Origin: Microterricola gilva
Lineage (GTDB): Bacteria; Actinomycetota; Actinomycetes; Actinomycetales; Microbacteriaceae
NCBI RefSeq assembly: GCF_004217495.1
Contig: NZ_SHLC01000001.1
Location: 186,001-250,000, forward strand
DNA length: 64,000 nt
Direction: 5' to 3'
Below the pieces are notes generated by a model. It saw only the letters and a program-made list of their open reading frames with translations, was not told where the DNA came from and ran no database searches. Positions 1-64,000 of this stretch are shown in pieces; position 1 is the stretch's first letter; each line of letters begins with the position of its first letter. The position numbers and the translations under genes were made by a program.

Positions 1-2
1 GA

Positions 3-1307
3 GTCGGCCGTGCCCACGAGGCCCTCGCCGTCCCCGGCATCCGTCTGGCCCACGGTGACGCCCTGGTGTCGGTGGAGCTGGCGACCGTCTGCGGATCCGA
101 TGTGCACACAGCGACCGGGCACCGGCCAGGGCCGGTGCCGTCGGTGCTCGGGCACGAACAGGTGGGCAGGGTGCTCGCGACAGCGGGGCCGGTGCGCGCG
201 GTCGACGGCCGACGCCTCGAACCGGGCATGCGGGTGATCTGGTCGGTCGTCGTGTCGTGCGGGCGTTGCGCGCGGTGCCGCCGCGGTCTCTCGAACAAGT
301 GCAGCTCGGCGACGAAGTACGGGCACGAGGCCGTGCACCACGAGTGGGAGCTGAGCGGTGGCTTCGCCTCGGCCGTGCACCTGAAGCGCGGAACCGGCAT
401 CGTGATCGTCGACGACGAGACCCCAGCCGGCGTGCTCGCGCCGGCATCGTGCGCCACCGCAACCGTCGTCGCCGCGATCGAGGCCGCCGAGCAGATCACG
501 CCGCTGTCCGGCCGCACCGTGCTCGTCACGGGTGCAGGCATGCTCGGGCTCACGGCCACGGCAATGGCCACGGATGCCGGGGCGCGCGTGATCGTCAGCG
601 ACCCGAGCGCCGAGCGGCGTGCGGCCGCGCTGCGCTTCGGTGCCGCCGCCGTTGCCGATCCGACGCGGCCGAGCGGTTCCGCCGGCAGCCTCAAGCGGGT
701 GCTCGCCGCGCAGACCAGAGGGCGCGGGCTGTGCGATGTCGCGCTGGAGCTCTCCGGGGCCGTGCCGGCCGTGACATCCGCCATCGCCTCCCTCGACACC
801 GGCGGCGTGCTCGTGCTCGTCGGCAGCGTCTCACCGAGTGCGCCGGTGCAGCTCGACCCGGAGCGCGTCGTGCGCCAGCTGCTGACCGTGCGCGGTGTGC
901 ACAACTACACGCCGGCTCAGCTGCAGCGGGCGGCGGACTACCTGGCGACGGCGTGGCGGCGGCGCCCGTTCGAGCAGCTGCTCGGCGAGGTCTTCCCGCT
1001 CGAGCAGATCGATGCCGCCTTCGACGCGGCGCGCGCGCTCGGCGGCCCGACACCCGCCCCGGCTGCCACCGGATCGCCCCGCGCTGCGGCCGGCAGCCCC
1101 TCCGGCTCCGTCGTCGACGCCCCAGCCTCCGATCGGGCGCTAGCGCTGTTCCGCCCGCCCGCGTCCGAGTCCGACGCAGACCGGCCGACCGTCGTGGCGC
1201 CCGTCGCCGCCCGCATCGGCCTGGCTCCGAGCGCGATCCCGCACGCCGTGCCGACCCCACACCCCGATCGCGACCGCACCGGCCGCCGCATCCACCCGGC
1301 CGACTAG
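3..1307 (+). CDS. Zinc-dependent alcohol dehydrogenase (MDR family), 5' end outside window
   Basis: The open frame runs in from the left edge, so the true start lies outside the window; the GTG at 66 is internal to the fold (it precedes VELATVCGSD). Visible features are the catalytic-zinc Cys (VCGSD) and GHE motif, the structural-zinc cluster CGRCARCRRG followed by a fourth Cys, and the Rossmann motif GAGMLG. This is the medium-chain dehydrogenase fold, and the order of motifs resembles the putative phosphonate-catabolism alcohol dehydrogenases; no phosphonate gene is nearby, so the substrate is unknown. The catalytic domain seems to end near RALGG. About 80 further residues rich in Ala, Pro and Ser form a low-complexity tail unusual for the family. 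Confidence 0.85.
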   Translation, partial: VGRAHEALAVPGIRLAHGDALVSVELATVCGSDVHTATGHRPGPVPSVLGHEQVGRVLATAGPVRAVDGRRLEPGMRVIWSVVVSCGRCARCRRGLSNKCSSATKYGHEAVHHEWELSGGFASAVHLKRGTGIVIVDDETPAGVLAPASCATATVVAAIEAAEQITPLSGRTVLVTGAGMLGLTATAMATDAGARVIVSDPSAERRAAALRFGAAAVADPTRPSGSAGSLKRVLAAQTRGRGLCDVALELSGAVPAVTSAIASLDTGGVLVLVGSVSPSAPVQLDPERVVRQLLTVRGVHNYTPAQLQRAADYLATAWRRRPFEQLLGEVFPLEQIDAAFDAARALGGPTPAPAATGSPRAAAGSPSGSVVDAPASDRALALFRPPASESDADRPTVVAPVAARIGLAPSAIPHAVPTPHPDRDRTGRRIHPAD

Positions 1308-1328
1308 CCGTCCAGATGGACGTTGCTC

Positions 1329-1357
1329 TTGACGGGGAGCGGTGTCCGAGGTCTAAT
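1329..1357 (+). promoter_or_regulatory. Sigma-70-type promoter of the padR-MFS operon
   Basis: TTGACG at 1329-1334 and TCTAAT at 1352-1357 are separated by 17 bp, close to the vegetative consensus. A short inverted repeat (TCCG...CGGA, about 1360-1378) lies over the predicted start of transcription, and could be the site where the PadR protein represses its own operon. Confidence 0.55.
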
Positions 1358-1388
1358 AGTCCGGTTGGAATAATCGGAACGGAATATT

Positions 1389-1988
1389 GTGGTCGCGCTC
1401 ACACCCCTCGGCATCGCGGCGCTCGCGCTGCTCGCCGAGCGACCCATGCACCCCTACGAGATGTACCAACTGCTGATCCAGCGCCGTGAGGATCGGGTGG
1501 TCAAGGTGCGGCGCGGCTCGCTCTACCACGCGGTCGACCGGCTGCTCGAGCAGGGCCTCGCGGTCGTCCGCGCCACCGAACGAGCCGGCAACCGGCCGGA
1601 GCGCACGAGCTACGAGATCACGGATGCCGGGCGCGAGCGCCTGTCCACCACGATCGCCGAGCTCCTCGCCACGCCCGTCAACGAGTACCCGAGCTTCCCG
1701 CTGGCGCTCGGCGAATCACACAACCTCCCGCGGCACGAGGTGACCGAGCTGCTCGGCGCCCGCATCGCGCTCCTGCACGCCGAGCTCGCCGAGATCGAGC
1801 AGCTCACGGCCGGCGCGACCGCCAAGGGCGTCCCGCGCCTGTACTGGATCGACGCCGACTACCGAGCGACCCTGCTGCGCGCCGAAATCGCCTGGCTCAC
1901 CGCGACCGTCGCCGACATCGCGAGCGGCGCACTGCCGTGGCTCGACGCCGTTTCCGGCGCCACCACCTCCACGCACTCCCCGAACTGA
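1389..1988 (+). CDS. PadR family transcriptional regulator
   Basis: A 199-residue protein with an N-terminal PadR winged helix: the stretch HPYEMYQLLIQRREDR is followed by RRGSLYHAVDRLLEQGL, the recognition-helix region, and by the wing around SYEITDAGRERL. The C-terminal half (about residues 95-190) is helical, as in the family's dimerisation domain. The start is GTG at 1389. The gene ends 12 bp before an MFS drug exporter on the same strand, the classic arrangement of a PadR repressor controlling an efflux pump in response to an aromatic or drug ligand. Ligand unknown. Confidence 0.88.
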   Translation: MVALTPLGIAALALLAERPMHPYEMYQLLIQRREDRVVKVRRGSLYHAVDRLLEQGLAVVRATERAGNRPERTSYEITDAGRERLSTTIAELLATPVNEYPSFPLALGESHNLPRHEVTELLGARIALLHAELAEIEQLTAGATAKGVPRLYWIDADYRATLLRAEIAWLTATVADIASGALPWLDAVSGATTSTHSPN

Positions 1989-2000
1989 AGGACAACGTCC

Positions 2001-3530
2001 ATGGAAATCGTCACCCGGCCCTGGCCGGCCCTCTGGGCACTCGTGCTCGGATTCTTCATGATCCTGGTCGACTCCACGATCGTCTCGGTCGCGAACCCGT
2101 CGATCATGACGGGGCTCGACGCCAACATCAACAGCGTGATCTGGGTGACGAGTGCCTACCTGCTCGCCTACGCCGTGCCGCTGCTGATCACCGGTCGCCT
2201 CGGCGACCGCTTCGGCCCGAAGCGGCTCTACCTCATCGGTCTGGCTGTGTTCACTGCGGCATCCGCATGGTGCGGCCTCTCCGGCGACATCAACTCGCTG
2301 ATCATGGCCCGCGTCTTCCAGGGCTTCGGCGCCGCCATGATGACGCCGCAGACGATGGCCGTGATCACCCGCATCTTCCCGCCGGACCGGCGCGGCCAGG
2401 CCATGGGCCTGTGGGGTGCCGTCGCCGGTGTTGCGACGCTCGTCGGCCCGATCCTCGGCGGCGTGCTCGTGGATGCCGCAGGCTGGGAGTGGATCTTCTT
2501 CGTCAACGTGCCGGTGGGCATCGTCGCATTCGTGCTGGCGTGGAGGCTCGTGCCGACGCTGGCGACGCACAAGCACCGCTTCGACATCCCCGGCGTCATC
2601 CTCAGCGCGCTCGGCCTGTTCCTGATCGTGTTCGGCATCCAGGAGGGCGAGAGCTACGACTGGGGCGTGATCTGGGGCCCGATCACCGTGTGGGGCCTCA
2701 TCATCACCGGCATCGTGATCTTCGCCGCGTTCATCGGCTGGCAGGCGATCAACAAGGGGGAGCCGCTGCTGCCGCTCGGCCTCTTCCGCGACCGCAACTT
2801 CGCGCTCTCCAACGTCGCCATCACCACCGTCGGCTTCGCGATCACCGCGATGGCGCTGCCGCTGATGTTCTACACGCAGACGGTGCGCGGCCTGACGCCG
2901 ACGCAGTCGGCGCTGCTGCTCATCCCGATGGCCGTGATCTCCGGCGGCCTCGCGCCGGTCGTCGGCAAGCTCGTCGACCGGGTGAACCCCAAGTACATCG
3001 CCGGCTTCGGCCTGCTCTGCCTGGCGGGCGCGCTCGCCTGGCTCGGCAGCATCCTCTCCGCGGATGTGCCGCTCTGGCAGCTGCTGTTCCCGATCGCGTT
3101 GCTCGGCCTCGCCAACGCCGGCATCTGGGCGCCGCTGGCGACCTCCGCCACCCGCAACCTGCCGCCTCGCCTGGCCGGCGCCGGCTCCGGCGTCTACAAC
3201 ACGACGCGCCAGATGGGCGCGGTGCTTGGAAGCGCCGGCATCGCGGCGCTCATGCAGTCACGCCTCGCGGCGGAGCTGCCCGGGTTCACAGAGGGCGGCG
3301 GGGCCGGCGAGGGAGCCGGGTCCGGCAACACCGTGCTGCCGGACGCGCTGCAGGCCGGCTTCAGCACCGCGATGGGGCAGTCGCTGCTGCTGCCCGCTGC
3401 CGTTGCCGTGCTCGGCGCGCTCGCCGTCGCGTTCTTCGCCGCACCCAAGAAGGTGCACGGCTGGACCGCGCCGCAGGCACCGGATACCGCGGCGGCCGAG
3501 ACCGGCCCGACGCCGGTCGCCGCCGACTGA
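2001..3530 (+). CDS. MFS transporter, DHA2 (EmrB/QacA) drug efflux family
   Basis: A 509-residue integral membrane protein with about 14 hydrophobic segments, the size and topology of DHA2 proton-drug antiporters. Motif A is visible as GRLGDRFGPKR between TM2 and TM3, and an early TM1 segment carries DSTIVSVANPSI, the family's D1-like motif. The ATG start has GAAGGA upstream. It is the second gene of the padR operon and probably exports the compound sensed by that regulator. The C-terminus ends in a short Ala/Thr/Pro tail. A perfect hairpin follows the stop codon. Substrate not predictable. Confidence 0.88.
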   Translation: MEIVTRPWPALWALVLGFFMILVDSTIVSVANPSIMTGLDANINSVIWVTSAYLLAYAVPLLITGRLGDRFGPKRLYLIGLAVFTAASAWCGLSGDINSLIMARVFQGFGAAMMTPQTMAVITRIFPPDRRGQAMGLWGAVAGVATLVGPILGGVLVDAAGWEWIFFVNVPVGIVAFVLAWRLVPTLATHKHRFDIPGVILSALGLFLIVFGIQEGESYDWGVIWGPITVWGLIITGIVIFAAFIGWQAINKGEPLLPLGLFRDRNFALSNVAITTVGFAITAMALPLMFYTQTVRGLTPTQSALLLIPMAVISGGLAPVVGKLVDRVNPKYIAGFGLLCLAGALAWLGSILSADVPLWQLLFPIALLGLANAGIWAPLATSATRNLPPRLAGAGSGVYNTTRQMGAVLGSAGIAALMQSRLAAELPGFTEGGGAGEGAGSGNTVLPDALQAGFSTAMGQSLLLPAAVAVLGALAVAFFAAPKKVHGWTAPQAPDTAAAETGPTPVAAD

Positions 3531-3552
3531 TCGGCCGCGGCCCGTAGCGAAA

Positions 3553-3590
3553 ACAGGCAGGGCCGGTGCACTTGCGCCGGCCCTGCCTGT
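3553..3590. terminator. Bidirectional hairpin terminator between MFS and kynU
   Basis: ACAGGCAGGGCCGG (3553-3566) and CCGGCCCTGCCTGT (3577-3590) form a perfect 14-bp stem with a 10-nt loop. It sits between two convergent genes and can serve both. Confidence 0.75.
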
Positions 3591-3651
3591 ATTCGCGTAC
3601 AGCGGACCGCTGCGGCCTGTATTTGCGACGGCGTACCGGGGCTGGCGCGGC

Positions 3652-3670
3652 GGTGTCGACAGGCTCAGCC
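3652..3670. repeat. GGTTGAGCCTGTCGAAACC-type repeat overlapping the kynU stop codon
   Basis: On the minus strand this reads GGCTGAGCCTGTCGACACC. The TGA inside the repeat is the kynU stop codon. Related copies occur at 28041-28162, 30587-30657, 41702-41720 and 59434-59535. Confidence 0.5.
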
Positions 3671-4963
3671 AGCGGCGTCGGCCAGCACCGCCGAGAGGGT
3701 GTCGCGGGCGGCGGCCATGCCGCGGTAGACCTCGTCGAAGCTCGTCGAGAGCGGGGCGAGCCCGATCCGCAGCCCGCCAGGGTCGCGGTAGTCGGGGATG
3801 ACGTCCTGCTCCCAGAGCCGGGCGTTCACCTCGCGCATCGCCGGGTGGTGCACGGTCACGTGCCCGCCGCGCTCCTCCGGGTCGGCGGGTGTCGCGAGCG
3901 TCACGCCGAGCGGCGCGAGCCACTCCTCGAACAGCCGGATGGCGAACGCGGTCAGTGCGCGGGACTTCTCCCGGATTGCGCCCATGCCCGCCTCCTCGAT
4001 CATCTCGAGCGTGTCCTGCATGGCGAGCATGCCGACGATGGCGGCCGTTCCGCTGACGAATCGCTGCATCCCGGGCGCCGGCTCATAGTTGGGGCCCATG
4101 GCGAACATGTCGCTCGTTCCCCACCAGCCCTGGATCGGCTGGGCGAGCTCCGCCTGCAGCCCCTCGCGCACATAGGCGAATGCCGGGGAGCCCGGACCGC
4201 CGTTCAGATACTTGTAGGTGCAGCCGACGGCCAGGTCGAAGCCCCAGGCGTCGGCCTCGACGGGCACGGCGCCGGCGGAGTGGCAGAGGTCCCAGAGGAT
4301 CAATGCCCCGGCCTCGTGGGCGATGCGGGTCAGCTCAGGCGCATCGGCGAGGTGGGCAGAACGATAGGCGACGTGCGAGATGACGACGAGCGCCGTCTGC
4401 GGCCCGACGACGGACGCCAGCTGCTCCGGCGTGACGCCGGCGCTCGTGTCGACCTCGATCCAGCGCAGGCTGAGGCCGCGCTCCTTCGCGATGCCATCGA
4501 GGATGTAGCGGTCGGTCGGGAAGTTGTCGGTGTCGACGACGATCTCGACGCGTGCGGGGTCGCGGGCGATCTGGGCATCGACGGCGGCGCGCGCCAGCTT
4601 GTAGAGCAGCACCGTCGTCGAGTCGCCGATCACCGTCTGGCCCGCGGCCGCACCAATCACCGACGCGCCGATGCGGTCGCCGATCACGTAGGGCAGCCGC
4701 AACCAGGTCTCGTCCCAGCCGCGGATCAGCCGACCGGCCCACTCCTCGCGGAGGAAGTTCTCGACCCGCTCGATCGCCGACAGCGGTGGGCGCCCGAGTG
4801 AGTTGCCGTCGAAGTAGACGAGCTCGCTCTCAGCGCCGGCAAAGCGCTCGCGGAAATAGGCGAGCGGGTCTGCCGCATCGAGCCGCCGCGCCTCGGTCAG
4901 CAGCGGCTCTGCGTGGCCGACGGATGCCGCGGCATCCGAGATCGTGGTGCGGTCATCGCTCAT
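3665..4963 (-). CDS. kynU: Kynureninase
   Basis: A 432-residue fold-type I PLP enzyme that cleaves L-kynurenine to anthranilate and alanine. Diagnostic stretches are FDGNSLGRPP near the N-terminus, WDLCHSAG with the PLP-pyridine Asp at about 225, and CTYKYLNGGPGSP with the Schiff-base Lys at about 251. Length is normal for KynU. The ATG overlaps the stop codon of the preceding amidohydrolase gene (ATGA), indicating translational coupling in the kynA-amidohydrolase-kynU operon. The stop codon lies within a dispersed intergenic repeat. Anthranilate could feed tryptophan synthesis or aromatic degradation; no anthranilate dioxygenase is present nearby. Confidence 0.95.
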   Translation of the reverse strand: MSDDRTTISDAAASVGHAEPLLTEARRLDAADPLAYFRERFAGAESELVYFDGNSLGRPPLSAIERVENFLREEWAGRLIRGWDETWLRLPYVIGDRIGASVIGAAAGQTVIGDSTTVLLYKLARAAVDAQIARDPARVEIVVDTDNFPTDRYILDGIAKERGLSLRWIEVDTSAGVTPEQLASVVGPQTALVVISHVAYRSAHLADAPELTRIAHEAGALILWDLCHSAGAVPVEADAWGFDLAVGCTYKYLNGGPGSPAFAYVREGLQAELAQPIQGWWGTSDMFAMGPNYEPAPGMQRFVSGTAAIVGMLAMQDTLEMIEEAGMGAIREKSRALTAFAIRLFEEWLAPLGVTLATPADPEERGGHVTVHHPAMREVNARLWEQDVIPDYRDPGGLRIGLAPLSTSFDEVYRGMAAARDTLSAVLADAAG

Positions 4964-6075
4964 GGCAGCGTCTCCTCGAGGTAGTCAAGCGTTGTTCCGC
5001 GGGCTCCGGCGAGCCAGCGGGCGGTCTGTACGGCGATGTCGGTTGTGTCCGTCTCCTCGCCGGCGGCGAAGGCGATCTCGCTCGGCGGATCGCCGGGGAC
5101 CCAGGCGACGCGCGGTCCGATACGCAGATTCGACCCGTCCCCGGCGATCGCCGTGACGAGCCCGTTCGCGCTCAGCCCGGCCTCGGCGAGGGCGAGGAGC
5201 TCGCGTTCGTTCACGCCGACCGGCAGCGGGCCGTTGCCGAGGTCGGTTCCGTAGAGCACGCGGCCGCCGCGCTGGACGAAGCGGCGCACGTTGTCGATCG
5301 CGATGGCGCGGGCCGGCGTGTTCTCGCCCCAGCCGTGGATGTCGATCGTCGAGATCCACTGCATGCCCATGAGCGTCATCTCATCGAGCAGCCCATCGCT
5401 CAGGGCCTCGCTGAACGGGGCATGGGCGAGGAGGTCGGCGCCGACGTCGACGGCCAGTTGGGCGCTGCCGATGCCCTCGGCGTGGGCGATGAGCGGAATC
5501 TTCTTGCGCCTGGCCCGCTCGTAGACGCCGATCTGCGCGTGCAGCTCAGGCAGCGGGCCTGCGTCGCTGTTCAGCATCAGCTTGATCGCCCTGGCGCCGA
5601 GCTCCACCTGGGCGTCGACGGCCGCCTGCGCCTCCTCAAAGGTGTTCAGTTCGATGATCGAGCCGGGTGGGGCCCAGCCGCTCTGGCCGGGGTAGCCGCC
5701 CGGCGAGGTGAGGAAGGCGCCGACGAAGTAGGTTTCCGGTAGCTCGGAGCCCATCTGCGCCGAGTCGATCGACCAGAGCGCGATCTCCTCGGGAATCCAG
5801 CCGAGGTCGAGCGCGTGGGTGATGCCGCCGGGCAGCAGCGCCTCGCGATCGATCAGCCCCATGTGCACGTGCCGGTCGAACAGCACAGGAAAGAGGGTGC
5901 CTGGGATCTCCAGTTCCGCCGGGCGGGCGCGTGCCGCTCGCTGCGTGGCGGTGTCGGCGAGCGACGGCTCCGGATCCGGGTGCAGGTGGCCGGCGTGGTA
6001 GGTGAAGACCGTCGGCCCCCGCCACTCTCCAGCCCACCAGTTGCGCACGCTGATCCGCGTGCCCTCGGTGATCAT
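4960..6075 (-). CDS. Metal-dependent amidohydrolase inside the kyn operon
   Basis: A 371-residue amidohydrolase-superfamily (TIM-barrel) protein. All expected metal ligands can be seen in order: HVH at about 69-71 after strand 1, a Lys in RAIKLML, His in LIAHAEG, His in LLAHAPF and Asp in YGTDLGNG. It is the middle gene of the operon, 7 bp after kynA and overlapping kynU by ATGA. The pathway step between the kynA and kynU products, hydrolysis of N-formylkynurenine, has no KynB-type gene here, so this enzyme is a candidate non-orthologous formamidase. That role is inferred from position only. It might instead act on another amide or cyclic amide. Confidence 0.8.
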   Translation of the reverse strand: MITEGTRISVRNWWAGEWRGPTVFTYHAGHLHPDPEPSLADTATQRAARARPAELEIPGTLFPVLFDRHVHMGLIDREALLPGGITHALDLGWIPEEIALWSIDSAQMGSELPETYFVGAFLTSPGGYPGQSGWAPPGSIIELNTFEEAQAAVDAQVELGARAIKLMLNSDAGPLPELHAQIGVYERARRKKIPLIAHAEGIGSAQLAVDVGADLLAHAPFSEALSDGLLDEMTLMGMQWISTIDIHGWGENTPARAIAIDNVRRFVQRGGRVLYGTDLGNGPLPVGVNERELLALAEAGLSANGLVTAIAGDGSNLRIGPRVAWVPGDPPSEIAFAAGEETDTTDIAVQTARWLAGARGTTLDYLEETLP

Positions 6076-6082
6076 GGCATTC

Positions 6083-6943
6083 TCATGGCGTGCGGCCGAT
6101 TTCGGTGCGCACCGCGTACAGCTCGGGGAAGAAGGTGAGCTCGAGGGCCTTCTGCAGGAAGGCCGCGCCGGTCGAACCGCCGGTCCCCGTCTTCATGCCG
6201 ATGGTGCGCTGCACCGTCTTCAGGTGCCGGAAGCGCCAGAGCTGGAAGTTCTCCTCCAGGTCGACGAACTCCTCACAGGCCTCGTAGGCAGACCAGTTCT
6301 CGCTCGCGTTCTCGTAGATGTGCCGGAACACGGGCACCAGCTCCGGGTCGAGCACCCACGCCTCGGTCACGTCGCGCTCCAGCACCGACTGCGGAACCGC
6401 GTAGCCTGCCCGGTGCAGGTAGCGCAGGAACTCGTCGTAGATGCTCGGGGCCTCGAGCAGTTCGCCGAGAAGGGCGGATGCCGCGGCATCCGACTCGAAG
6501 ACACTCAGCATGCGGCGGTTCTTGTTGCCGAGCACGAACTCGACGGCACGGTACTGCCAGGACTGGAAACCGCTGGAGTTGCCGAGGAAGCCACGGAACT
6601 CGGCGTACTCGGTGGGGGTGAGCGTGGCGAGAACCGACCACTGCTCCGTCAGCGTGCGCTGGATGTGTTTGACCCTGGCGATGCGCTTGAGCGCGGGCGG
6701 GAGCTGGTCGGCGCGCAGCAGATCGCGCGCGCTTGCCAGCTCGTGCAGCACGAGCTTGAGCCAGAGCTCGGTCGTCTGGTGCTGCACGATGAAGAGCAGT
6801 TCGTCGTGGTGCTCCGGCACGCTCACCGGCAGCTGGGCCGAGAGCAGCGTGTCGAGCTGCAGGTAGCCGCCGTAGCTCATCCGGTCAGTGAAATCCGTCA
6901 CAATGTCCGGGTCGAACTCGCGGGTGTTCTTCTCGACCGACAC
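6083..6943 (-). CDS. kynA: Tryptophan 2,3-dioxygenase
   Basis: The heme enzyme that opens the indole ring of L-tryptophan to N-formylkynurenine. The motif FIVQHQTTELWLKL places the active-site His at residue 55, as in characterised bacterial TDO; RFRHLKTVQRTIG holds the proximal heme His, and GTGGSTG follows. I chose the GTG at 6943 rather than the upstream ATG because AAGGAG lies 5 nt before it and the resulting 286 residues match the family length; the longer frame would add an Arg-rich tail with no homology. First gene of the kynA-amidohydrolase-kynU operon, divergent from a TetR regulator. Confidence 0.94.
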   Translation of the reverse strand: MSVEKNTREFDPDIVTDFTDRMSYGGYLQLDTLLSAQLPVSVPEHHDELLFIVQHQTTELWLKLVLHELASARDLLRADQLPPALKRIARVKHIQRTLTEQWSVLATLTPTEYAEFRGFLGNSSGFQSWQYRAVEFVLGNKNRRMLSVFESDAAASALLGELLEAPSIYDEFLRYLHRAGYAVPQSVLERDVTEAWVLDPELVPVFRHIYENASENWSAYEACEEFVDLEENFQLWRFRHLKTVQRTIGMKTGTGGSTGAAFLQKALELTFFPELYAVRTEIGRTP

Positions 6944-7125
6944 TGGTGCTCCTTGCTTGATGCCATGCGCAACTCCATGGTTGCTCCAAGCATCATCGCT
7001 GCCAGCGGGGGCCGAGCGCAACGCGGCTCGGCGCGTCCAGGAGGCATTCAGCGATCGGGTCCTGCCCGCACGCGTGTGGCGCACCGCCGGCCGCGGGGAG
7101 TCGCGCCCAGCACCCGCATCAAGCG

Positions 7126-7165
7126 GAGGTATACCTCGGTATAATTCACGCGCGAGGCGTACAAT
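7126..7165 (+). promoter_or_regulatory. Palindromic operator and leaderless promoter of the TetR gene
   Basis: GAGGTATACCTC (7126-7137) is a perfect 12-bp palindrome followed by GGTATAATTC. TACAAT at 7160-7165 ends exactly 6 nt before the ATG at 7172, so the TetR mRNA is probably leaderless and the palindrome covers the -35 area. Its place between tetR and kynA suggests control of both. Confidence 0.55.
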
Positions 7166-7171
7166 GGATGC

Positions 7172-7849
7172 ATGAGTTCAACGGGCGATTCGGCTGTCAA
7201 CGGCGGCTCCGGCGCCGAGCCGATCAGGCGTCGAAAGGACGCCCAACGCAACTACGATCGGCTGCTCAGCGAGGCGCGCACGGTCGTGGCCGAACGGGGC
7301 AGTGACGCGTCGCTGGAGGAGATCGCACGGCGCGCCGAGGTGGGCATCGCCACGCTCTACCGGCACTTCCCGAACCGCACCGAGCTGATCAGGGCGCTCT
7401 ACGAGCAGTCCCTGGCCGGGCTCATGGCCTCCTCGTCGGACATCTTCGCCGCGCCGAGCGCGTGGGAGGGTGTCGCGCGTTACGTCGAACGGGTCGCGGA
7501 ATGGCTGATCGATGACCCGGGCCTGCCGTCGATCATCGTCTACATGGGCACGGCGGATGCCGGCTACCGGCCGGGTGCGGCCATCGAGGCGCCGCTCGCC
7601 GCCCTCATCGCGCGCGCCCAGGCCGACGGCGAACTCCGCCCGGATGTCAACGGGGTCGACGTGTCGATCCTCGTCACGATGCTCGGCGTGCTCTCCAGCT
7701 ACAACCGTCCAGGAAAGCCGGCCACGATCGACTGGCGCCGCCAGCTCGGGATCGTGCTCGACGGGCTGCGCGCCGAGAATGTGCGGACCGAACTGCCGGG
7801 AACGCCGCTCGACGCCGACGGATTCCACCACGCGGTGCACAAGAACTGA
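7172..7849 (+). CDS. TetR family transcriptional regulator
   Basis: A 225-residue protein with a TetR N-terminal helix-turn-helix at about residues 25-70: the stretch from DASLEEIARRAEVGIATLYRHFPNRTELI is diagnostic. The rest is a helical ligand-binding domain resembling the TetR C-terminal family that carries a short SSYNRPG stretch. It is transcribed divergently from the kyn operon across a 227-bp spacer with a perfect palindrome next to its own promoter, so it may repress kynA, itself, or both. The inducer could be tryptophan, kynurenine or something unrelated. The family is certain; the target is inference. Confidence 0.85.
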   Translation: MSSTGDSAVNGGSGAEPIRRRKDAQRNYDRLLSEARTVVAERGSDASLEEIARRAEVGIATLYRHFPNRTELIRALYEQSLAGLMASSSDIFAAPSAWEGVARYVERVAEWLIDDPGLPSIIVYMGTADAGYRPGAAIEAPLAALIARAQADGELRPDVNGVDVSILVTMLGVLSSYNRPGKPATIDWRRQLGIVLDGLRAENVRTELPGTPLDADGFHHAVHKN

Positions 7850-7875
7850 GGCGCCGGCGCGGCATCCGTTGCCGG

Positions 7876-8763
7876 CTAGGCCGTGCGCACCTGGATGAGG
7901 TTCGCCCACGGGTCGTCGAAGCGCAGCGTCTGGCCGTCGTCGCGCACGCCGACGCCGTAGTGCGTCATCCGCTCCTGCAGGGAGCCGAGCGCGTCGGCAT
8001 CCGGAACGAGGATGTCGACCTGGCCGAGCCCGAGGGCGAGGCGGCGCTTGCCGGCCCCGCGGCTGTTCCAGGTGTTCATGGCCATGTGGTGGTGGTAGCC
8101 GCCTGCCGAGACGAAGAGCGCGCTGCCGCCCATCTCCGCCGTGGTCTCGAAGCCGAGCTTGTCGACGTAGAAGTCGCGGGCGCTCGCGACATCGCCGACG
8201 GAGAGGTGCACGTGGCCGACGACCGCGCCACCGATGACGGGGTCTGCGATGCCGCCCTCGGTGAGGTGGTTCTGCAGGTACTCATTGGGGTCGAGCGCGA
8301 GCGTCGCCATGTCGATCGTGCCGTGGGTCCAGCTCCACTCGGTGCGGGTGCGGTCCCAGTAGAGCTCGATGCCGTTGCCCTCAGGGTCGGTGAAGTAGAA
8401 CGCCTCGCTCACGATGTGGTCGGCGCTGCCCGTGAAGGTGCCCGGGTGCTGCCTGGCCACGGAGTAGACGGCGGCGGCGAGGGCGGCCTGGGTCTCGAAC
8501 AGGATGGCCGTGTGGAACAGCCCGGCGGCGCGCGGCTCCGGGCTGACGAGCTCCGGGGCGTGCTGCAGGATGACGATCGGGACGGTGCCGCGGCCGAGCA
8601 CGGCCGTCCCGCCCTCGTGGCTCAGCAGCCGCAGCGTGACGGCGTCGCGGTAGTAGGCGATCATCGCGTCGAGGTTGCCGACGCGCAGGGTCACCGCGCC
8701 CATTCCGGTGTCTGGGGCCAGGAGTTCGCTGGCGCTGCGGGTGGACAGTGGCTGCTCGGTCAT
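7876..8763 (-). CDS. VOC family (glyoxalase fold) protein, catechol-2,3-dioxygenase-like
   Basis: A 295-residue protein made of two VOC half-domains: the first opens with MGAVTLRVGNLDAMIAYY and closes with FYFTDPEGNGIELYWD, the second opens with VGHVHLSVGDVASARDFY and contains GGYHHHMAMN. The overall plan matches CatE-type extradiol dioxygenases. Candidate metal ligands are His in GHVHLS and His in YHHHMAM; the usual C-terminal Glu is replaced by Gln in LIQVRTA, so activity is not assured. The start at 8763 (MTEQPL) is chosen because the longer frame upstream reads through a terminator hairpin. It lies downstream of, and convergent with, the TetR gene, so a link to anthranilate-derived catechols is only possible. 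Confidence 0.78.
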   Translation of the reverse strand: MTEQPLSTRSASELLAPDTGMGAVTLRVGNLDAMIAYYRDAVTLRLLSHEGGTAVLGRGTVPIVILQHAPELVSPEPRAAGLFHTAILFETQAALAAAVYSVARQHPGTFTGSADHIVSEAFYFTDPEGNGIELYWDRTRTEWSWTHGTIDMATLALDPNEYLQNHLTEGGIADPVIGGAVVGHVHLSVGDVASARDFYVDKLGFETTAEMGGSALFVSAGGYHHHMAMNTWNSRGAGKRRLALGLGQVDILVPDADALGSLQERMTHYGVGVRDDGQTLRFDDPWANLIQVRTA

Positions 8764-8775
8764 GCTGAATGCAAC

Positions 8776-8812
8776 GGATGCCGCGGCGCGCGTATTCCAC
8801 GCCGCGGCATCC
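8776..8812. terminator. Hairpin terminator after the ThuA-Gfo/Idh operon
   Basis: GGATGCCGCGGCG (8776-8788) pairs perfectly with CGCCGCGGCATCC (8800-8812). It lies just past the stop codon of the minus-strand dehydrogenase gene, and its stem is built from two GGATGCC-type heptamers. Confidence 0.7.
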
Positions 8813-8819
8813 GCTCGGC

Positions 8820-9977
8820 TCAGGCGCGAGCCAGGGCCGCAGTACCCCAGTGCCCAGAACTCAGTCCGGCTTCGACCGACCCCCACGCGGCGAGCCGCTC
8901 CCTCACGTCGTCGCGTCGCTCAGTGGCGATGGCCTCGGCGTAGGAGGCGGCGAGCAGATCGGCGATGACGACACGCTCGCCGCTGGCAGCACTCAGTGCG
9001 GCGGCTTCGACCATGGCGAGACTTGCGATGTTGTCGCGAATCTCGTTCTCCGGCGTTGTGTTGTTGCGAACGCTTTCGACGAATGCAGCCAGTGACCCGG
9101 CGATGTTCTCGTAGTCGCTCGGCACGTCGACGGTGATGTCGGCCTCGGCATCAACCTCGACGTGGTGATCGCCGTCCCAGTGGGCGGCGCCGTGTTCGCC
9201 GTACACGTGCCACGATCCGTTCCAGGAGGTCTGAAGCCCCGGCGAGCAGCGGCTGCCGGCGTACACATAGCGGACGCCGTCGGTCAGCTCGAACACGGCC
9301 GTCGCGGACGCGTTGCTCGCGTACCAGCTCCACGAAGGATTCCACGCGCTGCACTGCACCGAGAGCGGTTCGTGTCCGGTGATGTGACGAAGCGCATCGA
9401 AATGATGGATCGACATGTCAACGAGCAGCGGGTGGAGCATCTGTTCGCGAAAGCCGGGCTCGTGATCGGCGTGGAAGAAGTCCGTCGTGACGGTTCCCAG
9501 CGCCCCGAGCTTGCTGACGGCCTGTCGGAGTGCGCTGAGGTGATTGAAGTAGCGGCGGGACTGGCTCACCATGATGAGTCCGCCCGTCACGTCGGCCAGG
9601 GCAACCTGCTGGATCGCCGCGGGAAGCGTTTCAGCGATCGGCTTCTCGCAGAGCACGGGGAGGCCGATCAGCAACGCTGTTTCATTGACGATTCGATGCG
9701 CTTGCGGAACGGTGACATTGATTACTGCCTCGGCGCCCGAGTTCGCCACCACCTCCTCGAGCGAGGTGCCGACGATGACGCCGGATGCCGCTTCCTCCAG
9801 TACTGCGCGCTCCGCGAGCGGCAGGTCGAGGTCGACGAGCCCGACGAGCCGCGCGTGTGGCGAGGAGGCGAGCATGCGGATCCAGGATCGCCCCATCGCG
9901 CCAGCGCCCACCACGACCACTGGCATCCGTTCGTTGCTTTCCACTGCGAACTCCTGGCTCTCGGTGCTGATGCTCAT
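8820..9977 (-). CDS. Gfo/Idh/MocA family oxidoreductase
   Basis: A 385-residue NAD(P)-dependent sugar or cyclitol dehydrogenase. The N-terminal Rossmann motif is VVVVGAGAMGRSW; CEKPIAET matches the conserved EKP Lys, and SIHHFDALRH holds the conserved HxxD region of the active site. The start at 9977 (MSISTES) is 5 nt after the ThuA stop codon; the longer frame would overlap that gene. In the neighbouring inositol cluster it could serve as the myo- or scyllo-inositol dehydrogenase (IolG role). With ThuA next to it, it may instead make a 3-keto glycoside, as in the ThuA/ThuB disaccharide pathway of rhizobia. The specific substrate is not decided by sequence. Confidence 0.87.
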   Translation of the reverse strand: MSISTESQEFAVESNERMPVVVVGAGAMGRSWIRMLASSPHARLVGLVDLDLPLAERAVLEEAASGVIVGTSLEEVVANSGAEAVINVTVPQAHRIVNETALLIGLPVLCEKPIAETLPAAIQQVALADVTGGLIMVSQSRRYFNHLSALRQAVSKLGALGTVTTDFFHADHEPGFREQMLHPLLVDMSIHHFDALRHITGHEPLSVQCSAWNPSWSWYASNASATAVFELTDGVRYVYAGSRCSPGLQTSWNGSWHVYGEHGAAHWDGDHHVEVDAEADITVDVPSDYENIAGSLAAFVESVRNNTTPENEIRDNIASLAMVEAAALSAASGERVVIADLLAASYAEAIATERRDDVRERLAAWGSVEAGLSSGHWGTAALARA

Positions 9978-9982
9978 GCCCG

Positions 9983-10822
9983 TCAGTTCTCCTGCGCCGC
10001 TTCGACGGCACTGGCGAGGGCAGGGGCCGGTTCGCCTGTGACGGGGTGAACGAGTCCATCCGGCGTCCAGAGCCAACCGCCGTCGAACTCACCGGGGCGG
10101 TACATGAGCGTCACCGTGTACGGCTCACGCGGCTTGTCGGGGCGCGCCCAGCGCGTGGCATTGGCGATGACCCGCTGTACGTCGGGGTGGTGGTAGACGG
10201 GGTAATCCTGGTCACCGGGGCTGAAGTAGAAGACGCGACCGAACCCACGACGGTAGGTGACGCCGCTGCGGAAGACCTCGCCGCCGGCGAAGCTGCTGAT
10301 GAACACGAGTTCGTCGGGCTCCGGAATGTCGAAATACTCGCCGTACATCTCGTCTTCGGGGATCACGATGGGCTGGGGGACGCCCTCGGAGATGGGGTGA
10401 CGCGGGTTCACCGTCCACACCAGTTCGCGCTCAGAGGCATTGCGCCAGCGCAGACTGCACGTGGTGCCCATGAGCCGACGGAAGATCTTCGAGTGGTGCC
10501 CGGAGTGCAGCACGATGATGCCCATGCCCTCGTTGACATGGCGCGCGATGCGATCGACGACCTCGTCGCTGACCTCCTCGTGAGCCATGTGGCCCCACCA
10601 CAGCAGAACGTCTGTGTTCTGCAGCACGTCCTCGCTGAGACCGTGCTCCGGCTCATCCAGGGTGTGCGTTGAGACGTCGACGTCCTCGCCGAGGAGCTCA
10701 CGCAGGCCACCGGCGATGGTTTCGTGCATGCCGTCGGGGTAATTCTCACGCACGATGGCGTGGACCTGTTCGTGGCGGTTCTCGCCCCAGACGACGGCGC
10801 GAATCGGAGTGGTGTGTGTCAT
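9983..10822 (-). CDS. ThuA domain-containing protein (trehalose-utilisation type)
   Basis: A 279-residue protein of the ThuA family (class I glutamine-amidotransferase-like fold). Conserved features are the first strand [13 protein letters not shown], the segment [23 protein letters not shown] with paired His, and [15 protein letters not shown]. The start at 10822 ([13 protein letters not shown]) begins directly at the fold; an in-frame extension upstream would run into the operator region. It forms a two-gene operon with the Gfo/Idh dehydrogenase. In rhizobia ThuA works with a dehydrogenase on 3-keto-disaccharides, so the pair may modify a glycoside before the iol enzymes act. Reaction not established for this protein. 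Confidence 0.85.
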
Positions 10823-10886
10823 GGAGTGTCCCTGAGTAGAAGTCTGCTGATGGATGCTGAGAACGAGTGTGCTGCCGATTTGATGG

Positions 10887-10900
10887 TATGTCAAGACAAA
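10887..10900. promoter_or_regulatory. Candidate GntR operator O1 (thuA promoter)
   Basis: TATGTCAAGACAAA fits an ideal palindrome TATGTC-NN-GACATA at 11 of 12 positions and contains the perfect core TGTC-AA-GACA. It lies 65 bp upstream of thuA, in the spacer shared with the ABC importer operon. Confidence 0.5.
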
Positions 10901-10989
10901 GTGACCATTGGCGGCCATTTCGCGGGCCAGTGTTCGCAGCTCGGCCACCGGGTGTGCGGCGAGGGCGATCGAGTATTGGCTATTGTCAG

Positions 10990-11003
10990 TATGTTGTGTC
11001 ATA
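10990..11003. promoter_or_regulatory. Candidate GntR operator O2 (solute-binding protein promoter)
   Basis: TATGTTGTGTCATA fits the same palindrome TATGTC-NN-GACATA at 10 of 12 positions. It lies about 60 bp before the start of the solute-binding protein gene. The surrounding 160 bp hold further TGTCA half-sites but no other gene. Confidence 0.42.
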
Positions 11004-11064
11004 GTCTCAATGTGATTCTTCATGACAACGGCAATGTGGCCGAGTGAAGGAGAGATGGGGCAAC

Positions 11065-12417
11065 GTGATCAACAAGAAACGGTGGGCCGCAGCGGGAGCA
11101 CTTGTCGCGAGCGGAGCAATGCTGGCTGGCGTCCTCACGGGCTGCAGCTCGGAAGCGGCCTCGGATGGGCCTGTGCAACTGAAGTTCCTTGTCTACCAGC
11201 AATTGCGTGCGGATGCCGCGGAGAAGTTGATCCCCGAGTTCGAGGCCGCGATGGCGGCGAAGGGCACCGAAGTCGACATCGAACTCGTGCGCGAGAATCT
11301 CGACGACACGCAGTTCGTCACCAAGGCGACGCAGCAGTTCAATGCCGGAACCGCCCCGGACATCATCGATGTCAACAATCCTTACGTCAACGGCTTCGCC
11401 GGTGCCGGCTATCTTCTGCCCCTCGACGACTACCTCGCCGACTGGAGCGAGTGGGACGACTACTACCCCGTCGTGAAGGAGGCCGTGACCGCTGTTGACG
11501 GTCAGACCTACGCCCTGCCCCACGAGGCATCGGTGCAGAGCTTCTTCTACCGTGCAGACGTGCTGAAAGAGCTGGGCATCGACACCAGCCAGCCGGAAAC
11601 GTGGGACGACATGGTCGCGCGTTTGAAGGAGATCACCGCGAAAACGGGAGGGCCCTCTTTGACGCTGCCAGCCGGCAAGGCATGGGGTGGCGGTACCTGG
11701 GCGGAATCCGTGCGCAACGTCATCATGGGCGATGGCCCCATCTACGACGAGAAGACGAAGACGTGGACCGTCGCGAGCGACGGTTGGACGCAAACGTTCG
11801 AACTCTATGACCAGCTCGTCGACGAGGGGCTGCTTCCGGTGAAGGACCTGCTCAACCCCAACCCGTGGGAGCCGACGAAGTACGTTGCTTTCCCCGAGGG
11901 CACGATTCCCGTCGCCGCGCAGGGAACCTGGGGCTGGAAGTACGACTGGGGCCCCGAAGGCTCCGCGCCCATCGAGAACGTGACCGAAAAAGTCGCCACC
12001 TGGCAGTACCCCGCGTTCAGCGCGGGCGGCGACCCGTACTCGACCCTCGCGGTCGGCAACACCTACGTGGTGAATGCCGACACGAAGTACCCCGACGTGG
12101 CTGTCGAGTTCGCCAAGTGGATGAGCTCCGGTGAAGCGATGGCGCAGCAGCTCGTCGCCGTTGGCGCAGGAGCGCCGCGCACGGGCATTGAGGACATCTC
12201 GCCGTACGCAGAGAACGAGCAGCTGCGTGCTGCGGAGGCAGAGATCGAGAACGCCACGCCCGTGCCAACGGCCGATGGCGTCGAGAAGCTCTCCCAGGCC
12301 GCGCAGATCGCGACCGAGGGAATCCTCACCGGGAAGCTCGATGGCGCTCAGGCGGCGGCCGAGTTCGCCAAGCAGGCGACCGACCTTCTTGGGAAAGACA
12401 AGGTCGCCACGAAGTAA
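11065..12417 (+). CDS. Extracellular solute-binding lipoprotein of a sugar ABC transporter (CUT1)
   Basis: A roughly 450-residue family 1 solute-binding protein. The N-terminus is Lys/Arg rich, followed by a hydrophobic stretch and the lipobox LTGC, so the mature protein is a lipoprotein on the outer face of the membrane. I prefer the GTG at 11065 (VINKKRW), since AAGGAG and a G-run precede it and it gives a compact signal peptide; a GTG at 11044 would add seven residues. It captures the substrate for the two permeases encoded downstream. No ATPase gene is adjacent, so a shared MsiK/UgpC-type ATPase encoded elsewhere is expected. The iol context suggests a cyclitol or its glycoside or sulfate as ligand. 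Confidence 0.9.
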
Positions 12418-12424
12418 CCAGATC

Positions 12425-12459
12425 GGAGCGCGGTCCCGGCATGCCCGAGGCCGCGCTCC
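12425..12459 (+). terminator. Intercistronic hairpin after the solute-binding protein gene
   Basis: GGAGCGCGG (12425-12433) pairs with CCGCGCTCC (12451-12459). Placed between the binding-protein gene and the first permease gene, it may attenuate transcription or protect the upstream mRNA, giving more binding protein than permease. Confidence 0.5.
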
Positions 12460-12501
12460 TCTCGGCTTTAGCTGCCATGTCGAAGGAATGAAGTAGATGC
12501 G

Positions 12502-13452
12502 ATGACGAACCTGATCCTTACTAAGACGGAGCTGAGCGCAGCTCCAGCTCCAGCTCCCCGTCGGCGGATGTCGCGTCGCGTGCGCAACGAGCGGCTCGCG
12601 TTGGTCTCGATGCTGAGCCCCTCGGTGCTCCTCATCGGGATGTTCGTCCTCGCGCCGGTCGTCTACGCCTTCTACCTGAGCTTCACGAACACCACACTCT
12701 TGGGTTTTGACGCGCGCAACCCCAAGTTCGTCGGCCTCGACAACTTCACCTATCTGCTGACCAACGACGAGTTCCTCTCTTCGCTGGGACGAACAGGAAT
12801 CTTCATCCTGCTCTCCGCGATCATCGGGCAGACGGTCTTGGGCATGCTCGCTGCGCTCTGGCTGCACAAGACGTGGCTGCGCGGCAAAGGGCTGTTCGGC
12901 GCCGCCGTGCTCCTGCCCATGGTCGTGCCGGAGGTCGTGGCGTCGCTCGCCTGGGCGAGCATGCTCTACTCGGGGCCGCGCGGCACCGTGAACCAGATCA
13001 TCGGTGTGTTCGGGATCGGCGCGGTCGACTGGCTGCAGACGATGGCGCTGTTCAGCATCATCCTTGTGAACATCTGGCGTGGCATCGCCTTTGCGATGAT
13101 CATGTTCCAGGCCGCGATCGAAGACGTTCCGCAGGAGCTCATCGAGGCCGCCCACATCGACGGCGCCTCCGCGTGGCAGGTCTTCCGACACGTGACGCTG
13201 CCGCTCGTGCGCCAGCCGATCTTCCTATTCCTGCTCTTGACGACGATCACCACCGCAGGAATCTTCGGCTTGGTCTACTTCCTGACTCAGGGAGGACCCG
13301 GCGATGACACGCAGCTCGTCGCCCTGTACATCTACGACCGGGCCTTCCAGTTCTCGCAGATCGGCCTGGGAAGTGCAGCGTCCGTGATCCTGCTCATCCT
13401 CGTGCTGATCTTCGGTCTCACCTACGTTCGTTTCGCCAAGATTGAGGTTTGA
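12502..13452 (+). CDS. Sugar ABC transporter permease (MalF type)
   Basis: A 316-residue inner-membrane protein with six predicted hydrophobic segments after a basic N-terminus (PRRRMSRRVRNERL). The EAA loop that contacts the ATPase is visible as EDVPQELIEAAHIDGASAWQVF. It begins 84 bp after the binding-protein gene and ends 3 bp before the second permease gene. With that partner it forms the heterodimeric channel of a CUT1 carbohydrate importer. Substrate is inferred only from the surrounding inositol genes. Confidence 0.92.
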   Translation: MTNLILTKTELSAAPAPAPRRRMSRRVRNERLALVSMLSPSVLLIGMFVLAPVVYAFYLSFTNTTLLGFDARNPKFVGLDNFTYLLTNDEFLSSLGRTGIFILLSAIIGQTVLGMLAALWLHKTWLRGKGLFGAAVLLPMVVPEVVASLAWASMLYSGPRGTVNQIIGVFGIGAVDWLQTMALFSIILVNIWRGIAFAMIMFQAAIEDVPQELIEAAHIDGASAWQVFRHVTLPLVRQPIFLFLLLTTITTAGIFGLVYFLTQGGPGDDTQLVALYIYDRAFQFSQIGLGSAASVILLILVLIFGLTYVRFAKIEV

Positions 13453-13455
13453 GCG

Positions 13456-14343
13456 ATGTCCGACACAGCCACCAGGGCGCTCGTAGCGCCGAATCACCCC
13501 GTTCGCCTCTCCAAGCGCCCGCTGACACCAGCCGCGCGCATCAACCGGGTGCTGATCTACGTGCTCGTCGTCATCATGGGGTTGTTCTGCCTCATCCCCT
13601 TCGCCTGGCTCGTGTTCGCCTCGGTCGACGAGAACGCATCGAGCACCCTCGCCTGGCCGGAGTTCACACTGCAGCACTACGTTGAACTCTTCACAGAGGC
13701 GCAGACGCTTCAGCTGCTCGGCAACAGTCTCATCATCGCCGTGGGGGCCACGGCCCTCACGATTCTGCTCGGCACGCTTGGCGGCTACGCGCTCTCGCGC
13801 TTCCGCTTCCCGTTCCGCCGTTCGTTCATGTTCTTCATCCTGCTGATCAGGGTGGTGCCGCCGACAGCGACGATCGTTCCGCTCTACCTGATCGTGGTGA
13901 ACCTCGGACTCAACGACTCGCTGTTCGGCCTCGTCCTGGTCGAGGCTGCTGCGCTGCTGCCGCTCACGCTGTGGCAGATGAAGATTGCCGTCGACTCGAT
14001 CCCTATCGAGCTGGAAGAAGCCGCATGGGTCGACGGCGGCACCCGCTTCCGCGCCTTCCGCATCATCGTTTTCCCGCTGGTCGGGCCGACCCTCGGCGCT
14101 GCAGCGATGTTCGCCTTCATGGGTGCCTGGGGCGACTTCCTCACGCCGCTCGTGCTGTTGCAATCCCCGGAGCTGTACCCGCTGTCGATCGGTCTGTTCT
14201 ACGCCTTCTCCGAGTTCAACCAGGTCAACTGGGGAGTGCTCACGGCAACCGCCATGATCTACATGGTGCCGCCCACCGTGCTGTACCTGCTCGTGCGGAA
14301 GTACCTCTTCAAGGCGTCGCTCTCCGGCGCAGTCAAGGGCTAG
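13456..14343 (+). CDS. Sugar ABC transporter permease (MalG type)
   Basis: A 295-residue permease with about six hydrophobic segments. Its EAA loop reads DSIPIELEEAAWVDGGTRFRAF, matching MalG-type subunits. The start codon follows the MalF-type gene by 3 bp, so both are translated from one message. It is the last gene of the importer operon and is followed by a perfect terminator hairpin shared with the convergent GntR gene. No ATP-binding subunit is encoded in the operon, which is common in actinobacteria that share one ATPase among several CUT1 systems. Confidence 0.92.
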   Translation: MSDTATRALVAPNHPVRLSKRPLTPAARINRVLIYVLVVIMGLFCLIPFAWLVFASVDENASSTLAWPEFTLQHYVELFTEAQTLQLLGNSLIIAVGATALTILLGTLGGYALSRFRFPFRRSFMFFILLIRVVPPTATIVPLYLIVVNLGLNDSLFGLVLVEAAALLPLTLWQMKIAVDSIPIELEEAAWVDGGTRFRAFRIIVFPLVGPTLGAAAMFAFMGAWGDFLTPLVLLQSPELYPLSIGLFYAFSEFNQVNWGVLTATAMIYMVPPTVLYLLVRKYLFKASLSGAVKG

Positions 14344-14363
14344 GCCGCCGAAGACAGTATCGA

Positions 14364-14396
14364 AATGGCGGGACTCGCACTGCGAGTCCCGCCATT
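14364..14396. terminator. Bidirectional hairpin terminator
   Basis: AATGGCGGGACTCGCA (14364-14379) and TGCGAGTCCCGCCATT (14381-14396) are perfect complements around a single base, giving a very stable hairpin between the convergent permease and gntR genes. Confidence 0.78.
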
Positions 14397-14419
14397 CGTG
14401 TGACCAGCCGGTGGGTCGG

Positions 14420-15181
14420 CTAGCGATCGACCAACGTCACCTCGAACGAGTAAAGGTCGGGGCGGTAGCAATGCTGGCCGTACTCAACGGCGCGGCCGGA
14501 GTTGTCGTAGGCGGTGCGTTCCATGGTGAGCACCGGCCCAGCCGCGGCGATGTCCAGGAGTGTGCTCTCTTCATCCGTCGCCGTGCGCGCTCCGATGCGC
14601 TCACGGGCCACCCGCATCGTCGTGCCGCGGGAGCGCAGCACCTGGTACAGCCCGTACTCGGTCAGCGCGCTCGTGCTGAGGTCGGTGAAGTCACTGGGCA
14701 GATAGTTCTCGAGCACGGCGAGGGGGGTGTCGTCAGAGCTGCGCAGGCGACGGAGGTGCAGGAGCGGCGAGCCTTCGGGGAGGGAGAGGTGCTCGGCCAT
14801 CGTCTCGTCGGCCGGGATGACTTCGGAGAGCAGCAGCGTCGTCGATGGCTGGTGGCCGGAGCGCGCCAGATCCTCATGCAGGCTGGTCAGCTCGACCTGG
14901 CGGGCCACCTCGCCATGGACCACCTGGGTGCCGATGCCCCGTCGACGCACGAGAAGGCCTTTGTCGACCACGTCTTGGATTGCCCGTCGAATCGTGGGAC
15001 GGGACAGCCCGAGGCGCTCGCCGAGGGCAACCTCGTTCTCGAGCCGCGAACCGGCGGGAAGGACGCCGCTTCGAATGGCGTCCTCGATCCGGGTCGCGAC
15101 CTGGTAGTACAACGGGATCGGCCCGGCGCGATCGATGTCCATGAAAAGCTCTGGCGGAAGAGTTTGTTCGCTGTTGCCCAT
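14420..15181 (-). CDS. GntR family regulator, HutC subfamily (UTRA effector domain)
   Basis: A 253-residue repressor. The N-terminal winged helix contains PLYYQVATRIEDAIRSG and LGERLGLSRPTIRRAIQDVVDKGLL, the GntR recognition helix; from about residue 95 the protein follows the UTRA fold of the HutC/FarR group, which binds sugar phosphates or small acids. AGGAGT lies 6 nt before the ATG. The gene sits at the centre of the catabolic island, between the importer and the iol operon. Related inverted repeats are found before thuA, the importer, iolC, the sulfatase gene and, more weakly, before this gene itself, so it is the best candidate for the shared regulator. Confidence 0.88.
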   Translation of the reverse strand: MGNSEQTLPPELFMDIDRAGPIPLYYQVATRIEDAIRSGVLPAGSRLENEVALGERLGLSRPTIRRAIQDVVDKGLLVRRRGIGTQVVHGEVARQVELTSLHEDLARSGHQPSTTLLLSEVIPADETMAEHLSLPEGSPLLHLRRLRSSDDTPLAVLENYLPSDFTDLSTSALTEYGLYQVLRSRGTTMRVARERIGARTATDEESTLLDIAAAGPVLTMERTAYDNSGRAVEYGQHCYRPDLYSFEVTLVDR

Positions 15182-15220
15182 TGCGCCACTCCTATTTGCT
15201 CGACCGAGGCGTCCCCGCGA

Positions 15221-15234
15221 TATGTGTTTACATT
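15221..15234. promoter_or_regulatory. Weak candidate operator O3 upstream of gntR
   Basis: TATGTGTTTACATT matches the palindrome TATGTC-NN-GACATA at 9 of 12 positions and lies about 40 bp before gntR. It may be an autoregulatory site, but the match is weak. Confidence 0.3.
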
Positions 15235-15261
15235 AGCACTTGGGTACCGTTAAACGGCGAG

Positions 15262-15300
15262 AGCCGCGACCCCCGATCCGGGGGATCGAGGGTCGTGGCT
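15262..15300 (-). terminator. Hairpin terminator of the iol operon
   Basis: AGCCGCGACCC (15262-15272) pairs with GGGTCGTGGCT (15290-15300), with one G-T pair, directly after the stop codon of minus-strand iolD. Confidence 0.65.
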
Positions 15301-15315
15301 GTTGACGTTCCGGGG

Positions 15316-17214
15316 CTAGCCGAGCAGCGGACGCTGTCCGGCGCGCTGCTGCTCGTACGCGGCCCGGGCGCGCTGCGTCGACTCCATGGTCGACACCTCG
15401 GCGATCGGCACATCCCACCAGCCATTGCCCGACGGCGCGAAGAGCAGCGGGTCGCTGTTGACGTGAATGAGCGTCGGGCCGTCGCCGGCCTTCGCCGCGG
15501 TGACGGCCGCCGTGAGCTCTGCGATGACGTCAGGCGACGGCTCCACCCTGATGACGTTGACGCCGAGGCTCTCGGCATTCAGCGCGAGGTCGACGGGCAG
15601 CGGTTCGCCCTGCTCTGCGCTGTTGCGCTCGTCGTCGCGGAAGCGGTACTTCGTCCCATAGCGTTGCGAGCCGACCGTGTCGCTCAGCGCCCCGATCGAG
15701 GCGAAGCCGTGGTTCTGGATGAGGACGACGATCAGCTTGATCTGCTCGGCCACCGCCGTCACGAGCTCGGTGTGCATCATCAGATAGGAGCCGTCACCGA
15801 CCATGACGATGACATCGCGGTCAGGTGCTCCCCGGCGCACGCCGATTCCGCCGGCGATTTCGTAACCCATGCAGGAGAAGGCGTACTCGACGTGGTAGCC
15901 CAGGTCATCCCGCACGCGCCAGAGCTTGTGGAGGTCACCAGGGAGGGAGCCGGCCGCGCAGACGACGACGTCGCGGGGGTCTGAAGCCTCATTGACGGCG
16001 CCGATGATCTCGGCCTGGGCGGGCAGAGGGCGTCCGCTCGGGCGGAAGGCTTCATCGACGATGGCGTTCCACTCGTCCTTGCCGCGGGCGACTCTGGCTC
16101 GATAGTCCGCCGATGTGCGGTAGTCACCGACGGCGGTCGCCAAGGCGTCCAGCGCTTCCCTCGCGTCGGCCACCACCGAGATGGCTGCACCGTGCTTGAC
16201 GGCGTCGAAAGACGCGATGTTGATGTTGAGGAATGTCACGTCGGGGTTCTGGAAGGCGCTGCGCGAGGCGGTGGTGAAGTCGCTGTAGCGGGTGCCGATT
16301 CCGATCACGAGGTCGGCGCCTGCCGCAAAATCGTTCGCGACCGTCGTCCCGGTCGAGCCGACCGCGCCGAGCGAGAGCGCGTGGTCCCACGTCAGGGAGC
16401 CGACACCGGCTTGGGAGGTGCCGACGGCGATGCCCGTCTGGTCGACGAAGCGGGCCAGTGCGGCTGCGGCATCCGAGTACAGGACGCCGCCGCCCGCAAC
16501 GATGACGGGACGCCGGGCCCGTCGGATAGCCTCGGCGGCACGCGCGAGCACAGCCCGTTCCGGGGTGGGCCGGCGAACGTGCCACTCCCGGTCGGCGAGG
16601 AACTCGAGCGGCACGTCGATGGCTTCCGCCTGCACGTCTTCGGGGAGGGAGAGCGTGACCGCGCCGGTTTCGACGGGGTCTGTGAGCACGCGCATTGCCG
16701 AGAGCGCCGCGGAGTACAGCTGCTCGGGGCGGTTCACCCGATCGAAGAAGCGCGAGAGCGGCTTGAACGCGTCGTTGACCGACATGCTGCCGTCGTGCGG
16801 CAGCTCCAACTGCTGCAACACGGGATCGCTCACGCGGGTGGCGAAGGTGTCGGAGGGCAGAAGCAGCACGGGCAGGCGGTTGGTGGTGGCCAAGGCCGCG
16901 CCTGTGAGCATGTTCGTTGCGCCCGGCCCGACCGACGCGGTACAGGCGAATGTGGCGCGGCGGCGGTGCATGCGGGCGAAACCGACCGACTCGTGCACCA
17001 TGGCCTGCTCGTTGCGCGCCTGGTAGTACGGCATCAGCAGCGGATCGTCGATCGATGCCTGCTTGAGGGCCTGGCCGACACCGGCGACGTTGCCATGCCC
17101 GAAGATTCCGAACATGCCGGGAATCGTGCGCTCACGCACGTCTCCGTCGACGGTCCACTGGTGGGCGAGGAACTCCACGAGGGCCTGGCCAACAGTCATT
17201 CTGCGCGTCGTCAT
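15316..17214 (-). CDS. iolD: 3D-(3,5/4)-trihydroxycyclohexane-1,2-dione hydrolase
   Basis: A 632-residue thiamine-diphosphate enzyme that opens the ring of the inositol-derived dione to 5-deoxy-glucuronate. The N-terminal PYR domain contains GMFGIFGHGNVAGVGQAL and the conserved ARNEQAMVHE segment with the ThDP Glu; the C-terminal PP domain contains CMGYEIAGGIGVRRG and the metal/diphosphate motif VGDGSYLMMHTE. Length matches IolD. I set the start at 17214 (MTTRRM), where ATGA overlaps the iolB stop codon, rather than at the upstream ATG. Last gene of the iolC-aldolase-mmsA-iolB-iolD operon. Confidence 0.94.
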   Translation of the reverse strand: MTTRRMTVGQALVEFLAHQWTVDGDVRERTIPGMFGIFGHGNVAGVGQALKQASIDDPLLMPYYQARNEQAMVHESVGFARMHRRRATFACTASVGPGATNMLTGAALATTNRLPVLLLPSDTFATRVSDPVLQQLELPHDGSMSVNDAFKPLSRFFDRVNRPEQLYSAALSAMRVLTDPVETGAVTLSLPEDVQAEAIDVPLEFLADREWHVRRPTPERAVLARAAEAIRRARRPVIVAGGGVLYSDAAAALARFVDQTGIAVGTSQAGVGSLTWDHALSLGAVGSTGTTVANDFAAGADLVIGIGTRYSDFTTASRSAFQNPDVTFLNINIASFDAVKHGAAISVVADAREALDALATAVGDYRTSADYRARVARGKDEWNAIVDEAFRPSGRPLPAQAEIIGAVNEASDPRDVVVCAAGSLPGDLHKLWRVRDDLGYHVEYAFSCMGYEIAGGIGVRRGAPDRDVIVMVGDGSYLMMHTELVTAVAEQIKLIVVLIQNHGFASIGALSDTVGSQRYGTKYRFRDDERNSAEQGEPLPVDLALNAESLGVNVIRVEPSPDVIAELTAAVTAAKAGDGPTLIHVNSDPLLFAPSGNGWWDVPIAEVSTMESTQRARAAYEQQRAGQRPLLG

Positions 17215-18131
17215 CGACGGTGTCCTTTCGACAGAGGGGTGTAGGGGAGCCGGGGGTCGAATTCCTGACCGTTCCAGCTGTCGCGAATCCACGCGTGTGC
17301 CGGGTCATCGGTGATGTTCCACACGCGCTCGGGGTCTGGGCCGGCCATCACGTTGAGGTAGTACAAATCGTATCCGGGGGCGGCGACCGCGGGACCGTGG
17401 TAGCCGAACGGCACGAGCGCGACGTCACCTGTGCGCACGATCCCGTTGGTGTCGATCGTTCCCGCCGCCGAGCTGTACGTGCTGAACAAGCCGAACGGGT
17501 CGGCGGATTCCGGCGCCTCAGCCCCGCGGGTCACGGCCGCCTCGAAGTAGTAGATCTCCTCCAGGCGCGACTCGTGGCCTTCGACGTGCTCGTCGTGCTT
17601 GTGCGCGGGATACGACGACCAATTCTCGGCCGGGGTGATCACCTCGCACACGATGAGCTTCGCCGCGCTGAGAGCCTGCGGGGTGCCGAAGTTGTGCACC
17701 TGGCGGCTCGAGCGTCCCGCCCCGCGCAGCTCGACAGGGACCGCATCGCGGTCGATGTGCTGCGACGGCAGTCGGATGCCGGTTGGCGCTTCTGCGACCG
17801 CGATCCGGCCGGCGCCCCGCACGGTGGCCGAGGATCCGGCACCGAGATAGAACACGTCCGTTGGGCCGTCGAACACCGTGGCGCGACCTCGGAGATCAAT
17901 GCCAAGCTGGGCGCCACCGTGCTCCAGAGCATCGATCCGAAACGAGCCGGAGAGCGGGATGAAGATTCGTTCGACGTCGCCGGCCCCGAGCTCGAGCGTG
18001 CGGCCGTGTTCGAGTACGCCGATTCGGATGCCGGTGTGCTCCCAGCCGGCGATCCGATCGTCGACCACTCCCTCCCATCCGGCATGTGCCAGGGAACCGC
18101 GGGGGAAGAACCATTCGTTGCTGCGGTGCAT
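17211..18131 (-). CDS. iolB: 5-deoxy-glucuronate isomerase
   Basis: A 306-residue cupin-type protein that isomerises 5-deoxy-glucuronate to 2-deoxy-5-keto-gluconate in the cytosol. The stretch YPAHKHDEHVEGHESRLEEIYYFE carries the His and Glu ligands of the family's metal site, and VALVPFGYHGPAVAAPGYDLYYLNVMAGP is the conserved second cupin region. It lies 14 bp after mmsA/iolA and overlaps iolD by ATGA. Its product is phosphorylated by IolC, encoded at the head of the same operon. Confidence 0.94.
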   Translation of the reverse strand: MHRSNEWFFPRGSLAHAGWEGVVDDRIAGWEHTGIRIGVLEHGRTLELGAGDVERIFIPLSGSFRIDALEHGGAQLGIDLRGRATVFDGPTDVFYLGAGSSATVRGAGRIAVAEAPTGIRLPSQHIDRDAVPVELRGAGRSSRQVHNFGTPQALSAAKLIVCEVITPAENWSSYPAHKHDEHVEGHESRLEEIYYFEAAVTRGAEAPESADPFGLFSTYSSAAGTIDTNGIVRTGDVALVPFGYHGPAVAAPGYDLYYLNVMAGPDPERVWNITDDPAHAWIRDSWNGQEFDPRLPYTPLSKGHRR

Positions 18132-18145
18132 GAGTGCCTCGCCGC

Positions 18146-19651
18146 CTACGTCGTCTGCGGGAAGCCGAGGTCGATTCCGCCGGACCCGGCGTGCGGCCAG
18201 CGGCTGGTGACAGCCTTCTCACGCGTGAAGAAGTCGAAGCCGTGACGACCGTATGCCTTGCTGTCGCCGAACAGGGAGTCCTTCCAGCCGCCGAAGGAGT
18301 AGTAGGCGACGGGGACGGGGATCGGCACATTGATGCCGACCATGCCGACCTCGACCTCGTTCTGGAATCGGCGTGCGGCACGGCCGTCGGCGGTGAAGAT
18401 CGCCGTTCCGTTCCCGTAGGCGCTCGAGTTGATGAGTTCGACACCCTCTGCGTAGTTCTTGACCCGCACGACCGCGAGGATCGGGCCGAAGATCTCGTCG
18501 ATGTACACCTTTGAGGAGGTGCTCACATTGTCGATCAGCGTCGGGCCGAGCCAGAAGCCCTCGGCAGCGCCATCCGGCTGCACCGTGCGGCCGTCGAGCA
18601 CGACGGTGGCCCCGTCGTTCTCGGCGATCTCGATGTACGAGGCGACCTTGTCCCGGTGCTGCCGGGTCACCAGCGGCCCCATGTCGCACGAGCGACGACC
18701 ATCGCCCACCGTGAGGGGCACCGCCCTGGAGACGATCTTCTCGATCAGTTCGTCGGCGATGGCGTCGACGGCGACGATGACACTGATCGCCATGCAGCGC
18801 TCGCCGGCCGATCCGAAGCCGGCGTTGATCGCGGCATCCGCCGTGGCGTCAAGGTCGGCATCCGCCAGTACCAGCATGTGGTTCTTGGCACCGCCGAGTG
18901 CCTGCACACGCTTGCCGGCCCGTGCGGAGCTCTCATAGATGTAGCGGGCGATCGGCGTCGAGCCGACGAAGGAGATCGCCTTCACATCGGGGTGCTCTAT
19001 CAGGCCGTCGACGGCCACTTTGTCGCCGTGGAGCACGTTGAAGACACCGACGGGGAGCCCGGCCTCGGCGAACAGTGCGGCAAGCCAGTTGGCGGCCGAC
19101 GGGTCCTTCTCGCTCGGCTTCAGCACCACGGTGTTCCCCGCCGCGATGGCGACAGGGAAGAACCAGAGCGGAACCATGGCCGGGAAGTTGAACGGGCTGA
19201 TGATGCCGACGACGCCGAGGGGCTGGCGAATGGAGTAGACGTCCACGTCGGTGGACACATTCTCGGAGAACTCGCCCTTCAGCATCTGGGGCAGCGAGGT
19301 CGCCAGGTCGACGACCTCGAGTCCGCGGGCGATCTCACCGAGGGCATCGGAGACGACCTTGCCGTGTTCGGCCGTGATGATCTCCGCCAGTTCGCCCTTG
19401 CGAGCGTTCAGGAGTTCTCGGAACGCGAAGAAGACCTGCTGCCGTTTCGCGAGCGAGGTGTCGCGCCAGGCTGGGAAGGCGGCACGGGCCGCGGCGACTG
19501 CGGCGTCGATCTCCGCACCGTTCGCGAGGACGACGCTCGTGGTCTGCACGCCGAGCGCCGGATCGAAAACGGGCGCGATCCTGCCGCTTGTGCTCGGCGA
19601 CGACTCGCCGTTGATCCAGTGCTGAACGATTGGGGTGACGGACTCTGACAT
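18146..19651 (-). CDS. mmsA: CoA-acylating methylmalonate-semialdehyde dehydrogenase
   Basis: A 501-residue aldehyde dehydrogenase that converts malonate semialdehyde (inositol route) or methylmalonate semialdehyde (valine route) to acetyl-CoA or propionyl-CoA. FNFPAMVPLWFFPVAIAAGN and LGGAKNHMLVLADAD are typical of the MmsA/IolA subfamily, and the catalytic Cys is in GSAGERCMAIS. The start at 19651 (MSESVTP) has GAAAGAAG upstream; the longer frame overlaps the aldolase gene. Position between the aldolase and iolB shows the inositol role (IolA). No valine-degradation gene is present. Confidence 0.93.
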   Translation of the reverse strand: MSESVTPIVQHWINGESSPSTSGRIAPVFDPALGVQTTSVVLANGAEIDAAVAAARAAFPAWRDTSLAKRQQVFFAFRELLNARKGELAEIITAEHGKVVSDALGEIARGLEVVDLATSLPQMLKGEFSENVSTDVDVYSIRQPLGVVGIISPFNFPAMVPLWFFPVAIAAGNTVVLKPSEKDPSAANWLAALFAEAGLPVGVFNVLHGDKVAVDGLIEHPDVKAISFVGSTPIARYIYESSARAGKRVQALGGAKNHMLVLADADLDATADAAINAGFGSAGERCMAISVIVAVDAIADELIEKIVSRAVPLTVGDGRRSCDMGPLVTRQHRDKVASYIEIAENDGATVVLDGRTVQPDGAAEGFWLGPTLIDNVSTSSKVYIDEIFGPILAVVRVKNYAEGVELINSSAYGNGTAIFTADGRAARRFQNEVEVGMVGINVPIPVPVAYYSFGGWKDSLFGDSKAYGRHGFDFFTREKAVTSRWPHAGSGGIDLGFPQTT

Positions 19652-19686
19652 GGCTGCGATGACTTCTTTCAGGCGGGAGATGAGAC

Positions 19687-20604
19687 TCAGGAGGGATGAA
19701 CGAGGCTGGCCGCAGTGTCCACGGCAGCGGCGACATCGCCGTCGGACGGGTAGAGCAGGGTGCGACCGACGACCAGGCCGTGGACGCCGGGCAGGGCGAG
19801 AGCGTTCTCCCACGCGGCGTAGACCGCGTCGGGGTGTCCGTCTGGATCGCCGCCGAGCAGCAACGTCGGCAGGGTGGTCGCGGCCATGACGCGCTCCATG
19901 TCGTTCACGACGGGGAGCTTCAGCCAGGAATAGGCCGAGCTGGCACCGAGACCGGCGACGATGGCGACCGACTTGATGACCGCATCGGTGCTCAGATCAT
20001 TGCGGATGCGACCGTCGACCCATTCACTCATGAACGGTTCGAGCATCACGGGGAGCCGGGCTTCGGCGGCCTGCGTGACGACCCGAGCCGTGGCCTCGAT
20101 CGTGCGCACGGAGAGCTCGTCTGCGAGGTTGATGCGCAGGAGGAGCTTCGCGAAGTCGAGGCGCGAGCGCAGAATCGTGTCGACGTCGTATCCGGTGTAG
20201 CGGTCATCCATCTCGAATGCGGAACCGCTCAGCCCGCCGCGGTTCATCGAACCGACGGCGATCTTGCCATCAAGCAAGCCGAGTGCGGCCAGATCGTCGA
20301 GGATGTCCGGTGTTCCCAGGACTCCGTCCACGCCGGGGCGGGACAGCGCTGTGGCCAGGCGCTGCAGCAGATCGTATCGGCTGCTCATCGCCATGGCATC
20401 ACCCCGCACACCGAGGGCACCGCGCGCGGGGTGGTCCGCGGCGATGATGAAGAGCCGCCTGTCGCCGGTCAGCAGGGGGCGTCGGGTTCGTGATTTGAGG
20501 ACCGCGGCGATCGACTCCGGTGCGTTCGCCCGCAGCTCGCGGAGGCGCGTGAAGTCCTCGGCCGAGAGCTGTGGGGCGATCGTCTTCAGCTCGGGCTCAG
20601 ACAT
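19687..20604 (-). CDS. Cgl0159-like (beta/alpha)8 aldolase, probable DKGP aldolase
   Basis: A 305-residue class I aldolase-like barrel of the type found in actinobacterial inositol clusters (Cgl0159 family). Visible stretches are RLFIIAADHPARGALG, DRYTGYDVDTILRSRLDFAKLLLRIN, LPVMLEPFMSEW with an acidic residue, and SAYSWLKLPVV with the candidate Schiff-base Lys. Its ATG overlaps the end of iolC by 8 nt. The product of IolC, 2-deoxy-5-keto-gluconate 6-phosphate, must be cleaved to malonate semialdehyde and dihydroxyacetone phosphate, and no IolJ of the fructose-bisphosphate-aldolase type is present. This gene is therefore the likely replacement; the reaction itself is inferred. Confidence 0.8.
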   Translation of the reverse strand: MSEPELKTIAPQLSAEDFTRLRELRANAPESIAAVLKSRTRRPLLTGDRRLFIIAADHPARGALGVRGDAMAMSSRYDLLQRLATALSRPGVDGVLGTPDILDDLAALGLLDGKIAVGSMNRGGLSGSAFEMDDRYTGYDVDTILRSRLDFAKLLLRINLADELSVRTIEATARVVTQAAEARLPVMLEPFMSEWVDGRIRNDLSTDAVIKSVAIVAGLGASSAYSWLKLPVVNDMERVMAATTLPTLLLGGDPDGHPDAVYAAWENALALPGVHGLVVGRTLLYPSDGDVAAAVDTAASLVHPS

Positions 20605-21571
20605 GGGCCTCAACGATTCCGCTCAGCGCGGCTTCGACCTCGGCGGTCGACGGCATCGCCGTCGAACACTCCAGGCGCGACGCGACGACCGCGCCGGCGA
20701 CGTTGGCGAATCGCAGTGTGCGCTCGAGCGACCATCCGCTCAGCAAGCCGAGGCAGAGGGCACCTCCGAAACTGTCGCCGGCTCCAAGCCCGTTGACGAC
20801 CTCGACTGGGAACGACTCGACTTCGACCGTCTCGTCTCTGGTCTTGGCCAGCACGCCCCGCGGGCCCCGCTTCACGATGGCGAGTTCGATGCCGCGCTCC
20901 AGGAGCGCGTCGGCGGTGCGGTGCGGATCGGTTTCCCCGACCGCGATCTCGCATTCTTCCCGGTTTCCGACGGCGACAGTCACAAGTTCCAGCGCGCTGT
21001 CGACCTCGGCGCTGGCCTGCTCCGGCGACTCCCAGAACATCGGCCGGTAGTCCAGATCGAGCACCGTGAGCGGTGCGCGACCGCGCGCGGCCCACGCGGC
21101 GTGGTGCGCGGAGCGGCTCGGCTCGCGGGAGAGCCCGGTGACCGTCGACCAGAAGATCTTTGCCGAGCGAATGGCCTCGAGGTCGAGCTCATCGGAGTTG
21201 ATCACGAGATCCGGCGCGATGGGGTCGCGATAGAAGTAGAGCGGGAAGTCGTCCGGTGGGAACAGCTCGCAGAAGGTGACCGGCGTGTTCAGACCGGCGA
21301 CGGTGCTGACGAAACGGTCGTCCACTCCGAGGCGGCGCAGTTCCTTGCTCACGAACCGCCCAAAGGGATCGTTTCCGGTGCGCGTGATGACGGCGGAGCG
21401 CAGCTCATGCTTGGCCGCAGCGATCGCGACATTGGTGGCGCTGCCGCCCAGGAATTTGCCGAATGTCTCGACGTCCTCGAGGCCGACGCCGCCCTGAAGC
21501 GGATAGATGTCGACACCGACCCGACCGATGGTGAGTAGATCGAGGGGTGTGGCGGTGGTGAGGTCGGTCAT
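20597..21571 (-). CDS. iolC: 5-dehydro-2-deoxygluconokinase
   Basis: A 324-residue PfkB/ribokinase-family enzyme that phosphorylates 2-deoxy-5-keto-gluconate. The N-terminal PfkB signature is FGKFLGGSATNVAIAAAKHE; the C-terminal signature VVNGLGAGDSFGGALCLGLL contains the catalytic Asp. VGVDIYPLQ near the start is typical of IolC. It is the first gene of the operon, followed by an overlapping aldolase gene. The 118-bp region before it contains a strong match to the proposed GntR operator. Confidence 0.93.
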   Translation of the reverse strand: MTDLTTATPLDLLTIGRVGVDIYPLQGGVGLEDVETFGKFLGGSATNVAIAAAKHELRSAVITRTGNDPFGRFVSKELRRLGVDDRFVSTVAGLNTPVTFCELFPPDDFPLYFYRDPIAPDLVINSDELDLEAIRSAKIFWSTVTGLSREPSRSAHHAAWAARGRAPLTVLDLDYRPMFWESPEQASAEVDSALELVTVAVGNREECEIAVGETDPHRTADALLERGIELAIVKRGPRGVLAKTRDETVEVESFPVEVVNGLGAGDSFGGALCLGLLSGWSLERTLRFANVAGAVVASRLECSTAMPSTAEVEAALSGIVEAHV

Positions 21572-21633
21572 ACTGCGCTGTATCGCTCTCTTCCCAGTGG
21601 ATAGTGAGACTCACCTTACACGACATTTGTGCG

Positions 21634-21647
21634 TTTGTCCTGACATA
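21634..21647. promoter_or_regulatory. Candidate GntR operator O4 (iolC promoter)
   Basis: TTTGTCCTGACATA matches TATGTC-NN-GACATA at 11 of 12 positions, with a perfect core TGTC-CT-GACA. It lies 62 bp upstream of iolC and matches site O1, read on the other strand, at 13 of 14 positions. Confidence 0.52.
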
Positions 21648-21689
21648 TGAGGTGTTGCTCGCATCCGAACGCGCTGGGCGGCGCTCAGT

Positions 21690-23030
21690 TCAAACGAGAT
21701 CCGGAGTCAGCTCTCGAGTGGCCGCCATCTGGGCAAGCCAGTCATCGAGTGATGCACCGAGCACTGCACGCACCTCCGGATTCCGGTCACCGAGGTCCTG
21801 CGACTCGATCGGGTCGGTGTCAAGGTCGTACAGACTCTCTCCCGGTGTCGTTTCTTCGCCCAGCCGCTCGCTGGGATTGCGGACCAGCTTCCACCGGCCG
21901 CTGCGCACCGCCGACTGACCTTCGTACTCCCAGAAGAGCTCGCGCGGCTCCTCCGCCTGCTCGCTGCCCCTCAGGGCGGCCAGCAGGCTCTTGCCGTCGA
22001 TGTGGTCGACCGCGAGCGTTCCCGCCGCGGCGTCCGGATTGATGGCGTCGAGGAGTGTTGGAAGGACGTCCATCATGGCCGCAGGGTCCGTGAAATCTGC
22101 TCCCTGTGGAAGGCCGTTTGGCCAGGAGAGCAGTGACGGAACGCGAATGCCGCCTTCGAAGACCGAGCCTTTGTGGCCGCGAAGACCGCCGGTGCTGCCA
22201 CCCGTGTACGAGATTTCCTCGCCGTCGAGCCAGTTCCTGGATTCCGCGGACGGGCCGTTGTCCGAACTGAAGAAGATGATGGTGTCGTCGAGTATTCCTT
22301 GTGTGCGCAGCGTGTCGACAATGCGCCCGATGCCGTCATCCATCGCCGAGATCATCGCCGCGATGATCCGGCGTCCTTCAGGTAGTTCGGGGAATCGATC
22401 GACATACTCGCGCGGCGCATGCATGGGATAGTGCGGGGCGTTGAACGGGACGTAGCAGAAGAACGGGGCATCGGCTGACCGTTCGATGAAGGCGCTGGCC
22501 TCCTCCGCGAGCACTTCGGTCAGGTACCGTCCGTTGTTGAAAATGTGCTGTCCGTCTTGCCACAGATCGTGAATCGGATTCCGGTCCTCGGCCCAGTAGA
22601 AGATGTGTGAGTAGTAGTCGACGCAGCCCGCGAGGAACCCGTAATGCTCGGTGAACCCGCGGTCGGCGGGGCGAAAGCCGACATCGGTGCCGAGATGCCA
22701 CTTCCCGAAGATCCCCGTGCGGTATCCGGCCGCCTGCAGGTGGTCGGCCATGGTCTGTTGTGCCGGCATGCCCGCCATGCCCCGGTGGCCGCCGAGAATC
22801 TCCTCGACCCCCGCTCTGGTCGGATACTTTCCCGTGAGAAGCGACGCGCGACTGGGGGAGCACACCGGGGAGTTGGAGTACCAATTGGTGAGTCGGAGCC
22901 CGCGAGCGGCCAGCGCATCCAAATGGGGTGTTCGGATGTCGCCGCTTCCGAATGCCGAGATGTCGCCATAGCCGAGATCGTCCGCATAGATCACGACGAC
23001 GTTCGGGGCTTTTCTGTCAGTGTTGTGCAC
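21690..23030 (-). CDS. Type I sulfatase (Cys-type, formylglycine dependent)
   Basis: A 446-residue arylsulfatase-superfamily enzyme. NVVVIYADDLGYGD carries the paired Asp metal ligands; SPVCSPSRASLLTGKYP is the C-x-P-x-R signature whose Cys (about residue 57) must be converted to formylglycine; GIFGKWHLG and FSSDNGPSAES supply further active-site Lys, His and metal-binding Asp-Asn. I chose the GTG at 23030 because GAGAGGG lies 5 nt upstream; the longer frame is Arg-rich and unlike the family. No signal peptide is visible from this start, so the enzyme is probably cytosolic and acts on an imported sulfate ester. It lies at the end of the iol island behind its own operator-like site. Confidence 0.9.
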   Translation of the reverse strand: MHNTDRKAPNVVVIYADDLGYGDISAFGSGDIRTPHLDALAARGLRLTNWYSNSPVCSPSRASLLTGKYPTRAGVEEILGGHRGMAGMPAQQTMADHLQAAGYRTGIFGKWHLGTDVGFRPADRGFTEHYGFLAGCVDYYSHIFYWAEDRNPIHDLWQDGQHIFNNGRYLTEVLAEEASAFIERSADAPFFCYVPFNAPHYPMHAPREYVDRFPELPEGRRIIAAMISAMDDGIGRIVDTLRTQGILDDTIIFFSSDNGPSAESRNWLDGEEISYTGGSTGGLRGHKGSVFEGGIRVPSLLSWPNGLPQGADFTDPAAMMDVLPTLLDAINPDAAAGTLAVDHIDGKSLLAALRGSEQAEEPRELFWEYEGQSAVRSGRWKLVRNPSERLGEETTPGESLYDLDTDPIESQDLGDRNPEVRAVLGASLDDWLAQMAATRELTPDLV

Positions 23031-23211
23031 AACTACCCTCTCAATGACACGCGCCTGAGCGCGATGGCGATTCCGTGATGCAGCCGGGCCATGCAGGGGG
23101 ACGAGCCGCCGCTGCGTTCCGGTGGGCAGAACGTCCATCGGTGCCGTGGTGCCTCGCGAGCTGCGTAGGCCGGGAGGCCTGCCAAGGAACATACAAATGG
23201 GTCGGATGAAC

Positions 23212-23225
23212 TATGTCAAGTCAAT
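23212..23225. promoter_or_regulatory. Candidate GntR operator O5 (sulfatase promoter)
   Basis: TATGTCAAGTCAAT shares 12 of its first 13 bases with O1 and overlaps a minus-strand TTGACA (23219-23214) that could be the -35 box of the sulfatase gene. The match to the ideal palindrome is weaker, 9 of 12. Confidence 0.4.
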
Positions 23226-23257
23226 ATGACTAATGCACATCATGACTAATGCACATC
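23226..23257. repeat. Perfect 16-bp tandem duplication upstream of the sulfatase gene
   Basis: ATGACTAATGCACATC occurs at 23226-23241 and again at 23242-23257 with no spacer, beside operator-like site O5. The rest of the 419-bp region between the sulfatase and purC genes shows no gene or clear hairpin. Confidence 0.9.
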
Positions 23258-23449
23258 GGCAGACCGCCGTCGGGCGCAGAGAGAGACATTCTCCGGGGTC
23301 GACGAATAGGCGCCTGGCACCCACGGGGATGACTGCATGGAGTCAGGTGCCGCGCGCGAGCAAGGCATCGCCCGCACGGTTAACCGCGCGTGTGCAGAGA
23401 GTGGCGAAAACGCCGGCGTCGCCGTGCTGCTCCACGAGCAGAGGACGGC

Positions 23450-24370
23450 CTACAGCGCGGTCAGGCGCCCCAGCAGCTCGCGGTAGCGGGCGGCGGTCTG
23501 CTCGACGATCTCGGCGGGCAGCTCGGGCGGCGTGCCCTGCTGGTCCCAGTTGGCGGCCAGCCAGTCGCGCACGATCTGCTTGTCGAAGCTCGCCATGCGC
23601 GCCTCCGGCGTGCTGCCGACGGCGTACGCCGCGGCATCCCAGTAGCGGCTGGAGTCGCTCGTGAGCACCTCGTCGCCGAGCCGGGTGACGCCGGTCTCGC
23701 GGTCGGCGCCGAACTCGAACTTGGTGTCGGCGAGGATCAGGCCGTGCGCCTCGGCGATGGCGGAGGCGTCGGTGAAGATCTGCAGCGAGAGCGCGCGGAG
23801 CTCGGCCGCGACATCCGCGCCGACCAGTTCGACGGTGCGCTCGTAGCTGATGTTCTCGTCGTGCTCGCCGAGCGGGGCCTTCCACGCCGGGGTGTAGATC
23901 GGCTCAGGCAGGCGGTCGCCGTTCTGCAGGCCGGCTGGCAACGGGATGCCGCACACGGTCTGCGATGCCTGGTATTCCTTCCAGCCGCTGCCGGTGAGGT
24001 AACCGCGCACGACGCACTCGACCGGGTACATGTCCAGCGTGCGCACGAGCATGCTGCGCCCGGCGACGGCGGCCGGGATGCGGCTGGCGCCGTCGAGTCC
24101 GTGGTCGGCGATGAGGTGGTTGGGCACCTGCAGCTGGTCGAACCACCAGAGGCTGAGGGTGGTGAGCAGCTCGCCCTTGCCCGGGATGCCGGGCTCGAGG
24201 ACGTGGTCGAACGCGCTCACCCGGTCGCTGGCCACGACGAGCACCTCCGGGCTGGTGGCGAGCGGGTCGCCGGTCCAGGTGTCGTCGTCGGTCATCGTCG
24301 CGCTCGGCACGTAGAGGTCGCGCACCTTGCCCGAGTACACGTGGGTCCAGCCGGAGAGTTCTGCAGTCAC
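23450..24370 (-). CDS. purC: Phosphoribosylaminoimidazole-succinocarboxamide synthase (SAICAR synthetase)
   Basis: A 306-residue enzyme of purine synthesis that joins CAIR and aspartate. Diagnostic stretches are YSGKVRDLY with the nucleotide-binding Gly-Lys loop, ASDRVSAFDHVLEPGIPGKG, VECVVRGYLTGSGWKEY and LADTKFEFGAD. The GTG at 24370 is preceded by TAGACT (24382-24377) with a 6-nt gap, indicating a leaderless mRNA. In this window purC is separated from purD by a secreted GH5 gene on the opposite strand. Confidence 0.96.
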   Translation of the reverse strand: MTAELSGWTHVYSGKVRDLYVPSATMTDDDTWTGDPLATSPEVLVVASDRVSAFDHVLEPGIPGKGELLTTLSLWWFDQLQVPNHLIADHGLDGASRIPAAVAGRSMLVRTLDMYPVECVVRGYLTGSGWKEYQASQTVCGIPLPAGLQNGDRLPEPIYTPAWKAPLGEHDENISYERTVELVGADVAAELRALSLQIFTDASAIAEAHGLILADTKFEFGADRETGVTRLGDEVLTSDSSRYWDAAAYAVGSTPEARMASFDKQIVRDWLAANWDQQGTPPELPAEIVEQTAARYRELLGRLTAL

Positions 24371-24376
24371 CGCACC

Positions 24377-24382
24377 AGTCTA
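24377..24382 (-). promoter_or_regulatory. Leaderless -10 element of purC
   Basis: TAGACT read on the minus strand ends 6 nt before the GTG start of purC. The same geometry recurs before purD, purM, tetR, the MocR gene and others in this window. Confidence 0.5.
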
Positions 24383-24465
24383 CGGGCGCCACGGTCGCGC
24401 GCGCGGCGCTGCAGTGGCGCCCGTGACTCGGCCCCGGCCGCCACGCAGCGTTCATCTGGCCGCAA

Positions 24466-24516
24466 TGTTTACGCTAACTGTTTACGTTGACATTTGTGCG
24501 AATCCACGCCTAACAT
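24466..24516 (+). promoter_or_regulatory. Promoter region of the GH5 gene with TGTTTACG direct repeats
   Basis: TTGACA (24487-24492) and TAACAT (24511-24516) are 18 bp apart. Just upstream, TGTTTACG occurs twice (24466-24473 and 24479-24486) with a 13-bp period, a possible binding site for a regulator of the secreted enzyme. Confidence 0.45.
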
Positions 24517-24594
24517 GGCGGTGTCAGGCACCCGAACCGGCGTTGTCTCTCGACGCTCGGTGGTGCGCGAAAGACGAACAGAGAGGTTCGTAGC

Positions 24595-26529
24595 ATGCAA
24601 CGTCGCACCACGCGGCTCATCGTCGCGATCACGACGGCCGCCTTGGCCGTGTCGATCGCCACCCCCGTTTATGCAGCCACCCCCACCCCGCCGCCACCGA
24701 TTCCAGTTCTCACCGGGGCCGAGCTCTCCGCCTCCTGGGCGGCCCCGCTCAGCACGCGGGGCCGGTACGTCGTCGACGCCAACGGGAACCGGTTCAAGCT
24801 GAAGTCGGCGAACTGGGATGGCGCCCAGGGGCACTGGAACGGCACGCAGCCGAAGAGCGATCCAGCCAACTACAACAGCGGGGTGAGCTATGACATCCCG
24901 ATGGGGCTCGACCGCGTGCCGATGGCCACGCTCATGGCCGACTTCCACCAGGTGGGCATCAACAGCATCCGCCTGCCGTTCTCCAACGAGCTCCTGGGCA
25001 TGACGGCGCCGGTCCCGGATGCCGCCGTGCTGGCGAACCCGCAGCTGAAGGGCAAGACGCCGCTGCAGATCTTCGACAACGTGGTCGCCGCGCTCACCGC
25101 CGACGGCTTCGCCGTCATCCTGAACAACCACAGCACGACCTCGCGCTGGTGCTGTGGCGAGAACGACGGCAACTCCAAGCCGCACAGCAGCCAGACCCTC
25201 GACAAGTTCGTCAGCGACTGGGCGTTCCTGGCCGCGCGCTACGTCAACAACCCCCGCGTGGTCGGCATGGACCTGCGCAACGAGGTGCGTCGCGACATCA
25301 CGGACGACCCCAACTGGGGCATGGGCGACGCCAACGACCTCTACAAGGCGTACCAGCTGGCCGCGGTCGCCATCCAGAAGGTGAACCCGAACACGCTGAT
25401 CGTGATGGAGGGCATCAACTGGCAGGGCATCCCGATCGACGGCTTCTTCCACGAGCGGCCCAACCTGCGGCCGGTCGCGACGACGTCGAACACGATCCTC
25501 TACCCGGACAAGCTCGTCTACTCCTCGCACGTCTACGGCTTCACGGGCCCGAACCACACCGGCGCAACCGGCCTCGGCGAGACGCACGACCCGCGCTACC
25601 GCGACATGACCGCCACCGAGCTCGCCGCGGCGCTGACGGCGGAGTCTCTGTTCGTGACGACCGCGGGTCAGCACTACACGGCCCCGGTCTGGGTGAGCGA
25701 GTTCGGCACCACCGGCGCAGGCCAGGACAACCCCAAGGAGATCGCCTGGTGGGGCAACCTCATTGACGTGTTCGTCGCCAACGACACCGACTTCGCCGTC
25801 TGGCCGCTGGTGACCCAGGCCACCGAAGCGGGTGTGTTCAGCGACAAGTTCGCCCTGATCGGCTACTCGCCGAGCGGCACCAAGTTCAGCATCGCGGATG
25901 ACTGGCGCTACCCGGCCTGGTCCAAGCTCGTCACCGCGCCGGGCAAGAGCGGACCCGTCGCCGTCGAGCCGCGCTGGAACATGCTCGGCAGCGGCAGCAT
26001 CTCGCCAGACAACAACTCCTCGCTGCGCTTGCAGGGCACGGACTGGGATTCGGGCAAGTGGAAGGGCAACTGCGCCGACTCCGAGCGCCTGATCGGTCTC
26101 TCCCGCAGCTCGAACCGAGCGCTGTGCACGAACAACGCGCAGCCGGCGACGGGCACCGCGTACACGGCGGTCAGCAACGAGTCCACGGTGACGCACGACT
26201 GGGCGGGCGGCTACAGCAAGCTGCAGTGCCCGGCCGGCCAGATCGCGACGGGCTTCAGCGTCAACCCTGGAGTCACGAACAAGTGGGCGATGTCGAAGCT
26301 GCTCTGCTCGCAGAGCACCACCCCGTTGCCGACGAGCCAGGGCCGCACGCTCTGGTTCGACCAGGGCGACAACCGCCCGGCCGGCGGTGGATCCACCGCA
26401 AGCGACTGGGCTCCCGGCAAGTTCAAGGGGCAGTGCGCCAACACCGAGTACATCGCCGGCGTTGCATACACCTACCGCTGGAACAACGGCGGCGTGCCGA
26501 GCGCGCTGCTCTGCAAGCCGCTGGTGTGA
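24595..26529 (+). CDS. Secreted glycoside hydrolase family 5 enzyme (cellulase-like)
   Basis: A 644-residue exported protein. The signal peptide has a basic start (MQRRTTRL), a hydrophobic core and a likely cleavage after VYAA; a Pro/Thr linker follows. The GH5 barrel spans roughly residues 60-430, with the acid/base Glu in DLRNEVR (about 230) and the nucleophile Glu in VWVSEFGT (about 369). A C-terminal region of about 190 residues has repeated Trp/Gly/Cys patterns (GKWKGNCADSERLIG, KLQCPAGQIATGFSV, GKFKGQCANTEYIAG) that I cannot assign; it may bind carbohydrate. GAGAGG precedes the ATG. It separates purC from purD, hence a likely insertion. Confidence 0.9.
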   Translation: MQRRTTRLIVAITTAALAVSIATPVYAATPTPPPPIPVLTGAELSASWAAPLSTRGRYVVDANGNRFKLKSANWDGAQGHWNGTQPKSDPANYNSGVSYDIPMGLDRVPMATLMADFHQVGINSIRLPFSNELLGMTAPVPDAAVLANPQLKGKTPLQIFDNVVAALTADGFAVILNNHSTTSRWCCGENDGNSKPHSSQTLDKFVSDWAFLAARYVNNPRVVGMDLRNEVRRDITDDPNWGMGDANDLYKAYQLAAVAIQKVNPNTLIVMEGINWQGIPIDGFFHERPNLRPVATTSNTILYPDKLVYSSHVYGFTGPNHTGATGLGETHDPRYRDMTATELAAALTAESLFVTTAGQHYTAPVWVSEFGTTGAGQDNPKEIAWWGNLIDVFVANDTDFAVWPLVTQATEAGVFSDKFALIGYSPSGTKFSIADDWRYPAWSKLVTAPGKSGPVAVEPRWNMLGSGSISPDNNSSLRLQGTDWDSGKWKGNCADSERLIGLSRSSNRALCTNNAQPATGTAYTAVSNESTVTHDWAGGYSKLQCPAGQIATGFSVNPGVTNKWAMSKLLCSQSTTPLPTSQGRTLWFDQGDNRPAGGGSTASDWAPGKFKGQCANTEYIAGVAYTYRWNNGGVPSALLCKPLV

Positions 26530-26643
26530 TCGGGTCGGGGCTGGGCGCTTCGGCGTCCCGCCCCGCCTGAGCGCAGCTCGGGCTTCGCTCGGGGGAGCGG
26601 AGCCCGGTCATCGCTCGGGGGAGCACCGCCCAGCGAGAACAGT

Positions 26644-26677
26644 GATGGCCGGGTCACCACACGGTGACCCGGCCATC
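26644..26677. terminator. Bidirectional hairpin terminator between GH5 and purD
   Basis: GATGGCCGGGTCACC (26644-26658) and GGTGACCCGGCCATC (26663-26677) form a perfect 15-bp stem with a 4-nt loop between convergent genes. Confidence 0.8.
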
Positions 26678-26695
26678 AATCTGTCGCTGGGCGGG

Positions 26696-28000
26696 CTACT
26701 CCGCGACGCGGGCGGCGATGTCGCTGCGGAACTGCGCGCCATCGAGCTGGATGTTGCCGAGCGCCTCGTAGGCGCGGGCGCGAGCCCCGGCGAAGTCCGG
26801 TGCGGTCGCGACGACGTTCAGCACGCGGCCGCCGGTCGAGACGAGACCGCCGTCGCGGCTGGCGGTCGCGGCGTGGGCGATGTGCACGCCATCAACGGCT
26901 GCCGCGGCATCCAGCCCGGTGATCGGGCGACCGGTCACCGGCGTCTCCGGGTAGTTCTCGCTGGCGAGCACAACGGTGACGCAGGCGTCGGCCGAGAACT
27001 CGGGGTTCGCGCGCTCGCCGAGTGCACCGGTTGCGGCGTCGAAGAGCAGGCCGGAGAGCGGGGTGACGAGGCGGGGGAGCACAACCTGCGTCTCCGGGTC
27101 ACCGAAGCGGGCGTTGAACTCGATCACGCGGATGCCGCGCTTGGTCAGGATCAGGCCGCAGTAGAGCAGGCCGATGAACGGCGTCTGCTCTGTCGCGAGC
27201 CGGCGCACGGTCGGCAGCGCGATCGTTCGCTGCACCTCGTCGACGAAGGCGGCCTCGCTGCCGAACTCGGCGTCGAGCCACGGCAGCGGCGAGTAGGCGC
27301 CCATGCCGCCGGTGTTGGGGCCGGCGTCGCCGTCGGCGAGGCGCTTGTAGTCCTGCGCGGGGGAGAGCGGCAGCACGTTGTGGCCGTCGCTGAGGAAGAA
27401 GAGGGAGACCTCCTGGCCGTCGAGGAACTCCTCGATCAGCACGCTGCCGTGCTGCAGCCAGTGGCTGGCGTGGCCGATGGCGGCGTCGCGCGACTCGGTC
27501 ACGAGCACGCCCTTGCCCGCGGCGAGGCCGTCGGCCTTGACCACGTACGGCGCACCGAACTCGTCGATGGCGGCGGTGGCCTCGGCGAGGCTGCCTGCGC
27601 GCACGGCACGGCCGGTGGGGACGCCGGCCTCGTCCATGATGCGCTTGGCGAAGGTCTTCGAGCCCTCGAGCTGGGCGGCGGCCTGGGCCGGCCCGAACAC
27701 GGGGATGCCGCGGGTGCGGAGCGCGTCGGCGACGCCGGCGACGAGCGGGGCCTCCGGGCCGATCACGACGAGCTGGACGTTGTTGTCCATCGCGTAGTCG
27801 GCCACGGCGACGGGGTCGTTGGCGTCGAGGGCGACGGTGCTGATCGAGCCGGCGCGTTCTGCGCCGGCATCCGCCGCGATGCCGGCATTGCCGGGCGCGG
27901 AGATGATCTCGTGGGCGTCGCCGCCACGCTGCTCCTCTGCAAGGAGGGCGGTGATGATGGCGTGCTCGCGGGCACCGGAACCGAGGACCAGAATTCTCAC
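26696..28000 (-). CDS. purD: Phosphoribosylamine-glycine ligase
   Basis: A 434-residue ATP-grasp enzyme forming glycinamide ribonucleotide. [14 protein letters not shown] is the N-terminal signature; [43 protein letters not shown] and [15 protein letters not shown]-like sequence ([14 protein letters not shown]) are the substrate and ATP-grasp motifs. Length is typical. The GTG start is preceded by TAGCCT (28012-28007) with a 6-nt gap, again a leaderless arrangement. It is divergent from the sterol-carrier-like gene across an array of short repeats. Confidence 0.96.
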
Positions 28001-28040
28001 CGGTTCAGGCTACCGGATGCCGCGTGCTCCCGCCCGCGCG

Positions 28041-28162
28041 CCCCGTCGGTTGAGCCCGCCCCGTCGGTTGAGCCCGTTCCGTCGGTTGAGCTTGTCGAAA
28101 CCGGGCCCCGTTGGTTGAGGTTGTCGAAACCCTGCCCCGTCGGTTGAGGTTGTCGAAACCCG
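28041..28162. repeat. Array of GTCGGTTGAG...GTCGAAACC repeats
   Basis: Five CCGT(C/T)GGTTGAG units follow each other between 28041 and 28162; the last three continue to CTTGTCGAAACC or GGTTGTCGAAACC. The same element appears singly near 3652, 30587, 30632, 41702, 59434 and 59515. It behaves as a dispersed intergenic repeat of this genome. Confidence 0.75.
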
Positions 28163-28182
28163 GGGCGGGTAGCGTGGTGGGC

Positions 28183-28542
28183 ATGGCACGGGCACGCATC
28201 GATGACGCACAGGGGCGGGCGGCCGTCGCCGCCTGGCGGGCGGATGCCGAGGGCGCCGGCCGCGACATCCGGGCCCTGGCCGTGCGCTACACCCTGCAGC
28301 TGCTTGCCGAGCTGGCTCCGGGCAACACCCTCGAGGTGCGCGTCCCGCCGTTCGGCGCCGTGCAGTGCATCGAGGGGCCGCGGCACACCCGCGGCACCCC
28401 GCCGAACGTGATCGAGACAGATGCCGCCACCTGGCTGGCGCTCGCCGCCGGCGAGCTGCCGTGGGCCGAGGCGCTGGGCTCCGGCGCCGTGCACGCCTCC
28501 GGGCAGCGCGCCGACCTCGCCGCGCAGCTCCCGCTGCTGTAA
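28183..28542 (+). CDS. Sterol carrier family protein (actinobacterial purD neighbour)
   Basis: A 119-residue soluble protein of the SCP2-like family found in actinobacteria, here divergent from purD. Conserved sequence includes RDIRALAVRYTLQLLAELAPGNTLEVRVPPFGAVQCIEG and TPPNVIETDAATWLALAAGELPWAEAL, and the C-terminus has the HASGQRADLAAQLPLL pattern. The ATG at 28183 is chosen over an upstream in-frame start within the repeat array; TAGCGT ends 7 nt before it. Biochemical role unknown. Confidence 0.82.
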   Translation: MARARIDDAQGRAAVAAWRADAEGAGRDIRALAVRYTLQLLAELAPGNTLEVRVPPFGAVQCIEGPRHTRGTPPNVIETDAATWLALAAGELPWAEALGSGAVHASGQRADLAAQLPLL

Positions 28543-28544
28543 TT

Positions 28545-28586
<42 letters not shown>

Positions 28587-28617
28587 TCTGCCGGACCTGC
28601 CGCCAGCCACCGTTGGC

Positions 28618-28690
28618 AACTCAGGCAGCACGGGCGGTCCGGCGCCGAAACCGGCCGATCGGGTGCATCATGCGGCAGGCTGCCTGAGTT
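28618..28690. repeat. AACTCAGGCAGC/GCTGCCTGAGTT long-loop inverted repeat
   Basis: Perfect 12-bp arms (28618-28629 and 28679-28690) flank a 49-nt GC-rich loop between two convergent genes. The same arms recur at 61228-61311, and a degenerate pair at 41971-42054. It may terminate transcription, but the conserved arms suggest a mobile or REP-like element. Confidence 0.6.
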
Positions 28691-28710
28691 CCTGACGGAG
28701 CCGACGGGCG

Positions 28711-29550
28711 TCAGCGGAGCGGCAGGATCAGCGGTGTCCCCGTGCGCGGGTGCTCGAGCACCTCGACGTCCTGGCCGTAGACCGTGCCGATGCGCTCGGC
28801 GGTCAGCACCGCGCGCGGCTTGCCGCTGGCGACGACGCGACCACGCTGCAGCAGCGTGACCCGGTCGGCGTACGCTGCGGCCACGTTGAGGTCGTGCAGC
28901 ACGACGATCACGGTGTCGCCGGATGCCGCCCGCTCCCGGGCCAGGCGCATCACGTCCTCCTGGTGCTTCAGGTCGAGGGCGGCCGTCGGCTCGTCGAGCA
29001 TCAGCGTCGACGCTCCCTGCGCCAGCACGCGCGCGAGCGCGGCTCTGGCACGCTCGCCGCCGGAGAGCGACGGCACCGCGCGGGAGGCGAGCGCCGTGAC
29101 GTCGGTCAGTGCCATCGCCTCGGCGATCATCCGCTCGTCGTCATCCTCCGCGTCGGTTCCGCGCCACGGGGCTCGCCCCATCTCGACGACCTCGCGCACG
29201 GTGAACGGGAAGAACACCTCGTGTTGCTGCAGCAGCACCGCGCGCACACGGGCGAGCTCGCGCAGCTTCCACGCGGCGAGCGGGCGCCCGTCCAGGGTCA
29301 CGGTGCCGGCAGTCGGCGTGACGTCACCGGCGAGGGCGCCGAGCAGCGTGGACTTGCCTGCACCGTTCGGGCCGAGCAGGGCGTGCAGCTCGCCGGGGCG
29401 CGCCTCGAAGTCGACGCCGTCGAGCAGCCGGGCGCCGTCGATGGCGACGGTGAGTCCGGCGGCGACCAGGCTCGGACCGGCGCCGGCGGGGCCCTGCAGG
29501 GCGGGCGCAGCGGCATCCGACGCCCCGGTCAGTGAATCGGTGGCGCTCAT
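28711..29550 (-). CDS. hmuV: Heme ABC transporter ATP-binding protein
   Basis: A 279-residue ABC ATPase. Walker A is LLGPNGAGKSTLLGAL, the Q-loop lies in AVLLQQHEVFFPF, the signature motif is LSGGERARAALARVLAQG, Walker B is STLMLDEPTAALD, and the switch His is in VVLHDLNVAA. The start at 29550 overlaps the hmuU stop codon by ATGA. Last gene of hmuTUV; it powers heme or siderophore uptake with the FecCD-type permease encoded upstream. Paired IdeR boxes before hmuT indicate iron repression. Confidence 0.93.
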   Translation of the reverse strand: MSATDSLTGASDAAAPALQGPAGAGPSLVAAGLTVAIDGARLLDGVDFEARPGELHALLGPNGAGKSTLLGALAGDVTPTAGTVTLDGRPLAAWKLRELARVRAVLLQQHEVFFPFTVREVVEMGRAPWRGTDAEDDDERMIAEAMALTDVTALASRAVPSLSGGERARAALARVLAQGASTLMLDEPTAALDLKHQEDVMRLARERAASGDTVIVVLHDLNVAAAYADRVTLLQRGRVVASGKPRAVLTAERIGTVYGQDVEVLEHPRTGTPLILPLR

Positions 29551-30698
29551 CCCCATCCTCCGGAGCGGCGGCGCGTGCGGCGGAGCAGCCAGAAGAAGAA
29601 CGGTCCGCCGACGAGGGAGGTGAGCATGCCGATCGGCAGATCGGCCATCGGGACGGCGGTGCGCGCGACGAGGTCGGCGCTGGCCATCAGCAGCGCGCCG
29701 CCCAGCACGCTCGCGATCAGCAGCGGGCGGTGGGCCGGGCCGAGCGCCATGCGCATGAGGTGGGGAACGACGAGGCCGACGAAGGCGATGATTCCGGCGA
29801 AGGCGACGGCGGCGGAGACCAGCACCGCCACGACGACGATCACGACGATGCGCACGAGCTCGACGTTCACCCCGAGGTGGCGTGCCCCACGCTCGCCGAG
29901 CGAGAACAGGTCGAGGGTGCGGGCCAGGCTGAACGCGACGATCAGGCCGATCAACACGAGCGGCGCAATGATCGCGACCTGCTGCCAGCGCGCGCCGTTC
30001 AGGCTGCCGAGCTGCCAGAAGATGATCTGCTCGCGCGACGCGCTGTCGCCGAGGAAGGTGAGCAGGGCCAGCGCCGCACCCGCGAAGGCATTGATCGCGA
30101 TGCCCGTGAGCACAAGGGTCACGACCTCGGTCTTGCCGCGCGTGCGGCTGGCGAAGTAGACGAAGAGGGTCGTCGCCAGGCCGGCGATGAACGCGGCCAG
30201 GGCCACGCTCCACTCGCCGAGGAAGGTCCAGCCGAAGACGATGGCGGTGGCCGCTCCGAGCGCCGCGCCGGAGGAGACGCCGACGACGCTCGGCTCGGCC
30301 AGCGGGTTCGAGAACACGGCCTGCATGAGGGTTCCGGATGCCGCCAGGGCCGCACCGATCAGCAGGGCGAGCACGATGCGCGGGAAGCGGATCGTCCAGA
30401 GCGCGACATCGGCGGTGGGATTGGCGGCCGGGCCAACGTCGAGGCCGAGCGCCCGCAGCACGGAGCCGACGACCTCGCTCGGCGCGATCGTCAGCTGGCC
30501 GCTGCCGGCCGAGATGAGGCAGACCAGCACGAGCGCGACGCTGAGCGTGCCGAACAACACGGTGCGCCGACGGCGGAGCCGCCGGATTTCGACAGGCTCA
30601 ATCAGCGATGGTGTTGGCCCAATCGGCGGGGCCCCGTCGGTTGAGCTCGTCGAAACCGCGTCAGGAGTCGCCGTCGCCGTGGTGCTGTCCGCCATCAC
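29547..30698 (-). CDS. hmuU: FecCD-family heme/iron ABC permease with repeat-derived N-terminus
   Basis: A 383-residue membrane protein with about nine to ten hydrophobic segments. Family features are FPRIVLALLIGAALAASGTLMQAVFSNPLAEPSVVGVSSGA and VPHLMRMALGPAHR. The ATG overlaps the hmuT stop codon by ATGA. The first 40 residues are odd: VSTSSTDGAP and SLIEPVEIRR are translations of two copies of the genome's dispersed GGTTGAG...GTCGAAACC repeat (30632-30657 and 30587-30605). The repeat has therefore been absorbed into the cytosolic N-terminus without breaking the frame. Confidence 0.92.
   Translation of the reverse strand: MMADSTTATATPDAVSTSSTDGAPPIGPTPSLIEPVEIRRLRRRRTVLFGTLSVALVLVCLISAGSGQLTIAPSEVVGSVLRALGLDVGPAANPTADVALWTIRFPRIVLALLIGAALAASGTLMQAVFSNPLAEPSVVGVSSGAALGAATAIVFGWTFLGEWSVALAAFIAGLATTLFVYFASRTRGKTEVVTLVLTGIAINAFAGAALALLTFLGDSASREQIIFWQLGSLNGARWQQVAIIAPLVLIGLIVAFSLARTLDLFSLGERGARHLGVNVELVRIVVIVVVAVLVSAAVAFAGIIAFVGLVVPHLMRMALGPAHRPLLIASVLGGALLMASADLVARTAVPMADLPIGMLTSLVGGPFFFWLLRRTRRRSGGWG
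30587..30657. repeat. Two dispersed-repeat copies within the hmuU coding sequence
   Basis: ATTTCGACAGGCTCAATCAG at 30587-30605 and a CCCCGTCGGTTGAGCTCGTC-type copy at 30632-30657 lie inside hmuU near its 5' end, encoding residues about 14-37. Confidence 0.8.
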
Positions 30699-31846
30699 TG
30701 GGCCTGCGCCGCGAGCGGGCCGGACTGCTCCGGCGCGTAGACCGCGCGGGCCAGCGCCTCCAGCACCTGCGGGGTGCGCGGGCCGAAGCTCAGGATCTCG
30801 GTGTCGCTCATGTCGACGATGCGGCGGTTCTCCCCGGCCGGTGTGCTCGCCAGGGCCGGGATGCTCTCGAGCAGGCCGTCCACGCCGTTGACCGACTCCA
30901 GCCCCTTGCTCATCACGAGCACGAGGTCGGGCGCGGCTTCGACGAGTGCCTCGGCGGTGACCGGGCGCATGCCCTGCCAGCCGATCTCGCCGGCGACGTC
31001 GACGCCGCCGATGCTCGTGATCAGGGCGTCGGCGGCCGACTCCTCGCCGAAGAGGTAGTACACGCCGGCGCTTCCACGCACGTAGAGGAAGAGCATGCGC
31101 GGCCGGTCGGCGGTGTCCGCGGGGGCGATGGCCTCGATGTCGGCAGTGACGGCGGTGAGCTCTGCATGCACACGCTCGGTGAGTTCGGTGCCGGCATCCG
31201 GAACGCCGAGGGCCGCCGCGACCTGTTCGATCACGGTGCCGATGGTGTCGATGCTGCGCTCGGAGGTGGTGATGACGACGGGGATGCCGGCATCGCGCAG
31301 CTGGGCGAGCACGGCGGGCGGGCCGAGCGTGGTGTCGGTCAGGATCACGGTCGGTGCAAGCTCGAGGATCGGCTCGGCGGAGAGCTGGTGGCCGCCCATC
31401 GTCACGACCGGCAGTGCGGCCGCCTCGGCGAATCCGGTGGAGCTGTCGCGGCCAACGACCTGCTCGCCGAGGCCGAGGCCGAAGACGGTTGCGGCGAGCG
31501 AGCCCGAGACGTCGAGCGCGAGAATGCGCGACGCGTCGGTCACCGTCACCTCTGTGCCCTTGTCGTCGACGACGGTCACGGGCAGCTGCGGCTCGGCCGC
31601 GTCGTCGATGGCCGTGATGCCGGCGTCGGCCAGGCAGGCCGTTGACGGGCCGACCCAGTCACGCGGCGCATCCAGCACGTCCAGCTCAGCGAGGGGGACC
31701 TCGGATGCCACGCACTCCCGCTGCGGTTCCGCCGCGACCGTGGTGCCGGCACAGCCTGTCAGGGCGAGCAGCGCGGCGGCCAAAGCCAGGGGAGCTCCGG
31801 CCCGCAGTGCGCGGCGCAAGGGGGAGCGGGGAGCAGAAGAGATCAT
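30695..31846 (-). CDS. hmuT: Heme/hemin ABC transporter substrate-binding lipoprotein
   Basis: A 383-residue lipoprotein: basic start, hydrophobic core and lipobox LTGC. It has the TroA/BtuF-like clamshell organisation of HmuT, with VDDKGTEVTVTDASRILALDVSGSLAATVFGLGLG, then VVTMGGHQLSAEPILELAPTVILTD and a C-terminal lobe containing LFLYVRGSAGVYYLFGEESAADAL. It should hand heme to HmuU. First gene of hmuTUV and divergent from the HtaA surface protein. An IdeR-type box ends or begins only 6 bp upstream of the start codon, so binding would block transcription directly. Confidence 0.92.
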   Translation of the reverse strand: MISSAPRSPLRRALRAGAPLALAAALLALTGCAGTTVAAEPQRECVASEVPLAELDVLDAPRDWVGPSTACLADAGITAIDDAAEPQLPVTVVDDKGTEVTVTDASRILALDVSGSLAATVFGLGLGEQVVGRDSSTGFAEAAALPVVTMGGHQLSAEPILELAPTVILTDTTLGPPAVLAQLRDAGIPVVITTSERSIDTIGTVIEQVAAALGVPDAGTELTERVHAELTAVTADIEAIAPADTADRPRMLFLYVRGSAGVYYLFGEESAADALITSIGGVDVAGEIGWQGMRPVTAEALVEAAPDLVLVMSKGLESVNGVDGLLESIPALASTPAGENRRIVDMSDTEILSFGPRTPQVLEALARAVYAPEQSGPLAAQAQ

Positions 31847-31852
31847 GATTAG

Positions 31853-31871
31853 TAAGGATAGCCTAAGCTAA
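31853..31871. promoter_or_regulatory. IdeR/DtxR iron box near hmuT
   Basis: TAAGGATAGCCTAAGCTAA matches the 19-bp iron-box consensus TTAGGTTAGCCTAACCTAA at 16 positions. It lies 6 bp upstream of the hmuT start codon. Confidence 0.75.
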
Positions 31872-31902
31872 GAATTGACAGTTCGCTGTGAATCTGCAAC
31901 GG

Positions 31903-31921
31903 TTAGGTAAGCCTTAGCTAA
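31903..31921. promoter_or_regulatory. IdeR/DtxR iron box upstream of the HtaA gene
   Basis: TTAGGTAAGCCTTAGCTAA matches the iron-box consensus at 16 of 19 positions. It is 87 bp upstream of the HtaA start; a TTGACA lies at 31875-31880 between the two boxes. Confidence 0.75.
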
Positions 31922-32008
31922 CCATGCTGTGGCGTCAAATCCCAATCCAGCCCACGTGAACGATGACCGTTCCCGCGTGGGCTCCTTCTTGCCTGGAGAA
32001 GCCGCGTC

Positions 32009-35000
32009 GTGAAGACACTGCAGCAGCACCGTGCCCGCCCACAGAGATGGATAGCCACTCTCACGATCGCGCTCCTGGCGCTCGGCGCTCCGCTGGCCAC
32101 CGCCGCGCCCGCGTTCGCCAGCGAGGCGCCGCCCGTTGTCGAGCCCCTCGAGCAGCCTGAGCGGACGCCGGTCGACGAGGCCGCGCCCGCCGACACAGCC
32201 CCGGCCGACGCAGCGGACGAGCCGGCGGCGGATGACGCAGCCGGGGAGCCCGCCGCGGGCGCGCCGGAACAAGCAACGGTCGCTCCGGCCCCCGAGGCCG
32301 CACCGCCGGCCGCAGCACCGCTCGTCGCCGGCGCCGCTGCGCTCGCGGTCACGGTGGACTCGGCATCCGAGGAGGCTGGGCTCTCCGTCCGCGTCGTCGG
32401 AACCGGATTCGGCGCGACGACAGGTGCATACGGTGCGCTGATCGAGAAGGGCACGGAGGCCGCCGTCGGCGCCTCAGGCGGCTACACCGCCTTCGGCTAC
32501 TGGATGACGCCGGGCGCCATCGTAGACGGCGCGTTCGACAAGTCTCTCGTCGCCGCGACCACTGCCCTCGACCGCACCAAGCTGTACGAGGTCATCGTGT
32601 GGCAGGGCCACTCGGCCCCCAACGCCGACACGATCTACGCCCGCGCCGACGTCGCGCCGACGACCGAGCAGTGGGACGCGCTGTTCCCGCCCGCCGTCGC
32701 CCCGACGGTGTCGGTGTCGAAGACGGAGGGTCTGAACCCGGCCGGCGAGACCGTCACGGTGACGGGCACCGGTTTCGTTCCCGGTGACGGCACCTCGGGT
32801 ACTCGCCCGCCCCTGGCCGGCAAGTTCGGCGGCTCCTACGTCGTGTTCGGTCGTTTCGCGGATGCGTGGAAGCCGTCCGAGACGGCTCCGTCGACTGCCC
32901 GTGTCGTCGCCGATCAGAAGTGGGCCGTTCCGGCCGCCGACATGGCCACGATCGGCGGTGCGAACGCAGGTGCGATCGAGCTGAAGGCCGATGGCACGTT
33001 CAAGGCGACGTTGACGGTGACCGAGGAGTTCGCGAAGAACCCCGGCACGGGCAACTACGGCATCTACACCTACTCGGGCAGCGGCGCGAAGGCGGCCCAG
33101 TTCGAGACGTTCACCCCGATCACCTTCGCCCCGAAGGCCGTCACCCCGACGGTGTCGGTGTCGAAGACGGAGGGTCTGAACCCGGCCGGCGAGACCGTCA
33201 CGGTGACGGGCACCGGTTTCGTTCCCGGTGACGGCACCTCGGGTACTCGCCCGCCCCTGGCCGGCAAGTTCGGCGGCTCCTACGTCGTGTTCGGTCGTTT
33301 CGCGGATGCGTGGAAGCCGTCCGAGACGGCTCCGTCGACTGCCCGTGTCGTCGCCGATCAGAAGTGGGCCGTTCCGGCCGCCGACATGGCCACGATCGGC
33401 GGTGCGAACGCAGGTGCGATCGAGCTGAAGGCCGATGGCACGTTCAAGGCGACGTTGACGGTGACCGAGGAGTTCGCGAAGAACCCCGGCACGGGCAACT
33501 ACGGCATCTACACCTACTCGGGCAGCGGCGCGAAGGCGGCCCAGTTCGAGACGTTCACCCCGATCACCTTCGCCCCGAAGGCCGTCACGCCGACGATCGC
33601 GGCATCCGTTGACTCGGCAACGGCGGAATCCGGGCTCACCGTGCGCGTCGTCGGTTCGAGCTTCGGCACGACGACCGGCGCATACGCCGCCCTGATCGAG
33701 AAGGGCACGGAGGCGAACGTCGACGCATCGGGCGGCTACGCAGCGTTCGGCTTCTGGATGACGCCAGGCGCCATCGTCGGCGGCGCATTCGACAAGACCC
33801 TGGTCGCCCCGACGACCGCCCTCGACCGCACCAAGCAGTACGAGGTCATCGTTTGGAAGGGCCACACCGCCCCGACCGCCGACACGATCTACGCCCGTGC
33901 AGCCGTCACCCCGACGGGCGGCCAGTGGAGTGCGCTGTTCCCCAGCACCCCGGGCGACGTGGCCACCACGACGACGCTGAGCCTTGACCGGACGTCCGTC
34001 GTCGCCGGCAGCACCGTCGCACTCACTGCCGCTGTCACGCCGGCAACCGCCCAGGGCAGCATCGTCTTTGCCGTCAACGGCGCACCAGCCGGTTCCCCCG
34101 TGCGCCTCTCCGGCGGTGCCGCATCTGCGCAGGCGGTGCTGCACACCGTGGGGAAGGCCGCGCTGACTGCGCGCTTCGTCCCGGATGCCGGCTTCGCGGC
34201 GAGCACCTCTCCGGCCAGTACCGTCGCGGTGACGAGCGCGGTCGTGCCGCCCGTCGCACCGACGGTGCAGGGCGGATCGCTCAGCTGGGGTGTCGGAAGC
34301 GTCTTCCGCAACTACGTCACCGGGCCCATCGCCAAGGGCTCGATCAGCGTCAGCGGTGGTGCAACCTCGGCGAGCGGTGTCTTCCAGTTCGGCCAGAGCG
34401 GTGGCAGCTTCAACCAGGCCAGCGGAACGGGAACGGCCGATTACTCCGGGAACGTGCGCTTCACCGGCCACGGCGGGATCCTCGACCTGACCTTCGCCAA
34501 CCCGAGTCTTTCGGTGACCGGTCCGTCCAGTGCGAGCCTCTCGCTCTCCGTCAACGGCGGCCGCGTCGACTTCGCCACGGTCGACTTGGGTGCGGCCTCA
34601 CGGTCGACGCTCAACGGCGCCACCGTGTTCAGCGGCGCTCCGGTCACCCTGACCGCTTCGGGATCGAGCGCGTTCCAGGGCTACTACCCCGCGGGGCAGA
34701 GCCTGGACCCGCTCACCGTCACGATCGGTGCCGCGGCTGCGGCGCCGGCCGGCTCGACCGGAACGGTGTCGACGGCATCCGTGCGCACCGCGGCAGCGAG
34801 CGACATCCCGGCGACCCCGCCGGCCACGACGGGCATTACGCTCGCCCCGGCCGTGCTCGCCGGACTCCAGGCCGGCGGCCAGATCTCCTTCGAGGTCGAC
34901 GGCTTCGAGCCGAACGAGACCGGCATCCGCGTCGTGATCTACTCGACCCCGACCGTGCTGGCGCAGAACCTCACCGCCGACGCCAACGGCGTCGTGCGCT

Positions 35001-35821
35001 GGAGCGGAACCCTTCCGGCCACCCTCACCGGCCAGCACACGCTGACCGTTCAGGGGTCGATCAGCAAGGGTGTCGTCCTCACGATCCCCGAGCGCACGGT
35101 CGCCGGCTCGTGCGCGGTCTCCGGCGCAACGCTCGACTGGGGATTCAAGACGAGCTTCCTCGCCTACATCAGCAGCGGCATCGCCAGCGGCGGCTGGGAG
35201 CTCTCCGGCGGCACCACCGAGGCCGACGGCCTGTTCCACTGGGCAGACGGCTCGGGCAGCATCGACGCCGAGACCGGCTCCGGCCTCGTGAACTACACCG
35301 GCGGCATCCGCTTCACCGGCCACGACGGCGCCCTCGACACCACGATCGCGAACCCGCGCATCGAGCTCGTCAGTGCCACGGAGGGCTACCTCGTGCTCGA
35401 TGTGACCGGCACCACCCAGCAGGGTGAGCCGATCGCGGCCCAGGCCGTGCGCTTCGGCAGCCTCGCCCTCGGCGATGGCAGCCTGCAGGTGACCGCCGAC
35501 GGCATCACCGGCACCGACATCGCCGCCGAGCTGACGGATGCCGGCGCGGCAGCCTTCGGCACCTACCCCGCCGGCGACGCCCTCGACCCGGTCAGCTTCA
35601 CGCTGCCGACCACCGACTGCGCCGTCGTGACGGAGGAGGCCGTTGCGGCCGAGACCGGGGCCGGCGACACGGAGGCGACTGCGACCAGCGCGGACACCGC
35701 CGAGCAGGGCGTCGACTGGGTCGTCTGGATTCTGGCCGCGGCTCTCGCCGCCGCCGCAGCTGTCATCGTCGTGCTGCTCGTCAAGCGGCGTCGAGCGGGG
35801 GCTGGCGCCTCGGCCGAGTAA
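32009..35821 (+). CDS. Large HtaA-domain surface protein with internal tandem repeats
   Basis: A 1270-residue exported protein, start GTG with GGAGAA upstream. Residues 1-37 form a signal peptide; an acidic Ala/Pro linker follows to about 110. Then come module A1 (about 112-228), two identical 148-residue modules B (231-378 and 379-526), module A2 (529-650, about 75% like A1), an Ig-like domain (about 652-745), an HtaA domain (about 755-910, LSWGVGSVFRNYVTG), a further linker domain and a second HtaA domain (about 1040-1200, LDWGFKTSFLAYISSG). A hydrophobic segment (about 1232-1256) and KRRR anchor it in the membrane; no LPxTG is seen. It should bind heme and pass it to HmuT. Iron repression is likely through the adjacent boxes. 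Confidence 0.9.
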   Translation: MKTLQQHRARPQRWIATLTIALLALGAPLATAAPAFASEAPPVVEPLEQPERTPVDEAAPADTAPADAADEPAADDAAGEPAAGAPEQATVAPAPEAAPPAAAPLVAGAAALAVTVDSASEEAGLSVRVVGTGFGATTGAYGALIEKGTEAAVGASGGYTAFGYWMTPGAIVDGAFDKSLVAATTALDRTKLYEVIVWQGHSAPNADTIYARADVAPTTEQWDALFPPAVAPTVSVSKTEGLNPAGETVTVTGTGFVPGDGTSGTRPPLAGKFGGSYVVFGRFADAWKPSETAPSTARVVADQKWAVPAADMATIGGANAGAIELKADGTFKATLTVTEEFAKNPGTGNYGIYTYSGSGAKAAQFETFTPITFAPKAVTPTVSVSKTEGLNPAGETVTVTGTGFVPGDGTSGTRPPLAGKFGGSYVVFGRFADAWKPSETAPSTARVVADQKWAVPAADMATIGGANAGAIELKADGTFKATLTVTEEFAKNPGTGNYGIYTYSGSGAKAAQFETFTPITFAPKAVTPTIAASVDSATAESGLTVRVVGSSFGTTTGAYAALIEKGTEANVDASGGYAAFGFWMTPGAIVGGAFDKTLVAPTTALDRTKQYEVIVWKGHTAPTADTIYARAAVTPTGGQWSALFPSTPGDVATTTTLSLDRTSVVAGSTVALTAAVTPATAQGSIVFAVNGAPAGSPVRLSGGAASAQAVLHTVGKAALTARFVPDAGFAASTSPASTVAVTSAVVPPVAPTVQGGSLSWGVGSVFRNYVTGPIAKGSISVSGGATSASGVFQFGQSGGSFNQASGTGTADYSGNVRFTGHGGILDLTFANPSLSVTGPSSASLSLSVNGGRVDFATVDLGAASRSTLNGATVFSGAPVTLTASGSSAFQGYYPAGQSLDPLTVTIGAAAAAPAGSTGTVSTASVRTAAASDIPATPPATTGITLAPAVLAGLQAGGQISFEVDGFEPNETGIRVVIYSTPTVLAQNLTADANGVVRWSGTLPATLTGQHTLTVQGSISKGVVLTIPERTVAGSCAVSGATLDWGFKTSFLAYISSGIASGGWELSGGTTEADGLFHWADGSGSIDAETGSGLVNYTGGIRFTGHDGALDTTIANPRIELVSATEGYLVLDVTGTTQQGEPIAAQAVRFGSLALGDGSLQVTADGITGTDIAAELTDAGAAAFGTYPAGDALDPVSFTLPTTDCAVVTEEAVAAETGAGDTEATATSADTAEQGVDWVVWILAAALAAAAAVIVVLLVKRRRAGAGASAE
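32701..33588 (+). repeat. 444-bp perfect tandem duplication inside the HtaA gene
   Basis: Bases 32701-33144 and 33145-33588 read the same throughout, giving two identical 148-residue modules. Identity at synonymous positions points to a recent duplication or ongoing gene conversion. Confidence 0.92.
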
Positions 35822-35839
35822 CACGGCGATGCCACGACG

Positions 35840-35871
35840 CAGGGCCCCCACCGAATACGGTGGGGGCCCTG
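35840..35871 (+). terminator. Hairpin terminator of the HtaA gene
   Basis: CAGGGCCCCCACCG (35840-35853) and CGGTGGGGGCCCTG (35858-35871) form a perfect stem with an AATA loop, 18 bp after the stop codon. Confidence 0.82.
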
Positions 35872-35879
35872 TTCGTCTG

Positions 35880-35966
35880 TGCGCCGGAAAGCTGTGAGCA
35901 GCAATGGCGGTTGTCGTGGTGCCTTGAGGCTGCCGCCCTTCTCGACGCTGCGTGTCGAGCACTCAG
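35880..35966. repeat. Degenerate copy of the 70-bp TTGCCTGAG repeat family
   Basis: The stretch AGCAATGGCGGTTGTCG, then TGCCTTGAGGCTGCCGCC and a TCGACGCTGCGTGTCGA hairpin follow the order seen in the copies at 40051-40190 and 41816-41892. Confidence 0.5.
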
Positions 35967-35988
35967 GATGGTGCGCGAGAATAGAGGG

Positions 35989-36339
35989 GTGAGTGAAACC
36001 GCCGCACCAGACCCCGCACCGCACACCCCCGGCGAGCCGGTGGAGACCGTCGTCGCACACGAGACGCTGACGGTGCGCCGTTCGCCGCGCTACATGCGCT
36101 TCCTCGCGCTCGGCGCCGGCGTCGGAATCGTCGCGGCCCTGATCCTCACCCTGATCTTCCCCGAGAACGAGGACTACGACCGCGGTCAGGTGTTCGGCTT
36201 CCTGCTGCTGTTCCTGGGCGCGATCGGCCTCGGACTCGGCGCGCTCGTCGCCCTGATCATCGACCGTCGCGCCGCGCGTCGAGCCGTCACCGTTGTGGCG
36301 GATAGAATTGACGCGCATTCGAGCGACAACTCACAGTAA
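35989..36339 (+). CDS. Small membrane protein upstream of purF
   Basis: A 116-residue protein with an acidic/Pro-rich N-terminus, then two hydrophobic segments (FLALGAGVGIVAALILTLIF and GFLLLFLGAIGLGLGALVAL) joined by a short charged loop ENEDYDRGQ, and a basic C-terminal tail. Not recognised beyond being an actinobacterial membrane protein placed before purF. GTG at 35989 is preferred; GAGAAT ends 6 nt upstream, suggesting a leaderless message, and earlier in-frame codons lie in a repeat. The purF promoter (TAGAAT at 36303-36308) lies inside its 3' end. Confidence 0.7.
   Translation: MSETAAPDPAPHTPGEPVETVVAHETLTVRRSPRYMRFLALGAGVGIVAALILTLIFPENEDYDRGQVFGFLLLFLGAIGLGLGALVALIIDRRAARRAVTVVADRIDAHSSDNSQ
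36303..36308 (+). promoter_or_regulatory. -10 element of purF inside the upstream gene
   Basis: TAGAAT is a strong -10 match about 40 bp before the purF start, leaving a short leader that contains AAGGGG as ribosome binding site. Confidence 0.45.
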
Positions 36340-36350
36340 GGGGTCTCGGC

Positions 36351-37910
36351 TTGGCCAGAGGCGACGGACTTCTCAATCACGATCTTCTTCAGGGCGAGAA
36401 GGGGCCGCAGGACGCCTGTGGCGTCTTCGGGGTCTGGGCACCGGGCGAAGAGGTCGCCAAGCTCAGCTACTTCGGCCTCTATGCGCTGCAGCACCGCGGC
36501 CAGGAGTCTGCCGGCATCGCAACGAGCGACGGCGACAAGATCCTCATCTACAAGGACATGGGCCTTGTGTCGCAGGTCTTCAACGAGACCGCGCTCAACA
36601 CGCTGACCGGCCACATCGCCGTCGGCCACACGCGCTACTCGACCACCGGTGCCTCGAGCTGGCAGAACGCGCAGCCGACGCTCGGACGCACCTCCACCGG
36701 CACCGTGGCCCTCGGGCACAACGGCAACCTCACCAACACGGCCGAGCTGCTCGAGCTCGTGCACGAGCGCTACCCGGAGACCGACGGCGAACTCCGTCGT
36801 GGCAACACCACCGACACCGCCGTCGTCACGGCGCTGCTGACGGGTGACCGCGAGCACACGCTCGAGCAGACCGCCCTCGAGGTGCTGCCCCGCCTCCGCG
36901 GCGCCTACTGCCTCGTCTTCATGGACGAGCACACCCTCTACGCCGCCCGTGACCCGCAGGGCGTCCGCCCGCTGGTGCTCGGTCGCCTCGACCGCGGCTG
37001 GGTTGTGGCATCCGAGACCGCGGCACTCGACATCGTCGGTGCCGCCTTCGTCCGCGAGGTCGAGCCGGGTGAGCTCATCACGATCGACGAAGACGGCCTG
37101 CGCACGCAGCGCTTCGCCGAGTCCAAGCCGGCCGGTTGCGTCTTCGAGTACGTCTACCTGGCCCGTCCAGACACCACGATCGCCGGTCGCGGTGTGCACG
37201 AGGCGCGCGTCGAGATGGGCCGTCGTCTCGCGGCGGAGCACGCCGTCGAGGCCGACCTCGTCATCCCGACCCCGGAGTCCGGAACCCCGGCCGCCATCGG
37301 CTACGCCCAGGCCAGCGGCATCCCGTTCGGCCAGGGCCTCGTCAAGAACTCCTACGTCGGCCGTACGTTCATCCAGCCGTCGCAGACCATCCGCCAGCGC
37401 GGTATCAAGCTCAAGCTGAACCCGCTCAAAGAGGTCATCAAGGGCAAGCGCCTGATCGTCGTCGACGACTCGATCGTGCGCGGCAACACGCAGCGCGCCC
37501 TCGTGTCGATGCTGCGCGAGGCCGGCGCCGCCGAGGTGCACGTTCGCATCTCGAGCCCGCCCATCACGTGGCCCTGCTTCTACGGCATCGACTTCGCCAC
37601 CCGGGCCGAGCTCGTCGCCACCGGCCTCGCGATCGACGAGGTCCGCCAGTCGATCGGTGCCGACTCGCTCGGCTACCTCTCGGAAGACGGCATGATCGAG
37701 GCCACCGAGCAGCCGCGCGAGCGCCTGTGCACGGCCTGCTTCACCGGCAAGTACCCGATTCCGCTGCCGGAGTCGCAGCACCTCGGCAAGAACCTGCTCG
37801 AGCGCCCAGCCGCCTCCAACGGCTGCGACCCCGGGCCGGATGCCGAGTTCGAGAGCGTGCTCGAGACGAACATGCCCGTCGTGATCGGCGATCCGGGGCG
37901 ACAGGAATAA
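36351..37910 (+). CDS. purF: Amidophosphoribosyltransferase
   Basis: A 519-residue enzyme for the first step of purine synthesis. It starts with TTG and carries a 22-residue propeptide; the N-terminal nucleophile is Cys in DACGVFGVW. The glutaminase domain shows YFGLYALQHRGQESAGIA and GHTRYSTTG; the transferase domain has PESGTPAAIGYAQ and the PRPP loop RLIVVDDSIVRGNTQ. Length is normal. AAGGGG precedes the TTG. It is followed by a hypothetical gene on the other strand and then purM. Confidence 0.97.
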   Translation: MARGDGLLNHDLLQGEKGPQDACGVFGVWAPGEEVAKLSYFGLYALQHRGQESAGIATSDGDKILIYKDMGLVSQVFNETALNTLTGHIAVGHTRYSTTGASSWQNAQPTLGRTSTGTVALGHNGNLTNTAELLELVHERYPETDGELRRGNTTDTAVVTALLTGDREHTLEQTALEVLPRLRGAYCLVFMDEHTLYAARDPQGVRPLVLGRLDRGWVVASETAALDIVGAAFVREVEPGELITIDEDGLRTQRFAESKPAGCVFEYVYLARPDTTIAGRGVHEARVEMGRRLAAEHAVEADLVIPTPESGTPAAIGYAQASGIPFGQGLVKNSYVGRTFIQPSQTIRQRGIKLKLNPLKEVIKGKRLIVVDDSIVRGNTQRALVSMLREAGAAEVHVRISSPPITWPCFYGIDFATRAELVATGLAIDEVRQSIGADSLGYLSEDGMIEATEQPRERLCTACFTGKYPIPLPESQHLGKNLLERPAASNGCDPGPDAEFESVLETNMPVVIGDPGRQE

Positions 37911-37933
37911 CGCGCCAGCGCTATTCAAGGCGG

Positions 37934-37976
37934 TAGCAAAGCCCAAGGAAACCTCGATAACCGCAAGCGATGCTGG
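37934..37976. repeat. Partial dispersed repeat (inverted) after purF
   Basis: Read on the minus strand this gives GCACCAGCATCGCTTGCGGTTATCGAGGTT, the opening part of the 70-bp repeat at 40051-40190. Confidence 0.55.
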
Positions 37977-37990
37977 TGCGGTGTCAGGGA

Positions 37991-38719
37991 TCAGGCGAGC
38001 TCGGCGATGATCGGGCGCAGCGCGTCGGCGAAGCCGGCCGGGTCGCTCCGCAGCGTGTCGGTCATCGCGATCGTCGTGTGCCCGATCCACCACGCGCCGG
38101 ATGCCGCAAGCGGCAGCAGTTGCACGGTGAGCTCGAACACGCGCGCCCGCCGGCCGTGCTCCCGTTCGTTCTCGGCGATCAGGCCGGCGTAGCCGAGCTT
38201 CAGCGAGCCGCGCGGCTCGTGCTGGTACTCGCTGAACCGGCGCGCGGCGGCATCCGACCAGGCAACCGCCGGGTCGGCAAACGGTGTGATCATCTCGATC
38301 AACAGCTCGGCCCCGCTCTCGGGCAGGGCGATCAGATCGCCGAACGCCGGCACCAGGTCGAGCGGAACGGGCGAGGTGTTGCGCTCCGGTTCGACGGCGC
38401 TGCGCCACCACGCCAGCCACTGCGTCTCGAGTGCGCTGCGCTGCGGTTCCGGCATCAGCTCGAATGGCAGCGGGGCGGTCACCGGCTCAGGCTGACCGTC
38501 GCCCTGGCGGTGCTGGCCTCCGTGCCTCGGCATGAGGTGGTGCTGCGAGTGCCGCAGCTCACGGAGCGCCGCGGCATCCGGAACGCCGTTCACGCCGAGC
38601 AGTCGTGGGAGCTCTACCGGGGCCTCGATACCGAGGCGGTCACGAAGGTAGAGGGCGAGCAGCACCTGACGACTCGCATCCTCGCGAACCGACCACCATG
38701 CTGCGCCGGAGCCCCACAT
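37991..38719 (-). CDS. Uncharacterised protein between purF and purM
   Basis: A 242-residue soluble protein not assigned to a family. It has Trp-rich starts (MWGSGAAWWSVREDASRQVLLALYLRDRLGIE), a central Pro-rich linker, and a C-terminal half that could form an alpha/beta unit (RARVFELTVQLLPLAASGAWWIGHTTIAMTDTLR). No signal peptide, membrane segment or nucleotide-binding motif is seen. It lies convergent with purF and divergent from purM. High GC at third positions across the frame supports that it is real. Role unknown. Confidence 0.65.
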   Translation of the reverse strand: MWGSGAAWWSVREDASRQVLLALYLRDRLGIEAPVELPRLLGVNGVPDAAALRELRHSQHHLMPRHGGQHRQGDGQPEPVTAPLPFELMPEPQRSALETQWLAWWRSAVEPERNTSPVPLDLVPAFGDLIALPESGAELLIEMITPFADPAVAWSDAAARRFSEYQHEPRGSLKLGYAGLIAENEREHGRRARVFELTVQLLPLAASGAWWIGHTTIAMTDTLRSDPAGFADALRPIIAELA

Positions 38720-38829
38720 AGCGCCAGTGTATCCCTCGGCCCGGTAGCGCGGACCGGGAGTTTTCGAGAAATATTCGCCATCGGAGCGGCGTGCGCCGCC
38801 GGGGAGTCTGGCAGCCGTTCGCGGCCCGG

Positions 38830-38835
38830 TACCCT
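38830..38835 (+). promoter_or_regulatory. Leaderless -10 element of purM
   Basis: TACCCT ends 6 nt before the GTG start of purM, with no Shine-Dalgarno sequence between. Confidence 0.5.
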
Positions 38836-38841
38836 ATTAGG

Positions 38842-39945
38842 GTGACCGAGAATTCTTACGCCGCTGCAGGCGTCGACACAGTAGCCGGTGACCTCGCGGT
38901 CGAACTCATGAAGGCGGCCGTCTCCAAGACGCACGGCCCCAACGTTCTGGGGGGTGTCGGCGGTTTCGCCGGCCTCTTCGACGTGTCCTTCCTGACGGCC
39001 TACAAGCGCCCGCTGCTGGCGACGTCGACCGACGGCGTCGGCACCAAGGTCGCCATCGCGCAGGCCCTCGACAAGCACGACACCATCGGCCAGGACCTCG
39101 TCGGCATGGTCGTCGACGACATCATCGTCGTGGGCGCAAAGCCCATCTTCATGACCGACTACATCGCGTGCGGCAAGGTCGTTCCCGCGCGCATCGCCTC
39201 CATCGTCGAGGGCATCGCTAAGGCCTGCTCCGAGACGGGCACCGCCCTCGTCGGCGGCGAGACCGCCGAACACCCCGGTCTGCTCGGTGTCGATGACTAC
39301 GACGTGGCCGGTGCGGCCGTCGGTGTCGTCGAGGGCGACGCCGTGCTCGGAGCCGAGCGCGTGCAGCACGGCGACGTTGTCGTGGCGATGGCCTCCTCCG
39401 GCATCCACTCCAACGGCTTCTCCCTGGTGCGTCACATCCTCTCCAGCAACAACATCGGCTACACCGACCACTCCAACGAGTTCGGCGGCGTCGTCGGCGA
39501 GGTGCTGCTCGAGCCGACCCGCCTCTACACCGGCCCGCTCGTGCGTCTGCTCGAAGACCCCGCGGTCGGCGGCAGCGTGCACTCGCTCAGCCACGTCACC
39601 GGCGGTGGCATCGCGGCGAACCTCGCGCGCGTGCTGCCCGTCGGCTCCTGGGTCGAGCTCGACCGCGCCAGCTGGTCGCCTAACAGCGTCTTCCGCGTGC
39701 TCAGCGACCTCGCCGGCACCAGCCTCGAGAGCGCGGAGGGCACCTGGAACCTCGGCATCGGCATGTTCGCCGTCGTGGCAGCGGATGCCGCGTCGAGCGT
39801 CGTCGCCAAGCTCGAGGCCGAGGGTATCCACTCCTGGGTCGCCGGTCGCGTCTCGACCGCCCCCCGCGACTTCACCGGTTTCGAGCAGGGTGCAAAGGGC
39901 GTCGACGGCGGCGCCGTGCGCCTCGTCGGCAGCTACGCGAGCTAG
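38842..39945 (+). CDS. purM: Phosphoribosylformylglycinamidine cyclo-ligase (AIR synthetase)
   Basis: A 367-residue ATP-dependent enzyme of purine synthesis. It opens with SYAAAGVDTVAGDLAVELMK, carries the conserved LLATSTDGVGTKVAIA and DLVGMVVDDIIVVGAKPIFMTDY, then GETAEHPG and the C-terminal SLSHVTGGGIAANLARVLP. The GTG at 38842 is chosen because the homology begins there and a leaderless -10 precedes it; an upstream ATG would add an Arg-rich stretch. A hairpin at 39997-40028 follows the gene. Confidence 0.96.
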   Translation: MTENSYAAAGVDTVAGDLAVELMKAAVSKTHGPNVLGGVGGFAGLFDVSFLTAYKRPLLATSTDGVGTKVAIAQALDKHDTIGQDLVGMVVDDIIVVGAKPIFMTDYIACGKVVPARIASIVEGIAKACSETGTALVGGETAEHPGLLGVDDYDVAGAAVGVVEGDAVLGAERVQHGDVVVAMASSGIHSNGFSLVRHILSSNNIGYTDHSNEFGGVVGEVLLEPTRLYTGPLVRLLEDPAVGGSVHSLSHVTGGGIAANLARVLPVGSWVELDRASWSPNSVFRVLSDLAGTSLESAEGTWNLGIGMFAVVAADAASSVVAKLEAEGIHSWVAGRVSTAPRDFTGFEQGAKGVDGGAVRLVGSYAS

Positions 39946-39996
39946 CTCCCGCTCGCCCCTGATCCGTCGGTCGAGTAGGCCCGCCAGGGCCGTATC

Positions 39997-40028
39997 GAGA
40001 CCCGGTTTGTCGCGCGAAACCGGGTCTC
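39997..40028 (+). terminator. Hairpin terminator after purM
   Basis: GAGACCCGGTTT (39997-40008) and AAACCGGGTCTC (40017-40028) are perfect complements around an 8-nt loop. Confidence 0.7.
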
Positions 40029-40050
40029 ATTGAGGTTGTCTAGATCGCAC

Positions 40051-40190
40051 CAGCATCGCTGGCGGTTCTCGAGTTTGCCTGAGTTAGGGCTGCCGCCTTT
40101 CGCGGCGCTGCGCGCCGCGCCAGCATCGCTGGCGGTTGTCGAGTTTGCCTGAGAATGGGCTGCCGCCTTTCGCGACGCTTCGCGTCGCGC
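40051..40190. repeat. Two tandem copies of a 70-bp intergenic repeat
   Basis: Copies 40051-40120 and 40121-40190 have exactly the same length. Both begin CAGCATCGCTGGCGGTT, contain GAGTTTGCCTGAG and GGGCTGCCGCCTTTCGCG, and end with a CG-rich self-complementary arm (GCGGCGCTGCGCGCCGC or GCGACGCTTCGCGTCGC). The arm differs between the copies but stays complementary in each. Other members lie at 41816-41892, 42067-42150, 59530-59610 and 35880-35966. Confidence 0.85.
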
Positions 40191-40197
40191 ACGAAAA

Positions 40198-40233
40198 GCC
40201 GTGAGCTCAGCGTCGAAACGCTGAGCTCACGGC
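40198..40233. terminator. Hairpin terminator of the DUF3073 gene
   Basis: GCCGTGAGCTCAGCG (40198-40212) and CGCTGAGCTCACGGC (40219-40233) are perfect 15-bp complements with a TCGAAA loop, just after the minus-strand stop codon. Confidence 0.82.
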
Positions 40234-40252
40234 ATCCGAATCAGAATGAACG

Positions 40253-40477
40253 CTAGGCGCGCTTCTGCTCGTCCTCGGTGGCGTAGGTGTCCTCGTACTG
40301 CGTGGACTCGTACTCAGGCCACTTGGCGAGATCCTCGTCGAGACGGTCCTCACCGGCGCGAACATCGCCGCTGTGGGTGAGTTCGCGCTCGAGTGCACCA
40401 TAGTTGGTGTCGGGGCTGAAATACTTCAGCTCACGGGCAACCTTGGTGTGCTTTGCTTTTTGACGGCCGCGCCCCAT
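40253..40477 (-). CDS. DUF3073 domain-containing protein
   Basis: A 74-residue protein conserved in actinobacteria next to purM. The N-terminus is basic (MGRGRQKAKHTKVARELKYFSPDTNYGALERELT), the C-terminal half acidic. Function unknown; the charge split suggests a nucleic-acid or ribosome contact, but that is a guess. AAGGGGG lies upstream of the ATG. A perfect terminator hairpin lies immediately downstream. Confidence 0.88.
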   Translation of the reverse strand: MGRGRQKAKHTKVARELKYFSPDTNYGALERELTHSGDVRAGEDRLDEDLAKWPEYESTQYEDTYATEDEQKRA

Positions 40478-40624
40478 GCGAGACCCCCTTACGATGACAG
40501 GCCGGGTGCCGATGATGCACCCGGGATTTACCGATAAAAAGTATGAAAACTAACCGCCAGTTTAGCATGTAGGGTGCGCTGTGCCGGTGGCTGCTTCGCA
40601 GGCCCAGATCTGAGATGAGGTGTG

Positions 40625-41695
40625 ATGGATTCCGACCGTTTTGTACCGGTCGTCGTCATCGGCGCCGGGCAGGCTGGACTCGCGGTCGCCTACTATCTGA
40701 GGCGCTTCGAACTCGTGGCCGGACAGGACTTCGTCGTGCTCGATCGGGGCCCGGATGCCGGCGGCGCCTGGCAGCACCGGTGGCAGAGTCTGCGGCTCGG
40801 CTCCGCCCATCGCGTGCACGATCTGCCCGGCATGGCCGAACTCGGTCTGAGCTTCGACACCGCGGAGCGGGACGTGCCTGCCCGCGAGGTCGTCGGTGAC
40901 TACTACCGGCGCTACGAGCAGCACTTCGAGCTCGGCGTCGAGCGCCCGGTCACCGTGCGCTCCGTCGCCAACCGCGGCGCCGACCTGTTGGTGCAGACCG
41001 ACCGCGGCGCGATCGAGACCCGTTTCGTCGTGAACGCGACGGGCACGTGGGGCGCTCCGTTCATCCCGCACTACCCTGGAACGCCCGGCTTCGCCGGGCG
41101 GCACCTGCACACGGCCGACTTCGTCTCCGCCGAGGAGTTCCGCGACAAGAACGTGATCGTGGTCGGCGGTGGCACCTCGGCGATCGGCTTCATGCTCGAG
41201 CTGGAGGGCATCGCATCCGGCCTCACCTGGGTGGCACGCCGCCCGATCGACTGGCTCGACGGCGAACAGCTCGACGTCGAGGATGCGACCGCCGCTGTCG
41301 CCCAGCAAGACAAGGCGGCGCGAGCGGGCCAGGCGCTGCCGAGCATCGTGAGCGGGACCGGAGTGCCGAAGACCCGCCGCATCGCCGCCGGCATCAACCG
41401 GGGGCTCCTCGTGGCCAAGCCGATGTTCGCCAGGCTCGAGGCCGACGGTGCCCGCTGGGCCGACGGCAGCTTCGCTCCCGCGGATGCCATCATCTGGGCG
41501 ACGGGCTTCCGTCCGGAACTGCGCCACCTCGCCCCGCTCAAGCTGCGCGAGCAGGCAGGCGGTGTCACGGTGGCCTCCGGTGCGTCGTGGACCGACCCGC
41601 GCATCTTCCTCGCCGGCTACGGGCCGCAGGCATCCACCATCGGGGCGAGCAGGGCGGGGCGCACGATCGCCCGCCAGATCATGGCGCTGCTCTAG
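40625..41695 (+). CDS. FAD-dependent monooxygenase-like oxidoreductase
   Basis: A 356-residue flavoprotein of the flavin-monooxygenase/thioredoxin-reductase type. The FAD-binding motif is PVVVIGAGQAGLAVAYYLRR, the NADPH-binding motif is VIVVGGGTSAIGFMLE, and ATGFRPELRHL near the C-terminus is the typical ATG motif. LDRGPDAGGAWQHRWQSLRLGS resembles the FMO segment that lines the flavin. The FMO fingerprint FxGxxxHxxxF is represented by FAGRHLHTADF. ATG at 40625 follows GAGATGAGG; a GTG 3 bp earlier is an alternative. Monocistronic; substrate unknown. Confidence 0.85.
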   Translation: MDSDRFVPVVVIGAGQAGLAVAYYLRRFELVAGQDFVVLDRGPDAGGAWQHRWQSLRLGSAHRVHDLPGMAELGLSFDTAERDVPAREVVGDYYRRYEQHFELGVERPVTVRSVANRGADLLVQTDRGAIETRFVVNATGTWGAPFIPHYPGTPGFAGRHLHTADFVSAEEFRDKNVIVVGGGTSAIGFMLELEGIASGLTWVARRPIDWLDGEQLDVEDATAAVAQQDKAARAGQALPSIVSGTGVPKTRRIAAGINRGLLVAKPMFARLEADGARWADGSFAPADAIIWATGFRPELRHLAPLKLREQAGGVTVASGASWTDPRIFLAGYGPQASTIGASRAGRTIARQIMALL

Positions 41696-41701
41696 CCCGC
41701 G

Positions 41702-42150
41702 CAGTTTGAGCCTGTCGGAACCCGACCAGCAGCGGTTGCGGCTTCTGAGTTTGCCTTGGCGAAGCCCTGAGCGCGTGCGCGGAAGCATCTGCCGCGGAAA
41801 CCGCACGCGAAACCGCACCAGCATCGGTGACGGTCGTCGAGGTTGCCTGAGTGAGGGCTGCCGCCTTTCGCGACGCTTCGCGTCGCGCTGACACGCGAAG
41901 CCCTGAGCGTGTCCGCGGAGACAGCTGCCGCGCGCGTTGAGCTGGTCGAAGCACCACTGGTCCCGTTGGCAACTCAGGCAATTCGGCCCGCGCCGCACTT
42001 CCCGTCGCCGTACCCGCAGGGATTGCTGCGAACGCCCGCCGTGCTGCCTGATTTGCTGCCCGAAACCGCACAGGCATCGGTGACGGTTGTCGAGGTTGCC
42101 TAAGTTGGGGCCGCCGCCTTTCGCAAGTGGTTTCGGCGCTTCGCGCCTAA
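41702..42150. repeat. Repeat-filled intergenic region with several dispersed-repeat copies
   Basis: No gene is seen in this 456-bp gap. It holds TTTGAGCCTGTCGGAACC (41702-41720), a 70-bp family copy at 41816-41892 (CACCAGCATCGGTGACGG, GTTGCCTGAGT, GCGACGCTTCGCGTCGC), a GTTGAGCTGGTCGAAG copy at about 41937, a degenerate AACTCAGGCA/TGCCTGATTT long-loop inverted repeat (41971-42054), and another 70-bp family copy at 42067-42150 whose terminal hairpin is rearranged. Confidence 0.7.
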
Positions 42151-42151
42151 A

Positions 42152-44293
42152 CTACTTGCGCTTCTTGCGGCGTGACGCCGATGGACGCGAGGTGGTCGGT
42201 GCCGTGCCCGGTTGCACGGCCGTGGCCGTCGAGCCCGCGCGCGGCTGCGGCCGCCCGTCGGCCACCGTCGCGGGTGCGATCGGCTTGCGCGGCACCGGGC
42301 GCACCGGCTCGCCGCGGCGGTCCTGGCCGGGCACGGGGCGCGAGCGGCGTCCGTAGATCAGCTCGCTGGAGTCCAGCAGCCAGGGCACGAGCGCGATCGT
42401 CACACCGTGGACCAGCATCAGCTTCTGGCGCACGCGGCGGGCCTTGTGGTTGTGCAGCAGGCCCTCCCACCAGTGCCCGACGATGTACTGCGGCATGTAG
42501 ATGGTGGTCACCTCGGAGCCGTGCTCCTCGCGACGCGACTTCACGTACTGGATCAGCGGGTGGCTGAGGTCGCGGTATGGCGAGCTCAGCACACGCAGCG
42601 GCACCTGGATGTTCATGCGCACCCAGTCCTTCTTCAGCTGCTTCGTCTGCGCGTCGTCGAGCGACACGTGCACGGCTTCCAGCGATTCGTGGCGGGCCGC
42701 GATGGCGTAGTCGAGGGCCTTGAGCACCGGCTTCTGCATGTTGCCGACGAGCACGATGGCGTGGTCGCCCTGTGAACCGAAGGTCGTGACCGGATCGACC
42801 TCGATCTCCTTCGCGACATCGCGGTAGTACCGGTTCACGCCGAGCATCAACAGGAACAGGATCGGCATCATCAGGAAGACGAGCCAGGCGCCGTGGGTGA
42901 ACTTCGTGATCGTGACGACCAGCAGAACGACGGCCGTCATGGCCGCGCCGATCGCGTTGATGGTGAGACCCCGCCAGATGGCTCCACGGTCGGAGCCCGG
43001 CTTCTTCAGCTCGCGTAGCCAGTGCACGACCATGCCGGTCTGGCCGAGCGTGAAGGAGACGAAGACACCGATGATGTAGAGCTGGATCAACACGGTGAGG
43101 TTGGCCTGGAACACGGCGAGGATCAGTACGGCGGCCAGCGCGAGCAGCAGCACGCCGTTCGAGTAGATCAGGCGGTCGCCGCGCGTGCTCAGCGACTTCG
43201 GTGCGTAGCCGTCCTTGGCGAGCACGGATCCGAGAAGCGGGAAGCCGTTGAACGCGGTGTTGGCCGCGAGCAACAGCACGAGCGCTGTCGCCGCCTGGAT
43301 CACGAAGAACAGGATCGAGTTGTTGCCGAAGGTGGCGGCGGCCACCTGGGCGATCAGGCTGCGCTGCGGTTGCGTCTCGCAGTCGGCGAAGCCGATCAGG
43401 TGGCAGGCGTCTTCGGCGTAGTGCACCTGCGAGATCAGCGCCAGCGCGGTGAGTCCGGCGAACAGCACGATGGCGATGCCGCCCATCAGCACCAGGGTGC
43501 GCTGGGCGTTCTTGACCTTCGGCAGCCGGAAGGCCGGCACCCCGTTCGAGATCGCCTCGACGCCGGTGAGCGCGCTGCATCCGCTGGCGAAGGAACGAAG
43601 AAGTAGCAGGATGACGGCGGCCTGCGTCAACTGCTCGGCCTGCACTCCGTATGCCGCCGACTCGGCCACCGGTGCGTCGCCGAAGATGGTGCGCACGAGG
43701 CCGGTGACGATCATGAGCGCGACGCTGCTGATGAAGAGGTACGTCGGAATCGCGAAGGCCTTGCTCGACTCGCTGACCCCGCGCAGGTTGATCGCGGCGA
43801 GGATGATGACGAAGACGATCGCGAGCTCGACCCGGAAGGGGTTCAGCTCCGGAATGGCCGAGATGATGTTGTCGACGCCGGAAGCGACCGAGACGACGAC
43901 CGTCATCACGTAGTCGACGAGCAGGGCGGATGCCACGACGAGACCGGCCTTCTCGCCGAGGTTGCGGTGCGCCACCTCGTAGTCGCCGCCGCCGGAGGGG
44001 TAGGCCTTGATCAGCTGCCGGTAGCTCGCGACGACGGTGACGAGCAGCACGATCACGGCCAGAGCCACCCACGGGGCGAAGCTGAGGAACGCGAGCCCGC
44101 CGATCATCAGGATCATCAGCAACTCCTGTGGGGCATACGCCACGGAGGAGAGCGGGTCGCTCGCGAAAATCGGGAGGGCGAGGTGCTTGGGCAGCAGCTG
44201 CCCCTCGAGCTTCTCGCTGGGCAGCGGTCCCCCGATAATCCAGTGTTTTGCTGAGCGCAGCTCGGCCGGTGCCTCAGGCGTGTCGTTTGTCAC
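42152..44293 (-). CDS. APC-superfamily permease, KimA-like
   Basis: A 713-residue membrane protein. The N-terminus KHWIIGGPLPSEKLEGQLLPKHLALPIFASDPLSSVAYAPQE matches the KimA/YdaO type of APC transporter, which in Bacillus is a high-affinity potassium importer controlled by c-di-AMP. About 12 hydrophobic segments span residues 45-490, followed by a soluble UspA-like domain (DPVTTFGSQGDHAIVLVGNM onward) and a basic, disordered C-terminal tail of about 70 residues ending KKRK. It starts with GTG; TAGGCT lies 8 nt before it. Potassium transport is inferred from family resemblance; many relatives are annotated as amino acid permeases. Confidence 0.82.
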   Translation of the reverse strand: MTNDTPEAPAELRSAKHWIIGGPLPSEKLEGQLLPKHLALPIFASDPLSSVAYAPQELLMILMIGGLAFLSFAPWVALAVIVLLVTVVASYRQLIKAYPSGGGDYEVAHRNLGEKAGLVVASALLVDYVMTVVVSVASGVDNIISAIPELNPFRVELAIVFVIILAAINLRGVSESSKAFAIPTYLFISSVALMIVTGLVRTIFGDAPVAESAAYGVQAEQLTQAAVILLLLRSFASGCSALTGVEAISNGVPAFRLPKVKNAQRTLVLMGGIAIVLFAGLTALALISQVHYAEDACHLIGFADCETQPQRSLIAQVAAATFGNNSILFFVIQAATALVLLLAANTAFNGFPLLGSVLAKDGYAPKSLSTRGDRLIYSNGVLLLALAAVLILAVFQANLTVLIQLYIIGVFVSFTLGQTGMVVHWLRELKKPGSDRGAIWRGLTINAIGAAMTAVVLLVVTITKFTHGAWLVFLMMPILFLLMLGVNRYYRDVAKEIEVDPVTTFGSQGDHAIVLVGNMQKPVLKALDYAIAARHESLEAVHVSLDDAQTKQLKKDWVRMNIQVPLRVLSSPYRDLSHPLIQYVKSRREEHGSEVTTIYMPQYIVGHWWEGLLHNHKARRVRQKLMLVHGVTIALVPWLLDSSELIYGRRSRPVPGQDRRGEPVRPVPRKPIAPATVADGRPQPRAGSTATAVQPGTAPTTSRPSASRRKKRK

Positions 44294-44362
44294 GGCTGGA
44301 GAGCCTACGCCCGAGAATGCCGCGTACGGCGGCCCCTAACGGTTTCCTAACACCCGGCATGT

Positions 44363-45865
44363 TCACGCGGCCCCCAATGCCCTCGCGGCGATGATCCGGC
44401 GGTACTCCAGACCGCTCTGTTTCACGGTGCGCTGCTGGGTCTCGTAGTCGACGCGCACGATCCCGAAGCGCTTCTCGTAACCCCACGCCCACTCGAAGTT
44501 GTCGAGCAGCGACCAGTAGAAGTAGCCGTGCACGTCGACGCCGTCGTCGATGGCGTCGAGCACGGCGCCGAGGTGCTCGCGCAGGAACGCGGTGCGCTCC
44601 GGGTCGGGCACGGTGCCGTCATCCGCCACCGTGTCGTCGTAGGCCGCACCGTTCTCGGTGACGTAGAGCTTGACGCGGGCGGGGCCGCTGTACTCCGCCT
44701 CGACCTCGACGAGGAGTTCGCGCAGGCCGTCCGGCTGCACCTCCCAGTCCATGGCGGTGAGCGGCAGCCCCTGCGGGTGGTTGAAGACGCCGTCGGCGGC
44801 GGGGAACGGCGAGCGGGTCTGCCTCGTCGTCGGGGCATCGCCGACGAGCGGGTGCGCGGCCGGCCGGTCGCTGACGAACTCGCCGTGGTAGTAGTTGACG
44901 CCGAGCGAGTCGATCGGCTGTGCGATCTGGGCGAGGTCGCCGTCCTTGACGTACTTCTCCAGGCCGAGCCCGGTGACGTCCTCGAGGAAGTCCTCCGGGT
45001 AGCTGCCGCGGAAGACGGGGTCGAGGAAGACCCGGTTGAACTGGGCGTCGATGCGGCGGGCGGCGTCGAGATCGCCGGCGCTCGCCGGGTCGACCGGCTT
45101 GGCCACCGTGAGATTGAGTGTGATGCCGAGCTCGAGGGCGGCGTCGCGCTCCCGCAGCGCCTCGATCGCGAGGCCGTGTGCGAGCAGCAGATGGTGGGCG
45201 GCGGCGAGGCCCAGCTCCGCGCTCTGTCTGCCGGGGGCGTGGGCGCCGGCGGTGTAGCTGAGGAAGCTGGAGCACCACGGCTCGTTGAGCGTCGTCCACA
45301 CCGGCACCCTGTCGCCCAGGGCATCGTGCATGCTGAGCGCGTAGTCGCGGAAGCGGTACGCGGTGTCGCGGTTCGTCCACCCGCCATCCTCTTCGAGCGC
45401 CTGCGGCAGGTCCCAGTGGTAGAGCGTGAGCCATGGACGGATGCCGGCGCCGAGCAGCTCGTCGGTCAGCCGCGAGTAGAAGTCGACGCCCAGCGGGTTC
45501 ACGGCGCCGCCGTCCGGTCGCACCCGTGCCCACGAGCTGGAGAAGCGGTAGGTCTGCAGCCCGAGGTCTTTCATCAGGGCCACGTCGTCGCGATAGCGGT
45601 CGTAGTGTTCACAGGCGGTCTCGCCGGAGTCGCCGTTGATCACGGCGCCAGGAACGCGGCAGAACGCGTCCCAGATCGAGTCGGTGCGGCCGTCCCGGTG
45701 GGCGGCGCCCTCGATCTGGTAGGCGGCCGTCGCCGCGCCGAAGAGGAATCCGGGCGGGAACGGGCGGGCGGATGCCGCGGCGCCCGCGCCGGCTGCGCGC
45801 GTCCTCGCGGCTGCCGATGATGCGGCCGCATCCGCACGGCGCTCGTCGCCAGAGATCGTGCTCAT
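44363..45865 (-). CDS. Family 1 beta-glucosidase
   Basis: A 500-residue GH1 enzyme that hydrolyses beta-glucosides such as cellobiose, acting in the cytosol. The barrel begins at FPPGFLFGAATAAYQIEGA after an Ala-rich extension of about 35 residues. The acid/base Glu is in TTLNEPWC (about 195) and the nucleophile in LYVTENGA (about 404); the C-terminal substrate-binding segment WSLLDNFEWAWGYEKRFG is complete. The start at 45865 (MSTISG) is preferred to an ATG 42 nt upstream. It could process disaccharides released by the secreted GH5 enzyme at 24.6 kb. Confidence 0.94.
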   Translation of the reverse strand: MSTISGDERRADAAASSAAARTRAAGAGAAASARPFPPGFLFGAATAAYQIEGAAHRDGRTDSIWDAFCRVPGAVINGDSGETACEHYDRYRDDVALMKDLGLQTYRFSSSWARVRPDGGAVNPLGVDFYSRLTDELLGAGIRPWLTLYHWDLPQALEEDGGWTNRDTAYRFRDYALSMHDALGDRVPVWTTLNEPWCSSFLSYTAGAHAPGRQSAELGLAAAHHLLLAHGLAIEALRERDAALELGITLNLTVAKPVDPASAGDLDAARRIDAQFNRVFLDPVFRGSYPEDFLEDVTGLGLEKYVKDGDLAQIAQPIDSLGVNYYHGEFVSDRPAAHPLVGDAPTTRQTRSPFPAADGVFNHPQGLPLTAMDWEVQPDGLRELLVEVEAEYSGPARVKLYVTENGAAYDDTVADDGTVPDPERTAFLREHLGAVLDAIDDGVDVHGYFYWSLLDNFEWAWGYEKRFGIVRVDYETQQRTVKQSGLEYRRIIAARALGAA

Positions 45866-45994
45866 GAGCCCATTGTTCGCCAGCGGGCGCGTTTCGTACA
45901 CCGTCATCCGCAGATTGCCTCGGAATTCGTGCGCGGCCCCGGGCCTCAGCCTTGGACCGGGCGCCCGTGAACCACAGGCGCCCGCGGCGCACCG

Positions 45995-46047
45995 AGAGTG
46001 CAGAAATTGCGCTGAAATCGGCCAGCGGGGAGCAGTTTCTGCACTCT
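45995..46047. repeat. Long-arm inverted repeat AGAGTGCAGAAA/TTTCTGCACTCT
   Basis: Perfect 12-bp arms at 45995-46006 and 46036-46047 enclose a 29-nt GC-rich loop ending GCAG. A second element of the same plan but different arm sequence is at 62411-62469. No gene is seen in this 234-bp gap. Confidence 0.65.
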
Positions 46048-46099
46048 GGATCGATTCACAGTGCGGGCAGATGCGGCGGCGTGACGGACCGCGGCGCGG

Positions 46100-46684
46100 C
46101 TACTCGGTGCCGACGGCCTCGATCACCCTGGCCAAGGTTGCGCGCAGGGTGGCGAGCTCGTCGAGGCTCATGCCGAGGCGCCTGATCACCTGCGGGGGGA
46201 TCGCGAGCGCCTGCTCACGCAGTGCGCGGCCGGCATCCGTCAACGTGATGTCGAGGGCCCGTTCGTCGTGGGCGTTGCGGGCGCGCGTGATGTACCCGGC
46301 GGCCTCGAGTCGCTTGAGCAGGGGGGAGAGGGTGGCGGGCTCGAGCTGCAGCGCGGCGCCGATGTCGCGCACGGTGCGCGGGCTGGACTGCCAGAGGGCG
46401 AGCATCACGAGGTACTGCGGGTGGGTGAGCCCGAGCGGCTCGAGGATCGGACGGTAGGCGCCGATCACGCCGCGGGCAGCCACGGCCAGGCCGAAACACA
46501 CCTGGCTCTCGAGCGCGAGCAGGTCGACGGCTCCCGCATCGGCCGATTCGATGTCGAGCACGACCGATTCCCTGTCGACGGATGACGCGGCGCCCGCCGC
46601 ACGCTGTGCGCGCGTGCCGCTCTCGGCCTCGTTCGTCATGTCGTCCATCATGCCGTTCATTGTCTCGTTCGCCGTGCCGTTCAT
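46100..46684 (-). CDS. MarR family regulator, OhrR-like
   Basis: A protein of about 194 residues with a disordered N-terminus and a MarR winged helix. The segment LLALESQVCFGLAVAARGVIGAYRPILEPLGLTHPQYLVMLALW matches OhrR, including the reactive Cys in QVCFGL and the nearby Tyr of the organic-peroxide-sensing pocket. The helix-turn-helix is TVRDIGAALQLEPATLSPLLKRLEAAGYI, and the wing contains HDERALDITLTDAG. The start is uncertain: Met codons at 46705, 46684 and 46639 are all in frame. No ohr peroxidase gene is adjacent. It is divergent from a small zinc-ribbon gene across an ACTTAGT-ACACTAAT operator-like repeat. Confidence 0.82.
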   Translation of the reverse strand: MNGTANETMNGMMDDMTNEAESGTRAQRAAGAASSVDRESVVLDIESADAGAVDLLALESQVCFGLAVAARGVIGAYRPILEPLGLTHPQYLVMLALWQSSPRTVRDIGAALQLEPATLSPLLKRLEAAGYITRARNAHDERALDITLTDAGRALREQALAIPPQVIRRLGMSLDELATLRATLARVIEAVGTE

Positions 46685-46735
46685 CGGAGCCCGCCTCTGC
46701 CTCATCGCCGCCCGGTTTGAGTGGTGACGATTTAC

Positions 46736-46747
46736 TTAGTACACTAA
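46736..46747. promoter_or_regulatory. Operator-like inverted repeat between ohrR-like and zinc-ribbon genes
   Basis: TTAGT-AC-ACTAA in an AT-rich patch, 6 bp before the small gene's ATG. It is well placed for autoregulation by the MarR protein. Confidence 0.45.
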
Positions 46748-46752
46748 TCATT

Positions 46753-46983
46753 ATGGCACGAAGTAAAGATGAAGGTACGGGCGGCAAGCTCTCGGGTCTC
46801 TTCGACAAGCTCAACCGGAAGCTCGTGCCGTACATCGGCCCGCCCCCGCTCGGTCCGTACAACGAGACGCCGCCGGCCGTTCCGGCGCCCAAGCTCTGCC
46901 CACTCTGCGGAGTTCCGATGGCCGAGCACGAGATCGACCGCTCCGGCGAGCGCACGCAGCTCTACTGCCCGCGCCCCAGCTGA
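46753..46983 (+). CDS. Small protein with a CxxC zinc-ribbon-like C-terminus
   Basis: A 76-residue protein: charged N-terminus MARSKDEGTGGKLSG, a basic amphipathic part (LFDKLNRKLVPYIGPPPLGPY) and a C-terminal CPLCGVPMAEHEIDRSGE...LYCPRP, where CxxC, a His and a further Cys could bind zinc. Not assigned to a known family. The ATG at 46753 is chosen since upstream in-frame codons overlap the divergent regulator. High third-position GC supports it. Possibly a substrate or partner of the divergent regulator's response. Confidence 0.65.
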   Translation: MARSKDEGTGGKLSGLFDKLNRKLVPYIGPPPLGPYNETPPAVPAPKLCPLCGVPMAEHEIDRSGERTQLYCPRPS

Positions 46984-47132
46984 CCCTCGCTCGCCCGGCG
47001 CACCCGGTATCCGCCCGGCGCCGTTCCGCGCCGCTCACGCCGGAGTTGTTTCTGGCGCATAACGCGGTTACTGGCGCGCTACGTGTGCGGAGCCGGACGC
47101 GGCGGCCAGGCCGGAGGCCGCGAGGCCGCGGC

Positions 47133-47768
47133 TCAGTTCGCGCGCAACAGGCTGAGCACCTCGGCCTGCACCGCGTCGAGCCGCTGGCGCAGCAGGATCG
47201 CGGCCTCCGGCGACACTCGAGACCGGGCCGCCTGCGTGCGCAGCTCGGTGCGGAGCACCTGGCGGAACTGCGTGATCGCCATCTCGGCGTCGTGCACCGC
47301 GCGGTTCGAGTCGATGTGCTGCTGCTGGCTCGATCCGGCTGCATACGCCGCCTTCGCCGACTCGGTCTTGCCGCCGCGCTTGGCGTCACGCGCGGCGCTC
47401 GCCAGATCGGCGCGCAGGCTGCGCATGGCGTCGTTGACGCCGGCGCGCACCTCGTCGGCGATGCGCCGCACGGAGTCGGTCATCGCGTCCTCGATCGAAT
47501 CGAGCTCACCGCGCCTCGCCTCGAGCTCGGCCCGGCCGGCATCCGTGATCGAGTAGGTGGTCTTGCGACCGTCGCTCTCCTTGGTCACCAGCCCCTCCTC
47601 CTCGAGCTTGGACAGGCGCGGGTAGATCGTGCCTGCGCTCGGGATGTAGCTGCCGCCGAAGCGGTCGCTCAGAGCCTGGATCAACTCGTAGCCGTGCCGC
47701 GGCTGCTCGGCCAGCAGGGAGAGCAGGTAGAGCCGGAGGCTGCCGTGGGCGAAAACCGGCGGGGTCAT
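47133..47768 (-). CDS. PadR family transcriptional regulator
   Basis: A 211-residue protein with the PadR winged helix at the N-terminus: FAHGSLRLYLLSLLAEQPRHGYELIQALSDRFGG, then SAGTIYPRLSKLEEEGLV and the wing RKTTYSITDAGRAEL. A long C-terminal helical region (about residues 95-211) rich in Arg and Ala follows. The ATG overlaps the stop codon of the upstream DUF4097 gene by ATGA, so the two are co-translated. Two CGATATATCG sites before that operon are its likely operators. Confidence 0.9.
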   Translation of the reverse strand: MTPPVFAHGSLRLYLLSLLAEQPRHGYELIQALSDRFGGSYIPSAGTIYPRLSKLEEEGLVTKESDGRKTTYSITDAGRAELEARRGELDSIEDAMTDSVRRIADEVRAGVNDAMRSLRADLASAARDAKRGGKTESAKAAYAAGSSQQQHIDSNRAVHDAEMAITQFRQVLRTELRTQAARSRVSPEAAILLRQRLDAVQAEVLSLLRAN

Positions 47769-48619
47769 GCCGTGGCCTCGCCGTCGCTCGAGACCGTGAA
47801 GTCGACGGGGGCGGGGGTTCCGCGCCGCACGATCGAGATGTTGCCCGAGACCGAGTTGGCCTGCAGGTCGAGCCAGCTGCCCGCGAGCTCGCCGATGACG
47901 CGCTCGAAGCCCTTGCCGAGGGTGCCCTTGAAGGTCGTGTCGTCGAGGAAGACCGTGCCGGCGACCGTGTTGACGCGGTAGCGCTCGCCGAGGCCGGCGT
48001 CCAGGCGCACCGTGAGGTCGCCCGAGACGGTGTTCGTGTTGATCTCCGACGGCGTCCCGACGATGTCGAGGATCATGTTCCCCGAGACGCCGTCTGCGCT
48101 GAAGCGCGTGATCGCGCCGCTGGCGACGATGTCGCCAGAGACCGTGTTGACGTTGACGCGGCCGGTGTGGTTGCCGACCGAGACCTCGCCGTTGACCGTG
48201 TTCACGTCGAGGTCGCCGATCACGTGGTCGACGACGACGTCGCCGGTCACGGTGCTGAGTTTCGCGTCGCAGGCGAATCCGGAGACGAGGGCCTCGGCCG
48301 AGACGACGCCGAGCTTGATCGCGACATCGCGCGGCACGAGCACGCTCACCTCGGCCTTCGCGCTGCCGGTGAAGCCCTTGAACACGTCGAGGAAGTTGTC
48401 CCAGCGCAGCTGTGGGTGGTCGATCTCGAGGCGGTCGCCGTCGATCTCCACCTTGAGCTCCTTGCCGGTGACGGAGTGCACCTCGACGCGCGCGCTCGTC
48501 TCGTCGTGGGCGATGATGTCGATCTTGCCGCCGATCATGCCCACCTTGAGGCTGCGCACGAACTCCAGGTCGATGACCTTGCTCTGGCCGGGCTGGATGA
48601 GCCACTTCTCGATTGCCAT
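47765..48619 (-). CDS. DUF4097 domain-containing protein
   Basis: A 284-residue protein of beta-helix type. After WLIQPGQSKVIDLEFVRSLKVGMIGGKIDIIAHDE it runs through repeating strands such as KLSTVTGDVVVDHVIGDLDVNTVNGEVSVGNHTGRVNVNTVSGDIVASG, the T/SVxGD pattern of DUF4097/bactofilin-like adhesins. No signal peptide is present from the ATG at 48619, which has AAGGAG 6 nt upstream; the longer frame is not supported. It is paired with a PadR regulator. Proposed role: a cytosolic scaffold in envelope stress; unproven. Confidence 0.86.
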   Translation of the reverse strand: MAIEKWLIQPGQSKVIDLEFVRSLKVGMIGGKIDIIAHDETSARVEVHSVTGKELKVEIDGDRLEIDHPQLRWDNFLDVFKGFTGSAKAEVSVLVPRDVAIKLGVVSAEALVSGFACDAKLSTVTGDVVVDHVIGDLDVNTVNGEVSVGNHTGRVNVNTVSGDIVASGAITRFSADGVSGNMILDIVGTPSEINTNTVSGDLTVRLDAGLGERYRVNTVAGTVFLDDTTFKGTLGKGFERVIGELAGSWLDLQANSVSGNISIVRRGTPAPVDFTVSSDGEATA

Positions 48620-48656
48620 TGTTGTCTCCTTGCGTGGTGGCGGATGCCGATGCATA

Positions 48657-48695
48657 CGCGATATATCGCGTTGTGCTTATGCTCACGATATATCG
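48657..48695. promoter_or_regulatory. Twin CGATATATCG palindromes before the DUF4097-padR operon
   Basis: CGCGATATATCGCG (48657-48670, perfect) and CGATATATCG (48686-48695) are centred 27 bp apart, upstream of the operon. They fit tandem binding of the operon's own PadR dimer. Confidence 0.65.
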
Positions 48696-48779
48696 CGTTT
48701 GGGCGCGCGTCAAGATTTGTGGCTGCGAAAGTGCCGGATGGCGCAGCCGCGCGGGCGCGCCGCCGCGGTGAACCGGGGC

Positions 48780-48810
48780 TTGACATTGACGTAGCGTCAA
48801 CTTCTACGGT
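48780..48810 (+). promoter_or_regulatory. MerR-type promoter with 19-bp spacer
   Basis: TTGACA (48780-48785) and TACGGT (48805-48810) are separated by 19 bp, and the spacer contains the perfect palindrome TTGACG-TAG-CGTCAA (48786-48800). This geometry is diagnostic for MerR-family activation of the TipA gene that follows. Confidence 0.7.
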
Positions 48811-48846
48811 TGTCAGTGACGGCGCGGACGCGCGGGAGAGGGAGAC

Positions 48847-49580
48847 ATGCACTGGTCGATTCAGGAGATCGCGAAGCTCGCCGGAACGACGAGACGGGCC
48901 TGCTGCGACCGAGCAGCGTCGGCTCTAACGGCTATCGCCACTACGACGAGGCCGCGCTCGTTCGACTGCAGCGCATCCTGCTGCTGCGCCAACTCGGACT
49001 GGGACTGCCGGCGATCGCCGAGGTCCTCGCCAACGAGCGCGACGAGAAGCAAGCCCTGCACGGCCACCTCGACTGGCTGCGGCAGGAACAAGACCGGCTG
49101 GCGCGGCAGATCGCGTCGGTCGAGCTGACGATCAACACCCTGGAGGGAGGTGAACAACTGATGGCAGAGAACATGTTCGATGGTTTCGACCACACGCAGT
49201 ACAAGGAGGAGGTCGAGCAGCGCTGGGGCGCGGACGCCTATGCGAAGAGCGACACCTGGTGGCGCTCGATGTCGGCCGAGGAGAAGGCCGGGTGGCAGCA
49301 GCGGCAGCAACAGCTCGCCGCCGACTGGAGCGCGGCCGCCACGAGCGGCATCGCCGCGGACAGCGCGGAGGCGCAGGCACTGGCCCGCCGACACGTCGAG
49401 TGGCTGAGCGGCATCCCCGGCACCCCGGGCGGCGGCTCAAGCGGCCCGCCCAAGGCCTATCTCCTCGGCCTGGCCGAGATGTACGTGGCCGACGAGCGCT
49501 TCGGCGCCAACTACGGCGGGCAGGCCGGAGCGGAGTTCGTGCGCGACGCGCTCACCGCGTTCGCGGAGCGCGAGCTCTAG
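48847..49580 (+). pseudogene. TipA-like MerR regulator gene, frameshifted by a deletion in the HTH
   Basis: From ATG 48847 the reading begins MHWSIQEIAKLAGTT, the start of a MerR domain, then runs out of frame. The remainder DETGLLRPSSVGSNGYRHYDEAALVRLQRILLLRQLG, a dimerisation helix and a TipAS domain continues in a different frame from about 48888. Family alignment expects about SRTLRHY between the parts. The junction holds ACGACGAG once (48886-48893), and the expected sequence would carry it twice, so a 25-nt deletion between 8-bp direct repeats explains the frameshift. The DNA-binding domain is therefore broken. The MerR-type promoter is intact. Confidence 0.75.
49161..49580 (+). CDS. TipAS-like antibiotic-binding domain, possible independent translation
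   Basis: Inside the broken tipA-like gene, GGGAGGTGA (49145-49153) lies 7 nt before the ATG at 49161. From there 139 residues form the TipAS helical domain (MFDGFDHTQYKEEVEQRWG, then WLSGIPG and YVADERFGANYGG). In Streptomyces the tipA gene likewise gives a long regulator and a short effector-only protein. Here the short form could survive the frameshift and act as a ligand trap. It has no Cys, unlike TipAS, so covalent thiopeptide capture would not occur. Confidence 0.5.
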   Translation: MAENMFDGFDHTQYKEEVEQRWGADAYAKSDTWWRSMSAEEKAGWQQRQQQLAADWSAAATSGIAADSAEAQALARRHVEWLSGIPGTPGGGSSGPPKAYLLGLAEMYVADERFGANYGGQAGAEFVRDALTAFAEREL

Positions 49581-49606
49581 GGCGGCGAGCCGCTCGCGGG
49601 AAGGCG

Positions 49607-49648
49607 GTCGGGTCCGGATGCCGCAGGCCGCGGCATCCGGCACCCGAC
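49607..49648 (+). terminator. Hairpin terminator after the tipA-like gene
   Basis: GTCGGGTCCGGATGCCGC (49607-49624) pairs with GCGGCATCCGGCACCCGAC (49630-49648) with one bulged base. Two GGATGCC heptamers form the core. Confidence 0.7.
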
Positions 49649-49773
49649 GGCCGTGTGGGCAGCCCGACCGTGCTTCGGGGGGAATCCCCCGTGACAGGCG
49701 CGGCCGAGGTTACTAGCGTCGAAGGAGTAGAACTTGGGTGCCCGATCGGGTGGCCACGACAGGGAGAATACTC

Positions 49774-50541
49774 ATGCGCACCACCATTCGAACCGCAACT
49801 CGCATCAGTGGGGCCGTGGCCGGCCTCGCGATCGGCGCGACGATCCTGAGCGGATGCGCGCTGCTGCCGGCGCACGGCATGGGCGACGAGACGACGCTCA
49901 GCGACACCGCCGGCATCACCAGTGTGCGCATCGACGATCCCAGCGGGAGTGTCAGCGTGAGCGGGGAGACGGGCGCCACCGACATCCGCATCGAGCGCGA
50001 CATCCAGTACTGGGGCGCCAAGCGCGACATCGGGACGACATTCGAGGTCAACGGCGATGAGCTGGTGCTCAGCGGATGCGGTCAACGCTGCACGGTCAAC
50101 TACACGATCGAACTTCCGGCCGGCGTCGACGTGAGCGGCCAGACCGAGAACGGCGAGATCGAGCTCAGCGACGTGAACAACGTCGACGTGAGCACAAGCA
50201 ACGGGCGCATCTCGCTCGAGGACGTGACCGGGCGCATCGAGGTCGGCACGAGCAATGGTCGCATCGAGGGCAGCGAGCTCAGCGGAGACGGCATCATCGC
50301 CAAGACGTCGAATGGCTCCATCGAGCTGGAGCTCGCCACCCCGCAGGATGTGAAGGCGAACACCTCGAATGGTTCGATCACGCTGAGGGTTCCGACCGGC
50401 GGGTACGAGGTCGTCGCCGAGACGTCGAACGGCGGCAAGAACATCGACATCGCGAGCGACCCGAACGGCGAGTTTCTGCTCGACCTCGGCACCTCGAACG
50501 GGTCGATCACCGTGCGGGACAGCGCGAGCAGCGACGACTGA
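49774..50541 (+). CDS. DUF4097 lipoprotein
   Basis: A 255-residue exported lipoprotein: signal MRTTIRTATRISGAVAG, hydrophobic stretch and lipobox ILSGC. The mature part is a DUF4097 beta-solenoid with a repeating SNG turn (VSTSNGRISLED, VGTSNGRIEGSE, KTSNGSIELE, NTSNGSITLR, ETSNGGKNID, GTSNGSITVR), about one turn every 20 residues. AGGGAGA precedes the ATG. Same domain type as the cytosolic protein at 47.8 kb but this one faces outward. Function unknown. Confidence 0.85.
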   Translation: MRTTIRTATRISGAVAGLAIGATILSGCALLPAHGMGDETTLSDTAGITSVRIDDPSGSVSVSGETGATDIRIERDIQYWGAKRDIGTTFEVNGDELVLSGCGQRCTVNYTIELPAGVDVSGQTENGEIELSDVNNVDVSTSNGRISLEDVTGRIEVGTSNGRIEGSELSGDGIIAKTSNGSIELELATPQDVKANTSNGSITLRVPTGGYEVVAETSNGGKNIDIASDPNGEFLLDLGTSNGSITVRDSASSDD

Positions 50542-50575
50542 CCCGCACGGGCCACGGCGCTGGCACCGCGTGGTG

Positions 50576-50698
50576 CTAGCCCTGCGGCCCGCGCGGGCGG
50601 TCGGGCACGGCGCGGTAGCCGTCGCGCCGCGCGATCTGCACAGTGGCGACGATTCCCCACGCGGCGAGAAGCGCGATCAGGCTGAGAAAGACGATCAT
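50576..50698 (-). CDS. 40-residue single-pass membrane protein
   Basis: From ATG 50698 to TAG 50576 the frame encodes MIVFLSLIALLAAWGIVATV followed by a basic cytosolic tail QIARRDGYRAVPDRPRGPQG. AAAGGAGG lies 7 nt before the ATG, an excellent ribosome binding site. One transmembrane helix with positive C-terminus. It lies just downstream of the yczE gene on the same strand, 59 bp after its stop codon. Not recognised; it was found by reading the gap rather than by homology. Confidence 0.7.
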   Translation of the reverse strand: MIVFLSLIALLAAWGIVATVQIARRDGYRAVPDRPRGPQG

Positions 50699-50757
50699 GG
50701 GGTGCCTCCTTTCCGAATGCGGATGACGGTCGCCGAGCGGTCAGGCCGACGCCGGTG

Positions 50758-51558
50758 TCAGTTCGCCGGCGAGTCCAGCTGCGGACTCGACGGGGTGGCG
50801 GTGCCCTCGAGCTCGGTCTCGAGCTCGGCCTCGAGCTGCGCTGCCTCGAGCCGCTCTGCGTCGAACTGCTCTGCGTCGAGCTGCTCTGGCTCGGACGCGG
50901 CCGGGTCGGATGGGGTCGCCGCGGCATCCGTTGCCCGCGGCTTCACGGCGAAGAACGGGATCGCCCACTGGCAGAGCGGGCCGACGAGCAACGCGAAGGC
51001 GGCGGTGCCGATCCCGACGTTGCCGCCGAGGATCCAGCCGAGGGTGACGACCGTGAGCTCGATGCCGGTGCGCACCTTCCAGATCGCCCAGCCGGTGCGG
51101 GCGTTCAGGCCCGTCATCAGGCCGTCGCGCGGGCCGGGCCCGAAGTGGGCACCGATGTAGAGGCCCGTGGCGACGGCGAGCACGAGCAGGCCGGCGATGA
51201 AGAGCAGGATGCGCACCCAGAGGTCGAGGCCCGCGGGGATCAGCGCCAGGCCGACGTCGGCCGATGGTCCGACGAGCAGGGCGTTCAGAACGGTTCCGAT
51301 GCCGGGCTTCTGCCGCAGCGGGATCCAGATCAGCAGCACCATGGCGCTGGTGAGCACCGTGATGAGGCCGAAGCTGAGCCCGGTGTGGATGCCGATGCCC
51401 TGCGTCAGGACGTCCCAGGGCGCGGCGCCGATCTCACCGCGCACGATCAGCGCGATGCCGATGCCGTAGAGGAAGAGGCCGAGGAAGAGCTGCGCGAAGC
51501 GTCGGGGGAGACGCCCGGTCACGGGGGCGAGGGAAGTAGTCGAAGAAGCCACCCTCAT
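50758..51558 (-). CDS. YczE/YitT-type membrane protein paired with MocR
   Basis: A 266-residue membrane protein with about five hydrophobic segments. FAQLFLGLFLYGIGIALIVRGEIGAAPWDVLTQGI and GLYIGAHFGPGPRDGLMTGLNARTG are typical of the YczE family. The C-terminal 60 residues are a repetitive acidic tail with LDAEQFDAERLEAAQLEAELE. The ATG at 51558 is used; the longer frame would start inside the operator. It is divergent from a MocR regulator, a pairing (yczE-yczR) seen across actinobacteria. Transported compound unknown. Confidence 0.85.
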   Translation of the reverse strand: MRVASSTTSLAPVTGRLPRRFAQLFLGLFLYGIGIALIVRGEIGAAPWDVLTQGIGIHTGLSFGLITVLTSAMVLLIWIPLRQKPGIGTVLNALLVGPSADVGLALIPAGLDLWVRILLFIAGLLVLAVATGLYIGAHFGPGPRDGLMTGLNARTGWAIWKVRTGIELTVVTLGWILGGNVGIGTAAFALLVGPLCQWAIPFFAVKPRATDAAATPSDPAASEPEQLDAEQFDAERLEAAQLEAELETELEGTATPSSPQLDSPAN

Positions 51559-51560
51559 AT

Positions 51561-51607
51561 CCAATTGCACAATTGGCCTTCCATCCAATAGCCAATTCAC
51601 CTAAAGT
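51561..51607. promoter_or_regulatory. MocR operator region and leaderless mocR promoter
   Basis: CCAATTG-CA-CAATTGG (51561-51576) is a perfect palindrome, followed by two more CCAAT units (51585 and 51592). TAAAGT (51602-51607) ends 6 nt before the MocR ATG. The layout fits binding by the MocR protein to both divergent promoters. Confidence 0.6.
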
Positions 51608-51613
51608 GGCCTC

Positions 51614-53056
51614 ATGGTTGATGCCCAGCTCAGCGCCCGCACCCTCACGGCCCTCCTCGGCGAGTGGCGCGAGGGCGGCTCCGCCTACACGGCGCTCGCC
51701 GACCGGATCCGCCTGCTCACCATCGACGGGCGCATCCCCGTCGACACCCGCCTGCCCGCGGAGCGCGAGCTCGCCGAGCACCTCGGCCTCAGCCGCACCA
51801 CGGTCACGGCGGCCTATCGGCAGCTGCGTGAGCTCGGCTTCCTGCAGAGCGTGCGCGGTTCGGGCAGTGTCACGCGGCTGCAGGGCACCCCGGCCATGCT
51901 CTCGGTGCCGGGCGACCGCGGCTACCTCGATCTCAGCAAGGCGGCCATGCCGGCGCTGCCGTGGCTCGTCGAGGCCAGCCGACGCGGTGTCGAGGAGCTG
52001 CCCCGCCACCTCGGTGGTGCCGGCTTCGACCCGATCGGAACGCCGGAGCTTCGCGCGGCCATCGCCGAGCGCTACACGGCTCGCGGCCTGCCGACCGCGC
52101 CGGAGCAGATCATGGTCACGATCGGGGCCCAGCACGCGATCGCCCTGCTCTCCCGCGCCCTCATCGGCCGCGGCGACCGCGCCCTGATCGAGCAGCCGAC
52201 CTACCCGCACGCCTACGAGGCCCTGCGCGCGGCAGGCGCCCGGCTCGTTCCTGTGAGCGCCATCCCCGATTCACAGCGAGCGGATGCCGCGGACTCCGCG
52301 GTCGAGACCGCGGCGTTCGAGCAGGCGATCCGGCAGGCCAATCCGGCGATGGGCTACCTCATGCCCGACTTCCACAACCCGACCGGGCGCTCGCTCGCCC
52401 CGGAGCAGCGGGAGCGCATCCTCGCCGCCGCGGCCAGGCAGGGCACCGTGATCGTGGCCGACGAGACGACCGCGGAGCTCGACATCGACCGCGTCGGCAG
52501 TGTGCTGCCGATGGCGGCGTACGGCGACGCGGTGCTCGTCGGCTCCGTCGGCAAGACGGTGTGGGGTGGCCTCCGCGTCGGCTGGATCCGGGCCGAGCGC
52601 CCCCTGATCCGCAAGCTCGTCGGGCTGCGCGCCCCCGGCGACCTCGGCACGCCGATCCTCGAGCAGCTGATCGTGACAGAGCTGCTCCCGGAGATGCCGC
52701 GCATCCTCGAGCTCCGCAGGGAGCAGCTGCGCGCCGGGCGCGACCACATCGAGCAGCTGCTCGCCAGCCGCTTCCCCGAGTGGGACGTGCCGCACGTGCA
52801 CGGCGGCCTCGCCACCTGGATCAACCTCGGGTCGCCCGTCAGCTCGCAGCTCGCCCTCGCAGCCCGCAACCACGGCCTGCTCATCGCGGCCGGCCCGCGC
52901 TTCGGCATCGACGGCGCGTTCGAACGCTTCCTGCGCCTGCCGATCAGCTACTCGGCAGAGGAGACGACGCGCGCCGTCGACGCGCTCGCGCTCGCCTGGG
53001 GCTCGCTGCTGCGGCATCCGGTGCCGGACACGGGCTACCTCGCCGACGTCGTGTAG
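51614..53056 (+). CDS. MocR-type regulator: GntR HTH fused to aminotransferase domain
   Basis: A 480-residue protein. Residues 1-85 form a GntR winged helix (DTRLPAERELAEHLGLSRTTVTAAYRQLRELG); residues 110-475 form a fold-type I aminotransferase domain with MPDFHNPTGRSL, VADETTAELDID and the PLP Lys in VGSVGKTVWGGLRVGW. MocR proteins sense a PLP-bound amino compound and regulate a divergent gene, here yczE. Leaderless start at 51614. The domain arrangement is complete, so it should be functional. Confidence 0.93.
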   Translation: MVDAQLSARTLTALLGEWREGGSAYTALADRIRLLTIDGRIPVDTRLPAERELAEHLGLSRTTVTAAYRQLRELGFLQSVRGSGSVTRLQGTPAMLSVPGDRGYLDLSKAAMPALPWLVEASRRGVEELPRHLGGAGFDPIGTPELRAAIAERYTARGLPTAPEQIMVTIGAQHAIALLSRALIGRGDRALIEQPTYPHAYEALRAAGARLVPVSAIPDSQRADAADSAVETAAFEQAIRQANPAMGYLMPDFHNPTGRSLAPEQRERILAAAARQGTVIVADETTAELDIDRVGSVLPMAAYGDAVLVGSVGKTVWGGLRVGWIRAERPLIRKLVGLRAPGDLGTPILEQLIVTELLPEMPRILELRREQLRAGRDHIEQLLASRFPEWDVPHVHGGLATWINLGSPVSSQLALAARNHGLLIAAGPRFGIDGAFERFLRLPISYSAEETTRAVDALALAWGSLLRHPVPDTGYLADVV

Positions 53057-53190
53057 CTCGGCACCTCCCGTTCACCCGCGCGACCCCACGGTGTCGCCTG
53101 CTGATCACCCCGTGGCCTCCGGGGGCCGACAGCCTGAGCGAAAGCGCCTGCCGCTTCGAGCGCGGCGCGTCACGCACCCAGGAGCCTCCC

Positions 53191-56076
53191 ATGAAACCCA
53201 CCCGTCTTCTTTGCTGTGCCCTGGCCGCGACTCTCGCGTTCGGCGCGAGTGCCGTCGCCACAGGCGCCGTCGGCCCTGCCGCGGGCCCACTGGGCGCGGT
53301 TGCCGCGGCCCAGGCAGACGAGCTGTCCGCCCCGGCCGGCTTCACCCGCACAGCCACCTATCCCGTGTTCCAGAATGTGCCGGCCGGCGTTGATCCTGCC
53401 GCCGCGACGGTGGCCGAGATCTCCGCGGTGAGCGCAGACGGCACGACGCTCATCTACACCGATGCACTCGGCAAGCGCATCGGCTTCCTCGACATCAGCG
53501 ACCCGGCCGCGCCGAGCGGGCTCGGCAGTGTCTCGCTCGCCGAACTCGGGCACGTCGACGATCAGCCCACTTCCGTCGCAGTGTCGGGCGAGTACGTGCT
53601 CGTCGTCATCGACGAGACCGGCGGCGACTTCACGGCACCGCGCGGGCGGCTCGACGTGCTGCGCCTCAGCGACCGCAGCCGCGTGGCCAGCATCGACCTC
53701 GCCGGCCAGCCCGACTCCATCGCCATCAGCCAGGACGGGGTGTACGCGGCCATCGCGATCGAGAACCAGCGTGATGAGGCGTTCACGCCTGCGGGCGGCG
53801 GCGAGGGCGACCTCCCGCAGCTGCCGGCCGGATTCGTGCAGGTGATCGAGCTCGACGACACTCCGGCCGACTGGTCCCCGACCCCGATCCCGTTCGTGAA
53901 CCCCGACGGCAGCGCGCTGGCCGGCTTCACGGCCGCCGGCATCGACAGCCCCGTCGACCCCGAGCCCGAGTACGTCACGATCAACGCGGACAACAAGCTC
54001 GCCGTCACCCTGCAGGAGAACAACGGCATCGTCGTGATCGACCTCCCGACGCGCGCGATCGACACGGTCTTCAGCGCGGGCTCCGTCGCGGTGAGCGGCA
54101 TCGACGTCAAGAAGGACAAGGTCATCGACCTCAGCGGCTCGATCCCGGCCACCCCGCGCGAGCCCGACTCCATCGCGTGGGTCGACGCCAGCCACGTGGC
54201 CACGGCGAACGAGGGTGATTGGAAGGGCGGCAGCCGCGGCTGGACGATCTTCGACACCACCACCGGTGCGGTGGCCTGGGATGCAGGCAACAGCTTCGAG
54301 CACCTCGCGGTGCAGCACGGTCTCTACAACGACGCCCGCGCCGCGAAGAAGGGCTCGGAGCCCGAGGGTCTCGCGATCGCCGAGATCGACGGTGTCACGC
54401 ACGCCTTCGTCGCCAGCGAGCGCAGCAACTACGTCGCCGTGTACTCGCTGGAAGACCCGGTGAACCCGGTGTTCACCCAGCTCCTCTTCGCCACGAACGG
54501 CCCAGAGGGCATCCTGCCGATCCCATCGCGTGGCCTGCTCGCCGTGTCGAGTGAGACGGATGACGCCGCCGCCGGCGTGCGTGCAGCGGTGAACCTCTAT
54601 GCGCTGGGCGGGGGCGCGGGCAGCCGCGCCGCCGGCCAGCCGAGCATCGTGTCCGCAACGACGACGGACGGTCCGATCGGCTGGGCGGCACTCGGCGCAC
54701 TGAGCGCCGTTCCGGGTGCGCCGGACAAGCTCTACGCGGCCAGTGACTCGGCGCTCAAGCCCAGCACGATCTTCACCGTCGACGTGGCATCCGAGCCGGC
54801 CGTCATCCGCGACGCACTCGTCGTGACCACCGCCGGAACCCCGGCCGAGTTCGACATCGAGGGCCTCTTCTCCCGGCCGCAGGGCGGCTTCTGGCTCGCC
54901 TCCGAGGGTGCAACCGGCGCGGAGAACACGATCTACCGCACCGACGCCGCCGGAGCGGTCGTTGAGACCGTCGCATTGCCGGCCGATGTCACCGCGCACA
55001 TCAACAAGTGGGGTCTCGAGGGTGTCACAGCCACGACAGACACCGCAGGCACGGAGATCGTCTACGTCGCGCTGCAGCGCCCGTTGTGGACAGACCCGGC
55101 CAGCACCGCCGCCACGGTCGACGGCGAGAACGTCACCCGTATCGGTCGCTACGACGTTGCGGCCAAGAGCTGGAGCTGGTTCGGCTACGAACTCGAATCC
55201 CCGGCGACCGGTGGCGCCGACTGGGTCGGGCTGAGCGAGATCGTGGCCGTCGACGCCGACACCCTCGCGGTGATCGAGCGCGACAAGCTCAACGGCCCGG
55301 CCGCCGCCAACAAGCGCATCTACACGATCGAGGTTCCGGATGCCGCGGCGGTCGCCGCGGCGCCGAGTCTCGTCATCGCGAAGAAGACGCTGGCCCTCGA
55401 CGTGCTGCCCGCACTGCGCGAGACGGCCGGGTGGACGCAGGAGAAGCTCGAGGGCCTCACCATCGGCGCCGACGGCAATGTGTACGCCATCACCGACAAC
55501 GACGGCCTGAAGGACGCGACGGGCGAGACGGTGTTCCTCCGCCTCGGCGCCGCGAGCACGATCTTCGGCTCTGGGCCCACCGAGCCGGAGGTTCCGATCA
55601 CCCCGGCGAAGCCCGTTCTGAGCCTGGGGGCGAGCACCGTCAAGGCCGGCAGCACGCTCGCCATCTCAGGAACGGGCTTCACGCCGGGAACGTCCGTGTC
55701 GCTTGAACTCCACTCGGCGCCTGTCGTTCTCGGCTCGGTCACCGCCGATGCTGCTGGCGCGATCAGCCTGCTGGCCACGATTCCCGCGGCGACCGCTGCC
55801 GGCGAGCACAGCATCGTCGTTCTGCAGGGCTCGACCGAGCTTGCGCGCAGTGCCGTGACGATCACCGCAGCCGATGAGGACGGAGCCGGCACCGATCCCG
55901 GTTCCGGCAGTGGCACCGCGGGCAACGGCGCAACGACGAACACGGGTGCGTCCCTCGCCAGCACCGGCGTCGAGATGCTCGCACCGGCGCTCGCCGCGCT
56001 CGCGCTGCTTGGCGGCGGCGCCGGAGCGCTCGCAATCCGCCGCCGCGGTGCGCGTCGCTCCGAGGGCGCGAACTAG
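53191..56076 (+). CDS. Wall-anchored phytase-like/esterase-like beta-propeller protein
   Basis: A 961-residue exported protein. ATG at 53191 follows AGGAG; signal peptide MKPTRLLCCALAATLAFGAS. The body is a beta-propeller resembling the choice-of-anchor I and phytase-like families: repeated EGLAIAEIDG, NGPEGILPIPSRG, FDIEGLFSRPQGGFWLASEGATG, WGLEGVTATTDT, LEGLTIGADGNVYAITDND. A C-terminal Ig-like domain (about residues 805-900) leads to LASTG, a hydrophobic helix and RRRGARR: a sortase-like anchor with one change from LPxTG. It may hydrolyse phosphate esters at the cell surface; substrate not shown. Confidence 0.85.
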   Translation: MKPTRLLCCALAATLAFGASAVATGAVGPAAGPLGAVAAAQADELSAPAGFTRTATYPVFQNVPAGVDPAAATVAEISAVSADGTTLIYTDALGKRIGFLDISDPAAPSGLGSVSLAELGHVDDQPTSVAVSGEYVLVVIDETGGDFTAPRGRLDVLRLSDRSRVASIDLAGQPDSIAISQDGVYAAIAIENQRDEAFTPAGGGEGDLPQLPAGFVQVIELDDTPADWSPTPIPFVNPDGSALAGFTAAGIDSPVDPEPEYVTINADNKLAVTLQENNGIVVIDLPTRAIDTVFSAGSVAVSGIDVKKDKVIDLSGSIPATPREPDSIAWVDASHVATANEGDWKGGSRGWTIFDTTTGAVAWDAGNSFEHLAVQHGLYNDARAAKKGSEPEGLAIAEIDGVTHAFVASERSNYVAVYSLEDPVNPVFTQLLFATNGPEGILPIPSRGLLAVSSETDDAAAGVRAAVNLYALGGGAGSRAAGQPSIVSATTTDGPIGWAALGALSAVPGAPDKLYAASDSALKPSTIFTVDVASEPAVIRDALVVTTAGTPAEFDIEGLFSRPQGGFWLASEGATGAENTIYRTDAAGAVVETVALPADVTAHINKWGLEGVTATTDTAGTEIVYVALQRPLWTDPASTAATVDGENVTRIGRYDVAAKSWSWFGYELESPATGGADWVGLSEIVAVDADTLAVIERDKLNGPAAANKRIYTIEVPDAAAVAAAPSLVIAKKTLALDVLPALRETAGWTQEKLEGLTIGADGNVYAITDNDGLKDATGETVFLRLGAASTIFGSGPTEPEVPITPAKPVLSLGASTVKAGSTLAISGTGFTPGTSVSLELHSAPVVLGSVTADAAGAISLLATIPAATAAGEHSIVVLQGSTELARSAVTITAADEDGAGTDPGSGSGTAGNGATTNTGASLASTGVEMLAPALAALALLGGGAGALAIRRRGARRSEGAN

Positions 56077-56090
56077 CCGGAGGCGGAGAC

Positions 56091-56134
56091 GGGCGGGGCT
56101 CGATGGCTGCGGCGCAGCCAGCGAACCCCGCCCC
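56091..56134 (+). terminator. Hairpin terminator after the phytase-like gene
   Basis: GGGCGGGGCT (56091-56100) and AACCCCGCCCC (56124-56134) flank an inner TGGCTGC/GCAGCCA stem (56104-56120). Confidence 0.6.
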
Positions 56135-56204
56135 TTCCGACATCCGTGACCAGATTCACAGCTGAGTGAAACGCAACGCCTCGTTGCACTGAGAGAATGG
56201 CGCA

Positions 56205-59200
56205 ATGCACCTTCTTGCTGCGCTCTCCATGAAGAACCGCGCGCTGATCGCCCTCGTCACCGTCGTCGTGATGATCTTCGGCGGCATCGCGCTGACCAGC
56301 CTCAAGCAGGAGCTCGCGCCGTCGATCGCCTTCCCGCAGCTGGCGATCATGACGCAGTACCCCGGTGCATCGCCCGACGTCGTCAACGACGACGTGTCGA
56401 CCCCGATCGAGACTGCGATCCAGGGCATCACGGGACTCGAGTCCACATCGACCTCGAGCTCGACCGGCGTCTCGGTCGTCAGCGCGTCCTTCACCTACGG
56501 CACCGACATGGCCTTCGCCGAGCAGAAGCTGCTGAGCTCGGTCAACCGCATCTCGGGCACGCTGCCGAGCGGCGTCGACCCGCAGGTGCTCGCGCTCAGC
56601 CTCGATGACTTCCCCGTGATCCAGGTGGCCGTCACCGGTGTCGACGACGTCAGCGCGCTCTCCGATGAGATCTCACGCACCACGCTCGGCGAGCTGCAGG
56701 ACATCGACGGCGTCCGCGAGGCGAGCATCGTCGGCAAGGTCGGTCAGCGCGTCACCATCACGCCGAACGCCGAGGAGCTCGCCGCGCGCGGCATCAGCGT
56801 GAGCGCCATCACCGATGCGCTGCAGCAGAACGGCGTGCTGCTGCCAGCCGGCACGATCACCGAGAACGACAAGACCTTCTCCGTGCAGACCGGTTCGCGC
56901 ATCACCACACTGGAGGAGCTCACCGCGCTGCCCGTGCTGGGCGCGACCGAGGCGGCCCCGGTCGAGCCCGACGCGCTGTCGGATGCCGCAGCCGAGGGCT
57001 TCGCCGGCGCGAACGGCCTCGGCGCCGCGGCCGCCGCCCCGCGCGTCCCGCTGCCGACGACGATCGCCGACGTGGCAACCGTCGCGCTCGAGGACAACCC
57101 GGCAGCCAGCATCTCCCGCGTCGACGGCGAGCCGGCCCTCACCATCGCCATCACGAAGCTGCCGGCCGCCAACACCGTCGACGTCTCGAAGGCAGTCCGC
57201 GACATGCTGCCGTCGCTGCAGAGCTCGCTCGACTCGACGAACCCCGGTGCCACCTTCACCGTCGTCTTCGACCAGGCCCCGTTCATCGAGCAGTCGATCG
57301 AGTCGCTCGCCGTCGAGGGCGTGCTCGGCCTGTTCTTCGCCATCATCGTCATCCTGCTGTTCCTGCTCTCGGTGCGCGCGACCCTCGTCACCGCGATCTC
57401 GATCCCCACCTCGGTGATGATCACCTTCATCGGGCTGCAGGCCGCCGACTACACGCTCAACATCCTCACCCTCGGTGCGCTCACGATCTCGATCGGTCGC
57501 GTTGTCGACGACTCCATCGTCGTGATCGAGAACATCAAGAGACACCTCGTCGCCGGGCAGGACAAGGCGGCGACGATCGTCAAGGCCGTCAAGGAGGTGG
57601 CAGGCGCGATCACCGCCTCGACCATCACCACGGTGGCCGTGTTCGTGCCGATCGCCCTGGTCGAGGGCGTGACCGGTGAGCTGTTCCGGCCGTTCTCGCT
57701 CACCGTCACGATCGCGCTGCTGGCCTCGCTGCTCGTCTCGCTCACGATCGTGCCCGTGCTCGCCTACTGGTTCCTCAAGCCCTCGCAGGCGCACAAGCAC
57801 GCGGATCTCTCGACCGAGGCGCTGGCCGACGAGACCGGCATCGATGAGCTCGAGCACCCCTCTCGCCTGCAGCAGGGATACCTGCCGGTGATCCGCTGGA
57901 CGCTGAACCACGGTGTCGCGACCCTGCTCGTCGCCGTGCTCGTCCTCGGCGCGACGATCGCCATGGTGCCGTTGATGAAGACGAACTTCCTCGGCTCCTC
58001 CGGCCAGAACACCTTCCAGGTGAGCCAGGAGCTGCCGATCGGCACCAGCCTGGCCGCGCTCGACACGGCATCCACCGAGGTCGAAAAGGTGCTGCGCGAG
58101 ACCGAGGGCGTCGAGATCGTGCAGACCTCGATCGGTGGCGGCAGCAGCCTCTCGGCGGCGTTCGGCGGCGGTGGCGGCTCGACGATCACCTACTCGATCA
58201 CCACGGAGGACGGCGCAGACCAGGAGGCCATCCAGGCCGAGGTGCGCACGGAGCTCGACGGGCTCTCGGATGTCGGCGAGATCACGATCGCCGCGTCGAG
58301 CGGTTTCGGCGCCTCCAGCGACATCGAGGTCGACATCACCGCATCGAACGCCGCCGATCTGCAGCAGGCGACCGACGAGATCAAGACCGCTCTCGATGAC
58401 CTGGACTCGGTCTCGCAGACCAGCACGAACCTCTCAGAGTCGCGGGCATACATCGGCGTCGAGGTGAACCGTGACGAGGCGGCCGCGGCCGGCTACAGCG
58501 AGGTCGCACTCGGCAGCATCGTCTCCCAGGCGATGCAGCCGAAGCAGGCCGGCTCGATCGTGATCGACGAGACGACGCTCACGATCTACATCGCCTCGGC
58601 CAACCCGCCGACCACCATCGAGGCGCTCTCCGCGCTCGAGATCCCCACGGTCACGGGGCCGGTGCGCCTCGACACCCTGGCGACCGTGGCCGAGCTCGAC
58701 GGCCCGGCATCCATCACCACCGTGCGCGGGCTCCGCAGCGCGACCGTCACCGCGACGCCGAACAGCGACGACCTCGGAACGGCCAGCAGCGAGGTCTCCG
58801 CGGCGATCGCGACGGCCGACATCCCCGACGGCACGACGGCGACGCTCGGCGGCGTCACGGCCGACCAGAGCGACGCGTTCTCGCAGCTCGGGCTCGCGCT
58901 GCTCGTCGCCATCCTGATCGTGTACATCGTGATGGTCGCGACGTTCCGCTCGCTGCTGCAGCCGTTGCTGCTGCTCGTCTCGGTGCCGTTTGCGGCCACC
59001 GGCGCCATCGCACTGCAGGTGATCACCGGCATCCCGCTCGGCGTCGCATCGCTCATCGGCGTGCTCATGCTCATCGGAATCGTCGTGACGAACGCGATCG
59101 TGCTCGTCGACCTGGTGAACCAGTACCGCGACCGCGGCATGAAGGTGCGCGACGCTCTCGTGCACGGTTCGTCGAGGCGTCTGCGTCCGATCCTGATGAC

Positions 59201-59453
59201 GGCGCTGGCCACGATCTTCGCGCTGCTGCCGATGGCGCTCGGCATCACCGGTCACGGCGGCTTCATCTCGCAGCCGCTCGCGGTCGTTGTGATCGGCGGA
59301 CTCGTGTCGTCGACCGTGCTCACCCTGATCGTGCTGCCGGTGCTGTACTCGCTTGTCGAGGGAGGCCGCGAGAAGCGCAAGCTCCGCAAGGCGGCCGCGG
59401 CCGCGGAACAGGAGCCAGAGGCTCCGCCCGCCGAGCTCGTCGAAACCGCCTGA
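56205..59453 (+). CDS. RND family efflux transporter (AcrB/SwrC type)
   Basis: A 1082-residue proton-driven exporter with two repeats of six membrane segments. Family features are the TM1 start LSMKNRALIALVTVVVMIFGGIAL, the first docking loop PGASPDVVNDDVSTPIE, and the RND motif GRVVDDSIVVIENIKRH in TM4; the second half holds LLLVSVPFAATGAIAL and LMLIGIVVTNAIVLVDLV. GAGAAT ends 6 nt before the ATG, so the mRNA is probably leaderless. It lies alone with no membrane fusion or outer membrane partner, as expected in a Gram-positive. The C-terminal ELVETA is encoded by a dispersed repeat. Confidence 0.92.
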   Translation: MHLLAALSMKNRALIALVTVVVMIFGGIALTSLKQELAPSIAFPQLAIMTQYPGASPDVVNDDVSTPIETAIQGITGLESTSTSSSTGVSVVSASFTYGTDMAFAEQKLLSSVNRISGTLPSGVDPQVLALSLDDFPVIQVAVTGVDDVSALSDEISRTTLGELQDIDGVREASIVGKVGQRVTITPNAEELAARGISVSAITDALQQNGVLLPAGTITENDKTFSVQTGSRITTLEELTALPVLGATEAAPVEPDALSDAAAEGFAGANGLGAAAAAPRVPLPTTIADVATVALEDNPAASISRVDGEPALTIAITKLPAANTVDVSKAVRDMLPSLQSSLDSTNPGATFTVVFDQAPFIEQSIESLAVEGVLGLFFAIIVILLFLLSVRATLVTAISIPTSVMITFIGLQAADYTLNILTLGALTISIGRVVDDSIVVIENIKRHLVAGQDKAATIVKAVKEVAGAITASTITTVAVFVPIALVEGVTGELFRPFSLTVTIALLASLLVSLTIVPVLAYWFLKPSQAHKHADLSTEALADETGIDELEHPSRLQQGYLPVIRWTLNHGVATLLVAVLVLGATIAMVPLMKTNFLGSSGQNTFQVSQELPIGTSLAALDTASTEVEKVLRETEGVEIVQTSIGGGSSLSAAFGGGGGSTITYSITTEDGADQEAIQAEVRTELDGLSDVGEITIAASSGFGASSDIEVDITASNAADLQQATDEIKTALDDLDSVSQTSTNLSESRAYIGVEVNRDEAAAAGYSEVALGSIVSQAMQPKQAGSIVIDETTLTIYIASANPPTTIEALSALEIPTVTGPVRLDTLATVAELDGPASITTVRGLRSATVTATPNSDDLGTASSEVSAAIATADIPDGTTATLGGVTADQSDAFSQLGLALLVAILIVYIVMVATFRSLLQPLLLLVSVPFAATGAIALQVITGIPLGVASLIGVLMLIGIVVTNAIVLVDLVNQYRDRGMKVRDALVHGSSRRLRPILMTALATIFALLPMALGITGHGGFISQPLAVVVIGGLVSSTVLTLIVLPVLYSLVEGGREKRKLRKAAAAAEQEPEAPPAELVETA

Positions 59454-59620
59454 TCCCGTTTCGACCCTTCGACAGGCTCAGGGGAGCCAGGCTCAATCAG
59501 CGGGGATTCCCGTTGGTTGAGCCTGTCGAAACCCGGCAAGCAGCGGTGACGGTTCCTGAGATTGCCTGGGTACTGGCTGCCGCCTCTCGGGATGCTCCGC
59601 ATCCCGCTGGCTTGAGGGAG
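59434..59620. repeat. Dispersed repeats overlapping the RND stop codon
   Basis: GAGCTCGTCGAAACCGCCTGA at the end of the RND gene, TTCGACAGGCTCAGG (59467), GGTTGAGCCTGTCGAAACC (59515-59533) and a 70-bp-family copy (AGCAGCGGTGACGGTTCC to TCGGGATGCTCCGCATCCCG, 59539-59610) fill the 236-bp gap to the next gene. Confidence 0.65.
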
Positions 59621-59689
59621 CGCCAGCGACCGAAGCCCTGACACCGCGCGACGCGGGCGCCGCCCAAGGCGCGCTGCAATACTGAGAGT

Positions 59690-60640
59690 ATGACGCTCGC
59701 TCGCAGCACCAAGCTCACCATCGTCGGCGCCGGAAGTGTCGGCTCCTCCCTCGCCTACGCCGCGCTCATCCGCGGTTCGGCCAGGGAGGTCGTGCTCTAC
59801 GACATCGACACCGCCAAGGCGGAGGCGGAGGTGCTCGACCTCGCCCACGGCACGCCGTTCACCGGGGCGTCCCGCATCACGGGCGGCAGCGACATCGAGC
59901 TGGTCGCCGATTCGGATGTCGTCGTCATCACGGCCGGCGCCAAGCAGCAGCCGGGCCAGACCCGCCTCGAGCTGGCCGGCGTCAATGTGCGCATCCTCGA
60001 AGCGATGCTGCCGCAGCTCGTCGCACTCGCGCCGCACGCGGTCTTCATCCTGGTGACGAACCCCTGCGACGTGCTCACCGCCGTCGCGGAACGCATCACC
60101 GACCTGCCGCCTGGGCGCATCTTCAGCTCCGGCACCGTGCTCGATTCCGCACGGCTGCGGTGGCTCGTGGCCGAGGCCGCGCAGGTCGCCCCGCAGAGCG
60201 TGCACGCGCTCATCGTCGGCGAGCACGGCGACAGCGAGTTCCCGCTCTGGTCGTCGGCGACGATCGGGCAGACGCCGCTGGGCGCCTGGATCGATGACGC
60301 GGGCCGCGTGCTGTTCCCGCGCGAGCGGCTCGAGACGCTCACCCACGACGTCGTCAACGCGGCGTACAAGATCATCCTGGGCAAGGGGGCGACCAACTAC
60401 GCGATCGGCCTCTCCGGTGCGCGGATCGTCGAGGCGGTGCTGCAGGACGAGCGCAGCATCCTGCCCGTCTCCAGCGTGCTGCGCGGCTACCGCGGCATCG
60501 ACGGCGTCGCGCTCAGCGTGCCGTCCATCGTCGGGGCCGGCGGTGTGCAGCGGGTGCTCGACATCTCCCTGGACGCACGCGAGGAGGAGCTGCTGCAGCG
60601 CTCCGCCGAGGCGCTCCGTTCCTCGATCGCACTGTTCTAG
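59690..60640 (+). CDS. ldh: L-lactate dehydrogenase
   Basis: A 316-residue NAD-dependent enzyme reducing pyruvate to L-lactate. The dinucleotide motif is LTIVGAGSVGSSLAYA; KQQPGQTRLELAGVN carries the substrate-specificity Gln and catalytic Arg of LDH rather than the Arg of malate dehydrogenase; NPCDVLT and the catalytic His in IVGEHGDSEFPLWSSA follow. AATACT ends 6 nt before the ATG. It is followed after 8 bp by a NUDIX gene in the same operon. Tetramer-type length. Confidence 0.94.
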   Translation: MTLARSTKLTIVGAGSVGSSLAYAALIRGSAREVVLYDIDTAKAEAEVLDLAHGTPFTGASRITGGSDIELVADSDVVVITAGAKQQPGQTRLELAGVNVRILEAMLPQLVALAPHAVFILVTNPCDVLTAVAERITDLPPGRIFSSGTVLDSARLRWLVAEAAQVAPQSVHALIVGEHGDSEFPLWSSATIGQTPLGAWIDDAGRVLFPRERLETLTHDVVNAAYKIILGKGATNYAIGLSGARIVEAVLQDERSILPVSSVLRGYRGIDGVALSVPSIVGAGGVQRVLDISLDAREEELLQRSAEALRSSIALF

Positions 60641-60648
60641 GCACGGGC

Positions 60649-61167
60649 ATGGCGACCCCGGACTTCGTGCTCGCGCTGCGCGAGAAGATCGGCACCGATG
60701 CGCTCTGGCTGAGCGGTGTGACGGCGGTCGTGCTGCGTGAAGCGGCGCCAACGGATGCCGGGGCCGGGCAGCCGGCGGCATCCGGACCCGAGGTGCTGCT
60801 CGTTCGGCGAGCAGACACCGGAGCGTGGACGCCCGTGACCGGCATCATCGACCCCGGCGAAGAGCCGGCGGATGCCGCGGCACGCGAGGTGCTCGAGGAG
60901 GCCGACATCGTCGCCGCGGTCGAACGCCTCGCCTGGGTGCAGACGCTGCCGGAGCGCGCGTACGCCAACGGCGACAGGGCCGCCTACCTCGACCTCGTCT
61001 TCCGCTGCCGCTGGGTGAGCGGCGAGCCGCACCCGGCCGACGGCGAAAACACGGCAGCCGGGTGGTTCGCACTCGACGCCCTGCCGCCGATGTCCGAGAA
61101 CATGCTCGAGCGGGTGCGCGCGGCGCTCAGCCCCGCCGGCGAGGCCCGCTTCCAGCGCGGAAGCTGA
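60649..61167 (+). CDS. NUDIX hydrolase
   Basis: A 172-residue enzyme with the NUDIX box GIIDPGEEPADAAAREVLEEADIV, which keeps the metal-binding REVxEE core; the usual Gly-hydrophobic end is replaced by Asp-Ile. An N-terminal unit with VLLVRRADTGAWTPVTG leads into it. It likely clears a nucleoside diphosphate derivative such as an oxidised nucleotide or ADP-sugar; substrate cannot be read from the sequence. The ATG lies 8 bp after ldh, so the two are co-transcribed. Confidence 0.9.
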   Translation: MATPDFVLALREKIGTDALWLSGVTAVVLREAAPTDAGAGQPAASGPEVLLVRRADTGAWTPVTGIIDPGEEPADAAAREVLEEADIVAAVERLAWVQTLPERAYANGDRAAYLDLVFRCRWVSGEPHPADGENTAAGWFALDALPPMSENMLERVRAALSPAGEARFQRGS

Positions 61168-61227
61168 GCCCGCCAGCCGATCCGCCGGCCGGTCTGCCGT
61201 TCCGCTGCCGGCACCTGCCCCGTCAGT

Positions 61228-61311
61228 AACTCAGGCAGTTCGAGCAGGCGGCGGGTGCAGTTCCCGGAGTGCCGCGCCCTTCGCAGGCGCCCGGACGGTT
61301 CTGCCTGAGTT
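61228..61311. repeat. AACTCAGGCAG/CTGCCTGAGTT long-loop inverted repeat
   Basis: Perfect 11-bp arms (61228-61238 and 61301-61311) flank a 62-nt loop with GC-rich stems. The same arm sequence occurs at 28618-28690. The 227-bp gap holds nothing else recognisable. Confidence 0.65.
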
Positions 61312-61394
61312 GCCGACCCCGCCCGCCCGATCCGCGCACACGCCCGCAGAGAACAGGACTGCCGATTCGTGGGCGCCTCTGCTGAGATGGGCGC

Positions 61395-62390
61395 ATGAAG
61401 ATTCTGATTCTGGGGGGAACCGCCTGGCTCGGCCGAGAGATCGCCCGCGAGGCTCTGGCCCGCGGGCATGCTGTCACGGCCCTTGCGAGAGGGGAGTCCG
61501 GGTCGGTTCCGGATGCCGTGACGCACGTCGTCGCCGACCGCAGCCGTCCCGGCGCCTACGCGGAGGTCGCCGACCGTGACTGGGACGCCGTCGTGGAGAT
61601 CTCGTGGCAGCCGGCCTTCGTGCGGGACGCGCTGGCGGCGCTCGGGGACAGGGCCGCGCACTGGACGCTGATCTCCTCGACCAGTGTCTACGCCTCGGCG
61701 GCCGAGATCGGCGCCGATGAGTCGGCCGCGACGTTCGCCCCGCTGCAGGGCGACCGGGCGGAGAGGGCGGAGTACGGCGAGGCCAAGGCGGCGGTCGAGC
61801 AGGCCTCCCGGGCGGCGGTCGACGAGAAGTTGCTCATCGTGCGCCCGGGGTTGATCGGCGGCCCCGGTGACGAGACCGGGCGCAGTGGCGCCTGGGTCGC
61901 ACGTGCAGCGCGTGCGCCGGGCGCTCCGCTCCTGGTGCCGGACGAGCCGTCGATGCCGACCCAAGTCGTCGACGTGCGCGACCTCGTTGCCTTCGTCGTC
62001 GACTCCGCCGAACGCCGGCTGCACGGCATCGTGAACGCCGTCGGCCCGGTTGTGCCGCTCGGGGAATGGATCGAGGAGAGCCGCAGGATCGGCGGCCACG
62101 GCGGGGAGCTCGTCGTCGCGTCCTCGGCCTGGCTCCTGGCCAATGGCGTCGAGGAGTTCATGGGGGAAGAGTCGCTGGCGCTCTGGCTTCCCGACCCGGA
62201 TTACCTCGGGTTCTCGGCCCGGTCGGGGCGGGCCGCGGAGGCCGAAGGGCTCACGCACAGGCCGCGCTCCGAGCTGCTCGGGGATGTGCTCGAGTGGGAA
62301 CGGAGCCGTGGCCTTGACCGCCCGCGGCGAGCGGGCCTGAGCGCCGAGCGGGAGGCGGAGCTGCTGCAGCGCCACGCCGCGTCCGACTGA
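61395..62390 (+). CDS. NAD-dependent epimerase/dehydratase (atypical SDR)
   Basis: A 331-residue protein of the extended/atypical short-chain dehydrogenase type. The nucleotide motif is KILILGGTAWLGREIAREAL, SSTSVYAS holds the catalytic Ser region, and EYGEAKAAVEQ matches YxxxK. The C-terminal substrate domain contains VVDVRDLVAFVVDSAE and ALWLPDPDYLGFSARSG. Similar proteins are annotated as reductases in actinobacteria; a substrate is not evident. Monocistronic, after a repeat-filled gap. Confidence 0.87.
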   Translation: MKILILGGTAWLGREIAREALARGHAVTALARGESGSVPDAVTHVVADRSRPGAYAEVADRDWDAVVEISWQPAFVRDALAALGDRAAHWTLISSTSVYASAAEIGADESAATFAPLQGDRAERAEYGEAKAAVEQASRAAVDEKLLIVRPGLIGGPGDETGRSGAWVARAARAPGAPLLVPDEPSMPTQVVDVRDLVAFVVDSAERRLHGIVNAVGPVVPLGEWIEESRRIGGHGGELVVASSAWLLANGVEEFMGEESLALWLPDPDYLGFSARSGRAAEAEGLTHRPRSELLGDVLEWERSRGLDRPRRAGLSAEREAELLQRHAASD

Positions 62391-62410
62391 GAACCAACCG
62401 CCCCGCTTCG

Positions 62411-62469
62411 GCGAGTTGGCGCGAACGGCCCCATGGGCGGGCGCGAAGGGGCAGTTTGCGCCAACTCGC
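62411..62469. repeat. Long-arm inverted repeat GCGAGTTGGCGC/GCGCCAACTCGC
   Basis: Perfect 12-bp arms (62411-62422 and 62458-62469) enclose a 35-nt loop ending in GCAGTTT, as does the element at 45995-46047, whose arms have an unrelated sequence. Confidence 0.65.
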
Positions 62470-62566
62470 TGGCGCCGGAGCGAGCCGAGCGTGTGCGGGC
62501 GACGGGGCGTCTGGGGGAGCAGACAGGCAGCGTCGCGGATGCCTGTTGTTGCGGCATCCGCGTTGC

Positions 62567-62572
62567 TAACGT
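62567..62572 (+). promoter_or_regulatory. Leaderless -10 element of the ureohydrolase gene
   Basis: TAACGT ends 6 nt before the GTG at 62579; no Shine-Dalgarno sequence is present. Confidence 0.5.
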
Positions 62573-62578
62573 CGAGCT

Positions 62579-63526
62579 GTGACGACGCAGACGCCCCACT
62601 CGCCCACCCTCCCGCACGACCCGCTCTGGCCGCGAACGGGCGGCTGGCCCGCACCGGACGCGCTCATGCCCGGCGCGCACGTCGACCTGGCCATGATCGG
62701 CCTCCCCGCCTGGCGCACCTCTCTCTCCACCACCAACGCGGGCGAGACGCCTGACGCCATTCGTGCGGTGCTGCCGCGCTACTCCGACGCGATCATCGGC
62801 GACCGCGGTGTGCGCGATGGGATCCGTTCGATCGCCGACCTCACCATCGTCGACTGCGGCAATGTGCACGAGCCGGACGGGCCCGAGGGCGAGAAGCGCG
62901 CGCTCGCCGCGGTGGCGCGGGCCGCAGGGCTCGCCGACATGGTCGTCGCACTCGGTGGAGACAACTCCGTGACCGTCGCCTCCGCGCTCGGCACCTGGGG
63001 CGGCGCACTGCCGAGCGCCGGGCTGGTGACGCTCGACGCGCACTACGACCTGCGCGACGGGGTCAACAACGGCTCCCCGGTGCGCCGCCTCGTCGAGGCG
63101 GGCCTCGCCGGAACCCGGATCGTGCAGATCGGCATCGCCGACTTCGCGAACTCGCGTCGCTACGCCGAGCGCGCCCGCGACTACGGCATCACCGTCGTGC
63201 ACCGCGATGAGCTGCACCGCCGTCCGATGAGCGACGTGATGGCCGAGGCACTCGACATCGCCGGCTCAGGCGGTGGGCCGGTGCACGTCGACCTCGACGT
63301 CGACGTCTGCGATCGTTCCGTCGCCCCCGGCTGCCCCGCATCGGTTCCCGGCGGCATCTCCGCCTACGAGCTGCGACTGGCCGCCCGCGCCGCCGGCGCC
63401 GACCGGCGCGTGCGCTCCGTCGACATCGCCGAGGTCGACTCCACCGCGGATGCCGAGGACGGCCGCACGGTCCGCCTCGCCGCGCTCTGCGTGCTCGAGG
63501 TGGCGGCCGGGCTCGCGCTGCGCTGA
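62579..63526 (+). CDS. Ureohydrolase family protein (agmatinase/formimidoylglutamase-like)
   Basis: A 315-residue protein of the arginase fold. The manganese-binding motifs are VTLDAHYDLRDG (DAHxD) and VHVDLDVDVCDRSVAPGCPASVPGG (DxDxxD), but the first motif reads GGDNSVT where most ureohydrolases have GGDHS: a His-to-Asn change at a metal ligand. The long substrate loop VCDRSVAPGCPASVPGG is typical of actinobacterial formimidoylglutamase-like proteins. No other hut gene is in the window. Leaderless GTG start. Hydrolysis of a guanidino or formimino compound is inferred from the family. Confidence 0.82.
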   Translation: MTTQTPHSPTLPHDPLWPRTGGWPAPDALMPGAHVDLAMIGLPAWRTSLSTTNAGETPDAIRAVLPRYSDAIIGDRGVRDGIRSIADLTIVDCGNVHEPDGPEGEKRALAAVARAAGLADMVVALGGDNSVTVASALGTWGGALPSAGLVTLDAHYDLRDGVNNGSPVRRLVEAGLAGTRIVQIGIADFANSRRYAERARDYGITVVHRDELHRRPMSDVMAEALDIAGSGGGPVHVDLDVDVCDRSVAPGCPASVPGGISAYELRLAARAAGADRRVRSVDIAEVDSTADAEDGRTVRLAALCVLEVAAGLALR

Positions 63527-63574
63527 GTCCGAGCGCCCGGATCGCCGAGCGCTCCGTCCACCGGCAGGCCCGCG

Positions 63575-64000
63575 TCAGCCGCCGAGCCGCCGGCGCAGGA
63601 ACTCGACGACCCGCTCCCTGGCGAGCAGGGCGGGGTGGCCTGGTGTCTCGCGCAGCTCGGTGGTGAGCACCGAATGCGCGCGCGGCCGGAAACCGGTCGG
63701 ATTGCCGGCGGAGGAATCGAGCGTGATCACCTCGAAGGCGTCGCCGAGGCGGTCCTTCAGCGTGCGGAAGCGGGCGACGGGCGAGGCCATGTCCTGGCTG
63801 AAGCGCAGGCCGATCGCGCAGAGCTCTCCGGATGCCGCGCGCTCGGCGACCCGGTCGAATTCCGCCGCGCTCATCCCGGGGTCGGCGCGGCGCCGGGCCC
63901 CGATAGGGAAGGGTGCGGATGGCTGGCTCGCCACCGCGGCCAGGACGGACTCATCGACGGCGGTCGCCAAGGCGAAACCACCGCTGAAGCACATGCCGAT
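63575..64000 (-). CDS. Dienelactone hydrolase family protein, N-terminus outside window
   Basis: The minus-strand frame enters from the right edge, so only about the last 140 residues are seen. IGMCFSGGFALATA is the nucleophile elbow of an alpha/beta-hydrolase in which Cys takes the usual Ser position, as in dienelactone hydrolase; the rest includes ELCAIGLRFSQDMASPVARFRTLKDRLGDAFEVITLDSSAG with a possible catalytic Asp and a C-terminal segment HPALLARERVVEFLRRRLGG. The catalytic His region is included near HSVLTTEL. Substrate unknown. Confidence 0.75.
   Translation of the reverse strand: MGMCFSGGFALATAVDESVLAAVASQPSAPFPIGARRRADPGMSAAEFDRVAERAASGELCAIGLRFSQDMASPVARFRTLKDRLGDAFEVITLDSSAGNPTGFRPRAHSVLTTELRETPGHPALLARERVVEFLRRRLGG

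Follow-up and report, generated by a model that had tools for sequence, protein, structure and literature searches.

Two identical 444-bp tandem modules in an HtaA-type surface protein of Microterricola gilva: a probable recent in-frame duplication

Introduction

Bacterial surface proteins in which highly identical, separately folding tandem domains change in copy number are described, with SasG, Rib and Sgo_0707 as cases, as Periscope Proteins (PMC8201768, PMC9704523). Ig-like repeats that are identical at the DNA level are mentioned for Ilm of Yersinia ruckeri (PMC6868369). Ilm is an adhesin with more than 20 copies, and its likeness to the protein described here lies in the repeat phenomenon. 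The Periscope Proteins resemble it in that it is a surface protein with two identical modules, a confident predicted fold and a C-terminal anchor judged by hydropathy. It differs from them in that it holds only two copies, that variation is seen between species, that its known functional domains, those of HtaA type, stand on the C-terminal side of the array, and that its apparent role is in heme uptake as opposed to adhesion.

HtaA and ChtA of Corynebacterium share with this protein the HtaA (CR) domains, an aligned Tyr and His, and adjoining genes for a Hmu-type transporter; this protein also carries the N-terminal array of modules A-B-B-A treated below. In CR domains the Tyr is described as the axial heme ligand and the His as a helper (PMC12494546). 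A further comparison concerns the enediyne apoproteins neocarzinostatin and macromomycin, which module B resembles in its predicted fold and through weak profile matches, while differing from them as a tandem module of an anchored surface protein with extra loops, no cysteine and scores below the cut-offs. The neocarzinostatin family has two disulfides, and its fold is known to carry a flat hydrophobic ligand.

The window analysed here is a stretch of 64,000 nucleotides from Microterricola gilva (contig NZ_SHLC01000001.1, positions 186,001 to 250,000), and all coordinates given for it are counted from its first base.

The HtaA surface protein and its surroundings

The gene at 32009-35821 on the plus strand encodes a protein of 1270 residues from a GTG start, as delimited by the open reading frame, its domains and a start region conserved in congeners. 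From the N- to the C-terminus, and all on the plus strand, an apparent signal peptide identified by eye (32009-32122) is followed by the modules A1 (32339-32689), B1 (32690-33133), B2 (33134-33577) and A2 (33590-33952), the two A modules being placed by profile matches and alignment. Then come a Big_3_5 Ig-like domain (PF16640; 33980-34234, residues 658-742, 38.1 bits against a cut-off of 35.5), two HtaA domains (34271-34723 and 35126-35602) and a C-terminal hydrophobic anchor followed by KRRR (35720-35782, limits by eye; hydropathy 2.94 over the last 60 residues). The HtaA domains score 145.3 and 138.5 bits against the curated PF04213 cut-off of 24, and when aligned with solved CR domains both possess the axial Tyr in helix 1 and the helper His in a loop; by score and key residues the protein is assigned to the HtaA family. 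A Pfam search of the genome found no third HtaA domain elsewhere, and no family for the entire 1270-residue protein was found in NCBIfam.

Divergent from this gene lies an hmuTUV-like ABC operon on the minus strand, named by Pfam and position alone, which comprises an HmuT-like substrate-binding protein (30695-31846; Peripla_BP_2, 99.5 bits), an HmuU-like permease (29547-30698; FecCD, 312 bits) and an HmuV-like ATPase with a provisional start (28711-29550; ABC_tran, 109.5 bits). Between the HtaA gene and the HmuT-like gene are two 19-bp palindromes, at 31853-31871 and 31903-31921, which are candidate iron boxes of the DtxR/IdeR type; both match the DtxR/IdeR consensus as patterns (0 expected in shuffles). 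The first has a counterpart at the matching place in three congeners, and the second recurs in three congeners with at most one base changed. A box with at most three mismatches, counted anywhere within the locus, was present in 54 of the 67 loci bearing module B as against 16 of 335 shuffled sequences, the control consisting of single-base shuffles only. A relative of HmuT, U or V lay within the fetched stretch at 48 of the 67 loci, and an HtaA-like domain was called by our own profile model at 64, which is an upper estimate. A 19-bp motif is mentioned in an earlier paper (PMC524172). The view of the first-pass annotation that this is an iron-regulated HtaA protein is borne out as far as sequence can tell, by the two box candidates and by HtaA domains above the cut-off.

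The window also contains eight matches to a GGTTTCGACARSCTCAACC-like element (at most two mismatches, 0 expected in shuffles), among them those at 28084-28160, 30585-30657 and 59515-59533 and others at 3652 and 41704; three of the eight form a tandem cluster. A 70-bp tandem repeat of 2.1 copies with 89% matches is found at 40046-40190.

Two exact copies of a 444-bp unit

When the window was compared with itself at an offset of 444, positions 32700-33144 equalled positions 33144-33588, a run of 445 consecutive base matches bounded in that comparison by the nearest mismatches at 32699 and 33145. The 444-bp unit has exactly two occurrences, forming an array at 32700-33588 with 0 mismatches, and Tandem Repeats Finder reported the same array at 32693-33595 with a period of 444 and 2.0 copies. 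With respect to the module limits, exact identity thus starts within B1 at 32700 and extends to 33588 for B2. The interval 32701-33588, for which the first-pass annotation had claimed two adjacent modules identical at every base, corresponds to two 444-base units, and that claim is confirmed.

Across about 113 synonymous sites B1 and B2 show 0 differences (dS 0), which excludes chance identity. Between the B of the window and the single B of its nearest relative (G002), dS is 0.30, while A1 and A2, which flank the array, share 81% of their bases over 300 nt, with a dS of 0.47 and a dN of 0.12. The divergence earlier asserted for the flanking modules therefore stands, as does the reading of the exact identity as a recent duplication or conversion. 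The linkers A1/B1 and B2/A2 have 13 of 15 bases in common, counted by eye. The window is situated inside a single contig of 3,666,811 bases rated 100% complete.

Predicted fold of the repeated module

Module B gave no Pfam match above cut-off. Against the neocarzinostatin family (PF00960) the B of the window scored 17.2 bits alone and 13.0 bits in the genome search and did not reach the cut-off of 25, and a weak match was present in 13 of 21 relatives scanned singly (best E 0.00049). The NCBIfam model for enediyne chromoproteins matched 15 of 21 relatives (best E 1.9e-5) and gave 24.5 bits for the B of the window, with a cut-off of 86. In sequence searches of the PDB, B alone matched nothing better than a phage tail tube at E 0.016 and a 21-row profile nothing better than E 0.38, neither of them useful, and a long cysteine-bearing relative had no match.

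The module had initially been described as not a recognised heme-binding fold, and structure prediction had been suggested as a check; that it has no known fold at all is not supported by the resulting AlphaFold model of B (pLDDT 89.0, pTM 0.85), which aligns best to neocarzinostatin and macromomycin. The top seven entries of VIA-align have Z scores of 9.2-9.9 and an rmsd of 2.9-3.2 over 98-101 residues, with 22-26% identity to B. The titles of six of these name neocarzinostatin or macromomycin; that of the seventh, 4jw3_A, does not name the chain, which is presumably neocarzinostatin as well. The next entry, which is unrelated, has a Z of 6.9. With Foldseek neither the B nor the A model had a PDB match reaching E 0.001; antibody, Brr2, SKICH and glycosidase domains headed its lists, and the assignment relies on VIA-align and not on Foldseek. 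For the A model the best VIA-align entry is a glycoside hydrolase (Z 8.4), with neocarzinostatin at 7.3; it is by profile comparison (probability 86, E 4.9e-6) that module A is recognised as a homologue of B.

Cysteine is absent from all 148 residues of B1 and B2, and since B falls below the score cut-off and is without cysteines, it is not filed here as a member of PF00960. Judged by its model, B is likely an Ig-like module of neocarzinostatin type that has additional loops and lacks cysteine. Tyr277, Trp287, Arg298 and Glu366 are conserved in 94-97% of 124 distinct copies of B, among which YVxFG and WxPS are conserved motifs. The predicted neocarzinostatin-like fold is likely a new detail for a domain previously unannotated; in the open-access literature nothing was found on this module, and no open-access paper was found that names neocarzinostatin with HtaA or with heme uptake.

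Copy number and domain company in relatives

An unchanging number of copies in every relative, with the copies diverged from one another, had been named at the outset as an observation that would tell against a recent event. The genus comparison, covering five genomes including that of the window with one genome per species, instead gives two full copies of B in the window, one in G002, four in G004, none in G003, where the match spans 31 residues only, and one partial copy in G001. The array of G002 reads A-B-A-A-A and that of G004 B-B-B-B-A, each followed by three HtaA domains. The same region of G003 holds another module in two near-identical copies with a period of 369 bp and 4 mismatches in about 350 bases (locus L012, about 4792-5530); this duplicated stretch scores 30.4 bits, above the Pfam neocarzinostatin cut-off of 25. 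The draft G001 is broken at the array, one contig ending at the first residues of the next module and the other beginning inside B, and B matches at contig ends were also seen in G160, G162 and G220.

In the family sample, B was found at E 1e-10 or better in 56 of 398 genomes, 29 of which have at least two matches, those of G096 sitting in separate ORFs. A scan of named genomes, from which records very near the genome of the window may be left out, yielded 13 B loci, in Leifsonia, Leucobacter (three), Aeromicrobium, Nocardioides, Cellulosimicrobium, Phytoactinopolyspora (two) and four metagenome-assembled actinobacteria.

Of the 31 ORFs with multiple B modules, 28 have an HtaA-like domain on the C-terminal side of the array, and 6 of these 28 have one on the N-terminal side too. 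Among 79 B-bearing ORFs, B stands between HtaA and the C-terminus in 19, all with a single B, a position in which a spacer role is natural, and no HtaA was found within the ORF in 19. These calls were made with profile models of our own for B, A and H, which were iterated over the fetched loci at a threshold of E 1e-6. Since such models may include weak relatives, the counts of HtaA-like domains are upper estimates; in L105, for example, the domain called by the H model scores 19.4 bits in Pfam, where the cut-off is 24.

Several further arrangements were observed. Second ORFs without HtaA hold a B-type module in L019, L020, L022, L061, L077, L085, L089, L090, L091 and L092, several of them with a C-terminal hydrophobic stretch; those of L085 and L089, tested whole, had no Pfam match. 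An alignment of L019, L020, L021 and L022 shows a longer form of B with a pair of cysteines; the spacing is C-x7-C in L020 and C-x4-C in the other three. In L093 and L105 the B-bearing protein ends not in a membrane anchor but in SLH and CW_binding_2 modules, respectively, and similar tails, as judged by sequence, occur in L015, L086 and L102 and in L061, L085, L092 and L100. In L062 (G101) the ORFs at 4840-7224 and 6896-9541 encode A-B-B-B-A and A-A-A-HtaA-HtaA; the gene looks frameshifted, since its two parts lie in overlapping frames, and a sequencing error is possible.

Evolution of the arrays

Adjacent B pairs form a continuum from 60 to 100% DNA identity. Five adjacent pairs in four genomes are byte-identical, namely those of the window, of G021, where three identical copies lie on one contig, and of G160 and G162, where the pairs are at contig ends and the assembly is less sure. 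Six of 45 adjacent pairs have a dS of 0 and two are saturated; in the 37 measurable pairs dN/dS ranges from 0.05 to 0.74 and is below 1 without exception (37/37). The non-identical copies are under purifying selection.

Of the 78 modules in multi-copy proteins, 58 have their nearest relative in the same protein, and at 20 of 31 loci this is true of every module. Homogeneity is not the rule, since at 11 of the 31 multi-copy loci at least one module is closer to a module of another genome. Some lineages keep fixed, diverged copies, as at two Leucobacter loci that are 94.5-95.6% identical by position (B1-B1, B2-B2) versus 80-81% within the locus. In the tree, which has few columns and whose long branches are unsure, the copies of G314 and G344 group by position, and the two B copies in each of two genomes of genus g26 group by genome. 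L014, being the same record as L010, is omitted from the pair, position, neighbour and locus counts, three B matches below 60 bits from the dN/dS, ORF-position and neighbour counts, and partial B matches from the neighbour count as well.

The varying copy number, the pair identities of 60-100% and dN/dS below 1 show that the arrays evolve by module birth and death with stable periods and not by constant homogenisation, and the duplication in the window is such a birth-and-death event caught very young.

Origin and role of the second copy

The two identical modules probably go back to a very recent in-frame tandem duplication, in the outer arm of a membrane-anchored HtaA heme-capture protein, that took in one complete Ig-like module and the linker belonging to it. 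The second copy would have arisen through slippage, or through unequal recombination, at the similar linkers on either side of B. Conversion of two older copies would look identical to such a duplication, and the grouping by genome of the two B copies in genus g26 fits conversion as well as independent duplication. Yet an older duplication held identical by gene conversion, with the copy number long near two, is unlikely, as the identity covers the unit in full, as far as the two linkers, and leaves 0 residual difference, and as copy number varies in the genus; the nearest relative, moreover, has a single B, which makes a fresh duplication the simpler account. Identical repeats are a known source of assembly errors (PMC6868369), but an assembly duplication is hardly credible for a window in one closed contig, the more so as arrays recur in other single-contig genomes, with three identical copies in G021 and four copies in G004, and as the assembly of the draft G001 is interrupted inside the array, the kind of break that genuine near-identical repeats would produce.

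Following a recent duplication, the extra B modules may serve as folded spacers, making the outer, N-terminal arm longer or multiplying it, while the HtaA domains on the membrane-anchor side would bind heme and perhaps pass it towards the HmuTUV-like transporter. Since HtaA follows the array on the C-terminal side in 28 of 31 cases, an additional B should extend the outer arm and not raise the membrane-side HtaA domain. Module number would then be free to change while purifying selection maintains the module sequence. This spacer role, suggested by position, is the best single reading of B. It is quite improbable that the B modules bind a ligand such as heme, a porphyrin or a hemoprotein surface, with copy number setting capture capacity. 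The neocarzinostatin-type fold predicted for B, together with the ligand carriage known for this fold, the conservation of YVxFG, WxPS, Arg and Glu in the 124 distinct copies, and the HtaA-like domains at 64 of 67 loci speak for it, and the conserved Tyr, Trp, Arg and Glu may form part of a binding site. However, a common fold shows no function, the conservation may merely keep the fold, and the heme ligands appear already to be provided by the HtaA domains.

Implications

The event, the recent doubling of a surface-protein domain, is ordinary in kind and recurs in relatives and in other bacterial surface proteins. It adds the heme-uptake surface proteins of actinobacteria to the proteins with fast-turnover identical tandem domains, outside the usual adhesins, and a recurrent unannotated domain, often found with HtaA domains, gains a likely fold. 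Ligand binding by B, if it occurs, would link the fold of a drug carrier with iron acquisition. The broadest form of this idea, that tunable arrays of the neocarzinostatin fold in HtaA proteins across actinobacterial families bind a flat hydrophobic ligand, is a long shot; were it true, iron acquisition would be a second role of the enediyne-carrier fold, with the capacity for capture set by the number of modules.
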